Shown here one piece after another: positions 1 through 41,864 of a DNA stretch of 41,864 bases. Each line of letters opens with the position of its first letter. The first letter of the stretch is position 1. The notes under the pieces were generated by a model, which made no database searches, had not been told where the DNA came from, and saw only the letters and a list, made by a program, of their open reading frames with translations. Origin of the DNA: Lentisphaerota bacterium. Lineage in GTDB: Bacteria > Verrucomicrobiota > Kiritimatiellia > UBA8416 > JABMPJ01. The position numbers were made by a program, and so were the translations under genes. The DNA lies in the NCBI GenBank assembly GCA_013203785.1, contig JABMPJ010000126.1, forward strand, positions 1 to 41,864, in the 5' to 3' direction.

Positions 1-1
1 C

Positions 2-106
2 GTCGCCAGGCGCTGCAAGCAGGCTGGTATGCATTGGAGATTCCACAACGCCACCAGAATCTGCGCCATACTTGCCGCTCTCAGATCATCCTCTTTCGCG
101 GTCTGA
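2..106 (+). pseudogene. C-terminal fragment of a transposase (ISKra4-like), cut by window edge
   Basis: An open frame enters from the left edge and stops at 104-106. Its roughly 34 residues include RCKQAGMHW followed by a histidine/asparagine-rich stretch and a run of small hydrophobic residues. This resembles the end of ISKra4-type DDE transposases, where an ARxKxSGMxW-type motif precedes the last helix. The likeness is from memory of the family. The rest of the gene, if present, lies outside the window, so it cannot be said whether the element is intact. It abuts a second transposase fragment on the other strand, which suggests a mobile-element graveyard. Confidence 0.4.
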
Positions 107-232
107 TCAGACCCAACACCCACGAAACTCAATCACACCCTCGCTGGGGTTCATCAGCATCTGCCGGTCGACGATACGCGACATAATGTGGTAATGGGCG
201 GGGCCGGCTTCCTTGATCCGGGACACTCTCAT
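107..232 (-). pseudogene. N-terminal remnant of a REP-associated (IS200-like, Y1) transposase
   Basis: Reading leftwards from the ATG at 232, the product starts MRVSRIKEAGPAHYH and continues with SRIVDRQMLM. This matches the usual start of REP-associated tyrosine transposases, in which an AxYHVxSRxVDR segment precedes the HUH and tyrosine motifs. Homology appears to stop after about 30 residues. The frame then runs through about ten unrelated residues to a stop at 107-109, so the catalytic HUH and Tyr parts are missing. An open frame extends upstream to 352, but the family start is at 232. It is a dead fragment. Confidence 0.55.
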
Positions 233-352
233 AGCGCTGCTCCTCAGATGTTCACAGGCCGCGACAACGCGTCCTACACACTCCTGAAGCAGTGAGCACC
301 CCTCATTTCCGGAAAAAAGTGTAAATAGGTTGTAAAGCTCAGAGTCAGCCAT

Positions 353-633
353 TGATAATCAAAGAGTTGCAAAGACCTCAGCCATCCGCTTTCGGTCTAC
401 CAGCACTCGAAAACTGCCGTCGTCCCCCTGGATACGAGCAGAATGGTCAAAGATTATGCGACCCATTCTCATAGCGAGGGATCGGCGAATGCGTGGCCTT
501 CTCAGAAGGCCTGTCCCCACCCGTTCCAAGAAGCTACAGAGACAAGTGCGTATCAGGTTGAGATCGAGGTCAATGCAGCTTCACCGGTTGACAGGGCCGA
601 ACCATGACGCAATACTGCTGTGGAGAGTGGATG
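353..633. other. gene-poor stretch between transposase remnants and the MNT gene
   Basis: I see no convincing intact gene here. On the minus strand a 37-codon frame (472 to 359) starts MRMGRIIFDH and ends EVFATL; I do not recognise it and it may be a remnant. From about 532 the stretch holds a damaged half of the local 30-base repeat and a scrap of comM, listed separately. The frame running from 456 across the MNT gene is out of phase with it and looks spurious. Confidence 0.4.
532..583 (+). pseudogene. comM remnant (codons 15-26) joined to half of a 30-base repeat
   Basis: Bases 548-583 translate to AYQVEIEVNAAS, which is residues 15-26 of the intact ComM downstream (AYPVEIEVNAAS) with one change, and the DNA is also alike. 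Directly before it, 532-547 matches the right half of the 30-base repeat that stands before intact comM, with one base lost. The complementary piece, comM codons 1-14, lies at 1334-1375 and is followed by the left half of the same repeat. Both pieces fit one ancestral comM copy with the repeat inserted in frame between codons 14 and 15. Confidence 0.6.
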
Positions 634-954
634 ATGGTGACCATGAGACAGATTCGCAATTACGCTCGGGCTGTCGCCCGAGAGTTTCGACCGGAGGAGA
701 TCATTCTGTTCGGGTCCTACGCTTACGGATCACCGACTGTTGACTCAGACGTGGACCTTCTTGTTGTGATGGACGAAACGGACAATAGGGTTCGTCAGTC
801 CGTGAAAATCCGACAGAAATTACACGCCAGCTTCCCCATGGACTTGCTCGTACGATCACCTGCTCGGATCCGCGAACGTTTGCAGATGGGAGACAGCTTC
901 ATTCGCGAGATCCTGGAAAAGGGGAAGGTTCTTTATGAAGCCTCTGACGCGTGA
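634..954 (+). CDS. minimal nucleotidyltransferase (MntA-like antitoxin)
   Basis: A single-domain nucleotidyltransferase of the DNA polymerase beta superfamily, about 106 residues. The signature is visible: FGSYAYGS, then a D-x-D pair in DSDVDLLV, and a third acidic residue in the later PMDLLV strand. All three metal-binding positions therefore look intact. The ATG at 634 is chosen because GGAG lies eight bases upstream; an open frame reaches 604, and 631 is also possible. It overlaps the following HEPN gene by 20 bases, the usual order for MNT/HEPN modules. In characterised MntA/HepT pairs the nucleotidyltransferase AMPylates and silences the HEPN toxin. That activity is inferred here. Confidence 0.85.
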   Translation: MVTMRQIRNYARAVAREFRPEEIILFGSYAYGSPTVDSDVDLLVVMDETDNRVRQSVKIRQKLHASFPMDLLVRSPARIRERLQMGDSFIREILEKGKVLYEASDA

Positions 955-1318
955 ATGGATCGCCAAAGCAGATGGCGATTTCCACAGTCTCGGTAGAGAG
1001 ATGCGGGCGAGGAAGTACCTGAACTATGACGCGGCATGTTTCCATGCTCAGCAGTGCATTGAGAAGTACCTGAAGGCTCGGCTTACGGAATCTGACAATG
1101 CATTTCCCAAGACTCACGACCTGTCGTCGCTCCTCGACCTCGTCCTCCCGCAGGAACCACTTTGGCTGGATATGAGGCCTGATCTTGAGATGTTGACCGA
1201 TTGTGCGGTTGAGTTCAGGTATCCGGGCGAATCTGCATCACGGGAGCAGGCTAGGGACGCGCATAGGGCCTGTGACCGAATAAGGCGCCGTATCCGTGAT
1301 GATATGCGCATCGCGTAA
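935..1318 (+). CDS. HEPN domain protein (toxin-like partner of the MNT gene)
   Basis: A 127-residue all-helical HEPN protein of the PF05168 type. It has the typical FHAQQCIEKYLKA helix (about residues 36-48), a KTHDLSSLL segment near 59-67, and a VEFRYPGE motif near 92-99. HEPN toxins often carry an R-x4-6-H RNase motif; here I see only the R-Y-P variant, so nuclease activity is not assured. The start follows an AAGGGGAAGG ribosome site inside the end of the MNT gene, and the 20-base overlap implies translational coupling. The pair is flanked by comM scraps, consistent with a mobile cassette. It could be a toxin-antitoxin or a stress/defence module. Confidence 0.85.
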   Translation: MKPLTREWIAKADGDFHSLGREMRARKYLNYDAACFHAQQCIEKYLKARLTESDNAFPKTHDLSSLLDLVLPQEPLWLDMRPDLEMLTDCAVEFRYPGESASREQARDAHRACDRIRRRIRDDMRIA

Positions 1319-1333
1319 TAGAGGAAGATCCCA

Positions 1334-1375
1334 ATGCTGGCTAAAGTGAATTCTGGCGCGGTGTATGGTGTCGAT
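1334..1375 (+). pseudogene. comM remnant (codons 1-14)
   Basis: The 14 codons read MLAKVNSGAVYGVD, identical in protein to the first 14 residues of intact ComM at 1519, with several silent differences in the DNA. The frame then runs straight into the nested repeat at 1376 and continues open to 1534, ending in the second copy of the comM start. The leader before the ATG also resembles the leader of the intact gene. The silent differences show that the duplication is not very recent. Confidence 0.75.
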
Positions 1376-1495
1376 CCTCCTTCGCTAACCAACGTCGCCA
1401 ACCAACGTCGCCAACCAACGTCGCCAAGGCTATGTTGGTCAAGAGGCTATGTTGGTCAAGAGGCTATGATGGTCAAGAAGCTACGGAGGACAAGT
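1376..1495. repeat. four-level nested palindromic repeat (4 x 30 bases)
   Basis: The 120 bases split into four 13-base left halves followed by four 17-base right halves. The outer left half (1376-1388) begins CCTCC, and the outer right half (1479-1495) contains GGAGG. Inside are three identical left halves (1389, 1402 and 1415, CCAACGTCGCCAA) and three right halves (1428, 1445 and 1462, GGCTATGTTGGTCAAGA, the third with one change). Each left half pairs with a right half through CCAAC/GTTGG and GCC/GGC. This is the pattern expected if a 30-base palindrome is inserted repeatedly at the centre of another. The array is open in the comM-remnant frame and ends 23 bases before the comM start. Confidence 0.85.
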
Positions 1496-1518
1496 GCTTA
1501 CAAGGGAGACTATTCTCA

Positions 1519-3057
1519 ATGTTGGCTAAAGTAAATTCGGGGGCTGTGTATGGGGTTGATGCCTACCCTGTTGAGATCGAGGTGAATGCCGCATCCCGCG
1601 GCGATCCGCAGATCGTGATCGTGGGGCTGCCTGATGCGGCGGTCAAGGAGAGCAAGGACCGCGTCTACACCGCTCTGACCAACTCCGGCTACCGGCCCCA
1701 TATTGGTCGCACGACTGTGAACCTCGCCCCGGCCGACATCAAAAAGGAGGGGCCCAGTTTTGATCTGCCGATCGCGCTGGGATTGCTGGCGGCGATGGAG
1801 GATATTGAAACCCAGAAGTTTGCCCACATGGCGATGGTCGGCGAGCTGGCTCTGAGCGGTGAAGTGCGGCGCGTGAAAGGCGTGCTCCCCATTGCGATGC
1901 GCGCTCGGGCGGAGGGGCTGCACGGGATCATCGTCCCTTTCGACAATGCCGAGGAAGCGGCCGTGGTCGAAGGTCTCAACGTCTACCCCGTCCGCACGCT
2001 GCGTGAAGCGGCCGAGATGCTCGATGGCGGCGGATTGCCCGAGCCCTGTCGGGTGGGGTTGGATCTACTGGCGCACAAATTGGATGCCTACGCCGACGAT
2101 TACGCGGATGTGAAGGGGCAGGAGCAGGCCAAGCGGGCTTTGGAGGTGGCGGTTGCGGGCGGGCACAATGTCTTAATGATTGGGCCGCCAGGGACAGGAA
2201 AGACGATGCTGGCCAAGCGGCTTCCATCGATTCTGCCTCCGCTGCATCTGGAGGAGGCGCTGGAGACGACCAAGATTCACAGCATTGCGGGGACGCTGCC
2301 AGCGCATGAGGCGCTGATCACGACGCGGCCGTTTCGCTCGCCTCATCACACGATTTCAGATGCAGGGTTGCTGGGTGGCGGCGCGCATCCGGTGCCGGGC
2401 GAGGTGAGTCTGTCGCACCGTGGGGTTCTCTTCCTGGATGAGCTTCCTGAATTTCATCGCAATGTGCTGGAGGTGTTGCGCCAGCCTCTCGAAGATGGTG
2501 TGGTCACGATTTCACGCGCGGCGGCGAGTGTGACTTTTCCCTGTGAGTTCATGCTGGTGGCGGCGATGAACCCCTGTCCATGCGGCTATTTCGCGGATAC
2601 GAAACGGGAGTGTCGCTGCAATGACCGGCAGATTCAGAGCTATCGTAACAAGATCTCGGGGCCTCTATTGGACCGCATCGATATTCATATTGAGGTGCCG
2701 ACCATCGCGTACAGCCAGTTGACGGCTTTGGGATCGGGTGAGCCTTCGGTACATATTCGTGAGCGCGTGACGCAGGCGCGACGGGTACAGCAGACGCGCT
2801 TCCGTAACACGGAGGGGCTGCACTGCAATGCGGGCATGGGGGCGAAGCATCTCCAGACTTATTGTCGTCTGGTCCCGGAAGCTCAGGAGATGTTGCGCAC
2901 CGCGATCTCCGAGCTCAACTTCAGCGCGCGAGCGTATGACCGCATCCTCAAGGTTTCCCGAACGATCGCCGATCTGGCGGGCAGCGACAGTATTCAGTCT
3001 GAGCACATCTTCGAGGCGATCCAATATCGAACTCTCGACCGGCAGTTGTGGATATGA
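1519..3057 (+). CDS. comM: YifB/ComM-family AAA+ ATPase (Mg-chelatase-like)
   Basis: About 512 residues, the normal family length. The N-terminal Lon-protease-like domain holds GLPDAAVKES near residues 36-45. The AAA+ module has Walker A GPPGTGKT (222-229) and Walker B LFLDEL (about 304-309). A cysteine cluster (MNPCPCGYF followed by CRC) and the C-terminal helical Mg-chelatase domain follow. ComM homologues form hexameric helicases that extend branch migration when foreign DNA is integrated during transformation. The open frame reaches 1432, but those codons are repeat sequence; homology begins at ATG 1519, preceded by a weak GGGAG. Two scraps of the same gene start lie upstream. Together with comEC at 22979 it hints at DNA uptake capacity. 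Confidence 0.93.
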   Translation: MLAKVNSGAVYGVDAYPVEIEVNAASRGDPQIVIVGLPDAAVKESKDRVYTALTNSGYRPHIGRTTVNLAPADIKKEGPSFDLPIALGLLAAMEDIETQKFAHMAMVGELALSGEVRRVKGVLPIAMRARAEGLHGIIVPFDNAEEAAVVEGLNVYPVRTLREAAEMLDGGGLPEPCRVGLDLLAHKLDAYADDYADVKGQEQAKRALEVAVAGGHNVLMIGPPGTGKTMLAKRLPSILPPLHLEEALETTKIHSIAGTLPAHEALITTRPFRSPHHTISDAGLLGGGAHPVPGEVSLSHRGVLFLDELPEFHRNVLEVLRQPLEDGVVTISRAAASVTFPCEFMLVAAMNPCPCGYFADTKRECRCNDRQIQSYRNKISGPLLDRIDIHIEVPTIAYSQLTALGSGEPSVHIRERVTQARRVQQTRFRNTEGLHCNAGMGAKHLQTYCRLVPEAQEMLRTAISELNFSARAYDRILKVSRTIADLAGSDSIQSEHIFEAIQYRTLDRQLWI

Positions 3058-3061
3058 TGCT

Positions 3062-3096
3062 ATCGTCGCCATATTCAAGCCATATATGGCGATGAT
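3062..3096. promoter_or_regulatory. 13-base inverted repeat upstream of the AAA ATPase gene
   Basis: The left arm 3062-3074 (ATCGTCGCCATAT) and right arm 3084-3096 (ATATGGCGATGAT) are reverse complements except for one position, with a 9-base spacer. An AT-rich TATAAA box follows at 3100-3105, and the ATPase ATG is at 3148. The position suggests an operator or promoter-overlapping control site for the ATPase gene. There is no T-run after the right arm, so it is not an ordinary comM terminator. Confidence 0.5.
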
Positions 3097-3147
3097 GGTA
3101 TAAAATATAGCTTGTTTCCGATCGCTCCCCATGGGTAGTCTAGCCAG

Positions 3148-4302
3148 ATGCAGACGAAGCGGCGATATATCCGACCGGCAGAGGGGAGCTTCTTTCTTCT
3201 CGGTCCCCGCGGAACGGGGAAGTCGACCTGGCTGGCAAACGAAGCCGGTAAGACCATCACACTGGACCTCCTGAATCCTGAGCTTCATCGTCGCTTTCTG
3301 GCGAGGCCGGAGCTTTTGACGGATTGGCTTGCGGCCAATTGGGATGGCCAAACCGTGGTGATCGATGAAGTCCAGCGGGTCCCCGAACTGCTTTCGGTGG
3401 TGCACCACAGTATAGAGAATGCGAACATACGCTTCATTCTCACCGGATCGAGCGCACGGAAGCTCAAGCGTACGGGCATCGACCTGCTGGCTGGCCGCGC
3501 GGGAATTTCGATGGTCCACCCCTTTATGGCTTCGGAACTCGGGGCAGACTTCGCTCTTGCAAGGGCGTTGAAGTGGGGCTTGGTCCCGCTGGTATATGCA
3601 TCGGCTGAGCCGGACATAACCCTGGCCGGCTACATCTCCCTCTACTTGCGGGAAGAGATCATGGCCGAAGGTTTGGTTCGCAATATCGGCAGTTTCAGCC
3701 GATTCCTGGAAGTTATCAGTTTCTCACACGGCTCAATTTTGAATATCTCGGAAGTATCGCGTGAATGCGAGGTTAGTCGCAAGACGGTCGAGGGTTATGT
3801 CGCTGTCATGGAGGACATGATGCTCGCGGAGCGTATTCCCGTATTCTCAAAGCGAGCCAAGCGTGCCCTGGTAAAGCAGTCGAAGTTCTACTGCTTCGAT
3901 GCCGGGGTTTTCAGGTCACTGCGCCCTAAGGGTCCGCTGGACAGACCCGAAGAGATCGATGGCTTAGCCCTTGAAGGTCTTGTGTATCAACACCTGCGAG
4001 CCTGGTGCAATTACACGCCTTCCAATCAGTTGTTCTTCTGGCGAACGCCAGCCGGAACCGAAGTCGATTTTGTCGTGTATGGGCAATCCGCATTCTGTGC
4101 TTTCGAGGTGAAGAATGGCCGCACTGTGTCTCGTAAGGATGTGCGAGGTCTCAAGGCATTCTATTCAGACTACCCTGAAAGCACGCCGACGCTCCTCTTT
4201 CGTGGAGCCGAACGAACGGTGATCGACGGCATCCTCTGTCTCCCTTGCGAGCAGTTCTTGTCCCACGTCATCCCTGGTAGCCTTGCGCCGCACGACAGAT
4301 GA
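3148..4302 (+). CDS. AAA_14 / DUF4143 ATPase
   Basis: A 384-residue protein of the widespread AAA_14-DUF4143 family. Walker A is GPRGTGKST (19-27), Walker B is VVIDEVQ (70-76), and a TGSSARKLKR segment follows near residue 109. The C-terminal DUF4143 part has a helix-turn-helix-like region (SEVSRECEVSRKTVEGY) and ends in a nuclease-fold-like segment with GTEVDFVV and FEVKNG, resembling a restriction-endonuclease core (D-x10-20-E-x-K). The cellular role of this family is not settled; copies are often mobile and strain-specific. The start lacks a strong ribosome site but gives the usual N-terminus. It stands alone behind the 3062-3096 palindrome and looks like an acquired gene. Confidence 0.88.
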   Translation: MQTKRRYIRPAEGSFFLLGPRGTGKSTWLANEAGKTITLDLLNPELHRRFLARPELLTDWLAANWDGQTVVIDEVQRVPELLSVVHHSIENANIRFILTGSSARKLKRTGIDLLAGRAGISMVHPFMASELGADFALARALKWGLVPLVYASAEPDITLAGYISLYLREEIMAEGLVRNIGSFSRFLEVISFSHGSILNISEVSRECEVSRKTVEGYVAVMEDMMLAERIPVFSKRAKRALVKQSKFYCFDAGVFRSLRPKGPLDRPEEIDGLALEGLVYQHLRAWCNYTPSNQLFFWRTPAGTEVDFVVYGQSAFCAFEVKNGRTVSRKDVRGLKAFYSDYPESTPTLLFRGAERTVIDGILCLPCEQFLSHVIPGSLAPHDR

Positions 4303-4390
4303 GAGGGTAGACGTCTTCTCCACTGCGGGCCATGGCGATCTCGAGACTGTTCTTGAATCGAGGGACGCGCTGACCCAGAGTGGCGCGCAT

Positions 4391-5107
4391 ATGAACCATT
4401 GCGAAATCATATTGGCATCCGCATCTGCGCGACGACATCGGCTCCTGGCTGAGATGGGGGTGCCGTTCACTGTGGACGTGCCGGATGTCGAGGAGGTTCA
4501 TTATCTGGACGACCTGCATCGCAGTGTCTCTGAGAATGCGGCGCTGAAGTGTGCGTGGTGTCGGGCGCGCCATCCGGGGGCGGTGATCCTGGCGGCGGAT
4601 ACGGGGATCGAGTTTGAGGGGCGCACGATTATGAAGCCGCGTTCGCGCGAGGAAGCCGCCGCGTTTCTGCGCATGTTCTCCGCTCACACGCACACGGTCA
4701 TGACGGGTGTGGCGATGGGGGTGCCGGGCGGGGAGGTGCGGCTGCACGTGGAGTCCTCGCAAGTGCGCTTTTGGGATCTGACTGACGAGACGATTGAGAC
4801 CTACATCGCACAGGTCAACCCTCTCGACCGGGCGGGGGCCTACGATATCAATGAGTGCGGGGAGATGATCGTGGCGGGGTACGAGGGGTCGTATACGAAT
4901 ATTGTGGGGTTGCCGATGGAGGTGGTTGGGGCATGGCTGGTGGGAAGAGGGGAGGGAGACTCACCACGGAGGCACGAAGGCACGGAGAAGAGGAGCGCGG
5001 GAGAGCGGAAGAGGTCGCGAGAATCCGCCGGCGATGGAATACCCTCCTTTGCTAAAGCTGCGGAGGGCAAGCCATCGCCATATGATTCTCACGATGTTGT
5101 CCTCTAA
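4391..5107 (+). CDS. maf: Maf-family nucleotide pyrophosphatase with a repeat-derived C-terminal tail
   Basis: Maf proteins hydrolyse non-canonical or modified nucleoside triphosphates to monophosphates. The family start ILASASARRHRLL (residues 7-19) carries the phosphate-binding Ser/Arg cluster. AADTGIEFEG (68-77) holds the catalytic Asp, and YDINECGEMI to LPMEVVGAW closes the domain near residue 183. Maf proteins are usually about 190-200 residues; this one has 238. The extra tail is encoded by two dispersed repeats (4961-4993 and 5043-5072), so the original stop was probably lost when repeats entered. The start at 4391 is chosen from homology; the frame is open from 4283. It overlaps the likely upstream signals of the Dus gene. 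Confidence 0.88.
   Translation: MNHCEIILASASARRHRLLAEMGVPFTVDVPDVEEVHYLDDLHRSVSENAALKCAWCRARHPGAVILAADTGIEFEGRTIMKPRSREEAAAFLRMFSAHTHTVMTGVAMGVPGGEVRLHVESSQVRFWDLTDETIETYIAQVNPLDRAGAYDINECGEMIVAGYEGSYTNIVGLPMEVVGAWLVGRGEGDSPRRHEGTEKRSAGERKRSRESAGDGIPSFAKAAEGKPSPYDSHDVVL
4961..4993. repeat. dispersed repeat of the CACCACGGAGGCACGAAGG type, inside the maf 3' end
   Basis: The segment contains a quasi-repeated ACGGAGGCACGAAGGCACGG pattern. I recall very similar strings as a common dispersed intergenic repeat in several environmental bacterial genomes, including PVC members; this was not checked. It is read in frame by maf (SPRRHEGTEKR). It lies 50 bases before a copy of the 30-base palindromic element, so two unrelated repeat families landed in the same short region. 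Confidence 0.5.
5043..5072. repeat. single 30-base palindromic element inside the maf 3' end
   Basis: The left half 5043-5055 (CCTCCTTTGCTAA) and right half 5056-5072 (AGCTGCGGAGGGCAAGC) match, with few changes, the outermost halves of the nested array at 1376-1495. Here the two halves are adjacent with nothing nested inside, which shows what the un-nested unit looks like: 13 + 17 bases, exactly ten codons. In maf it is read as PSFAKAAEGK. Confidence 0.75.
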
Positions 5108-5123
5108 AAGAGGGGTGCCATTG

Positions 5124-6137
5124 GTGGTAGATGACATTCTAGATATTCTGAGCGGGAAGGTCGCCCGGGCACGGATTGGGTTGGCACCGATGGCGGGCTT
5201 TACGGATCGGGCCATGCGGGTGTTGTCGCTTGGGCAGGGCGCCGGGTTGGCGATGACGGAGGTGGTCAATGCGGCGGGGCTGACGCATGATTCGAAGCGG
5301 ACCTATCATCTGCTGGAGACGGCGGAGGAGGAGCATCCGGTCGCGGCGCACATGTATGGGGTGGAGCCGACGGTGATGGCGGAGGCGGCGCGCCGGGCTG
5401 AGGCGCTGGGTCGCTTCGACTTCATCGACGTGAATGCGGGCTGTCCGGTCCGTAAGATCGTGGCCAAGGGGGCGGGTGCGGCGCTGATGGGGGATGTGGG
5501 GCGACTTGCGGCGATTGTGCGGGCGATCCGCGAGGCGGTCGCGTTGCCGGTGACGGTCAAGACGCGCATCGGTCTCACGCCGGACCGTTGCAACATCCAT
5601 GAGCTGTCGGCCGCGGTCGAGGATGCGGGTGCGGCAGCGCTGTTCCTGCATGGCCGATTTGCCTCCAGCAAGCACAGCGGTCCGGCCGACTGGGATCTTA
5701 TTGCGGAGGTGAAGCAGCGACGCAGCATGCCTATCTGGGGCAATGGGAGCGCCAAAACAGGGGCCGAGGCGGTGCGCCTCCTCTCAGCCTATGGGGTCAA
5801 TGGGGTGTTGATCGGGCGGGGCGCGATCGGAAATCCTTGGATCTTCCGCGAAGCACTCGCCGCGATGGAGGGCTGCGAGCCGCCGCCGAGGACACTCGAA
5901 GAATTGCGAACGACGGTTGCTGCGCATCTGGCCGACTTGGTGCAACTGAAGAGCTTGGAGCGCAAATACCGCAACGCAGAGGCGCTGGCGGCAGAGACTG
6001 CGGCGGTAATGGTGCTGCGCCCGCACCTGCTCAAGTATGTCTCAAGCCTCCCCGGTTGGCGCACACTGCGCGGCCGCCTCAACGACATGCGCACCATTGC
6101 CGAGGTGATGGATGCGTTCGATGCTGCGGCGGCTTAG
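5124..6137 (+). CDS. tRNA-dihydrouridine synthase (DusB-like)
   Basis: An FMN-dependent TIM-barrel enzyme that reduces uridines in the tRNA D-loop, about 337 residues. Visible motifs are LAPMAGFTD at the FMN site, NAGCPVRKIV with the catalytic cysteine near residue 107, VKTRIG, IWGNGSAKT and LIGRGAIGNPWIF. The segment usually read as HGRTxxQ before SGPADW is HGRFASSKHSGPADW here. No good ATG fits: AAGAGGGG at 5108-5115 precedes TTG 5121 and GTG 5124, so a non-ATG start is likely. ATG 5094 or 5082 are alternatives without a ribosome site. It lies just after maf, and its stop overlaps the end of the opposite pilT-like gene by four bases. Confidence 0.9.
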   Translation: MVDDILDILSGKVARARIGLAPMAGFTDRAMRVLSLGQGAGLAMTEVVNAAGLTHDSKRTYHLLETAEEEHPVAAHMYGVEPTVMAEAARRAEALGRFDFIDVNAGCPVRKIVAKGAGAALMGDVGRLAAIVRAIREAVALPVTVKTRIGLTPDRCNIHELSAAVEDAGAAALFLHGRFASSKHSGPADWDLIAEVKQRRSMPIWGNGSAKTGAEAVRLLSAYGVNGVLIGRGAIGNPWIFREALAAMEGCEPPPRTLEELRTTVAAHLADLVQLKSLERKYRNAEALAAETAAVMVLRPHLLKYVSSLPGWRTLRGRLNDMRTIAEVMDAFDAAAA

Positions 6138-7228
6138 AGGTCGGACAAGATTCGGCTTCCTTCGTCGAGGAAGATGCCTTTGAGGTTCATCTTGAGCGAT
6201 TCGGGGTTGCCTGCGAATCGCATGCCCTGCTCTTCGGTGATGGTGCCGGTACGAATCATCTCATAGATGGATCGGTTAAAGGTCTGCATGCCGTCTTTCT
6301 CCCCGGTTTCAATGGCGGCTTCGAGCACATCGAGGCGGTCGGTCTCGATCAACTTACGGACTGTCGGGGTGTTGACCAGGATCTCGACCGACGGGATAAA
6401 ATTCTGGTTTACGTCGCGCAGCATGCGCTGGCAGATGATGGCCTGTTGGGTCTGGGCGATGGCCTGTCGAATCTGACTGCGCTCGCTGGAGGGAAACATA
6501 TCCAGGATACGGGGGATGGCCTGGCTCGATGTGCTGGCATGCAGCGAGGAGAGAACGAGGTGACCGGTCTGGGCCGCCAGCAGGGCGGTCCGGATGCTGG
6601 ATTGATCGCGCATTTCCCCGATCAGGACGACATCGGGATCCTGTCGCATCAGGTGTACCAGGGCCTCCTGATAGCTCATGGTATCGATGCCAACCTCGCG
6701 CTGAGTGATGACCGACTCGCGATCGACAAAGACGTATTCGATGGGATCCTCGATGGTGATGATGCGTCGGCGCTGGGTGAGGTTGATCTCGTTGATCAAA
6801 GCGGCCAGTGTTGTTGATTTTCCGCTGCCGGTTGTCCCGCAAACCAGGATGATGCCGCGTCGGGTGGCGGCCAGCGCCTTGAGAGACTGGGGAAGGCGGA
6901 GGGTTTCGAAGTCGGGCACATCCGTCTTGACGTGGCGCAATACGATGCAGGGCTTGTTCTGGGCTAGAAAGAGGTTCACGCGGAAACGGCCGGCATCTGG
7001 CTCGTGGTGCGAGAAGTCGCACTCGTGGTTGATTTCGAAGGCCGGGGCCGCGTGCGCCGGCAGGATTTCATCTGCCATGGCCTGCATCTGCTCGTCGCTC
7101 AAGGGGGCGGCATCCGTGTTCGTCAAGTTGCCGTGGATGCGGTAAATGGGTACCTGCCCAGGCTTTAGATGGATATCGGAGGCTCCGGCCTCGACGGCGG
7201 CGCGTAGTATTTGTTGCAGTAGGGTCAT
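6134..7228 (-). CDS. PilT/PilU-type twitching motility ATPase
   Basis: A 364-residue hexameric secretion-type ATPase that would power type IV pilus retraction. Early residues ASDIHLKPG are typical of the PilT N-domain. Walker A is GTTGSGKST (131-139), the Asp box is ITIEDPIEYVF, Walker B is DPDVVLIGEMRD (197-208), and the His box is TGHLVLSSLHAS. The C-terminal extension with LKMNLKGIFLDEG looks more like PilU than classical PilT, which has AIRxLIRE-type motifs. The start has a good GGAGAGAG site. It lies 15 bases downstream of the LptG-like gene on the same strand. No pilin or PilB/C genes are in the window. Confidence 0.88.
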   Translation of the reverse strand: MTLLQQILRAAVEAGASDIHLKPGQVPIYRIHGNLTNTDAAPLSDEQMQAMADEILPAHAAPAFEINHECDFSHHEPDAGRFRVNLFLAQNKPCIVLRHVKTDVPDFETLRLPQSLKALAATRRGIILVCGTTGSGKSTTLAALINEINLTQRRRIITIEDPIEYVFVDRESVITQREVGIDTMSYQEALVHLMRQDPDVVLIGEMRDQSSIRTALLAAQTGHLVLSSLHASTSSQAIPRILDMFPSSERSQIRQAIAQTQQAIICQRMLRDVNQNFIPSVEILVNTPTVRKLIETDRLDVLEAAIETGEKDGMQTFNRSIYEMIRTGTITEEQGMRFAGNPESLKMNLKGIFLDEGSRILSDL

Positions 7229-7243
7229 GGTCTCTCTCCTGAC

Positions 7244-8341
7244 TTATTTCATGAGCATAAGGATTCGCAGCCCGGCGGCAAGGAAAACAATGTTGGAGAG
7301 CCATGCCCCCAGCCAGGGTGCCATCAGCTCGCGCTTGGCGGCAAAGGCCCCCAACTGGGTTAGAGAATAGAACACGAAGAAGAAGAGCAGGGCGCTCAGC
7401 ACCCCGTTAATCATGCTCTGGCGGGCCGTACGGGCGCCGGCCGGAATGCCGAAGAGAATGACGATAAAGCAGGCCCAGGGCATGGCGATGCGTAGGTGGA
7501 AGTCCACCCGCGCCTGAGCCATTGCTCGCTGGGAGATACCGGGGTGTTCGCGCTGATAACGATAGATCTCGCGTGCGGTCATGAACTGGCTGGGTTTGAC
7601 TTCGTTCTCGAAATCGCTCGGCATCTCATTCCACGCGTTCATCTCGATGCCGTGCTCGGAGCCGGGCAGGGGACGCAACGACCCGACCGGGTTGCCGTCT
7701 TCATTATAGTCCTGTACCTTGACATCAAAGAACCACCACTGTTGATCGAGCCATTCCCCCCGCCCGACATGCCAGTCGCGGATGAGCGTGCGGTCCGGGC
7801 GTTCTTCACTGATACGGGTGCGGAGCAGGATGTTGGGTTGCTTGAAGTCGGTTTCGCCGATCATCCACATCCGCTTGTTCAGAGCATTGTAGTAAGTCAG
7901 GTTTTGAAAGGGACGCGCATCCGGTTCCTTAAAGTGGTTCTCCTTAAAGGCCATAGCCCAGTAGGCACTGGAGGGGGCAATGGTTTCCTGAAGCAGGGCG
8001 GTGGCAGCGCTGAAGGCGATGCCGACCAGCAGAAAGGGGAGCATGAGGCGGTAGAGGCTGATGCCGCTGGCTCGCATCGCGGTGAGTTCGCCCTGTCGCG
8101 AGAGCTGCCAGAGGGTGTAGAGCGTCGCCAGCAACAGGGCTGCGGGGATCATGAACTGGAGATTGGGGGCCATGGACCCGAAGTAGTAGCGCACAGCCAG
8201 CGGGAGGGTGATGCGGGCTTTCATGAACTTCGAGAAGTTATAGAAGAGGTCGTAAACAACCTGGACCATAGTCAGGGCGGTCACACAGTAGAAGGTCGTG
8301 ACCAGGTATTCGCGCAACAGGTAGCGGTCCAACAGTTTCAT
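7244..8341 (-). CDS. LptF/LptG (YjgP/YjgQ) family permease
   Basis: An inner-membrane permease of the LPS export ABC complex (LptB2FG), about 365 residues. The N-terminus LLDRYLLREYL is typical. Two N-terminal membrane segments flank a stretch ending LWQLSRQGELTAMRASGIS, which in the family contacts the LptB ATPase. A long periplasmic beta-jellyroll region and four more hydrophobic segments follow, ending near LRILMLMK. The ATG at 8341 gives the family start; the frame stays open to 8527, and ATG 8353 is a second option, both without a clear ribosome site. Only one permease is present here, so its partner must be encoded elsewhere. It is divergent from rpsA. Confidence 0.87.
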   Translation of the reverse strand: MKLLDRYLLREYLVTTFYCVTALTMVQVVYDLFYNFSKFMKARITLPLAVRYYFGSMAPNLQFMIPAALLLATLYTLWQLSRQGELTAMRASGISLYRLMLPFLLVGIAFSAATALLQETIAPSSAYWAMAFKENHFKEPDARPFQNLTYYNALNKRMWMIGETDFKQPNILLRTRISEERPDRTLIRDWHVGRGEWLDQQWWFFDVKVQDYNEDGNPVGSLRPLPGSEHGIEMNAWNEMPSDFENEVKPSQFMTAREIYRYQREHPGISQRAMAQARVDFHLRIAMPWACFIVILFGIPAGARTARQSMINGVLSALLFFFVFYSLTQLGAFAAKRELMAPWLGAWLSNIVFLAAGLRILMLMK

Positions 8342-8532
8342 ATGGCGTGGCATGATAGGGGGAAGCGGTGCCGGCTGTCGATAGTCTTTAGCCCATTTAG
8401 CCCTTGCGGGGGGCGTGCCGACTGTTGTATCTTCCACGGTTTGAAATGGTTGCAGTCTCCTTGCCTCGGGGTAGGGATGTAGGCGGCAGCGTGTGTGTGT
8501 AACCAGGTAAACCAACAGCGTAATCAAATAAC

Positions 8533-10500
8533 ATGGAAACAGCGGAACAGACTCAGACCAAAGAACATGTGGACTTCGACGTGGCCGACTTCGGCGGCGG
8601 AGATCACGAGACCATGGCTCAACTCTATGAGCAGACCCTCAAGGACTTCAAAGAGGGCTCCATTGTTACGGGCAAAGTGCTCGAAATTCGGAACAACGAG
8701 GTCCTGATCGACATCGGCTATAAGTCGGAAGGTGTGGTTTCGGCCCACGAATTCAGGAACATGGAAGACGTCGCGGTAGGCGACGAGCTCAACGTGTTGC
8801 TGGCCCAGATTGAAGACGACAACGGCATGGTTGTCCTCAGCAAGCAGCAGGCTGATGAGAAGCTACAGTGGGAACGCGTGCTCTCCTCGTTTGGCGAGGG
8901 CAGTGTCATTGAAGGTGTGGTCAAGACTCGTGTACGCGGTGGATTGATCGTGGATGTCGATGGGATCGAGGCGTTTCTGCCGGGTTCGCAGATTGATGTC
9001 GTTCCGGTACACAATACCGATGCACTCCTCAATCAGCGTTTTGAATTTCGTATCCTTAAGATCAGTGAAGAGCGTCGCAACATTATCCTGTCGCGCCGCG
9101 AGCTGATCGAAGAACGCCTGCGTTCCAAGCGCAAGGAGTTGATGCAATCGCTTGAGGTCGGCCAGCGCGTGGTTGGTAAGGCCAAGAACATTACTGATTT
9201 TGGTGTCTTTGTAGACCTGACCGGCATGGACGGCCTGCTGCATATCACCGATATGAGCTGGGGCCGGATCCGTCATCCCTCCGAGATGGTCAACGTGGGC
9301 GACGAGATTGAGGTGGTGATCCTCGACATTGATCGCGACCGCGAGCGCGTCTCGCTGGGGCTCAAGCAGTCGCAGCCGAATCCGTGGGAGGATATCGGTG
9401 CGCGCTACCCGGTCGGCAGCCGTTTGCGCGGCAGCGTGGTCAACCTGGTGCCCTACGGTGCTTTCGTGGAGATCGAGAAGGGCGTCGAAGGCCTGGTACA
9501 CGTCTCAGAGATGTCCTGGACCAAGCGCATTGCCCGTGCCTCCGACCTTATTCAGGTGGGCGACGAGGTGGATGTTGTGGTGCTGAGTGTAAACAAGGAG
9601 GAGCAGAAGATCGCCTTGGGCATGCGTCAGACCGAGGACAACCCGTGGGATACCGTTCAGGCTCGCTACCCTGTTGGTTCACGCGTTCACGGCAAGATCC
9701 GCAACTTTACATCATACGGCGCCTTCGTGGAGCTCGAGGATGGCATCGACGGCATGATTCATGTCTCCGATATGTCCTGGACCCGTAAGGTCAACCATCC
9801 CTCCGAAGTGCTGGCCAAGGATGAAGAGGTCGACGCCTTGGTCCTGGAAGTGGATCCGTCCAACAACCGGATCAGCCTGGGTCTCAAGCAGGCCGCCGAG
9901 GATCCCTGGAGTTCCGTGGTCGGCAAGTACAGCGTGGGCGACCGGGTCTCGGGCAAGGTCACCAAGGTGGCTTCATTTGGTGCCTTCGTCGATATTGGCG
10001 AAGGGGTCGATGGCCTGGTGCATATCTCGCAGCTGAGCGAGAGCCATGTTGAGCGCGTCAAGGACGTGCTGGATGTAGGTGACCATGTTGAGGCGCGTAT
10101 TGTACGGATTGACCGTGCCGAGCGGCGTGTGGGTCTGAGCATCAAAGCCGGTGAGCTGCCTGATGAAGAGTTCGCTCTTCAGAAGGACGAGATCCTCGAA
10201 GGACTGCGTCCGGGTGAGGACATGGTGGCTCTGTCGGGTGCCTTTGACGAGGCCTTTGGGTTGGCCGCCAGCGAAGAGTGGACGCCGGGTGGTGCGGAGA
10301 AGAGCGCCGAGGTGGCGGATGAGGCCCCCAAAGCTGAGGCTGAGGCGACCACAGAGGCTGAGGCTCCTGCGGTGACTGAAGAGGCCGCGGCGGATGAGAC
10401 CCCCGTTGAGGCGGAGGAGGCTGAAGCCGAGGTGGCGGGTGAGGTGAGCGCTGAGGCGCCATCTGACGCCGAGGCAGAGGCCGAAACGCCTAAGGAATAG
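8533..10500 (+). CDS. rpsA: 30S ribosomal protein S1, with long acidic tail
   Basis: S1 binds mRNA leaders and docks them on the 30S subunit. Six S1 (OB-fold) domains are visible at roughly 40-104, 121-188, 207-277, 293-363, 380-451 and 466-538. Domains 3-6 carry the strong FGVFVDL/GAFVE and GLLH(I/V)S-type motifs, and the first two are divergent as usual. The protein has 655 residues against about 557 in E. coli. The excess is a tail from about 575 built of Ala, Glu, Thr and Pro. No ribosome site precedes the ATG, which is normal for rpsA because S1 controls its own translation. A strong terminator follows at 10517. Confidence 0.96.
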   Translation: METAEQTQTKEHVDFDVADFGGGDHETMAQLYEQTLKDFKEGSIVTGKVLEIRNNEVLIDIGYKSEGVVSAHEFRNMEDVAVGDELNVLLAQIEDDNGMVVLSKQQADEKLQWERVLSSFGEGSVIEGVVKTRVRGGLIVDVDGIEAFLPGSQIDVVPVHNTDALLNQRFEFRILKISEERRNIILSRRELIEERLRSKRKELMQSLEVGQRVVGKAKNITDFGVFVDLTGMDGLLHITDMSWGRIRHPSEMVNVGDEIEVVILDIDRDRERVSLGLKQSQPNPWEDIGARYPVGSRLRGSVVNLVPYGAFVEIEKGVEGLVHVSEMSWTKRIARASDLIQVGDEVDVVVLSVNKEEQKIALGMRQTEDNPWDTVQARYPVGSRVHGKIRNFTSYGAFVELEDGIDGMIHVSDMSWTRKVNHPSEVLAKDEEVDALVLEVDPSNNRISLGLKQAAEDPWSSVVGKYSVGDRVSGKVTKVASFGAFVDIGEGVDGLVHISQLSESHVERVKDVLDVGDHVEARIVRIDRAERRVGLSIKAGELPDEEFALQKDEILEGLRPGEDMVALSGAFDEAFGLAASEEWTPGGAEKSAEVADEAPKAEAEATTEAEAPAVTEEAAADETPVEAEEAEAEVAGEVSAEAPSDAEAEAETPKE

Positions 10501-10516
10501 ACTATTGCCCATTCGG

Positions 10517-10552
10517 CGGGCGCCCCGGACGTCCGGGGCGCCCGTTTGTTGT
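10517..10552 (+). terminator. strong rho-independent terminator after rpsA
   Basis: A perfect 14-base palindrome (CGGGCGCCCCGGAC at 10517-10530 and its complement at 10531-10544) is followed by TTTGTTGT. Although the arms are contiguous, the central bases would form the loop. It lies 17 bases after the rpsA stop and before tyrS at 10582, so tyrS and the genes behind it need read-through or their own promoter. Confidence 0.85.
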
Positions 10553-10581
10553 CTGGGTATCTGGCGGAGAAGACTCTGATC

Positions 10582-11853
10582 ATGGAAAACGTGCTTGAGA
10601 TTCTGCGTGCACGTGGGCTGTTTGAAGACTGCACAAGTCCAGATCTGGAGAAAGTGCTGCAACAGCCGGGCGTGGTGTATGCCGGCTTTGATCCCAGCTC
10701 GGATAGTCTACAAGCGGGCAACTTCGTCACGATTATGACGCTGGCCCATTTCCAGCGCTGCGGACACCGGGTGATCGCGCTGGCTGGTGGTGCCACCGGC
10801 ATGATTGGCGACCCATCCGGCAAGAGCAGCGAACGCTCGCTCCTGACGCGTGAGCAGGTTGAGCACAATACGGAGGGCATACGGGAAAATCTCTCCCGTT
10901 TTCTCGATTTCGATCATCCGACCGCCCCGGCTGTGATTGTGAACAACAGCGACTGGCTGGGAGAGTTTTCGTTCCTCGATTTCCTTCGCGACGTGGGCAA
11001 GCACTTTCGTATGGGTGCCATGCTGGGACGTGACAGCGTGCGGACGCGTCTGGCCAGTGAGTCGGGCATGAGCTTTACGGAGTTTAGCTATGCCCTCCTG
11101 CAGGCTTACGACTTCCTGCACCTGCATGATGCCGAGGGTTGCTTGCTTCAGGTGGGCGGATCCGATCAGTGGGGCAACATCACGGCGGGCACTGACTTGG
11201 TGCGCAAGCTGCGCGGCCAGGAGGTCTACGGGGTTACCACGCCGTTGGTATGCGATAGCGCGGGCCAGAAATTTGGCAAGAGCGAGGGCAACGCGGTCTA
11301 TCTGGATGCGCGCAAAACGTCGCCCTACAGCTTCTACCAGTTTTTCTACCGCACGACGGATGCGGATGTGATCCGGTTTCTCAAGATTTTCACGTTCCTG
11401 TCGCTCGAGACGATTGTCGAGCTGGGTACCGCGCTGCAGGAAGCACCCGAGCGGCGCGAGGCGCAACAACGTTTGGCCGACGAGGTCACACGGGCCGTGC
11501 ATGGTGACGCGGGTCTTCACATTGCGCAGCAGGCCAGTCAGGTGCTCTTTGGTGGTTCGATCGAGGGCCTGAGCGCCGCCGAGTTGGTCGGGATTTTCGC
11601 GGAGGTCCCCTCGTCCGAGTTACCCCGTTCCGCCGTGACGGGCGCGGCCGTATTGGATGTGGCGGCAGCGGCCGGCCTGTGTGCCAGCAAGGGTGCGGCA
11701 AGGCGTTTGATTGAAAGCGGCGGTCTCTACCTCAACAACAACCGTGTGACCGGTATTGAGAGCGTGGTGCAGGCCGACGATCTTGTTGAGGGTCAGGTGG
11801 CGGTACTGCGATCGGGCAAGAAAAATTTCTACCTGGTGCGGGTTGTCGACTGA
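10582..11853 (+). CDS. tyrS: tyrosyl-tRNA synthetase
   Basis: Class Ic aminoacyl-tRNA synthetase, 423 residues. Tyrosine-site motifs are [11 protein letters not shown] (33-43), [11 protein letters not shown], and GGSDQWGNI, the hallmark of TyrRS. The KMSKS loop is KFGKS (230-234). The HIGH motif, usually LHxGH, reads LQAGN here. The C-terminal S4 RNA-binding domain is seen as [19 protein letters not shown]. The first ATG at 10582 matches the family; an upstream open frame begins within the terminator. It is followed after 36 bases by uvrA. Confidence 0.95.
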
Positions 11854-11889
11854 TTGGGCCCCGTCCGGTTACCGACTGAGGACTCGGGC

Positions 11890-14727
11890 ATGAAGCATGG
11901 CGTCATACTGATATCGGGCGCGAAGGAGCACAACCTCAAGGATGTGACCGTCAGTATTCCGCGCGATGCGCTGACGGTCATTACCGGTTTGAGCGGCTCG
12001 GGGAAATCCTCACTGGCCTTTGATACACTCTATGCCGAAGGGCAGCGCCGCTACGTCGAGAGCCTCTCTGCCTACGCGCGGCAATTCCTCAAGCAGATGC
12101 AGAAGCCCAATGTCGACTCGATCGAGGGGTTGTCGCCTGCGATATCGATTGAGCAGCGCACCGCAGGCTCAAATCCTCGTTCGATTGTGGCCACCACGAC
12201 TGAGATTCATGACTATCTGCGCCTACTCTATGCGGGCATCGGGGTGGCGCACTGTCCTTCCTGTGGCAAACGGGTTGAACGCCAGAGCGCGGAGCAAATC
12301 GTGGATGCACTGCTGCGGCTGCCCGACCGTACGCGACTTTCGCTTCTGGCACCGCTGGTGCGCGGGCGCAAGGGCCGCCACGAAGGCGTCTTTGAGGTGG
12401 TGGCCAAGCAGGGCTTTGTGCGCGTGCGGGTGGATGGAGCGATCTACGAGCTGGACGAGGTGCCACGCCTGGCGGCCAGGAGTAAGCACGACATCGACGT
12501 CGTGATCGACCGACTGATTGTCACCAACCGAATCCGTTCACGCCTGACCGATTCGGTTGAGACCGCCCTCAAAAACGGTCTGGGTATCATTAAGGTGCTG
12601 CATAGCCCCGATGGCGAGACGTGGCAGGAGACGCTCTACTCCGAGAAGCATGCCTGTGCCGACTGCGGGGTCAGTTTTGACGAACTCACGGCGCGCAGCT
12701 TCTCGTTCAATAGCCCCTATGGGGCCTGCGCGACCTGTTCCGGGCTCGGTACGCAGCAGATCTTGGATGAGGACCTGGTCGTGGCCGACAAGAGCCTGTC
12801 GATAGAGGGGGGCGCGATCAAGGGCTGGCGGCGGGGAGGTCGACGCCTGATTCTGCACTACAAGCGTCTCCTGCGCGGGGTGGCCAAGCACTATGCGATC
12901 GATCTGGACACCCCTTATGAGAAACTGACGCCCGCGCAGCGTAAAGTGCTGATGTATGGTTCGGGCGACGAAGAGATTGAGCTGGGCTACTGGCGCGGCG
13001 GGGCGTATCGCAAACATCAGAAGGTGTTTGAGGGGGTGATCCCCAACTTGATGCGGCGCTATGAGACCACCGACAGTGAGACGGCCCGTGCGACGCTGCG
13101 GCACTACATGACCCGCCAGGAGTGTCCCGCCTGTCTGGGCGCACGCCTGAAGCCGGAAACGCGCGCTTGCACCGTAGCGGAGCACTCGATTGTGGATGTG
13201 TGCGCCATGTCGCTCAAAGATGGACTGGCGTTCTTTAGCGGGTTGGTGCTTTCACCGTATGACGAGAAGATCGCGGGCGAGGTGCTCAAGGAGATCCGGG
13301 CGCGACTACGTTTCATGGTCGAAGTGGGATTGGACTACCTGACGCTTGACCGGGAGAGCGGTTCGCTGTCGGGCGGAGAGATGCAGCGCATTCGGTTGGC
13401 GACGCAGATCGGATCGGGCCTGGTTGGTGTGCTGTACGTGCTGGATGAACCATCGATTGGCCTGCACCAGCGCGACAACGAACGGTTGATACACATGCTG
13501 CAATCGCTGCGCGATGCGGGCAATACGGTCGTGGTGGTGGAGCATGACGAGGCCACGATCCGGGCGGCGGATTACGTGATTGATCTCGGACCGGGGGCCG
13601 GGCGTCACGGCGGCGAGGTGATCTATGCCGGGACGCCTGACAAGCTTTTGGAGTGTAAGTCCTCCCTGACCGCTCGCTACATGAACGGCAACGCCTCAAT
13701 CCTTATCCCTAAAAAACGCCATAAGCCGACACGCGAGGTGCTGCGCATCGTGGGCGCGACACAGAACAATCTGAAGAACATTACCGTCCGTATACCGCTG
13801 GGGCTCTTCGTCTGCGTCACGGGCGTATCGGGCAGCGGCAAGAGTACGCTGGTGGATGATATCCTGAGGCGTGCCCTGTTTCGTCATTTTCATGGATCTC
13901 GTGAGCGGCCGGGGGCCTACCGCAGCATGAGCGGCTTGGACAAGCTGGACAAGGTGATCGTGATTGACCAGTCACCGATTGGCCGCACGCCGCGTAGCAA
14001 CCCGGCCACCTACACCGGTGCCTTCTCTGTAATCCGGGGGCTTTTCGCGGCCACCTCGACCGCCAAAGTGCGTGGCTATGGGCCGGGCCGGTTCAGTTTC
14101 AACGTCAAAGGGGGGCGCTGTGAGACCTGCAAGGGCGATGGGATATTGCGGCTGGAGATGCACTTTCTGCCGGATGTATATGTGACCTGTGAGCAGTGTC
14201 GCGGCGAGCGCTACAACACCGAGACGCTCGAGGTACTCTATAAGGATCTCACTATTTCGCAGGTGCTGCAACTCACCGTGGATGATGCCCTGGAGTTTTT
14301 CGAAAGCGTACCCGGTATTGCGCGCAAACTACGCACCTTGTCTGAGGTTGGTCTCGGCTATCTGCACGTAGGGCAGGCCGCGACGACGCTTTCGGGTGGA
14401 GAGGCGCAGCGCATCAAGCTCGCCTCAGAGCTGAGCAAGCAGGCTACTGGGCGGACTCTCTATCTGCTGGATGAACCAACGACTGGGCTCCACTTCGCCG
14501 ATACCCACAAGCTCCTCCAGGTATTGCAGCGGTTGCGTGACAGCGGGAATACGGTGGTGGTGATTGAACATAACCTCGACGTGATCAAGACAGCAGACTA
14601 TATCATAGATCTCGGACCCGAAGGCGGAGATGGCGGCGGCGAGGTCGTCGTGGTCGGCCCGCCCGAAACGGTGGCGGCCTGCTCGGCCTCGTATACGGGT
14701 CAATTTCTGAGTCAGATACTGTCATGA
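11890..14727 (+). CDS. uvrA: UvrABC excision repair ATPase subunit A
   Basis: DNA damage recognition subunit of nucleotide excision repair, about 945 residues, which is the normal length. It contains two ABC ATPase modules: Walker [10 protein letters not shown] near residue 33 and GVSGSGKST in the second half. The matching signatures are [12 protein letters not shown] with [10 protein letters not shown], and [12 protein letters not shown] with [10 protein letters not shown]. Zinc-binding cysteine pairs are present (CPSCGK, CADCG with CATCSG, CPACLG, and CETCKG with CEQCRG). The ATG at 11890 has GAGGA eight bases upstream; a TTG at 11854 is less likely. The stop overlaps the next start in ATGA. 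Confidence 0.97.
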
Positions 14728-17282
14728 AGAGAGCAAAAACAACGTGGCGCCGATGGTGGATCGCCAGCATGCTGATGGGCCTGCTTGCGCTCTCTCCTGC
14801 CGACGGTCGACCGACCAGCGAGGAGATGGCCGGCCTGCTGACGGCTGGTCGAGCGGCGCTGGAGGATGGACTCCCTTCCGTGGCTCAGAAGCAGTTACGG
14901 CGCTATTTGGAGCTGGCTGAGAAGAACAGAGTTGCACCCGCAGAGAGCGAGACCGCTGTGGTTCTATTGGTGCGCGCGCTGCACGCCGAAGGAAAGCAGG
15001 AGGAAATCCTCTCTTTCCTACAGGTCAAGAACGGTTGGATACGGAAGTCTGAGCAGCAAGACGCGGTCCATTTCTGGCGGGCTGTGGCGCTTTATGAGCT
15101 GGGCCGTTGCGACGATGCCATGCAGGAGATTGCCGATCTCTCCGAGAGGTTCCCCGGGACGGAGTACGCAGGTCGTGCCCACCGCCTGCGGGCCTGGTGT
15201 CTGTTGAAGCAGGGCCAGGCGGACAGGGCCATCGAGGAATTCGCGGCCTTTGATGCCTCGCACCGCGATTCGCCGGAGTACGGCCAAAACCTTCTCGACT
15301 GGGGCGAAGCATTGGTGGCGGCGGCCAAATGTGATGAAGCGCGCCTTGTGCTTGAGCGGTTGGAGGGCGGTGATCTGGATGCGGGGCTGGCACGCGCAGG
15401 CCGTCTCTGGTTGGGGCGAGCTCTGGATGGGAGCGGTGAGGTGGATCAGGCGATCGAAAGCTTTTGCTCTGTGACGGGCGATGAAGAGGCCCCCGCCGCG
15501 CTTCGGGCTGAGGCTTTCTGGGAGGTGGCCGCTCTGGAGGAGCGCCGCATGCGCCTGCCGGACGCCATTGTGGCGTTGCAAACCGGTCTTGAGCTGGCGG
15601 CTGGCACGCCTGCGGAAAGGGAGGGCCGCTACAACTTGGGACGTCTCCTGCTTGTGGAGGGCCGTTTTGATGAAGCCGTCCCGCTACTGAAGGCCTACAT
15701 CGCCGTGAATCCTTCACTCGCGACGGCGCGGCGTGCCCAGCTCACGTTGGCCAACGCACTGCTGAAGGCGGGTCGGAACGCGGAAGCGGTCAACGAATAT
15801 CAGTATTACTTGGAGTCGTATGCCGAGCCTGCCGGTCAGGCCGAGGCGAGCTATGGCCGAGGGGCGGCTCTGTTGGAGCAGGGCCGACTGGCCGAGGCTG
15901 CGGCCTCTTTCGAAAAGGCGTTTGGCCTCTATACCAATTCGGTGCTACGCTCACAGAGCCTGTTTAAGATGGGCGACGCCTATCTTGCCAACGCGCAGTA
16001 CGGCTTGGCGGCGCAGTCGTATCAGAACGTCTTGGAGCTCTTCCCCGATTCGGATCTGGTGCCTGGTGCCCTATTCCAGCATTCGGAGAGTCTGGCACGC
16101 GGTGGAAAGCTAGCGGAGGCTGAGCAGGGGTTCCAAGCGGTGGTGGATCGCTATCCCGATCGTGCATTGGCCGAGGAGGCGCTTTATCGCATGGCGCGGC
16201 TGAAGGAAGATGCCGAGCAGTGGGACGCATCCATCCCCATTTATGATCACCTCATGGAGATCTATTCGAACGGGCTATTCTATGCTGAAGCGCTCTACGG
16301 GCGCGGAACCTCCCATTTTCGTCGCTTCCAGTTCGATGAGGCGCTGGCCGATTTCGAACGGATCGGGGCGCATTTCGGCGACAGCGCTGTGGCGGAGCGG
16401 GCCGAGTTCAAGCGCGCCATGTCGCTCTACTGGATGGGGCGCGACGTGGAGGCCGTGGCGGTCTGTCGCCGGTTCGCGACGGATCGTCCCGATTCCTCCC
16501 TGTTGCCCGAGGTGTTCTACTGGCTCGGAAAATCCAATTTTAACCGGGGGGATTTCGTGGCGGCCGAGGCCGATTTCATCTCATTCCAGAGCCGTTTTCC
16601 GACCCACCGACTCGCGGATGACAGCTTGCTGTGGGCCGCAGCGGCCGCCGCACACCAGAAGGAGTATGTGCGAGCCACCGAGTTGCTGGCCCAGCTCTTC
16701 AAGGCCTATCCAGAGAGCGACAAAATGGCGGAAGGGCGTTTCGCGCAGGCAGATGCTTTCTGTGAATTGGCCAACTACTCGGCTGCGATCCTGATCTACG
16801 ACGAGATTATCAACAAGTATCCAGACAGTGGTCTATTGGGTGCGGCGTGGGGTCGCAAGGGCGATTGCCAGTTTACGCTCGGAGCGGAAGATTCTCGTCG
16901 CTACCAGGAGAGCATCGAATCCTATCGTGTCGTGGCCAACAGTCCCACGGCGGGGGGCGACGAGGTCCTTCAGGCCGCCTACAAGATTGGTCGCTGCCTG
17001 GAGAAGATCGAGCGGACGGACGAAGCGCTCGAGCAGTATTACGCCAAGGTTGTGGTGAGCTACTTACGCGAGGGGGAGAAGGGCGTCTGGCATAATGAAA
17101 CGGCCAAGGTGTGGTTCACGCGCGCCGCGTTCAGCGCGGCTGATATTATGGAGTCGCGCGAAGACTGGCGCGGTGCGGTGCGTATTTTGGAGCGGGTTGT
17201 AAAGGCTGAGGTGCCCGCAGCCGATGGAGCCGAGGCACGGATCAAGAAGATCCGGGCTGATCATTGGTGGCTATTTTACTAG
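14724..17282 (+). CDS. large exported TPR-repeat protein
   Basis: An 852-residue protein with an N-terminal signal peptide ([12 protein letters not shown], then a hydrophobic run to about residue 27, cleavage likely near SPADG). The rest is almost entirely tetratricopeptide-like helical pairs, with repeated A-x-x-x-Y/F, LxxGRLAEA and YPDSxLxxxAL patterns. These resemble the repeats of CpoB/YbgF and the BamD-type outer-membrane scaffolds. It overlaps uvrA by four bases and stands directly before exbB and exbD. It is therefore probably a periplasmic scaffold of that proton-driven system. I cannot assign a ligand. It is several times larger than CpoB, so it is not a simple orthologue. Confidence 0.85.
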   Translation: MKRAKTTWRRWWIASMLMGLLALSPADGRPTSEEMAGLLTAGRAALEDGLPSVAQKQLRRYLELAEKNRVAPAESETAVVLLVRALHAEGKQEEILSFLQVKNGWIRKSEQQDAVHFWRAVALYELGRCDDAMQEIADLSERFPGTEYAGRAHRLRAWCLLKQGQADRAIEEFAAFDASHRDSPEYGQNLLDWGEALVAAAKCDEARLVLERLEGGDLDAGLARAGRLWLGRALDGSGEVDQAIESFCSVTGDEEAPAALRAEAFWEVAALEERRMRLPDAIVALQTGLELAAGTPAEREGRYNLGRLLLVEGRFDEAVPLLKAYIAVNPSLATARRAQLTLANALLKAGRNAEAVNEYQYYLESYAEPAGQAEASYGRGAALLEQGRLAEAAASFEKAFGLYTNSVLRSQSLFKMGDAYLANAQYGLAAQSYQNVLELFPDSDLVPGALFQHSESLARGGKLAEAEQGFQAVVDRYPDRALAEEALYRMARLKEDAEQWDASIPIYDHLMEIYSNGLFYAEALYGRGTSHFRRFQFDEALADFERIGAHFGDSAVAERAEFKRAMSLYWMGRDVEAVAVCRRFATDRPDSSLLPEVFYWLGKSNFNRGDFVAAEADFISFQSRFPTHRLADDSLLWAAAAAAHQKEYVRATELLAQLFKAYPESDKMAEGRFAQADAFCELANYSAAILIYDEIINKYPDSGLLGAAWGRKGDCQFTLGAEDSRRYQESIESYRVVANSPTAGGDEVLQAAYKIGRCLEKIERTDEALEQYYAKVVVSYLREGEKGVWHNETAKVWFTRAAFSAADIMESREDWRGAVRILERVVKAEVPAADGAEARIKKIRADHWWLFY

Positions 17283-17304
17283 GCTGTAGCTGAGGGAGGA
17301 AGAG

Positions 17305-17934
17305 ATGTTTGAGAGATTTGTCCAAGGCGGACCGGTGCTGTGGATTCTGTTTGCCTGCGGGATCACGGCCTTCGTCGTGTTTATTGAGCGCTCTTTGCAC
17401 CTCCATCGCGCACGTATCCGATTTGAGGACTTTCTCAACGGCATTTTCAATATTCTTCGCCGCGGTAACGTGAAGGAGGCGCTGGCAATCTGCGACGAGA
17501 CGCCCGGCCCGGTGGCCTATATCATCCGGACCGCGATCCTGCATCGCGATGCCGATCGCGACGAGATGCGCACAGCGATCCAGGATGCCGGAACGGCTGA
17601 GATCTCACGGCTTGAGCGGCGCCTCGTATTGATCGCGACGGTGGCCCAGATTGCTCCGCTTTTGGGCCTGCTGGGCACCATCATCGGTTTGGTCGACTGT
17701 CTGGTCGTGATGCAGATGGAGGCCCCCCTGATTCAGAGCTCTGATATTTTCGGTGGTGTGATGAAGGCTCTCCTGACGACAGGTGCCGGACTGATGGTGG
17801 CGATTCCCTGCTACGCGGCGTTTAATCTGCTGGTCTTGAAGATTGACCGGCTGGTGCTCGACATGGAGAAGGCGAGTTCTGAGATTGTGACGTTCTTGAT
17901 GACCCTTCGCACGAAGGGTGAGGTCGCTTCATGA
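17305..17934 (+). CDS. exbB: MotA/TolQ/ExbB proton channel protein
   Basis: An inner-membrane proton channel subunit of 209 residues. The first membrane segment is at about 11-27 (VLWILFACGITAFVVF). After a cytoplasmic region (ISRLERRLVLIATVAQIAPLLGLLGTIIGL) come the second and third segments, with the conserved GLLGTIIGL and the T-G-A-G-L-M-V-A-I-P motif that forms the channel. With ExbD and a TonB-like protein it would turn proton flow into force on outer-membrane or cell-wall partners. A GGAGGA site precedes the ATG. It overlaps exbD by four bases. Whether it serves TonB-dependent uptake or a Tol-like function cannot be told from sequence alone. Confidence 0.92.
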   Translation: MFERFVQGGPVLWILFACGITAFVVFIERSLHLHRARIRFEDFLNGIFNILRRGNVKEALAICDETPGPVAYIIRTAILHRDADRDEMRTAIQDAGTAEISRLERRLVLIATVAQIAPLLGLLGTIIGLVDCLVVMQMEAPLIQSSDIFGGVMKALLTTGAGLMVAIPCYAAFNLLVLKIDRLVLDMEKASSEIVTFLMTLRTKGEVAS

Positions 17935-18422
17935 ACGGCGGTCGCGAGAGCAATACGTGGAGCGTGCGCGGCCTGCGTACACGCTATACTCCCAAGAGTC
18001 GTTTGGGGCACGGCATGGTGAGCATGGCACCTTGGCTGGATTTTGTCCTGATTCTCTTCATTTTTCTCTTGATGAATCAGCGGTTGGTCCTACAGCCCGG
18101 GGTGGTGGTCTCGCTTCCTAAAGCAGAGTTCACGCAGGGCACGCGGGTGGGTCTCGTCGCGGTGGTGCTTTCAATGGCGAATGCGGGAACGGGACAACGA
18201 GAGCAGATCGTGTTTTTTGATGACGAGCGTTTCCTTGTAAAGAGTGAGTCGCAAATGCAAGGCCTTGCACTGGCCATGTCCGCCCGGCTGAAGGAGCATC
18301 CTGATGCCGCTCTCGTCTTGCAGTCCGATGAGGACGTGCCACAGGGCACCATCGTGGAGTTGGTGAGCATCGCTGGCGGTGTGGGTATTCAGAAGATAAA
18401 CGTAGCGATTCGCCCTCGGTAG
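17931..18422 (+). CDS. exbD: ExbD/TolR-like biopolymer transport protein
   Basis: A 163-residue single-span membrane protein. The cytoplasmic N-terminus is followed by APWLDFVLILFIFLLMN (about 33-49), in which Asp37 is the conserved proton-relay aspartate of ExbD/TolR. The periplasmic domain carries the expected FFDDERF strand and an alternating beta/alpha pattern (the usual form is x-D-x-x-V-x-x-x-L). The family position is supported by the four-base overlap with exbB. It lacks the long C-terminal helix motif of TolR that I would look for, so I use the broader name. Confidence 0.88.
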   Translation: MNGGRESNTWSVRGLRTRYTPKSRLGHGMVSMAPWLDFVLILFIFLLMNQRLVLQPGVVVSLPKAEFTQGTRVGLVAVVLSMANAGTGQREQIVFFDDERFLVKSESQMQGLALAMSARLKEHPDAALVLQSDEDVPQGTIVELVSIAGGVGIQKINVAIRPR

Positions 18423-18470
18423 CCGTTGCTCCCTTTACAGAGTGGGTTGAATACAAAGATTCGTGGTCGC

Positions 18471-19190
18471 ATGCCAGAGAAGCAAACGTACCAGTACAGC
18501 CGCAGCCCGATCGGGATCCCATCGGTGCTATTGGCCGTGGTGTGGGGGGGCATCTGGTTGCTGTGGCCTCCGCTAAAACCCGCCGCAGATGGTGCACGCC
18601 AGGAGCGTCTGCCGGGGGCTGAGGTGTCCTACGGGCCGGTCCAGGAGGTCCTCTACATGAGTCCCGTTCTCTTTGCTCGCTCCACGCGCGTGGGGTTCCG
18701 GGCACCGGAGGGCGAGACCGATGAGTTGGCCTTGGACAGTGCCGAGCGCGCTGGCCCACGGACGCGCTTCCTGCACGTACAGCCACCTGAACCTGATTTC
18801 GTGGGCATGCGCCTGGAGCATGAGCAAATCGTGCCAGGTACAAAACGGGTGGACGGTTACCGTCCGGTATGGAAGGATGAGGCGGTGTTTACCCCTGCCG
18901 CAATGACCAATGCGGTCGTGGTGGAGGTGCGTGGGGCTCTGCGCTCTCGGGAGTTTCATCCCGCTGACATGGCCGCGCCGGGCGAAGGCAAAGGCATTCA
19001 CAATAGGCAGGTAACGGCCTTTGTGGCGCTGGCGCCGGATGGAACGGTGGGCGATGTGTTTGTAGAAGGCAGCTGTGGAGATCCGGCCGTTGATGCGGCG
19101 GTGGTACGCGCTCTGGAGGGTGGTACGGCAGCGCCCGCAGAAGGACCCGCCAGCGGGCGTGTCATAGTGACGATAAGGAGTACACGATGA
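18471..19190 (+). CDS. TonB-like energy-transducing protein
   Basis: A protein of about 239 residues with one N-terminal membrane anchor (about 14-33, IGIPSVLLAVVWGGIWLLW). A long periplasmic linker follows, then a C-terminal segment reading VTAFVALAPDGTV, later EGSCGDPAVDAAV. That pattern of LxPDGxVxxVxVxxSxGxPxLDxAAxxA is typical of TonB C-terminal domains, though the Pro-rich EPxPxP spacer of classical TonB is missing. Its place after exbB and exbD supports the reading. ATG 18471 is chosen over TTG 18426, but neither has a strong ribosome site. It overlaps hisD by four bases, an unusual junction. Confidence 0.72.
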   Translation: MPEKQTYQYSRSPIGIPSVLLAVVWGGIWLLWPPLKPAADGARQERLPGAEVSYGPVQEVLYMSPVLFARSTRVGFRAPEGETDELALDSAERAGPRTRFLHVQPPEPDFVGMRLEHEQIVPGTKRVDGYRPVWKDEAVFTPAAMTNAVVVEVRGALRSREFHPADMAAPGEGKGIHNRQVTAFVALAPDGTVGDVFVEGSCGDPAVDAAVVRALEGGTAAPAEGPASGRVIVTIRSTR

Positions 19191-20482
19191 AGGTCAGGAT
19201 GGCACTGTGGGCGCGCCATAAGGGGTCCCGTCTGGTGGATCAGTTTCTCCAGCGTCCCGCATTTGATCCGGCGGCCGAGACCGCCGCGCGCGAGGTGTTG
19301 CAGGCGATTCGCGCGAAGGGCAATGCCGCTATCGTAAAGTATGCCGCCGAATTTGATGGAGTGGCGTTGACGGCTGGAACGCTACGCGTCAAAAAGGCCG
19401 AAATTACCAGCGCGCGCAACAAGGTGGATGGCCACGTGAAGGCGGCCATCCGCGAGTCATACAAACGGATCACGGCTTTCGCTCGCAAAGGGATGAAGGC
19501 CGACTGGCAGATGCCCAGTCCGCGTGGTGGGACGCTGGGCGAACAATTTAATCCGCTCGATCGGGTGGGGGTCTATGTGCCTGGGGGGGCGGCCCCGCTG
19601 GCCTCGACCGCCCTCATGACCGCGACGCTGGCGCGTGTGGCCGGTGTCCCTGAGATTGTCGGATGCACGCCCTGTGGCGCCAATAAGAAGGTGGACCCGG
19701 TGCTGCTCTATGCCATGGAAACGGCCGGGGTCACCGAGATGTACAAGGTGGGTGGCATCCAGGCGATTGGTCTGATGGCCTACGGAACAAGCACGATCAA
19801 GAAGGTGCAGAAAATCGTGGGACCGGGCGGCACCTATGTCACGGCGGCCAAGCGGCAGGTCTACGGGGAGGTGGCCCTGGACATGGTGGCCGGACCGAGT
19901 GAGATCGCCATTCTGGCGGATGACACGGCCGAACCGCGCTACGTGGCCGCCGATCTACTCTCGCAGGCTGAGCATGGGACGGGGCATGAGAAGGCTCTGT
20001 TGGTCACGTCGTCGCAGCGGTTGGCCAATGCGGTACAGGAGGAACTGGAGACGCAGGCCGCCAGTCTCACCCGCCAGGAGTGCGTGCGGGAGGTCATGAA
20101 GCGGGGAATGCTGCTTGTGGTGGTTCAGAATCTCGACCAAGGCATGGATCTAATTAACCAATTTGCCCCGGAACACTTGGAGTTGCATGTCCGTGAACCC
20201 AAGAGCTGGCTTAAGAAGGTGCGGAGCGCCGGTGCGATCTTTGTGGGGGCCTGGTCGCCGGAAGCGGTCGGTGACTTCGTGGCCGGACCGAGTCACGTGT
20301 TGCCGACCGGCGGTACCGCGGCACTCTTCTCCGGTCTGACCGTGGACGATTTTCGTCGCCGCAGCAGCTTCATAGCTTTTACGCGGGCGGATCTGCGCGA
20401 CGCCGTCCCGATCGTCGAAGCGTTCGGCGAAATCGAAGGTCTCGATGGCCATGCCCGCTCGGCGCGCATTCGGTTTGAGTAG
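19187..20482 (+). CDS. hisD: histidinol dehydrogenase
   Basis: NAD-dependent zinc enzyme for the last two oxidations of histidine synthesis, 431 residues. Motifs are RVGVYVPGG, VAGPSEIAILAD, LLSQAEHG with a zinc-site histidine, FAPEHLEL with the catalytic Glu-His pair, and AGPSHVLPTGGTA. An AAGGAG ribosome site precedes the ATG inside the end of the TonB-like gene. It opens the histidine group of this run, followed by hisC after 90 bases. Confidence 0.96.
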   Translation: MKVRMALWARHKGSRLVDQFLQRPAFDPAAETAAREVLQAIRAKGNAAIVKYAAEFDGVALTAGTLRVKKAEITSARNKVDGHVKAAIRESYKRITAFARKGMKADWQMPSPRGGTLGEQFNPLDRVGVYVPGGAAPLASTALMTATLARVAGVPEIVGCTPCGANKKVDPVLLYAMETAGVTEMYKVGGIQAIGLMAYGTSTIKKVQKIVGPGGTYVTAAKRQVYGEVALDMVAGPSEIAILADDTAEPRYVAADLLSQAEHGTGHEKALLVTSSQRLANAVQEELETQAASLTRQECVREVMKRGMLLVVVQNLDQGMDLINQFAPEHLELHVREPKSWLKKVRSAGAIFVGAWSPEAVGDFVAGPSHVLPTGGTAALFSGLTVDDFRRRSSFIAFTRADLRDAVPIVEAFGEIEGLDGHARSARIRFE

Positions 20483-20572
20483 ATGGCATCGTCGGGAGTA
20501 GAAAGAGACCTTTTGTGTGTTTCAAGCGTTCTGTTTCGGGAAACGGTTGCCTTGCATACAGGTTAGGAGCAG

Positions 20573-21640
20573 ATGAGTCTGATTCGAAGATCAGTAGAGG
20601 CGTTGAAGGGATATACGCCCGGGGAGCAGCCGATCGATCCGGCGATCGTGAAGCTGAATACGAACGAGAATCCCTATGCGCCTTCTCCGAAGGTGGCCGA
20701 GGCGTTGCGGGGCATCACTCTAAGCGGTCTGTCGCGCTATCCCGACCCTATGTGTGTGGCCTTGCGAAAGCGCCTGGCTGAGCTGCACGGGTGCAGTCTG
20801 GAGCAGGTATTCGTCGGTAACGGCTCGGACGAGGTGCTGGCGCTCTGCACGCGCGCCTTTGTGGAGAACGACGGGACGATCGGCTTCTTTAATCCCTCCT
20901 ATTCGCTCTACAACGTTTTGGCGGAGATACGGGATGTGGGGCAGCATGCGGTGAGCTTGAACGATGATTTCAGCTGGCCGATCGACGCAGCCGTGGTGGA
21001 GTTGACCGATGATCCGGGCTGCTCCCTCTTCTTCTTTACCAACCCAAACGCCCCGACCGGTCGGCTCTGTCCACGCGAAGATGTGCGGCGATTCTGCGCT
21101 GGCTTTGGCGGGGTGGTGGTGGTCGATGAGGCCTATGTCGATTTTTCCTCGGAGGACTGTGCCTCCCTCGCGCTCGAGTTGGACAATGTTCTGGTGGCCC
21201 GGACCTTCTCCAAATCTTATTCATTGGCCGGTCTGCGCCTGGGATATGCTATCGGGGCTCCGGCACTGATTGAGGCCCTCTACAAAATCAAGGATAGCTA
21301 CAACGTGGATGGAATTGCCCAGGTACTCGGGCTGGCAGCCGTGACGGATCAGGGCTGGATGAAGGATAACGCGGCACGCGTGGTGGCGACACGTGAACGG
21401 CTGTGCGCGGCGCTTGAGCACCTTGGCTTCCGGGTCTGTCCGTCGCAGGCCAATTTCCTCTGGGTTGAGCCACCCGCTATGGAGGCCAAGGAAATGTTTG
21501 ATGCCTTGCGGGCGCACCGTATACTGGTGCGGTATTTTCCTGGTGAGCGCACGGGGCGCTTCCTTCGGATCACAGTGGGAACGGATGATCATATCGATCG
21601 CCTGCTGAGCGTGGTGAACACCCTGTGCAGCGGCGTCTAG
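20573..21640 (+). CDS. hisC: histidinol-phosphate aminotransferase
   Basis: A PLP enzyme of fold type I, 355 residues. It converts imidazole-acetol phosphate to histidinol phosphate. The N-terminus has KLNTNENPYAPSP (substrate loop), FVGNGSDEVL binds the cofactor phosphate, FFTNPNAPTG and VVDEAYVDF position the ring, and TFSKSYSLAGLRLGY carries the Schiff-base lysine. The C-terminal GRFLRITVGT segment holds the arginine for substrate phosphate. TAGGAG precedes the ATG. Related aromatic aminotransferases exist, but the location between hisD and hisB makes the call firm. Confidence 0.95.
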   Translation: MSLIRRSVEALKGYTPGEQPIDPAIVKLNTNENPYAPSPKVAEALRGITLSGLSRYPDPMCVALRKRLAELHGCSLEQVFVGNGSDEVLALCTRAFVENDGTIGFFNPSYSLYNVLAEIRDVGQHAVSLNDDFSWPIDAAVVELTDDPGCSLFFFTNPNAPTGRLCPREDVRRFCAGFGGVVVVDEAYVDFSSEDCASLALELDNVLVARTFSKSYSLAGLRLGYAIGAPALIEALYKIKDSYNVDGIAQVLGLAAVTDQGWMKDNAARVVATRERLCAALEHLGFRVCPSQANFLWVEPPAMEAKEMFDALRAHRILVRYFPGERTGRFLRITVGTDDHIDRLLSVVNTLCSGV

Positions 21641-21652
21641 TGGAGAGTGATG

Positions 21653-22243
21653 ATGAAGAAGCGGACGGCAAAGGTAGATCGTAAGACGAAGGAGACCGAT
21701 ATCTCGGTTGAGCTCTGTCTGGACGGTACGGGCAAAGGCGAGATCGATACCGAGCTTCCCTTCCTTGATCACATGTTGGACGCCATGACGCGCCACGCCC
21801 TGTTTGATCTGCGCCTCAAGGCGCGCGGCGATCTTGAGGTGGATCACCACCACACGGTCGAGGATATCGGCCTGGTTGTGGGACAAGCGCTGGATATAGC
21901 TCTGGGCGACCGCGTGGGGATTACGCGTTATGGATTTTCGTTGCTGCCGATGGACGACAGTTTGAGCCAGGTGGCCGTGGATCTGGGGGGGCGTCCCTAT
22001 CTGGTCTACAAGATCGCGAATCGTAAGCGACGCACCGGTCAATTTGACCTGAGCCTGTTGGAGGAGTTTTTCCGTGCCTTCGTGGTGCAGGCGCGTATGA
22101 ACCTGCATATTGAGCATCGCTACGGTGCCGAGCCACACCACGCCTACGAATCGGTGTTCAAAGGATTTGCGCGCTCACTGCGCATGGCCTGTGCCATCGA
22201 TCCGCGAGAGACGGGACAGCCCTCCTCCAAGGGGAGTATCTAG
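21653..22243 (+). CDS. hisB: imidazoleglycerol-phosphate dehydratase
   Basis: A manganese enzyme that dehydrates imidazoleglycerol phosphate, about 196 residues and monofunctional (no phosphatase domain fused, unlike E. coli HisB). Metal-binding histidine motifs are FLDHMLDAMTRH, EVDHHHTVEDI and PHHAYESVFKGFA. Starts at 21647 (GTG), 21650 and 21653 are all in frame; GGAG at 21642-21645 favours 21653. Because the protein lacks histidinol phosphatase, that step must be supplied by another gene not in the window. hisA follows one base after the stop. Confidence 0.95.
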   Translation: MKKRTAKVDRKTKETDISVELCLDGTGKGEIDTELPFLDHMLDAMTRHALFDLRLKARGDLEVDHHHTVEDIGLVVGQALDIALGDRVGITRYGFSLLPMDDSLSQVAVDLGGRPYLVYKIANRKRRTGQFDLSLLEEFFRAFVVQARMNLHIEHRYGAEPHHAYESVFKGFARSLRMACAIDPRETGQPSSKGSI

Positions 22244-22244
22244 C

Positions 22245-22982
22245 GTGATCATTATTCCCGCGATCGATCTCAAAGGGGGCCGCTGTGTCCGCCTCCAGCA
22301 GGGCCGGGCTGACGCCGAGACGGTCTATGCCGAAGATCCGGTGGCGATGGCGCGTCAGTGGGAAGCGGCCGGGGCGACCTATCTTCATCTCGTGGATCTT
22401 GACGGCGCTTTCGAAGGGCGGCCGATGCACGCTGATGTCGTGGCGGCGATTGCTCAAGCCCTCGCGATTCCGGTGGAGCTCGGGGGCGGCCTGCGCAGCG
22501 ACGCCGACGTGCGATGCATGCTCGCCGCCGGGGTTGACCGTGTGATTCTGGGTACGCGTGCCTTGGCCGAACCTGAGGCGCTACAGGCTTTGGTGAATGA
22601 GTTTGGCCGCCGCATCGTGGTGGGAATTGATGCGCGCGAAGGGTTTGTGCAGGTCAAGGGTTGGGTCGAGACCAGCAGTGTACGTGCCGCCGAGCTGGCG
22701 CAGCGCGTCGACGCTATGGGTGTCGATACAATTATTTATACCGATACGGCCACGGACGGCATGATGGGCGGACACAACGTGGCGGCAACGCGCGCGATGT
22801 TGGATGCCGTGACCTGCGACGTGGTCGCATCGGGCGGCATCAGCGCGGTCTCCGATGTCGAGGCACTGCGGGCCCTGAATCACCCACGCTTGAGCGGGGC
22901 GATTGTCGGTAAGGCGCTCTATGACGGTGCTGTGACGATGGAGCAGCTCCTCGTGGCCTCAGGTGAGCGAGGCGCAGTGTGA
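22245..22982 (+). CDS. hisA: phosphoribosylformimino-AICAR-phosphate isomerase
   Basis: A beta/alpha-barrel enzyme that isomerises ProFAR, 245 residues. The first catalytic Asp is in PAIDLKGGRCVRL (Asp8). The phosphate-binding motifs are ELGGGLRS and VILGTRAL, and the second catalytic Asp lies in the IYTDTATDGMM segment. SGGIS and GAIVGKALYDG close the barrel. GTG 22245 is the start, with AAGGGGAG upstream; the longer open frame from 22110 reads through hisB. hisH, normally between hisB and hisA, is absent here. The stop overlaps the next gene's GTG. Confidence 0.95.
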   Translation: MIIIPAIDLKGGRCVRLQQGRADAETVYAEDPVAMARQWEAAGATYLHLVDLDGAFEGRPMHADVVAAIAQALAIPVELGGGLRSDADVRCMLAAGVDRVILGTRALAEPEALQALVNEFGRRIVVGIDAREGFVQVKGWVETSSVRAAELAQRVDAMGVDTIIYTDTATDGMMGGHNVAATRAMLDAVTCDVVASGGISAVSDVEALRALNHPRLSGAIVGKALYDGAVTMEQLLVASGERGAV

Positions 22983-24568
22983 GAGTCCTCCGTCGCCCGC
23001 TGGTGGGAATCACGCTCTGCTACATGCTGGGCCTGATCCTGGGGCGCGTGGCACCGGTGGATCGCGGTCTCCTTGTTGCGCTGGGGCTATCGGCTCTCGC
23101 TCTCTACCTCGGATTGCACTGGCATTCTTCTTCACCGCGCCAGACGGCCCTGCGGGCGGCCCTGCTGTTGATGGCCGTGATTGCGGTGGGGTGGGCACGT
23201 GTGGGTGAGCCGCACCAGCCCTCCCTCGATGTCGTCCTCCCCAGTCGCATCTTGAAGGACTGGACGGTTACCCTGCGCGGGCGTGTGGCGGCCGATCCTG
23301 TGCCGGAACGGTCGAATGGGGGCACGGGCTACCGCTTTCCCCTGAGCGTGACGGTGGTCGAGCATGAGGATGGCACTGAGCAGGAGGTTCGGGGGCGGGT
23401 GGACGTCCTCTGGTTCGGTAGCCTGACGTATGGGGCCAGCCCGTCCTACGGCGAGTCATGGCGGATGAAGGGAACCTTGCGCGATGCGCCCAGCTGGCGG
23501 CGACAGCAGACCCGGCGACTGGTCACGAGCAACCGCGATTCCGCGTTGGTCTACCGTGGGATAGCCGCGCGCATCGTTCATTTCTGTCTCGCCTTTCGTC
23601 ATCACGCCTCCGATACACTGCGGATTGGTGTGGCTGATCACTCAGAAGCCGTCGGGCTGGTCCAAGCACTGCTACTCGGTTACCGCTCGGAACTGTCGCG
23701 CGAGGCGCACCGCCTTTTCGTGCATACCGGTACGCTGCACATCTTCGCCATCAGTGGCCTGCATGTCGGGATCGTCGTGGGCCTGATCCTCTTTGCTCTG
23801 TCGGCCTGTAGTATCCCTCGTCCGCGCTGGCTCTGGTTCGTGGCACCGCTCTTGATCGCCTATACCCTTATGACGGGCATGAAGCCAAGCGCGGTACGCG
23901 CCTGTATTATGGCGATCGTATTCCTGTCGGCGTCGGCTTTGCATCGTCGCGCCGATAGCTATTCGGCGGTTGCCTTTGCGGCTTTGGCGATCCTGGCCTG
24001 CTGCCCCGACACCCTGACCGAGGCAAGTTTTACCCTCTCATTCACCGTGGTGACCGGCATCTTGCTGATATTCCCGCATATCGATCGGCGACTCCAATTG
24101 CTGTGGGCGCCTGACCCATGGCAACTGGAACGCGAGTCGCTCATGTTGCGCGTTGGGCGTGTGTGTGGACGGCGGTTGACGACCGTCGCCGCCGTCTCAC
24201 TATCGGCCTGGCTGGTGTCGGCACCGCTGATTGCGCTCTGTTTTGGGAGAATGGCGCCCGTGGCCCTGTTGGCCAACGTGTGGGTCGTGCCCATGGCATT
24301 CCTGATTGTTCTGGCCGGGGCCCTCTCGATCGTGACCGGGAGCGTGGCTGCCTTTGGTGCGGATGTTTTCAACCATGCCGCCCTGGCCCTGACACATATC
24401 ATGTTGGCTGGACTGAAGCTTTTGGTCATGATCCCGGGTGGATTCCTCAAGGTCCCCGATACGTCCCTATGGATCGTGGCGTGCTGGTATGGCGTACTGG
24501 GCATGGTGCTGCTCTATCTATACGCACGGCACGAGGCACCGGTGCCGGACTGGCTGGATGAGGAGTAG
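22979..24568 (+). CDS. comEC: ComEC/Rec2-family DNA-uptake channel, short form
   Basis: A multi-span membrane protein of 529 residues. The N-terminal part has about three hydrophobic segments and an OB-like soluble region. The Competence core follows with LLLGYRSELSREAHRLFVHTGTLHIFAISGLHVGI, typical of ComEC, and roughly eight further membrane helices. The C-terminal metallo-beta-lactamase domain found in most ComEC proteins (total about 750 residues) is missing: the frame ends with YLYARHEAPVPDWLDEE. It starts with GTG inside the end of hisA. ComM at 1519 is a related late step of transformation, so natural competence is possible. Confidence 0.85.
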   Translation: MRVLRRPLVGITLCYMLGLILGRVAPVDRGLLVALGLSALALYLGLHWHSSSPRQTALRAALLLMAVIAVGWARVGEPHQPSLDVVLPSRILKDWTVTLRGRVAADPVPERSNGGTGYRFPLSVTVVEHEDGTEQEVRGRVDVLWFGSLTYGASPSYGESWRMKGTLRDAPSWRRQQTRRLVTSNRDSALVYRGIAARIVHFCLAFRHHASDTLRIGVADHSEAVGLVQALLLGYRSELSREAHRLFVHTGTLHIFAISGLHVGIVVGLILFALSACSIPRPRWLWFVAPLLIAYTLMTGMKPSAVRACIMAIVFLSASALHRRADSYSAVAFAALAILACCPDTLTEASFTLSFTVVTGILLIFPHIDRRLQLLWAPDPWQLERESLMLRVGRVCGRRLTTVAAVSLSAWLVSAPLIALCFGRMAPVALLANVWVVPMAFLIVLAGALSIVTGSVAAFGADVFNHAALALTHIMLAGLKLLVMIPGGFLKVPDTSLWIVACWYGVLGMVLLYLYARHEAPVPDWLDEE

Positions 24569-24635
24569 GATTGCATTGGGGCGGGGCAGGTGCGAGAATT
24601 GGAATCTGTTGTAACTCCGTACAAGTGAGCTGTTC

Positions 24636-26084
24636 ATGAAGATAAAGACATCTGTTTTGTGTTGGGTGTGGTTGGCGCTGGCGGTGTGGGTGATCAGCCC
24701 TCCTCCCCAGTGCATAGGAGCAGGGGAGACCAATGGTGCCCCTCCGACTGTCGTCGCACCCGCTGCGCCGACCTCGACCAACACGGTGCCCTCTTCCGAA
24801 GCGCTGCCTGAGGCTCCGGTCATTGAGGATGCCCCCGCTGATCCGGTGATCCCCGGCACGAATGCGGTCGTTCCTGCGGTGGCCCCGTCGGATGAGGAGG
24901 ACGCCCCGAAGGATGAAAAGGAGGACGCCTACGACAACATGGAGCTGATGGCCGAAGTCATCATGCATATCCGCAAGAACTACGTGGAGGAGAAGAGCTA
25001 CCAGGATATTGCCTACGGGGCGCTGCATGGCATGCTTCACTCGATGGACCCACACAGCGGGTTCCTTGAGCCCGAGGCCTATGAGGGATTGCAGGAGGAT
25101 ACACGCGGGTCGTTCAGCGGTATCGGTATCCACATTGGCATTCAGCACGGCATTTTGACCGTAATTGCACCGATCGAGGATACGCCAGCTTTCCGGGCCG
25201 GACTCATCTCGGGGGATCGAATTATTGAGATCGAAGGAGAGTCGACCTCGGGTGAAACGCTGCGTGGTGCAGTCGGCAAGCTGCGTGGCGAGAAGGGCAC
25301 CGGGGTCACCATCAAGATTGTGCGCGAGGGCGAGGAGGCACCGCGCGATGTTACCATCGTGCGCGATGACATCGAGGTGCCCAGCGTGAAGGGGGCGCGC
25401 CTGCTGACGGACCGGATCGGCTATATCCGTATTACACAGTTCGCCGAGCCCACTGCGGAACTGCTCCAGAGCGCCCTCGAGGATCTGCTCGACCAAGGCA
25501 TGGAGGGGCTCGTGCTCGATCTACGAAGCAATCCGGGTGGTCTCCTGCGCTCGGCTGTGGCGATTTCCGAGAAGTTTATCGAAGAAGGCGATGTCGTTGT
25601 CTCCACACGTGGCCGCAACGGGAAGCTCGACGAGACGGTAAAACGGGCGGGTGGTGCGCTGCATTACACCGATCTGGCGATGGCCGTATTGCTGAACAGT
25701 GGCTCGGCCAGCGCTTCTGAAATTGTAGCCGGCTGTCTACAAGATCATGGTCGGGCTGTATTGGTGGGACAGAAATCCTACGGCAAAGGCTCTGTTCAGA
25801 GTGTGATTCCGCTCAAAAGCAACCCGGATGCCGCGATTCGTCTCACCACGCAGTACTACTACACGCCCGCCAATCGACTGATTCACAACAAGGGTATCGA
25901 GCCGGATATCAACGTGCCAACCACACCTTTGGAATGGGGCAAGGTTTTGGTGCATCGGGCCCATCTGGAGAACCCTGATCTCTTCACAGATGAAGAGCGG
26001 GCAAAATATCTTGATGTGGTGGACCTCCCCCTGCAGCGTGCGGTTGACATGCTGCAGGCGGTGCTTATTTTCTCCCACAAATAG
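24636..26084 (+). CDS. S41 carboxy-terminal processing protease (CtpA-like)
   Basis: Exported serine protease, 482 residues. A signal peptide (to about residue 29) is followed by a long Ala/Pro/Thr-rich linker with an acidic end (about 30-97). A PDZ domain (about 155-235) and the S41 core follow. The catalytic Ser-Lys dyad reads NSGSASASEI (Ser359) and SYGKGSVQ (Lys384), with the expected 25-residue spacing, and LDLRSNPGG precedes it. Substrates in other bacteria are periplasmic proteins and peptidoglycan hydrolases. It stands 67 bases after comEC, with a weak ribosome site. Confidence 0.92.
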   Translation: MKIKTSVLCWVWLALAVWVISPPPQCIGAGETNGAPPTVVAPAAPTSTNTVPSSEALPEAPVIEDAPADPVIPGTNAVVPAVAPSDEEDAPKDEKEDAYDNMELMAEVIMHIRKNYVEEKSYQDIAYGALHGMLHSMDPHSGFLEPEAYEGLQEDTRGSFSGIGIHIGIQHGILTVIAPIEDTPAFRAGLISGDRIIEIEGESTSGETLRGAVGKLRGEKGTGVTIKIVREGEEAPRDVTIVRDDIEVPSVKGARLLTDRIGYIRITQFAEPTAELLQSALEDLLDQGMEGLVLDLRSNPGGLLRSAVAISEKFIEEGDVVVSTRGRNGKLDETVKRAGGALHYTDLAMAVLLNSGSASASEIVAGCLQDHGRAVLVGQKSYGKGSVQSVIPLKSNPDAAIRLTTQYYYTPANRLIHNKGIEPDINVPTTPLEWGKVLVHRAHLENPDLFTDEERAKYLDVVDLPLQRAVDMLQAVLIFSHK

Positions 26085-26145
26085 TGAGCCAGGATGGGAT
26101 GGTATCGCTGATCGCGCCAGTTGAAACGGTGGAGTGCCGCACGCT

Positions 26146-27189
26146 TTGAACGTTCTCGGAATAGAGACCTCTTGCGATGAAACGGCCGCCGCAGTCGTCG
26201 CCGACGGTCGCGCCGTTCTGAGCAACAGCATCTTCAGCCAGGTGGCCCTGCATGGTCCCTACGGTGGCGTGGTGCCAGAGATCGCCTCGCGCAGTCATGT
26301 GCAGACGCTTCCGCGCATGATTGACGAGGCCGTTACGACGAGTGGTTTGGACTGGAATGCGATCGACTGCGTGGCCGCGACGTTTGGTCCCGGGCTCTCC
26401 AGTTCGCTTCTGATAGGGGTATCCGCCGCTCGCGGCATGGCGCAGTGCCTCAACCGTCCCCTCATCGCGATCAATCACATTGAGGCCCATATCTACTCCA
26501 TCTTTCTGGATGATGATGCACCGCAGCCCGCCGACGTCCTTCCCTTTCTGGCGCTCGTTGTTTCGGGTGGCCACACCATGTTGGTCCGGGTTGAAGGGTT
26601 GGGTCAGTATCAGATCCTGGGCCGCACGATTGACGATGCCGCGGGCGAGGCGTTTGACAAGGGTGCCAACCTGCTACAGTTGGGCTACCCCGGCGGGCCG
26701 GTCGTAGATCGCCTCGCGCGCGATGGCGACCGAGATGCCATCGCATTTCCGCGCGGCGGGCAGCTGAAAGTCGGCCCGCTGCTGGGGGGGATGGATCCTG
26801 CGCTCTGTTTCAGTTTTAGCGGCCTCAAGACGGCATTGCTGTACTACTTGCGTGACAATCCCCTGCCGGAGGGGGGTGAAGGATTGGCTGACGTGGCGGC
26901 CTCCTATCAAGAGGCGATCATTGAGGCGTTGGCTGCGCGCTGTGAAACGGCCCTGAAGCAGGGCGAGGTGCGGGCGCTGGCCGTTGTGGGCGGGGTCTCC
27001 CTGAATAGCCGATTGCGCGCCCGTTTGGCCGAGGTGGCTGCGGAGGCTGACGTTCGCTTATTGCTCTCAAAACCAGCCTACTGCGCTGACAATGCCGCCA
27101 TGATCGCTGGCTTGGCCGGCGCCGGCCAGGGCATCCGTGGCAACGCCGCGCTCGGCATGGATGTCAACCCCAACATGCGCCTCGACTAG
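26146..27189 (+). CDS. tsaD: tRNA N6-threonylcarbamoyladenosine transferase
   Basis: The ASKHA-fold enzyme that completes t6A37 on ANN-decoding tRNAs, about 347 residues. The start VLGIETSCDETAAAVV is invariant in the family. Metal-binding histidines lie in NHIEAHIYSIF, and LVVSGGHTML, DDAAGEAFDKGA and VVGGVSLNSRLR are also present. A GTG at 26134 opens the frame, but TTG 26146 matches the family N-terminus and lies 11 bases after GGTGGAG, so a TTG start is preferred. The partners TsaB, TsaC and TsaE are not in the window. Confidence 0.94.
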   Translation: MNVLGIETSCDETAAAVVADGRAVLSNSIFSQVALHGPYGGVVPEIASRSHVQTLPRMIDEAVTTSGLDWNAIDCVAATFGPGLSSSLLIGVSAARGMAQCLNRPLIAINHIEAHIYSIFLDDDAPQPADVLPFLALVVSGGHTMLVRVEGLGQYQILGRTIDDAAGEAFDKGANLLQLGYPGGPVVDRLARDGDRDAIAFPRGGQLKVGPLLGGMDPALCFSFSGLKTALLYYLRDNPLPEGGEGLADVAASYQEAIIEALAARCETALKQGEVRALAVVGGVSLNSRLRARLAEVAAEADVRLLLSKPAYCADNAAMIAGLAGAGQGIRGNAALGMDVNPNMRLD

Positions 27190-27295
27190 AGCGGGGTTCG
27201 GTTGGCGAGTGTCTGGGTACCATCCGCGCGATTCGTGCTGCGCCATGGGCATGCTTGTCTTGCGCTCGACTCCGATTCATGCTTCTATACCCCGC

Positions 27296-28051
27296 ATGGA
27301 AACGCATCGTCCACTGCCTGAGGCGGATCCGCTTGCTGTTGATCCTCCGCTGGCGGGTGACTCTCTGTCACGGACGATCGCCATCGCCAAGCGTGAGCTT
27401 GAGCAGATGATGGACCTCAATCCGCAGGGCATGCTCCTTATCGACGACGACGGCACCATTGTGCGGGCCAACCGCTCGGTTGTCGTTCTGACCGGTGTGG
27501 ATGGTTTTGACGCTCTGCTCGGAAAGCCCCTCGCAACGGTCTTCTCCAGCGGGGATGACCATTTTTTTGACCAGATGCTTGACAGCGCCGGTGGGGTAGC
27601 GGCCTACGAGACCTATATCAACTTGCCGGACGGATTTGTGCGCGAACTCAGCTTTACAGTGGTCGGTGCTGGGGCCTCCGGCAGCGTGCGTGTCATTATG
27701 GTGGTTGATATTACGGGCGAGAAGGAACGGGTTGCCGACGAGGAGCGCGAGCACAAGAAGGAGGCCGTGTCGGCGCTGATTGGTGGGCTGATGCATAACA
27801 TCAACCAGCCACTCACGGTCGTCATGGTGACGGCCAAGCTGATGGAGCTTGGCCTTGAGAAGCCGCTGCCCGATGTCGAAGAACTGCGCGAGAACCTGGC
27901 GACGATCTCTGACCTGATTATGCAGGTGAAGTCGATGATGGAGAGCGTCGAGGCGGCCACAGACTATGTCACAGAAGAGTATATTGAGGGCAAGCGTATC
28001 CTCGATATCCACCACCTCGCCCAGGCCAAAGCATCTGCTCCGGACGGCTGA
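27296..28051 (+). CDS. PAS protein with histidine-kinase-like DHp helix but no ATPase domain
   Basis: A soluble protein of about 251 residues. A PAS domain covers about 33-140 (LNPQGMLLIDDDGTIVRANRS opens it, then IMVVDITGEKER). A helix of the histidine-kinase dimerisation type follows: SALIGGLMHNINQPLTVV, with His167 in the place of the phospho-acceptor (family form A-H-E-I-N-Q-P-L). The expected N, G1 and G2 boxes of the HATPase domain are absent: the protein stops about 80 residues later with only helices. It may be a scaffold, a dimerisation partner or a phosphotransfer protein. ATG 27296 is chosen; upstream ATGs at 27245 and 27251 are possible. Confidence 0.72.
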   Translation: METHRPLPEADPLAVDPPLAGDSLSRTIAIAKRELEQMMDLNPQGMLLIDDDGTIVRANRSVVVLTGVDGFDALLGKPLATVFSSGDDHFFDQMLDSAGGVAAYETYINLPDGFVRELSFTVVGAGASGSVRVIMVVDITGEKERVADEEREHKKEAVSALIGGLMHNINQPLTVVMVTAKLMELGLEKPLPDVEELRENLATISDLIMQVKSMMESVEAATDYVTEEYIEGKRILDIHHLAQAKASAPDG

Positions 28052-28075
28052 AAGGCGGCCGAGAGTGCTCTTTGA

Positions 28076-28960
28076 CTAGGCCGTCAGGGTCCGCCGCGCC
28101 GACGCCACCGTATTGAAGAGTAGCATTGTGATTGTCATGGGGCCTACGCCTCCGGGCACGGGGGTGATCAGCGAGGCCTTCTCCTTTATGGCATCGAAAT
28201 CCACATCCCCGACGAGACGGTACCCACTCTTCTTGCTGGCGTCCTCGATTCGATTGACACCGACATCGATCACAACCGCGCCATCCTTGACCATGTCGGC
28301 CGTAACGGTGTTGGGTCTGCCAGCGGCCACGATAACGATATCGGCCTGACGTGTATGATAGCCGATGTCTTTAGTGCCGGTGTGGCAGATTGTTACGGTG
28401 GCGTTGGCATGTTCCTTCTTCTGTAGCAACATGGCCGCGACCGGTTTGCCCACAATGTTGCTGCGGCCGACAACCACGACATGGGCACCCTTGGTCTCGA
28501 CTCCGCTACGTGCCAGCATCTGGACACAGCCGTGAGGCGTGCATGGGAGAAAGCACTCCTCGCCGATGAGCATTTTGCCTACGTTGACGGGATGAAAGCC
28601 ATCGACATCCTTTTCCGGTGTGATCGCCAGCAGGGCGGCGTTCTCATCCATGTGCTTCGGGAGCGGCAGTTGGAGCAGAATCCCGTTGATGCGTGGATCG
28701 TTATTCATCCGTTCGATCAGAGTCAGGAGCTTTGCCTGTGAGGCATCGGCCGGGAGTCGGTTGTCGTCAGAAAAGATGCCCGCCTCCTCGCAAGCCTTCT
28801 CTTTGGCGGTGACGTAGGAGCGTGAGGCCGGATCATCGCCCACCAGGATCACACCCAGACCGGGCGTGACGCCCTGTTCTCTGAGCTGATCAACCTGCCC
28901 TTTGATTTCCGCGCGCATCTCGGCGGCCAACTGCTTGCCGTCAATAATCTCTGCTGCCAT
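28076..28960 (-). CDS. folD: bifunctional methylene-THF dehydrogenase / methenyl-THF cyclohydrolase
   Basis: A 294-residue one-carbon folate enzyme. The catalytic lysine is Lys53 in SYVTAKEKACEE, and GILLQLPLPKH with DVDGFHPVNVG marks the folate pocket. VVGRSNIVGKPVA is the NADP-binding segment, and PVPGGVGPMTITML closes the family signature. A GAGGAG site precedes the ATG. It lies 38 bases downstream of fhs on the same strand, and together they interconvert formate, 10-formyl-THF, methenyl-THF and methylene-THF. Confidence 0.96.
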   Translation of the reverse strand: MAAEIIDGKQLAAEMRAEIKGQVDQLREQGVTPGLGVILVGDDPASRSYVTAKEKACEEAGIFSDDNRLPADASQAKLLTLIERMNNDPRINGILLQLPLPKHMDENAALLAITPEKDVDGFHPVNVGKMLIGEECFLPCTPHGCVQMLARSGVETKGAHVVVVGRSNIVGKPVAAMLLQKKEHANATVTICHTGTKDIGYHTRQADIVIVAAGRPNTVTADMVKDGAVVIDVGVNRIEDASKKSGYRLVGDVDFDAIKEKASLITPVPGGVGPMTITMLLFNTVASARRTLTA

Positions 28961-28998
28961 GTTTCATGCTCCTCGTTGTTCGAGTCGACCGGCGTGGT

Positions 28999-30762
28999 TT
29001 AGTACAGCCCGGTCACTTTGCCTGTTGCCGTATCCACATCAATACCGCGGAAAGCTGGGTTAGAGGCCGTGCCGGGCATCAACTTGATGGCTCCGGCGAC
29101 CGGAACGGCGAAGCCGGCGCCCTTGTAGACCAGCAGATCCTGAATGGGGAGATCCCAGCCCGTTGGTCGCCCCTTCAGGTCCGGGTCGTGCGAGAGGCTG
29201 AGATGGGTCTTTACCATACAGGTCCCCAGCTTGGCCGACTCCGGATCTGCGGCGAGGGCTTTAATCTTAGCCGTAGCCGCATCGGAATAGGTCACGCCGT
29301 CGGCACCGTAGACCTCCTTGGCAATCAGTTCAATGCGCTCCTTGAGCGGGGTGTCGAGTTCGTAGAGGAACTTGAAGTCGTTGGGTTCTTCGGCGGCCTG
29401 GATCACGGCTTCGGCCAGCTCAATGGCACCGTCGCCCCCCTTTAGCCAGTGCTCGGAGAGTGCCACGAGGGCACCGCTGGCCTCGGCAATGCGTCGCACG
29501 ACCGCGATTTCACCGGGGGTGTCGGTGTAGAATCCGTTGATACAAACCACTGGCCGGACACCCGATTTGATGACCGTCTCGATGTGGGCCACGAGATTGG
29601 CGCAGCCCTTTTCCACCAACTCGAGGTTCTCACCGGTGTAGGCATCATCCAACGGCATACCGGGCCGGACCTGGGGGCCTCCGCCATGCATCTTGAGCGC
29701 GCGGATCGTGGCCACGATGACGACCGCATCTGGTTTGATGCCGGAGAAGCGACATTTCAAGTTCCAGAATTTTTCAAATCCGATATCGGCCCCGAATCCA
29801 CTCTCAGTGATGTGATAGTCAGCCAGGCGGGTGCCGACCTGGTCGGCAATAATTGAATTCTGCCCAATGGCGATGTTGGCAAAGGGGCCGGCATGGACCA
29901 GTACGGGCTGTCCTTCAATCGTCTGGAGAAGCGTGGGGTTGATGGCATCCACCATCCAGGCCGTCATGGCCCCGTCGACTTCGAGGTCGGCCGTGGTGAC
30001 ATCGTTGCCCTGGCGGTCGGAGGCCACCACAATTCGTCCCATGCGTTCGCGCAGGTCCTTGAGGCTGGTGGCGACGGCCAGAATGGCCATGACCTCACTG
30101 GCCACGGTGATCTGGAAGCCCGACTCCATTTCCAGGCCATCCATTTTGCTGCCCTTGCCGATTGTGATGTTACGCAGAGCTTGGGCGCAGAAGTCGATGG
30201 CCCACTTGATCTGCACAGTGGAGGGATCGATGTCCAGGCGCTTGAGATGGCTCAAAGCTAAGCGCGCATCATCGTAGTTGTGTTCGTGTTGCATGCGGGC
30301 CGTGAGCGCGACCATGGCCAGGTTGTTGGCATTGGCGATGGAATCGATGTCACCGGTCATGCGGATGGAGAAGGGGGTCAGCGGGATACACTGCGCCAGG
30401 CCACCGCCAGCGGCCGAGCCCTTGATGTTAAAGGTGGGGCCAGCGCTGGGCTGGCGGATGGCACCGACAACGCGCTTACCCAGTTTGCCGAGGCCCTGCA
30501 CCAGGCCCATCGTGGTGGTGGTCTTGCCTTCGCCCAACGGGGTGGGGGTGATGGCGGTCACATCGATGTATTTGGCTCGCTGCTTATCGCCGACGCGGTC
30601 AAGGACACGCAGGAAATCGATCTTGCCCAGATTGCGTCCCATCGGAATGAGTTCATCTCGCTGCAACCCCAGTTCATCCGAAATTTGCTCGAGCGGCTTC
30701 ATCGTCTGCTCCGCCGCCTCGGCAATCTGCCAGTCCTTCAATTGGGTCGGGTCCAGTGTCAT
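28999..30762 (-). CDS. fhs: formate-tetrahydrofolate ligase
   Basis: An ATP-dependent enzyme that makes 10-formyl-THF from formate, about 587 residues. The P-loop is [11 protein letters not shown] (74-84). [18 protein letters not shown] and [15 protein letters not shown] are family signatures. The frame is open from 30777, but the GGAGGAG in those codons is the ribosome site for the ATG at 30762. The family is usually about 555-560 residues; this one has a slightly longer N-terminus (about 30 residues). In anaerobes the enzyme feeds purine synthesis or acetogenic C1 flow; the rest of such a route is not seen here. Confidence 0.96.
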
Positions 30763-30937
30763 AGCGATCTCCTCCATATGGATCCGGACTACCCGGATTC
30801 GTCAAACCTAGTGAGGGCCTCGGCGGCTGTCAAGGGACGAGGACAGCTTTGTTTGGCATTATATTGCTGTTCTTAGTGAGATGTTGCTAAAGAGGGTGCC
30901 ATGGTCTATTGTGGACCTTAAATGGAGGGGCGCAGCT

Positions 30938-32188
30938 ATGCCAACACGCATTACCCGTGAATTCATTGAGGCGATACCGAAGACCGATCTGCACGTGCAT
31001 CTGGACGGGTCGTTACGGCTCAATACATTGATCGAATTGGCCCAGAATGGTCGCATTGAGCTGCCGTCGTTCACCCCAGAGGGGCTGCGTGAGTTGGTCT
31101 TCAAGGAGCGCTATGCGGATCTTGGAGAATACCTGACGGGCTTTGCCTACACCTGTGCCGTGCTGCGCGGCAAAGAGGCTCTGGAGCGGGTGACCTTTGA
31201 GTTGGCAGAGGATAATCTTGCTGAGGGCGTCCGCTATCTGGAGGTCCGCTTTGCACCCCAACTCTTGGCCCACAACGACCTGACGCTGGAGGAGACGATC
31301 CAGGCGGTGACGGATGGCCTGGAGCGGGCCAAGTGTGCTCATAATGCGAGTGAGGCGGTCCGTTCAGGCGCTGACCTGCCCTTCGAGTGTGGCGTCATCA
31401 TCTGTGCCATGCGTCGCTTCAACAAGGCCATGGGGTTGCACTACCACCAGCTCCTCACGGCACTCGAGAGTGCTCCGAAGCGGGATATCTATGCGATGGC
31501 CTCGCTCGAAATGGCGCGCGTGGCGGTGGGATTGCGCGACCGCGTGGGGCTCCCGATCGTCGGGTTCGATCTCGCGGGGGAAGAGGCGGGCTATCCGGCC
31601 GGTTACCACCGGGAGGCCTATCGCTTTGCGCATAGCCACTTCCTGAAGAAGACCGTCCATGCCGGGGAGGCATATGGGCCTGAATCGATTTTCCAAGCCA
31701 TCACGGAGTGCCATTCAAATCGCATTGGCCACGGCACGTTCATCTTCGCTTCTGAAATGGTTCAGGATGCGAGTGTGGAAAGCCCCGAGACCTACACCGA
31801 ACAGCTCGTGGAGTACATTGCCAGTCAGCGCATCACCCTGGAGGTCTGCTTGACTAGCAGTCTTCAGACCACGCCCTCCATTGCTTCGGTCGCCGAGCAC
31901 CCCCTGGGGCACATGTTGGAGCACGCGCTCTCCGTGTCGATCTGTACGGACAACCGACTGGTCTCCAACACGACCGTCACCGATGAACTGGCACTGGTCA
32001 GCACGCATTTACCGGTCACCCCGCATCAGTTCCGCAACCTAATCCTGGCGGGATTCAAGGGCAGCTTCTACCCTGGGAGTTGCACCGCTAAACGTGACTT
32101 CGTACGTCAAGTGATTCGGCGCTACGACGCGCTCGCGGAAAAGATGCTGGGCGAGGATAACGGCGAAGCTCCCGATCAGAAAGCTTAG
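30938..32188 (+). CDS. adenosine deaminase family protein
   Basis: A zinc-dependent TIM-barrel amidohydrolase, 416 residues. Zinc ligands are HVH (His19, His21), and the catalytic Glu is in HAGEAYGPESI (Glu244). A histidine in RIGHGTF (His265) and Asp338 follow. Canonical adenosine deaminases have an Asp-Asp pair in TDDP; here the text is TDNR (Asp338-Asn339), so the pocket is altered. Substrate could be adenosine or another aminopurine. GGAGGGG at 30924-30930 supports ATG 30938 rather than 30881. It is longer than the usual 330-350 residues, by an internal segment near 120-150 and a C-terminal extension. It is divergent from fhs. Confidence 0.88.
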   Translation: MPTRITREFIEAIPKTDLHVHLDGSLRLNTLIELAQNGRIELPSFTPEGLRELVFKERYADLGEYLTGFAYTCAVLRGKEALERVTFELAEDNLAEGVRYLEVRFAPQLLAHNDLTLEETIQAVTDGLERAKCAHNASEAVRSGADLPFECGVIICAMRRFNKAMGLHYHQLLTALESAPKRDIYAMASLEMARVAVGLRDRVGLPIVGFDLAGEEAGYPAGYHREAYRFAHSHFLKKTVHAGEAYGPESIFQAITECHSNRIGHGTFIFASEMVQDASVESPETYTEQLVEYIASQRITLEVCLTSSLQTTPSIASVAEHPLGHMLEHALSVSICTDNRLVSNTTVTDELALVSTHLPVTPHQFRNLILAGFKGSFYPGSCTAKRDFVRQVIRRYDALAEKMLGEDNGEAPDQKA

Positions 32189-32253
32189 GGCGACGAGTTG
32201 CCGTGAACCTTGTCGGCCTCGGAATCGCTTTTCGGGAGTCGATTTGCGATAGC

Positions 32254-32280
32254 GATTCCGATTCCGATTCCGATTCCGAT
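32254..32280. repeat. hexanucleotide tandem repeat (GATTCC x 4.5)
   Basis: Four tandem GATTCC units plus a partial fifth lie between the deaminase stop and the RND gene. In the plus frame they would read Ser-Asp alternation but no gene covers them. The flanking text GCGATAGC is also self-similar. Length changes by slippage could alter spacing upstream of the exporter (ATG 32385), although the distance of about 105 bases makes a direct effect uncertain. Confidence 0.7.
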
Positions 32281-32384
32281 ACGCAGATGCGCCTTAGTCC
32301 AGACAGTTGGAGATTGCCAGCTGATAAAATACGGCCTATATGTACATCTTTTAGGAGCTGCTGCAGAAGAGAGACGAGGTCAGC

Positions 32385-35300
32385 ATGAAGCGCTTGGCGT
32401 TAACAAATTTCAGTCTGCGATTCCCGTGGGTCATTCTGCTGGTGGTCGTGGCGATGGTGGTGGGCTTCGGGTCTCAATTTCCCAAGGTGAAATTCGATAA
32501 CGATCCTGAAAACATGCTCTCGCCCTCCGAGCCGGTCCGGGTGTTCCACGATAGGATCAAAGAGCATTTCAATCTGTATGACTTTGTCATCGTCGGGATC
32601 GTGAATGATGCCAATCCGTACGGCGTTTTCAATGTTGAGACGCTCACACGTATCGATCAGTTGACGCACCAATTGCTCAGCCTCCGTCCAGGCGTAGATG
32701 GAATGCCGGAGGTGATCGCGAGTACTGGAAGTGGTAATTATACCTCTCTCGACCTCCATCCCTCCGGTCGATTCGCCCGCGCACTTAACGTGGTCTTCCG
32801 CCACGACCCCACCCATCTCTTCAACGAGGAGGGCGGTAGCGCCATCATCGGACGTGAGCTGATCGGTCCGAGCGTGGTCGATAACATCAAGCAGGCGGAA
32901 TTCGGATCGCTCAAACTCGAGTACCTGATGGAACATCCGCCCACGACGCAGGCCGAAGCGCTCGTGATCCGCGACGATGCGATGGCCAATCCGCTCTACA
33001 AGGGAACCCTGGTGGCGGAGGATGGCAAGGCCATCTGTCTCTACATTCCCATCGAGAAGAAGACCTACAGCTACAATGTTGCCAACCTGGTGCGTGAGCT
33101 GACGAAAGGCTGGGGCGATGAGAACAAGGTTTATATCACGGGCCTACCCGTCGCCGAGGATACATTCGGTGTGGAAATGCTCAAGCAGATGGCGACGTCT
33201 GCTCCCTTGGCCGGCGTGGCGATCTTCCTCTTGCTCCTGCTCTTCTTCCGCCGCGTCTCCCTGATTATTGCCCCGATGCTGGTGGCTGTGGTGAGCGTGG
33301 TATGTACGATGGGGCTCCTGATCGGACTCGGCTTCAAAGTGCACATCATGAGCTCCATGATCGCGATCTTCTTGATGCCTATCGCGGTGGCCGATGCGGT
33401 GCATATTCTGAGTGAGTTCTTTGACGCCTACCGGCAATTCAATGACAAGAGGGAGACCCTACGACACGTGGTGGGCCATCTCTTTATGCCGATGCTCTAT
33501 ACCAGCCTGACCACAATCGCCGGCTTTGCGTCCCTGGCCACAACCCCCATACCGCCCGTGCGCGTCTTCGGCCTGCATGTCGCCTTTGGCGTGGCGTTGG
33601 CCTGGCTGCTGACCATGACGTTTGTGCCTGCGTTTATCTGTCTCTTTATCTCCAATAAGTCGCTTCACAAGCTGTGTGCCCTGACCGGTCACGAGGAGCA
33701 GTGTGAGATCCGCAACGGGCTGCTCGATCGCTTCCTGCGCGCCCTGGGCGGCGTGACATATCGGCGGGCGCGCCTGATCATTGGTGTGGCGGTGGCGGTC
33801 ATGGTGATCTCGATCGTCGGCGTGGCACGCATCCAGGTGAACGACAACCCTGTCAAGTGGTTTACGAAGAGTCATCCGGTGCGCGAGGCTGATCGTGTTC
33901 TGAACAATCATTTCGGCGGCACCTATACGGCCTATCTCACCTTGCATGCCGATCCCAACAGCACCATGACCGGCCGCGATATGGCTGAGGCTATTCGCGC
34001 CCGTGCCCGTGTCCGTTTCAGTGCAGACGAGTCGCCGGCACTGGGTCGTTTTCTGCACGAAGTCGACGCACTCGAACAGAAGCTGAGCGATATGGATACC
34101 TGTTCACCCGCAAGCTGCTTTGCCCAACTGGCCGAGGCGGCCAAGCGTATTGACGGCAAAGCGATGTCTGGTTGGGAGGTGCTGGCCGACGAGATCAACT
34201 ATCTCGATCCGGAGGGCCTGACACACGCCGCGCTGGTGGCGACTGTGACGGGGCTCGACGCGCTGGACACTGTCGGGCGGGAGCGCTACCTCACAGATCT
34301 TCAGGCGTACAGCGCGCTGACCGGCACGGTCCTGATGGAGGAGGCCCTGGCCCTCTGCGACGGCTACATGGAGCACTCCTTCGAGTCCTTTGTCACAGTC
34401 ATGACCACAGAAATGACGGCCCCGGCGTTCAAGCGGCCGATCCTGCTTAACTACGTTGAGGCGCTTCAACATCACTTGGATGGTATTGCCGTGGTGGGCA
34501 AGACCTCATCCGCTGTAGATGCCCTGAAGAAGGCCGCCTATGAGTTGCAGTATGTCGCGCTACCGGTGGAGCTGACGCCCGAGGAGTACGCCATCCTACA
34601 GGCCCGCAACGCCGCCTTCTTCGCCGTTCCCGACGAGGCCGCAGCGGTCGGCCAAGTCTATATCCAGCTCGAAGGCATGAAAAAGCGTGACTCCTTGTTC
34701 CATCTCGTAACGAAGGATTACCAGGAGGCGAACATCTGGGTGCAGTTGACCAGCGGAGATAACCGCGACATGCAGGCCGTGGTGGATGAGACCGCACGCT
34801 ACATGGCCGCCCATCCGCCTCCGCTCAAACTGGAAGTCGGCTGGGCTGGCCTGACCTACCTTAACGTGGTCTGGCAGGAGAAGATGGTGCGCGGCATGTT
34901 CTCTTCGCTGGTGAGCAGCTTTGTGGTGGTGCTCGCAATGATGATGGTCCTCTTCCGCTCGCCGCTGTTCGGTCTGCTGGCGATGGCGCCGCTATCGCTG
35001 ACCATCCTCTTTATATACGGGTTGATCGGCTGGGTGGGCAAGGACTACGACATGCCCGTGGCGGTGCTCTCCTCCCTGACGCTGGGTCTCAGCGTGGACT
35101 TCGCGATCCATTTCCTCCAGCGCGCACGTGAGGAGCACAAGCGTCACGGTTCGTGGCAGAAGGCCTGCGTCCCGATGTTCTCTGAGCCGGCTATGGCGAT
35201 CAGTCGCAATGCCATCACGATTTCCGTCGGCTTTACACCGCTGCTGCTTGCACCGCTGCTGCCGTACCGGACCGTGGGCTTCTTTCTGGCCACCATCATG

Positions 35301-35417
35301 GCGGTGTCCTGGATGGCCACCCTATTGGTGCTGCCGGCTCTGTTGACGCTGTTGCGGCGATTTGTTTTTGGAACGGGCGAGAACGACACGCCTATAGATG
35401 AGGGAGGTGCCCAATGA
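32385..35417 (+). CDS. RND/MMPL-family exporter
   Basis: A 1010-residue inner-membrane transporter of the RND superfamily (COG1033/MMPL type). It is built as two repeats: one N-terminal helix (about 12-29), a large periplasmic loop, then a five-helix block (about 270-430); the second half repeats this with a helix near 465-480 and a block from about 840 to 1000. PIAVADAVHILSEFFDAY and LSVDFAIHFLQR carry the two TM4 aspartates expected for proton coupling. A GAGGT site precedes the ATG. It overlaps the LolA-like gene by four bases. HpnN-like hopanoid exporters and MmpL lipid exporters are related, so a lipid substrate is plausible. Confidence 0.9.
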   Translation: MKRLALTNFSLRFPWVILLVVVAMVVGFGSQFPKVKFDNDPENMLSPSEPVRVFHDRIKEHFNLYDFVIVGIVNDANPYGVFNVETLTRIDQLTHQLLSLRPGVDGMPEVIASTGSGNYTSLDLHPSGRFARALNVVFRHDPTHLFNEEGGSAIIGRELIGPSVVDNIKQAEFGSLKLEYLMEHPPTTQAEALVIRDDAMANPLYKGTLVAEDGKAICLYIPIEKKTYSYNVANLVRELTKGWGDENKVYITGLPVAEDTFGVEMLKQMATSAPLAGVAIFLLLLLFFRRVSLIIAPMLVAVVSVVCTMGLLIGLGFKVHIMSSMIAIFLMPIAVADAVHILSEFFDAYRQFNDKRETLRHVVGHLFMPMLYTSLTTIAGFASLATTPIPPVRVFGLHVAFGVALAWLLTMTFVPAFICLFISNKSLHKLCALTGHEEQCEIRNGLLDRFLRALGGVTYRRARLIIGVAVAVMVISIVGVARIQVNDNPVKWFTKSHPVREADRVLNNHFGGTYTAYLTLHADPNSTMTGRDMAEAIRARARVRFSADESPALGRFLHEVDALEQKLSDMDTCSPASCFAQLAEAAKRIDGKAMSGWEVLADEINYLDPEGLTHAALVATVTGLDALDTVGRERYLTDLQAYSALTGTVLMEEALALCDGYMEHSFESFVTVMTTEMTAPAFKRPILLNYVEALQHHLDGIAVVGKTSSAVDALKKAAYELQYVALPVELTPEEYAILQARNAAFFAVPDEAAAVGQVYIQLEGMKKRDSLFHLVTKDYQEANIWVQLTSGDNRDMQAVVDETARYMAAHPPPLKLEVGWAGLTYLNVVWQEKMVRGMFSSLVSSFVVVLAMMMVLFRSPLFGLLAMAPLSLTILFIYGLIGWVGKDYDMPVAVLSSLTLGLSVDFAIHFLQRAREEHKRHGSWQKACVPMFSEPAMAISRNAITISVGFTPLLLAPLLPYRTVGFFLATIMAVSWMATLLVLPALLTLLRRFVFGTGENDTPIDEGGAQ

Positions 35418-36202
35418 TGATGAAACCAATGGCCCTGTTGCTGGCCAGCGGGCTACTGCTGGGTGCGGGTGTGAAGGCACCTGCGGCCGACGAGACGGAT
35501 GCCAACACGATCGTGGAGAGGGCCAACAAGGCTTCCTACTATGCTGGCAAGGACGGTCGAGCCCAGGTGAAGATGACCCTCTCAGACGGTCGCACGCGCG
35601 AATTTGTGATTCTGCGCGCCAACGCTGACGAGGGCATGGAGCAGAAATTCTACGTCTACTTTATGGCACCAGCCGACGTCCGCAAGATGGCCTATCTGGT
35701 GCACAAACGTCCTGGTGGTTTGGACGACCGCTGGCTCTTTCTCCCGGCCCTGAACCTGGTCAAACGGATCGCTCCCGGGGACAAGCGCACGAGCTTTGTG
35801 GGGTCCGACTTCCTGTATGAGGACGTCTCTGGGCGTGGCTTGGAGGAAGACACGCACGAGCTGATCGAGAGCAGCGCCACGCAGTATGTCCTAAAGAACA
35901 CGCCCAAGGATTCCGGCAGCGTAAAATTCTTGTCTTACACCGTTTGGATAGACAAGGAGACCTTCTTGCCCCGCAAGGCGGAGTATCTCGACAAGAACGG
36001 CACGCTCTACCGGCGCGTCGTGGCCACCAAGGTGGAGACAATCGAGGGGCACCCGACCGTGCTGGAGACCTATGCTGAAGACCTGGTCTCGGGTAGCAAG
36101 ACCGTCAACAGCTTCAGCGAGGTCTCGTATGACCTGGGCTTGAAAGATGGGCTTTTCACGGAACGCTTTCTGCGTCGCCCGCCGCGTGAGGTGACACGGT
36201 GA
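35414..36202 (+). CDS. LolA-like outer-membrane lipoprotein-sorting protein (PF17131 type)
   Basis: A 262-residue periplasmic protein with a signal peptide (MKPMALLLASGLLLGAG, cut near residue 24). The signature segments are YVYFMAPADVRKMAYLV, DDRWLFLPAL and SFVGSDFLYEDVSGR, which mark the LolA-like family that accompanies RND/MMPL exporters. LolA folds hold hydrophobic molecules in a half barrel, so it probably carries lipid from the exporter towards the outer membrane. A GGAGGTG site precedes the ATG. It overlaps both neighbours by four bases. Confidence 0.87.
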   Translation: MMMKPMALLLASGLLLGAGVKAPAADETDANTIVERANKASYYAGKDGRAQVKMTLSDGRTREFVILRANADEGMEQKFYVYFMAPADVRKMAYLVHKRPGGLDDRWLFLPALNLVKRIAPGDKRTSFVGSDFLYEDVSGRGLEEDTHELIESSATQYVLKNTPKDSGSVKFLSYTVWIDKETFLPRKAEYLDKNGTLYRRVVATKVETIEGHPTVLETYAEDLVSGSKTVNSFSEVSYDLGLKDGLFTERFLRRPPREVTR

Positions 36203-37518
36203 GAAGAGGTGTGTGGGTCGTTGGGTGGGTGTGTGTTGGCGTGCTGCTGGTTGGCCCACCTGCGGCGCAGGGCGGACCGGCCTGGATGTCATCGTTGAGC
36301 GATGCCGGGGTCGAAATGAACGGCGTTGCCGATTATCGCTATGGCCGACGCACAGCGGAGACGGAGGTCGAGGATGACACGTCGCTGAACGAGCTGCGTC
36401 TACAGACCGATCTGCTCTGGTATCATGATCGCTTCACGGCACAGCTGAAAGGCGACCTGGTCTATGACGCCGTGGCGGCCGAGTGGGATGATGTTGACCT
36501 GGAGACAGGGAAGGGGATGCTCGACCTGCGGCAGGCTAATCTGCTGATCTCGCCGCTGAGCTGGATGGACCTTAAGCTGGGACGCCAGGTGTTGACCTGG
36601 GGCGCCGGCGATCTGGTCTTCATCAACGACCTCTTTCCCAAGGACTGGCAATCCTTCTTTCTGGGGCGGCATATTGAGTATCTCAAGGCTCCTTCTGACG
36701 CCCTTTTCGTTAGTCTCTTTCCTTCGCTAGTCAACATCGACATCGCCTACACGCCACGTTTCGATAGTGATCGCCATGTGACAGGTGAACGCCTCGCCTT
36801 CTGGAACGGTCAGGCGATCGTCGGGCAGGATGGAGTGCTCGTGACCGATCGCCCCGCCCGGTGGTTTGAGGATGACGAGCTGGCGGCGCGCCTCTACCGT
36901 AATGTGGGAGGCTACGAGCTGGCGCTCTACGGCTATCACGGCTACTGGAAGAGTCCCGGCGGTATGGATCCGACCACGGGACACTGGCTCTTTCCTGCCT
37001 TGGCGGTCTACGGCGCCAGTGTCCGAGGACCGCTCATCGGCGGCATTGCCAGCGTTGAGGCGGGCTATTACGACTCCGTGGATGATCGTGATGGCGACGA
37101 TCCTTTTGTCAACAACAGTGAGGCGCGCCTGTTGCTGGGGTATGAGCGTGAGGTGGCTCAGGATCTGACCATGGGGATGCAGTACTACGTTGAGCGCATG
37201 CTCGACCACGATGCATACACCGACGCCCTGATCGCCATCGGGCAGCCCACTGCGACCGCCCGCGACGAGGATCGCCACACGGTGACACTGCGCGTGACCT
37301 ATTTGCTCATGAATCAGAACCTGATTATGAGCTGCTTTACGCGCTACTCACCCTCCGACGCGGATGCGTATATCAGGCCGGTTGCCACCTACCGCATTTC
37401 GGATCAGTGGCAGGCCTCGGTTGGCGGCAACATCTTTTTTGGGGATGACGATCACACGTTCCTGGCCCAATTCGAGCCAAACAACAACCTGTATGCATCG
37501 CTACGGTGCAGTTTCTAA
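36199..37518 (+). CDS. outer-membrane beta-barrel protein (DUF1302-like)
   Basis: A 439-residue exported protein. The signal peptide spans about 1-25 (VVGWVCVGVLLVGPPAAQGG). The remainder has alternating aromatic/polar beta strands, ending in an NNLYASLRCSF strand with a terminal Phe, as in outer-membrane proteins. LKLGRQVLTWGAGD near residues 125-138 is typical of DUF1302-like barrels. It starts with GTG overlapping the previous stop. With the exporter and LolA-like protein it forms a plausible trans-envelope route. Strand count and exact family are not certain. Confidence 0.75.
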   Translation: MRRGVWVVGWVCVGVLLVGPPAAQGGPAWMSSLSDAGVEMNGVADYRYGRRTAETEVEDDTSLNELRLQTDLLWYHDRFTAQLKGDLVYDAVAAEWDDVDLETGKGMLDLRQANLLISPLSWMDLKLGRQVLTWGAGDLVFINDLFPKDWQSFFLGRHIEYLKAPSDALFVSLFPSLVNIDIAYTPRFDSDRHVTGERLAFWNGQAIVGQDGVLVTDRPARWFEDDELAARLYRNVGGYELALYGYHGYWKSPGGMDPTTGHWLFPALAVYGASVRGPLIGGIASVEAGYYDSVDDRDGDDPFVNNSEARLLLGYEREVAQDLTMGMQYYVERMLDHDAYTDALIAIGQPTATARDEDRHTVTLRVTYLLMNQNLIMSCFTRYSPSDADAYIRPVATYRISDQWQASVGGNIFFGDDDHTFLAQFEPNNNLYASLRCSF

Positions 37519-37531
37519 GAGGAGGCGAACC

Positions 37532-37720
37532 ATGAGAGTGAATAGTGCATTGCGACTAATGGCGGGTGTGATGATCCTCGTAAGCTTGGCTCTGACCCGA
37601 TGGGTGCACCCCAACTGGGTTTGGTTGACCGTCTTCATCGCGGTCAACCTGATCCAGTCGTCTGTGACGGGCTGGTGTCCGGCCATGACACTGTTTCGTA
37701 AGATGGGATTGAAGGAATAG
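37532..37720 (+). CDS. small DUF2892-family membrane protein
   Basis: A 62-residue protein with two membrane segments (about 7-24 and 28-45), followed by the TGWCP motif (Cys49) and a short basic tail. This matches the inner-membrane DUF2892 domain, also found fused to rhodanese in YgaP. The GAGGAGG site seven bases before the ATG is excellent. It follows the barrel gene by 13 bases and precedes an OsmC-family gene by 11, so it belongs to the same operon. A role in thiol or sulfur relay is inferred from the family company only. Confidence 0.82.
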   Translation: MRVNSALRLMAGVMILVSLALTRWVHPNWVWLTVFIAVNLIQSSVTGWCPAMTLFRKMGLKE

Positions 37721-37731
37721 GAGCGCTGCTT

Positions 37732-38130
37732 ATGAAGGATATTTCTGTGACTTTCCCTGGGGGAAAGAAAGTGGATGCGCATTTCGGGGCGTGGACGATC
37801 CAGACGGATCAACCTGTGGCTGATGGTGGCGACAATTCGGCCCCTGGCCCCTTTGATCTCTTCTTCGCCTCCCTGGCCACCTGCGCGGGTATCTATGTCC
37901 TGGAATTCTGTCTGGCTCGCGAGCTGAGCACAGAGGGGTTGGCGGTTCGGCTGCGTGCGGAGCGCGATGCGGAGAAGAAGCTCTTCACGCCGATCAGAAT
38001 CGAGATCACGCTTCCGGCTGACTTTCCTCCTAAGTACGAGAAGGCGATCCTGAAGACGGCCAACCTTTGCACCGTCAAGCGGCATATCGTGAACCCCCCC
38101 GAGTTTGAGGTGGTGTTGGCCGAACAGTGA
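37732..38130 (+). CDS. OsmC/Ohr-family protein
   Basis: A 132-residue OsmC-fold protein. The first conserved Cys is Cys51 in SLATCAGIYVLEFC, and the second is Cys113 in TANLCTVKRHI. These two are the usual peroxide- and thiol-reactive pair; an extra Cys60 lies between them. The N-terminal PGPFDLFFASLATC motif is typical. Family members reduce organic hydroperoxides or act with sulfur-handling proteins. The gene immediately follows the DUF2892 gene, a pairing that suggests a common sulfur or redox role. Confidence 0.88.
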   Translation: MKDISVTFPGGKKVDAHFGAWTIQTDQPVADGGDNSAPGPFDLFFASLATCAGIYVLEFCLARELSTEGLAVRLRAERDAEKKLFTPIRIEITLPADFPPKYEKAILKTANLCTVKRHIVNPPEFEVVLAEQ

Positions 38131-38187
38131 TTGCCTTCGGCGCTTGGCCTGGGGCAGGATCGGTGACATGTCTATCCGGAAGGTACT

Positions 38188-39492
38188 ATGCCGACGTGTC
38201 CATCAAATGCCGTTTGCCGTCATCCCGCCCATGTGCTGATTAAGCCCGCTGGACCCGACTGCAATCTGCGCTGTAAATACTGTTTTTATCTCGAAAAGCA
38301 CGCGCTTTTTGTTGAGGAGAAGAGCTGCCGGATGACCGACGACGTGCTTGAGCACTACATCCGTAGCTACATCGCCTCCCAGCCGACCCAGGAGATCGAG
38401 TTTGCCTGGCAGGGCGGTGAACCCACCTTGATGGGCCTGCCGTTCTATCGGCGTGCGGTTGCCTTGCAGAAACACTATGGCGCTGGCCGTACCATAAACA
38501 ACAGCCTGCAGACCAACGGAACCCTCTTGACCGATGAGTGGTGCGCCTTCCTGGCCGAGGAGAAGTTCCTGGTGGGGCTCAGTATCGATGGCCCGGAAGA
38601 GATCCATAACCGCTACCGCGTCTTCAAGGATGGCCGTGGTGCCTTCGCCCAGGTTGATCGTGCGGCCAAACTGATGCGCAAACATGGTGTCGAGTACAAC
38701 GCCCTGACCTGCGTCACCCGCGAGAGCGCTTATGAGGGAAAGCAGATCTACCGCTTCCTGCGAGACTACGGCTTTGAGTTTATGCAGTTCATCCCGATCG
38801 TCGAGCGCGAGCCCGATGAGCGCTCGCGCGAGTTGGGGTTGGCACTGGCCAGCCCACCACCCACTGACGCGCCGTCCGAGCCGTCACCTATGATGCCTTT
38901 TGCAGTTGAAGCCCTCCAATATGGCCAGTTTCTTGTCGATATCTTCGAAGAATGGGTCCGTCGCGATGTGGGCAAGGTCTTCGTAAACCACTTCGACTGC
39001 GCTCTGGGCGCATGGTATGGCGGGAACCCCTCGCTCTGTATCTACGCCAAGGTGTGCGGTTCATCACTGGCGATTGAGCACGACGGCTCCATCTACGCCT
39101 GTGATCATTTCGTCTATCCTGAGTTCAATCGTGGCAACATTATGCGCGAGGATATGGCCGGGCTCCTTAGCAGCAACAGGCAGCAAGCCTTCGGAATGAG
39201 TAAATGGCTGGATCTCCCCAGTTGTTGCCGCCACTGCGACTACCTGCATGCCTGCCATGGCGGCTGTTTGAAACATCGCAGTGCGACCTCCCCCGAGGGG
39301 GAACCGGGTCTCAACTATCTCTGTCCCGGCTACAAGCTCTTCTTCAAACATGTTGATCCCTACATGAAGCAGATGGTCGAACTGCTGCGCGAGGGCCGCC
39401 CCGCCGCCGACATTGTGAACTTCCTGCCCCGTCGAGAGTTGCACTCCAAGGCTCAGGCCAAGCGAAAGCGAAAGAAGGGGAGGCGGAAATAG
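38188..39492 (+). CDS. anaerobic sulfatase-maturating enzyme-like radical SAM/SPASM protein
   Basis: A 434-residue radical SAM enzyme. The CxxxCxxC cluster is CNLRCKYC (Cys25, Cys29, Cys32). The C-terminal SPASM region has many cysteines (FDCALG, VCGSSL, YACDHF, SCCRHCDYLHACHGGCLKH, LCPGYK) for two auxiliary Fe-S clusters. This layout fits anSME, which converts a Cys or Ser in a sulfatase active site to formylglycine. Peptide-modifying SPASM enzymes are related. No sulfatase gene is in the window, so its client lies elsewhere. GGAAGG lies before the ATG. The C-terminus is a lysine/arginine-rich tail. Confidence 0.87.
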   Translation: MPTCPSNAVCRHPAHVLIKPAGPDCNLRCKYCFYLEKHALFVEEKSCRMTDDVLEHYIRSYIASQPTQEIEFAWQGGEPTLMGLPFYRRAVALQKHYGAGRTINNSLQTNGTLLTDEWCAFLAEEKFLVGLSIDGPEEIHNRYRVFKDGRGAFAQVDRAAKLMRKHGVEYNALTCVTRESAYEGKQIYRFLRDYGFEFMQFIPIVEREPDERSRELGLALASPPPTDAPSEPSPMMPFAVEALQYGQFLVDIFEEWVRRDVGKVFVNHFDCALGAWYGGNPSLCIYAKVCGSSLAIEHDGSIYACDHFVYPEFNRGNIMREDMAGLLSSNRQQAFGMSKWLDLPSCCRHCDYLHACHGGCLKHRSATSPEGEPGLNYLCPGYKLFFKHVDPYMKQMVELLREGRPAADIVNFLPRRELHSKAQAKRKRKKGRRK

Positions 39493-39618
39493 GGGGCAGT
39501 GGTCGTTGATAGTGTGCGCATCAACACAGAATCCGCCGATATCCAGGAAGAGCCGCTTTTCTTTTGCATGCAGGTCGGCTATGCTGCCAACTTTGCGGCG
39601 ATATGGGGTGGGTTGGCT

Positions 39619-40368
39619 ATGAAGTGCAGCGTGATATGGAGAGTGGTGCCCGTGGCAGCGATGCTGCTTTCTGGGTGCGGCCAGAGCATTCGTGCCCTGG
39701 ATGCACGTGATCGCAGTGAGCCACTGATGCAGCGCGCCCAGGTCGCGCTGTCGACCGGGGACGTGGATGGAGCGGCGGCGCTGTATGCCGAAGCGCTCGA
39801 CGACAATCCTCGTGCGGCGCGCGGACACCTCGACCTCGCCTTCCTGCTCCACGATTCGCTGAAGGACTACGTCGCTGCCATCTATCACTACCGTCAGTAC
39901 CTGCGCCTGCGGCCGGAGACGGAAAAATCGGAGATGATCCAGAACAGGATTCGGTTGGCCCAGCAGGCATTCGCCGCGCGCGTATTGCCGGAGGACCGCG
40001 AGGGGGGGCGCACGATCCAGCGCCTCGAGCGCGAGGTCGGAGCGCTGACCCGGCGGGTGGGAGAGTTACAGACCGAGAACCAGGCCCTGACGGAACAGGC
40101 TGCCGAGCTAAGGATGGCGCAGGGGAGGGGCCGCGAGGTGTCGGCTCCGCGTGGCCCGGTGGGTGGTGGTGGGGCTACCCCGACTGAGACCGAGCAGTTT
40201 TACATTGTGAAGCCTGGAGACACCCTCTCCAGCATCGCGATGAGGGTCTATGGCGATGCCGGGCGGTGGCGCGACATCATCGCGGCGAACAAGGCCGTGT
40301 TGGGCAATGGAGATCTGGTCAAGGTCGGACAACGACTGAAGATTGTGAAGGAGAACGAAGATGGCTGA
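39619..40368 (+). CDS. TPR/coiled-coil/LysM lipoprotein
   Basis: A 249-residue envelope lipoprotein. The lipobox LSGC puts the lipidated Cys at residue 20. A TPR-like helical pair (about 35-115) is followed by a coiled coil (about 130-166), a Gly/Pro linker and a C-terminal LysM domain (about 193-242, FYIVKPGDTLSSIAMRVYG). LysM would bind peptidoglycan, so the protein bridges a membrane and the wall. The frame stays open upstream to 39499, but the signal peptide starts at 39619. It overlaps the next gene by eight bases. Confidence 0.85.
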   Translation: MKCSVIWRVVPVAAMLLSGCGQSIRALDARDRSEPLMQRAQVALSTGDVDGAAALYAEALDDNPRAARGHLDLAFLLHDSLKDYVAAIYHYRQYLRLRPETEKSEMIQNRIRLAQQAFAARVLPEDREGGRTIQRLEREVGALTRRVGELQTENQALTEQAAELRMAQGRGREVSAPRGPVGGGGATPTETEQFYIVKPGDTLSSIAMRVYGDAGRWRDIIAANKAVLGNGDLVKVGQRLKIVKENEDG

Positions 40369-41059
40369 AGATTTTTTTGATGAGGACCTTGTGGACGTCG
40401 ATACACCGCAAACCGCGGCAGGTGGTTCGGCACCCACCGTTACGCCACTCACGGGTGCCGGGCAGCTGCGCATGCATCGTCAGAAGGAGGAGATCACCAC
40501 GCAAGTGGCCGACGCGGTGAAGGAGATCGAAGGGCTGCGCATGAGGCAGGAGCAGCTCGAGAAGGAGCGTAGCGACCTGCAGGATTTGGCGCGGCGCCAG
40601 GATAGCTACGGTGAGGCCAAGATTGAGGTGATTGATCAGCTCACGCGCAGCATTGTACACTTGGAGAAAGACGAGGCGCAGGCGCATCGCTATACCGAGC
40701 TGCTCTCCGTCATGCGCGATCGTTTCAAGGATACGCTCGAAGAACTGCGTGGCATCAACGAGGCCGGCTGGTCCAAAGATGCCTTTCAGACCGAGCTGAA
40801 CAAGGCGGTCGTGCTGGTCGAGGAGGCCCGGTCCATCTTCAGCAAGGGCATGGCGAAAATCGATGCTGAGAACTGGAACCAGGTCCATGAAGGGGGCGTG
40901 CAGCCCTCCTTCCTGGCGCGCGGCGAACTGCCGGGCGGCATGCCCAAGCGTTTCAGTTTCTGGCTGAAGGCAGGGTTTGCATTCAGTGTCCCTATAATTG
41001 TGGTGGCCATACTGGTCTTTGTGACGGCCATCGTCCTGCGGGTCAAGGGTTGGTATTGA
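40361..41059 (+). CDS. tail-anchored coiled-coil membrane protein
   Basis: A 232-residue protein of unknown function. An acidic N-terminus (FFDEDLVDVD) precedes a predicted long coiled coil (about 38-165, rich in Glu, Leu, Arg and Gln). A single C-terminal membrane helix follows (about 203-227, FAFSVPIIVVAILVFVTAIV), then a very short tail. There is no signal peptide, so most of the protein is probably cytoplasmic. It overlaps the LysM lipoprotein gene by eight bases and is followed by another tail-anchored gene, which suggests one complex. I do not recognise a family. Confidence 0.78.
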   Translation: MAEDFFDEDLVDVDTPQTAAGGSAPTVTPLTGAGQLRMHRQKEEITTQVADAVKEIEGLRMRQEQLEKERSDLQDLARRQDSYGEAKIEVIDQLTRSIVHLEKDEAQAHRYTELLSVMRDRFKDTLEELRGINEAGWSKDAFQTELNKAVVLVEEARSIFSKGMAKIDAENWNQVHEGGVQPSFLARGELPGGMPKRFSFWLKAGFAFSVPIIVVAILVFVTAIVLRVKGWY

Positions 41060-41119
41060 GCATGGCGGCCTCTCTAGGCTGGGCGCTCCGGGTGATCCGG
41101 AGTAGATGGTGAGTTATCT

Positions 41120-41596
41120 ATGGCGCGCACTCTGACAGGTAAACGGGCTCTGAACAAACGCCTCAAGGATGTCCAGCGCGAGCTGGCCACCGTCGCGAGC
41201 GACATACGCTCGCTCGAACAGGGCAAACCGGTCCCGCGCAAGAGGGCGGCACCTGAGCGCCCACGCCCCATCCCCGCGCCCAAGCTCTCTCCGCCGTCAT
41301 CGGGCATTCGCATCGCCGAAGATGAGCATGACGATCATGTCGAGAGCCTACTCGCATCCCAGAAAAATCTACCCCGGCCTGCGCCGGACAAAGGTCGTAT
41401 GGAACGCGAGGAGCGCATCGTCAAAGAGCGGGCCGAGAAGGTCCGCGATGAGCGATTCTCCGACTACCTTGCCTCCAGCTTTGAGGCCGGTGGTCCCCTG
41501 CGCTACGAGCGCCGCATTCAGCGCAACAAAGCGGTCGTCCTTGGTGTCATCGTTCTCGTCGTCCTAGCCTGGCTCATCATGCAGTTCGGGCACTGA
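41120..41596 (+). CDS. small tail-anchored protein with basic/proline-rich linker
   Basis: A 158-residue protein of unknown function. An N-terminal basic helix (about 5-32) is followed by a Pro/Arg-rich stretch, a charged helix (about 95-115), and FSDYLASSFE. It ends in a single membrane helix (about 138-155, AVVLGVIVLVVLAWLIM). The layout, helical cytoplasmic part plus C-terminal anchor, repeats that of the gene before it. The gap is 60 bases. It is the last protein gene before tRNA-Ser. Confidence 0.75.
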   Translation: MARTLTGKRALNKRLKDVQRELATVASDIRSLEQGKPVPRKRAAPERPRPIPAPKLSPPSSGIRIAEDEHDDHVESLLASQKNLPRPAPDKGRMEREERIVKERAEKVRDERFSDYLASSFEAGGPLRYERRIQRNKAVVLGVIVLVVLAWLIMQFGH

Positions 41597-41657
41597 GATT
41601 CTGGCTGGTTTTCCCACACAGAATAGGCTAGGGTCCCGTTCCTCTCACGACTGCCTC

Positions 41658-41745
41658 GGAGGGATGGCTGAGTGGACGAAAGCATCGGTCTTGAAAACCG
41701 ACGACCCGCAAGGGTCCGTGGGTTCGAATCCCACTCCCTCCGCCA
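41658..41745 (+). tRNA. tRNA-Ser (anticodon UGA)
   Basis: An 88-base tRNA with encoded CCA. Acceptor arms GGAGGGA (41658-41664) and TCCCTCC (41735-41741) pair fully, followed by G and CCA. The anticodon stem CGGT/ACCG encloses loop CTTGAAA with anticodon TGA at 41692-41694. A long variable arm (GACCCGCAAGGGTC) is typical of serine tRNAs. The T-loop GGTTCGAATCC is standard. It decodes UCA and, with wobble, other UCN codons. Confidence 0.97.
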
Positions 41746-41763
41746 ATTTGAGTTTTTTGAGAG

Positions 41764-41786
41764 TTTCGCCGCGTTTGGCGGCGAAA
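41764..41786. other. perfect 9-base inverted repeat after tRNA-Ser
   Basis: Arms 41764-41772 (TTTCGCCGC) and 41778-41786 (GCGGCGAAA) flank a five-base loop. A T-run (GTTTTTTG) precedes rather than follows the stem on the plus strand, and the plus side has no T-tract after it. It may terminate the tRNA transcript weakly, or act for a minus-strand transcript, for which the A/T order fits better. From here to the window end I see no gene. Confidence 0.4.
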
Positions 41787-41864
41787 TCTGCGACGAGATT
41801 CCAAGGGCTGGGGTACTGAACGTGCAAGAATCGGATCGGTCTTCGACCCGAGGAAGCGGAAGGC

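Follow-up and report, generated by a model that had tools for sequence, protein, structure and literature searches.

Two REP superfamilies, GTAG and CGTC, have been described, and some of their REPs lie inside other palindromes (PMC3733652). The spread of REP-type palindromes has been called poorly understood (PMC8266576). TnpA-REP cleaves at CT, and one enzyme also at CA, the site being chosen via a tetranucleotide beside the hairpin (PMC8266576). The target of IS200/IS605 is set by short guide pairing beside the hairpin, with a preference for single strands (as summarised in PMC8266576). Tiny mobile palindromes that merge are also known as the GC clusters or double-hairpin elements of yeast mitochondria, for which the available part of PMC4478555 describes merged and stand-alone forms at a homologous site and a mechanism that is unknown. 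Here, we analyzed a window of 41,864 nucleotides from a Lentisphaerota bacterium, which is contig C104 of a 4.0-Mb, 229-contig MAG (G000) that is 94% complete. The window carries an array of nested palindromes, which is probably a non-autonomous 30-nt REP-like palindromic element that was repeatedly inserted into the loops of earlier copies.

Structure of the array and alleles at comM

The 120 bases of the array divide exactly into 4 × 13 and 4 × 17 nt, with the halves in the order LLLLRRRR, and are made up of one outer half-pair and three inner half-pairs, or 4 × 30 nt (Table 1). The coordinates bore out the half order and the half lengths that an earlier note on this DNA had read from the letters. 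The only mutated inner right half is the outermost of the three, which fits an order with the oldest copies outside and the newest in the center. The DNA folding of the array was no better than that of its shuffles (z -0.19).

Table 1. Coordinates of the array, its parts, and associated features in the window
Feature	Position	Strand	Sequence or description	Basis
Y1 (HUH) transposase gene, 5' fragment	107..232	-		tblastn, 70% over 50 aa vs full-length paralogues
Second comM remnant	533..582	+	Decayed element right half AAGCTACAGAGACAAG, then comM codons from ~15 on	Sequence comparison
comM 5' fragment, duplicated	1334..1375	+	14 codons; hosts the outer element	Sequence comparison
Nested array	1376..1495	+	Four 30-nt palindromic elements (L4 R4)	Sequence, allele comparison
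Outer left half	1376..1388	+	CCTCCTTCGCTAA, 13 nt	Identical in the G005 single-copy allele
90-nt insert in the loop of the outer element	1389..1478	+	Three inner L and three inner R	Deletion gives the G005 allele
Inner left halves (three, identical)	1389-1401, 1402-1414, 1415-1427	+	CCAACGTCGCCAA	
Inner right halves (two)	1428-1444, 1445-1461	+	GGCTATGTTGGTCAAGA	
Inner right half	1462-1478	+	GGCTATGATGGTCAAGA, one change vs GGCTATGTTGGTCAAGA	
Outer right half	1479..1495	+	AGCTACGGAGGACAAGT, ends in CAAG tail	
Intact comM	1519..3057	+	YifB-like Mg-chelatase family ATPase, element-free	Empty-site equivalent GTTGAT^GCCTAC
Single un-nested copy in the maf C-terminal tail	5043..5072	+	Same family	0 expected by chance

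The earlier note had proposed a comparison of orthologous loci and named a lack of empty-site alleles as the outcome that would speak against its reading. Both element-free and un-nested alleles were found. The comM genes of three congeners (G006, G007, and G008) are empty at this site and read ...GTCGATGC(G/A)TA..., and a comM 5' fragment upstream of comM in G005, a sister species, holds a single un-nested copy (GTCGATCCTCCTTCGCTAAAGCTACGGAGGACAAGTGCGTACAAGGGAGACTATTCTCA). The window allele equals the G005 allele plus 90 nt, placed exactly within the AA loop. When the 90 nt were excised in silico, the joined flanks were 89/95 identical to G005, with zero differences inside the element; the boundary of the insert has a 1-nt ambiguity because A is present on both sides. 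The outer copy lies between GTCGA and TGC of comM, where its insertion cleanly added exactly 30 nt, with no target duplication beyond one ambiguous base. Because the comM genes of the congeners lack the element, these alleles show that the outer copy was inserted into comM and that its loop subsequently gained the inner three (3 × 30 nt). The single copy in G005 and the empty comM alleles support the earlier reading of repeated insertion at the center of an existing copy.

The earlier note had also described the element as in-frame. The 120 bases indeed stay open in the phase of the comM remnant (ORF 1334-1534), but this ORF is a dead comM 5' fragment, so that its openness gives no evidence of selection; a 30-base insertion also keeps any frame, which makes openness weak evidence. 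The related un-nested copy that the note had pointed out in maf is a single element of the same family. It lies within a larger inverted repeat (5004-5047 and 5062-5105), in a non-homologous tail beyond the Maf domain, and no maf-tail element was seen in the compared congeners. Among all copies, 27% were in long open frames, compared with 56% of random positions (at least 60 open codons on both sides, an ORF proxy rather than annotation). The element is predominantly extragenic and is not enriched in genes, and the in-frame idea is not supported.

The start of comM is a recurrent insertion or duplication site in the window (533-1518). A decayed element and a later comM stretch (547-582) are followed by a pair resembling an MNT-HEPN toxin-antitoxin system (604-954 and 935-1318), which lies between the comM remnants, and then by the comM 5' fragment (1334-1375) and the restored start at 1519. 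The canonical comM promoter, together with a nested element, is on another contig, C6 (L085 3800-3965), as if an island had split the gene.

The element family and its nested copies

Copies from the window genome and about 30 others gave the consensus N-CCNNN-(T/G)TCGCYAA|RGCTWY-GNNGG-N'-CAAG. Of the phylum's 289 genomes, 134 had the pattern, some of them in tens of copies, and a reversed-pattern control gave almost no matches, so that the pattern is not due to chance. Copy counts rest on pattern searches, with 14 close matches in the window genome and a maximum of 33 per scanned genome at one mismatch. The numbers of single and nested copies vary by filter (95/17 in one script and 105/12 in another), and the conclusions are unchanged. 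An Rfam search with the element gave no match.

The 30-nt length, the six-base-pair variable arms, and the AA loop fit a 20-40 bp palindrome with a very short loop. The six arm pairs are mostly complementary, though the arm sequence differs from copy to copy. The outermost pair, N:N' (the first base and the base before CAAG), was complementary in 95/105 copies against a permuted mean of 41, and pairing ends at this pair, as complementarity at the next position did not exceed the permuted level. The stem also contains two conserved mismatches (C/T and T/Y). The CAAG tag was found in about 90% of copies (99/112), all of which had been preselected for a CAAG match at 3 of 4 positions.

These features bear on foldback (hairpin-templated) DNA synthesis from the center, with no insertion, which the earlier note had offered as an alternative. 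Such synthesis would account for the symmetry about the center and for arms that pair in nearly every copy, variable base pairs included. However, the inner units still have the CAAG tail and both mismatches, C/T and T/Y, so that the right halves are not reverse complements of the left ones, and the inner arms differ from the outer arms. The left halves thus did not serve as templates for the right halves, in which the stem mismatches persist. Foldback templating was rejected as largely refuted by these mismatches, and we regard it as very improbable.

Nested copies in the window genome are found on C104, C6, C76, and, twice, C200. The C6 and C104 nests share ancestry through the comM fragment; the C76 nest has the CCAAC inner unit of the comM array but a different outer element. 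Further nests were found at Kiritimatiellota MAG loci L078-L080 and L082-L084, in genomes G009, G010, G062, G098, G209, G255, G277, G347, and G353, and, outside the phylum, in an acidobacterial MAG (L077) and a WWE3 MAG (L081). Counted by eye, ~20 nested loci in about 15 genomes are independent, some others being duplicated blocks. At nearly all of them the inner unit enters between GCCA and AGGC, and a second nesting position, GGCT^ACGG or similar, is used in G098 and apparently in G172. The nested pattern was not found in viral contigs. Because nests recur at unrelated loci and in unrelated genomes, chance and assembly artifacts are unlikely sources; with about a million CA/CT sites to choose from, 25 random insertions would yield ~0.001 nested copies, compared with several nested loci in the window genome. 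Head-to-tail arrays, whose tally against nested copies the earlier note had named as a test, were seen at L241, L254, and L259, less often than nested copies, so that this test also favors the earlier reading.

Nests on different contigs could also reflect recombination between larger repeats (comM fragments, for example) that moved each nested block as a whole, with the nesting itself ancient and inactive. The C6 copy has the same comM promoter, comM start, and nested CCAAC unit, and some of the nests in G009 and in a MAG named LacPavin have common flanks and are duplicated blocks. However, the un-nested form is still present in G005, within the same genus, and the outer elements and flanks of the C76 and C200 nests are unlike those of the comM array. 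This explanation is improbable in our judgment.

The arms of inner and outer copies usually differ (CCAAC in CCTCC, CCGAC in CCAGC, and CCCAC in CCTCC). The A...T subtype, with A as the first base and T before CAAG, accounted for 9/12 nested copies and 10/105 single copies (p 2e-6). Such inner copies are predicted, since the loop provides an A and the first base of an element is often repeated directly after CAAG. By their sequences, the inner copies seem to have come from elsewhere and not to have been duplicated from the outer copy. Against this, the three inner units of the comM array are almost identical and no free CCAAC donor was found in the 94%-complete window genome, so that the initial nest may have been amplified later; the L:R counts are also unequal in L079 (4:3) and L204 (3:4).

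The same observations favor a single nested insertion followed by slippage growth, in which the 13-nt left and 17-nt right halves expand separately: the inner left halves of the comM array are identical, no free CCAAC donor was found, and unequal L:R counts occur in L079 and in the G098 arrays L203 and L204. In the window, however, the counts are equal (4:4) and the net gain is exactly 3 × 30, and slippage cannot produce most other nests, which are just two deep and have inner arms that differ from the outer ones. We consider slippage growth possible but doubtful, and repeated insertion into loops remains our preferred reading of the array.

Several arrays and copies have particular contexts. 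The G098 arrays L203, L204, and L206 are centered on GGCT^ACGG and not on the AA loop, with 18-nt left and 12-nt right halves in unequal numbers. The LacPavin MAG is the second genome with arrays more than two deep, and its loci L078, L079, L080, and L084 are deep nests of about 3-4 left and 2-3 right halves with a common longer flank. In G195 (L257-L284), most of the 17 copies are found within longer repeat units, ccgcctcccgct[element]caaccccgccctttctttggttactttctt, and the element is a passenger of this larger family. Single copies are present exactly at the 3' ends of tRNA-Leu (L239 319-348), tRNA-Gly (L241 339-368), tRNA-Ala (L256 1961-1990), and tmRNA (L109 1494-1523). The gene ends called by ARAGORN reach 3-4 nt into the element, and the encoded CCA tail seems to come from the CCA with which these copies begin.

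Target sites and the candidate enzyme

The left flank ended in CA or CT in 43/105 single copies against 9.6 expected, an enrichment of about 4.5-fold. The base after CAAG was the same as the first base of the element in 70/105 single copies, compared with 38 after permutation (maximum of 56 in 20000); three nested copies (L072, L170, and L172) break this matched-base rule. The C(A/T) left flank is a suggestive match to the TnpA-REP cleavage site, although an inexact one, as the tag here lies 3' of the hairpin on the C(A/T) strand.

Some single copies (L017/L018, L101, L212, L227, and the one in maf) are within the loops of other palindromes. A stem score of at least 7 was found at 7/103 non-nested copies against 1.4 expected, which is a clear but small excess over random positions, and most single copies are outside recognisable hairpins. 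The earlier description of the element as self-targeting holds in that its own loops are used repeatedly, but other hairpin loops are used too, modestly above chance.

Three general rules were rejected. A hairpin target preference applies to only a minority of the non-nested copies. One-base target duplication as the sole rule fails for T...A inner copies at GCCA^AGGC with a following A, and 7-nt target-site duplication applies to few loci only. Direct repeats of 7 nt flank the 30-nt unit at L102, L108, L247, L254, and L196, some of them low-complexity or tandem, and the length of 7 is commoner than chance. Seven listed copies have direct flank repeats of 5-8 nt, some in low-complexity or tandem context.

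In the mechanism that we propose, the element would move as a folded single strand into single-stranded DNA, for example the tip of a hairpin that is extruded or forms on the lagging strand. The enzyme would act in trans and, much as IS200/IS605 and TnpA-REP enzymes do, would use guide pairing to recognize C(A/T) together with a base that matches the element. Each new copy would rebuild the identical loop GCCA^AGGC, so that nesting could go on from the center. In the window lineage, one element entered comM, and 90 nt were then gained in its two-base AA loop, giving LLLLRRRR. More tentatively, the element may name its own target: its variable foot base, which pairs with the first base, would specify the flanking target base and steer A...T copies into AA loops, leading to self-nested arrays. 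If true, a single base would guide transposition in this minimal system, and hairpin tips would be its landing sites.

The earlier note had named the enzyme class of the Y1 fragment at the window's left end as the candidate mover. The fragment gave no Pfam match by itself but is real by its identity to paralogues, and the window genome has at least 14 Y1 matches, full-length paralogues of the fragment included; full-length Y1 ORFs of 346 aa lie on C59 and C114. However, the element was absent from the flanks of Y1 genes at 43/44 loci inspected, and these 44 included all 14 listed for the window genome. The only Y1 locus with a copy in range was L163, where a comM-linked nested copy is about 1.2 kb away, which looks coincidental. 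The expectation of more copies in genomes with Y1 was borne out weakly: element and Y1 counts across the 289 genomes gave a rho of 0.24 (among the Y1 matches listed, at most 14 per genome, with relatedness uncorrected), and Y1 was present in 31/33 genomes with at least 5 pattern matches (odds ratio of 6, relatedness uncorrected). Some carriers of the element have no Y1 match. G195, which is one of them, was discounted as a counterexample because a single longer repeat contains most of its copies. Y1 as the proven enzyme was rejected for want of linkage to the element; a Y1/HUH transposase is a plausible leading candidate for the mover.

Relation to known mobile palindromes

A literature search of partial coverage on the element sequence, the CAAG-tagged family, and recurrent insertion into its own loop found no description, and the RepRanger paper has no mention of CAAG/CTTG or of this phylum. 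The element belongs to an apparently undescribed REP-like family with unusual self-nesting. Within one genus, alleles with no copy, one copy, and a four-deep nest occur at the same site, which lets the movement of a tiny element be followed with rare directness, and the clean insertion junctions and empty sites are valuable for understanding how REP-type palindromes spread. For this family, which has members in several phyla, the ends of the element can be read almost without ambiguity from nested copies, and nested hairpin arrays may act as a built-in record of insertion order. The C(A/T) rule and the matched base make the mechanism open to simple oligonucleotide tests with the Y1 enzymes of these genomes.

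The yeast GC clusters differ in that they are mitochondrial and have AG/ACT direct repeats, and the available part of PMC4478555 describes no matched-base rule of loop insertion for them. Unlike IS200/IS605, the element contains no transposase gene, and the guide role of its base before CAAG is our inference. Rickettsia palindromic elements (RPE) are similar in being short palindromes with a length that is a multiple of three and some copies in open frames, whereas coding enrichment is absent here and, of the two copies in the window, one lies in a dead fragment and the other in a tail that is not conserved. Because the in-frame claim is unsupported, the comparison is better made with REP. In contrast to the GTAG and CGTC REPs, the element carries a CAAG tag (CTTG when read from the other strand), and copy numbers are low (14 in the window genome and at most 33 in any) where theirs are often >100. 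The element does not flank Y1/RAYT genes as a cognate REP does in a REPtron, and its stem arms are freely variable, unlike those of REP. With the REP/BIME of RAYT/TnpA-REP, it shares an imperfect palindrome of 20-40 nt, a tiny loop, a conserved unpaired tetranucleotide at one foot, an extragenic bias, and conserved stem mismatches like those of E. coli REP.

Follow-up and report, generated by a model that had tools for sequence, protein, structure and literature searches.

Two small genes of the Verrucomicrobiota, referred to here as P2 and P3, each encode a protein with coiled-coil character and one strongly hydrophobic segment at its C-terminal end. Judging from the gene orders compared below, the conserved unit is the P2-P3 pair, not a trio including P1, the gene for a LysM lipoprotein that precedes the pair in the 41,864-nucleotide stretch of DNA analyzed here (the window). 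Our tentative reading is that the pair serves envelope growth or division as a coiled-coil adaptor in the inner membrane and that P1 acts separately; we consider this possible though somewhat short of probable. The PVC bacteria offer a testing ground for the divergence of division and wall growth, and even among the 618 proteins counted as essential in a 2025 transposon study of Verrucomicrobium spinosum, 100 were of unknown function (PMC12283558). Lying side by side across much of the phylum, without a family in the libraries searched and partly adjacent to dcw genes, P2 and P3 make up a concrete candidate module, which may be an unrecognized part of envelope building or division in the Verrucomicrobiota.

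The genes in the window

P1 (39619..40368) encodes a 249-residue lipoprotein with a signal peptide, a lipobox cysteine, TPR-like repeats, a coiled coil and a C-terminal LysM domain. P2 (40361..41059) encodes a tail-anchored coiled-coil protein of 232 residues, and P3 (41120..41596) a small basic tail-anchored protein of 158 residues, with no family found for either in the libraries searched. All three genes are on the plus strand, and the P1 stop and P2 start share exactly the eight bases originally noted (40361..40368, plus strand); 60 bases separate P2 from P3. The 3' neighbor of the cluster, lying outside it, is a tRNA-Ser(TGA) gene (41658..41745, plus strand).

When the three genes are compared with those of two genomes from the same genus, the differences fall mostly at third codon positions, which supports their being coding sequences. 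For P2 against one of these genomes (G001), the differences are 0.16, 0.10 and 0.44 at codon positions 1, 2 and 3. The stretches homologous to P2 are open in 46 of 47 matches, the other having an internal TGA, and those homologous to P3 are open in all 33 matches listed. Because gene order is conserved, the P1-P2-P3 arrangement is, on this comparative evidence, more than chance.

Conservation of gene order

We considered 104 unique P2 loci, counted after merging identical P2 tails. Eighty-four belong to the class of the window (the window itself, 37 loci from the same genus, order or class, and 46 from a contig search with alignment A4); this class is probably Kiritimatiellia, an assignment made for the set rather than locus by locus. 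The other 20, from elsewhere in the phylum, were chosen from 58 other-class matches to span families.

P3 immediately follows P2 in 79 of the 82 class loci that have at least 400 bases downstream, and in 43 of 45 class loci from outside the pool used to build the profiles. At the loci from elsewhere in the phylum, a P3-type small protein with a hydrophobic C-terminal end follows P2 in 19 of 19 scorable cases, where the profile that scored these P3 proteins contains most of the same rows but the proteins were first spotted by reading open reading frames. Spacing between the two genes is mostly a short gap or an overlap. Where P3 was missed, loci L136 and L137 have an unmatched small open reading frame with a moderately hydrophobic end, and at L076 none was found after P2.

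The position of P1 differs. In 71 of 78 class loci it is the gene immediately 5' of P2, whereas elsewhere in the phylum this holds for 1 of 20. The conserved gene order originally predicted thus stands for P2 and P3, both within the class and beyond it, and fails for P1 outside the class. The comparison indicates that P1 joined the pair, or stayed with it, mainly in the class of the window. We discarded the three-gene unit as a conserved entity, P1 and P2 being distributed independently outside the class.

Distribution among genomes

In single-sequence searches of 57 genomes, P2 was found in 47, P3 in 32 and P1 in 54, the last figure including matches to the TPR part alone. Among 240 genomes of the phylum, a broad P2 profile matched 115 (six of them at E values between 1e-6 and 1e-3) and a narrower one 98. 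The P1 profile at E<=1e-10 matched 198 of the 240; among the P1 matches listed, most extend over nearly the entire profile and some over the N-terminal half alone, and other proteins with TPR or LysM domains may account for the weakest. By hand count, 81 genomes have both P1 and P2, 34 have P2 alone, 117 have P1 alone and 8 have neither, so that partnership between P1 and P2 is not obligatory. The original suggestion that P1, P2 and P3 work as one system is not supported, given these counts and the near absence of P1-P2 adjacency outside the class.

Of the 81 class genomes sampled, 40 gave a P2 match (hand count), and the P2 profile has no match in six class family codes of the 240-genome sample (f25, f31, f37, f39, f40 and f41). 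Some of these absences may reflect sequence divergence beyond the reach of the profile. MreB, for comparison, is present in 240 of 240 genomes, whereas P2, found in 115, is not something on which a machine common to all of them depends. We also considered co-occurrence with MreB as a pointer to a role in the elongasome, but a protein universal in the sample provides no contrast, and the comparison is uninformative.

P2 and P3 as tail-anchored proteins

P2 was aligned within the class (A1, 36 rows), in a larger set (A5, 60 rows) and phylum-wide (A6, 26 rows). From the N-terminus, the protein consists of a peptide, a flexible stretch, a helix (residues 33-130), a break at Trp137, a second helix (142-177), a linker and a C-terminal helix (198-229), the helices being those of an AF2 model with mean pLDDT 83.6 and pTM 0.46. 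The N-terminal peptide carries the motif DFFDEDL (residues 4-10; 40370..40390, plus strand), for which the class consensus is TDFFDDDL and which is a possible docking peptide. In A1, whose rows were found without use of the motif, D7 is invariant and F5, D9 and L10 are conserved in at least 90% of rows. In A5, D4, F5, D7 and L10 are invariant, partly by construction, since a DFFDEDL-type motif was one of the two search patterns with which its rows were gathered. Conservation of this motif is absent from the other-phylum rows of A6. Trp137 (40769..40771, plus strand), at the break between the two helices, is invariant in A1 and A5 and conserved in at least 90% of A6. The C-terminal transmembrane helix (residues 199-229; 40955..41047, plus strand) is evident from hydrophobicity as well as from the model, and G205 and P211 within it are invariant in 26 of 26 rows of A6.

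For P3 we used alignments A2 (36 rows), A7 (24 rows) and A8 (41 rows). The AF2 model of P3 (mean pLDDT 71, pTM 0.27) has helices at residues 3-33, 111-120 and 127-157, with a disordered middle. The short helix 111-120 bears a juxtamembrane motif of RFxxYL type, RFSDYL in the window (residues 112-117; 41453..41470, plus strand), of which F113 and Y116 are conserved in at least 90% of A8; outside the class it is visible by eye as [K][LM]xxYL in L150 and L151. A basic stretch and the transmembrane helix follow (residues 127-157; 41498..41590, plus strand), recognized from the charge before the membrane segment and from the modeled helix.

Every P2 row of A1 and every P3 row of A2 and A7 shows a single strongly hydrophobic segment, which is C-terminal, and a second segment above threshold occurs in none of the 36, 36 and 24 rows, respectively. 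A5 was excluded from this count because its rows end where the matches end. The hydrophobic periodicity of the first helix of each protein has its maximum at 3.48 residues, a value characteristic of coiled coils. The original prediction that both are coiled-coil proteins with a C-terminal anchor and the same topology is thus borne out.

The two proteins are oppositely charged. The N-side of P2 has a median net charge of -9 in A1 and -10 in A6, and is negative in 97% and 88% of rows, whereas that of P3 has medians of +10 in A2 and A7 and +8 in A8, and is negative in 3%, 8% and 0% of rows, respectively. P3 shows a strong positive-inside signal: the 15 residues preceding the transmembrane core carry a mean net charge of +3.9 in A2 and +3.8 in A7, against +0.3 after it. 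For P2 in A1 the corresponding means are +0.78 before and +0.72 after, a signal that is nearly nil. The charges of P2 therefore leave its orientation in the membrane unfixed, and we would place its N-side in the cytoplasm only provisionally.

The opposite charges of P2 and P3, together with their fixed gene order and shared topology, suggest that the two form a heteromeric complex, which would reside in the inner membrane. Each protein would be held there by its one C-terminal helix, with the acidic coil of P2 and the shorter basic coil of P3 in the cytoplasm. While the envelope grows or divides, the helix of about 98 residues in P2 could then bring a partner from the cytoplasm to the membrane, and in the class of the window the free N-terminal peptide TDFFDDDL might help in this recruitment.

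P1 and the cell wall

P1 fits the lipoprotein originally predicted. Its lipobox cysteine, Cys20 (39676..39678, plus strand), is invariant in the 31 rows of the P1 alignment A3, and the lipobox pattern is matched in 28 of them. The LysM domain (residues 195-242; 40201..40344, plus strand) matches PF01476 with an E value of 1e-08 and 35.4 bits, against a cut-off of 20.9, and LysM is found at E<=0.01 in 31 of 31 members of A3, with TPR families in most. The TPR region of P1 (residues 35-100; 39721..39918, plus strand) matches TPR_2 at an E value of 1.7e-06 with 28.1 bits against a cut-off of 27, and TPR_16 at 2.5e-07, slightly under the cut-off of that family. NCBIfam models for Tgl (5.4e-07), BamD (4.1e-06) and PilW (0.0011) also score over the TPR part, but weakly, far below their curated cut-offs, and these matches end before the LysM domain. 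Judged by its sequence, P1 is an independent lipoprotein that would bind peptidoglycan, and it probably belongs to the outer membrane. It would act apart from P2 and P3, and in the class of the window it would be co-expressed with them.

The wall-binding domain of Pal is OmpA-like, unlike the LysM of P1. In other respects P1, with its lipid anchor, TPRs and predicted wall-binding domain, is reminiscent of CpoB, in most non-proteobacteria a likely outer-membrane lipoprotein with TPRs, and of Pal, a lipid-anchored tether that binds peptidoglycan (PMC12204202). A search for TolB_N (PF04052) found no match in the genome of the window and matches in 8 of the 240 phylum genomes. The rarity of TolB_N leaves room for other envelope tethers, and it is worth asking whether P1, P2 and P3 together could be one, spanning the envelope from cytoplasmic coils to the peptidoglycan and the outer membrane. 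The frequent P1-P2 adjacency in the class, the eight-base overlap in the window and a possible need for another tether speak for such an arrangement, which we nevertheless consider quite improbable. P1 and P2 often occur without each other and outside the class hardly ever adjoin, and P2 and P3 lack a periplasmic domain that could act as a tether. After the transmembrane core, the median number of residues is 6 for P2 (A1) and 1 and 2 for P3 (A2 and A7), so that contact of either protein with P1 or the peptidoglycan would need another membrane-spanning partner. This makes a direct connection between the coiled coils and the wall, as originally suggested, unlikely.

Family searches and related proteins

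FtsB and DivIC have an N-terminal transmembrane segment and a periplasmic coil, and ZapB and the GpsB-like scaffolds are division coiled-coil proteins that are membrane-linked or cytoplasmic. All resemble the P2-P3 pair in having a coiled coil, and division genes are near some P2-P3 loci. The arrangement of P2 is reversed relative to that of FtsB and DivIC, its transmembrane helix being C-terminal. The Pfam DivIC model gives P2 13.1 bits, against a cut-off of 28.9, and ZapB is also far below its cut-off.

Scans of P2 and P3 against Pfam and NCBIfam returned low-scoring matches alone and no family assignment, and the Pfam scan of P3 returned no family at E<=1. We extended the scans to 26 relatives of P2 (Pfam and NCBIfam) and 24 of P3 (Pfam). 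For the P2 relatives, the best Pfam score of any single member was to Nuf2_DHR10-like (1.2e-05; 2 of 26 members), and NCBIfam models of ASRP, SMC and Rad50 type reached values down to 1.6e-05 (up to 14 of 26 members). We read these matches as coiled-coil composition and rejected them as a family assignment. The P2 profile searched against PDB sequences gave a best E value of 0.0023, and a Foldseek search of PDB with the AF2 model of P2 gave no matches at E<=0.001, the best being 0.56. P2 and P3 thus continue to be unrecognized, as originally noted, in Pfam and NCBIfam and, for P2, among PDB sequences and folds.

A literature search conducted mostly at the level of listings found no paper naming P2 or P3, and an earlier mention in print is possible. 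Among the PVC signature proteins of PMC3444138, the pair is not described in the passages covered; that paper mentions a small PVC signature protein, CT421.2, of about 53 to more than 80 residues.

Downstream genes and possible function

Downstream of the pair, the 104 unique loci divide into 29 with dcw genes, 19 with gatCAB genes, 45 with other genes and 11 with too little sequence. In the 29 dcw loci murG lies downstream of P3, with or without an intervening OGT gene, and within the limited flanks available murC is present in 27, ddl in 18, ftsQ in 14 and ftsA in 13. At L064, a row confirmed with Pfam, the order is OGT, MurG, Mur ligase, Ddl, FtsQ, FtsA and FtsZ. (OGT is O6-methylguanine DNA methyltransferase.) The genes are tightly packed, with gaps often of a few bases or overlaps of four. 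In V. spinosum, the dcw cluster is reported to be essential except for mraW (PMC12283558).

Because murG follows the pair at these loci, the role in wall growth or division suggested originally is plausible, though unproven. It also agrees with our reading of P2-P3 as an inner-membrane adaptor, against which stand the 19 loci with gatCAB, genes that have no envelope role, and the 45 with neither dcw nor gatCAB. That P2-P3 is an unrecognized division or elongation scaffold of the Verrucomicrobiota, bringing a cytoplasmic machine to the membrane (by way of TDFFDDDL in the class of the window) and working with the products of the dcw genes, seems to us rather doubtful.

The number of dcw loci should not be taken as so many separate observations. 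On a P2 tree made by a quick method from 102 of the 104 rows (L149 and L157 were left out), with short-flank loci uncounted, the dcw label requires three changes, at least one of them forced by well-supported branches. So few changes suggest that the 29 loci represent few independent events, perhaps a single gain. The value of dcw adjacency as repeated independent evidence is thus weakened, one change being all that the tree forces.

The gatCAB genes, whole or in part, are downstream at 15 class loci and at 4 outside the class, and for this reason theirs may be the older context. They are within about 0.25 kb of the pair at 11 of the 19 loci (at two of these with OGT between) and 1.8-3.5 kb away at the other 8.

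The gatCAB genes form a translation operon, and this bears on the nearest rival of the adaptor reading, namely that the pair tethers ribosomes or translation to the membrane, with the basic N-terminal part of P3 holding ribosomes or nucleic acid and P2 regulating it. In E. coli, YqjD and ElaB are ribosome-binding proteins that recruit ribosomes to the inner membrane, and YqjD, ElaB and YgaM are, like P2 and P3, small proteins with one C-terminal transmembrane segment and no periplasmic domain, their N-terminal part being cytoplasmic (PMC10746276). The strongly basic N-side of P3, this shared architecture and a perhaps older gatCAB context would all suit such a tether. The analogy is imperfect, however, as P2 and P3 are a two-gene pair of opposite charge, and P2, the better-conserved partner, is acidic. 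No match to the YqjD/ElaB family was found for P3 in Pfam or NCBIfam, or in Pfam at E<=0.01 for the 24 P3 relatives, and at other loci it is dcw genes that lie downstream. On balance we regard a ribosome tether as unlikely.

The mixture of downstream contexts might also mean that the neighbors are housekeeping bystanders and that P2 and P3 serve some other membrane process, such as stress response, membrane organization or secretion; the six class family codes without a P2 profile match are in keeping with this. However, the tight packing with dcw genes, by short gaps or four-base overlaps in many loci, has been kept through considerable divergence, and we do not think this explanation likely.

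On the upstream side, an open reading frame of 568-751 residues, belonging to one sequence cluster, is directly adjacent to P2 in L142, L144, L146 and L149. It appears by eye to be a candidate ABC-2-type permease, and the pair could in principle be an accessory of this or another membrane transporter. We consider that very improbable, as the arrangement occurs at 4 of the 104 unique loci, which belong to two family codes (f57 and f48).

Distribution of the LysM lipoprotein

The P1-type lipoprotein, with its TPRs, coiled coil and LysM domain, was matched by profile search in 198 of the 240 Verrucomicrobiota genomes sampled, including both of the ~0.9 Mb genomes (G085 and G103). This wide reach, which takes in these two genomes, makes the lipoprotein a possible core component of the Verrucomicrobiota envelope in its own right. 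Matches to TolB_N were found in only 8 of the 240 genomes, with weak scores (best E 3.4e-7).

At three loci from the window's class, taken as Kiritimatiellia, P1 is present and P2, the first protein of the tail-anchored coiled-coil pair, was looked for and not detected. In one of these (L073) gatC-gatA directly follow P1, in another (L074) P3, the second protein of the pair, comes after P1, and at the third (L075) neither P2 nor P3 was found.

Disrupted copies of P2

In the strongly reduced 0.9 Mb genome G085, the P2 homologue (L157, 8661-9119) is split into two ORFs, and the adjoining P3 homologue (8305-8676) is an open frame. Genome G090 has an intact P2 copy at 196829-197371 and, about 13 kb away, a second P2-like stretch with two internal stops (G090:C1:210737-211108), a decayed duplicate.

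Neighboring genes

An O6-methylguanine DNA methyltransferase gene (the OGT cluster) is present in 33 of the 104 unique P2 loci, among them L064, L082, L083 and L088. In many loci it separates P3 from the dcw-cluster gene murG; in L083 and L088 it separates P3 from gatC. In L142, L144, L146 and L149 the gene immediately 5' of the P2 homologue encodes a large membrane protein that, by eye, looks like an ABC-2-type permease.

In the window itself, a radical SAM/SPASM protein (38188-39492), apparently similar on inspection to anaerobic sulfatase maturases, is encoded directly upstream of P1. Farther upstream (32385-37518), consecutive overlapping ORFs encode an MMPL-type transporter, a LolA-like protein and a third protein that matches DUF1302 weakly, an arrangement that looks like an export operon.
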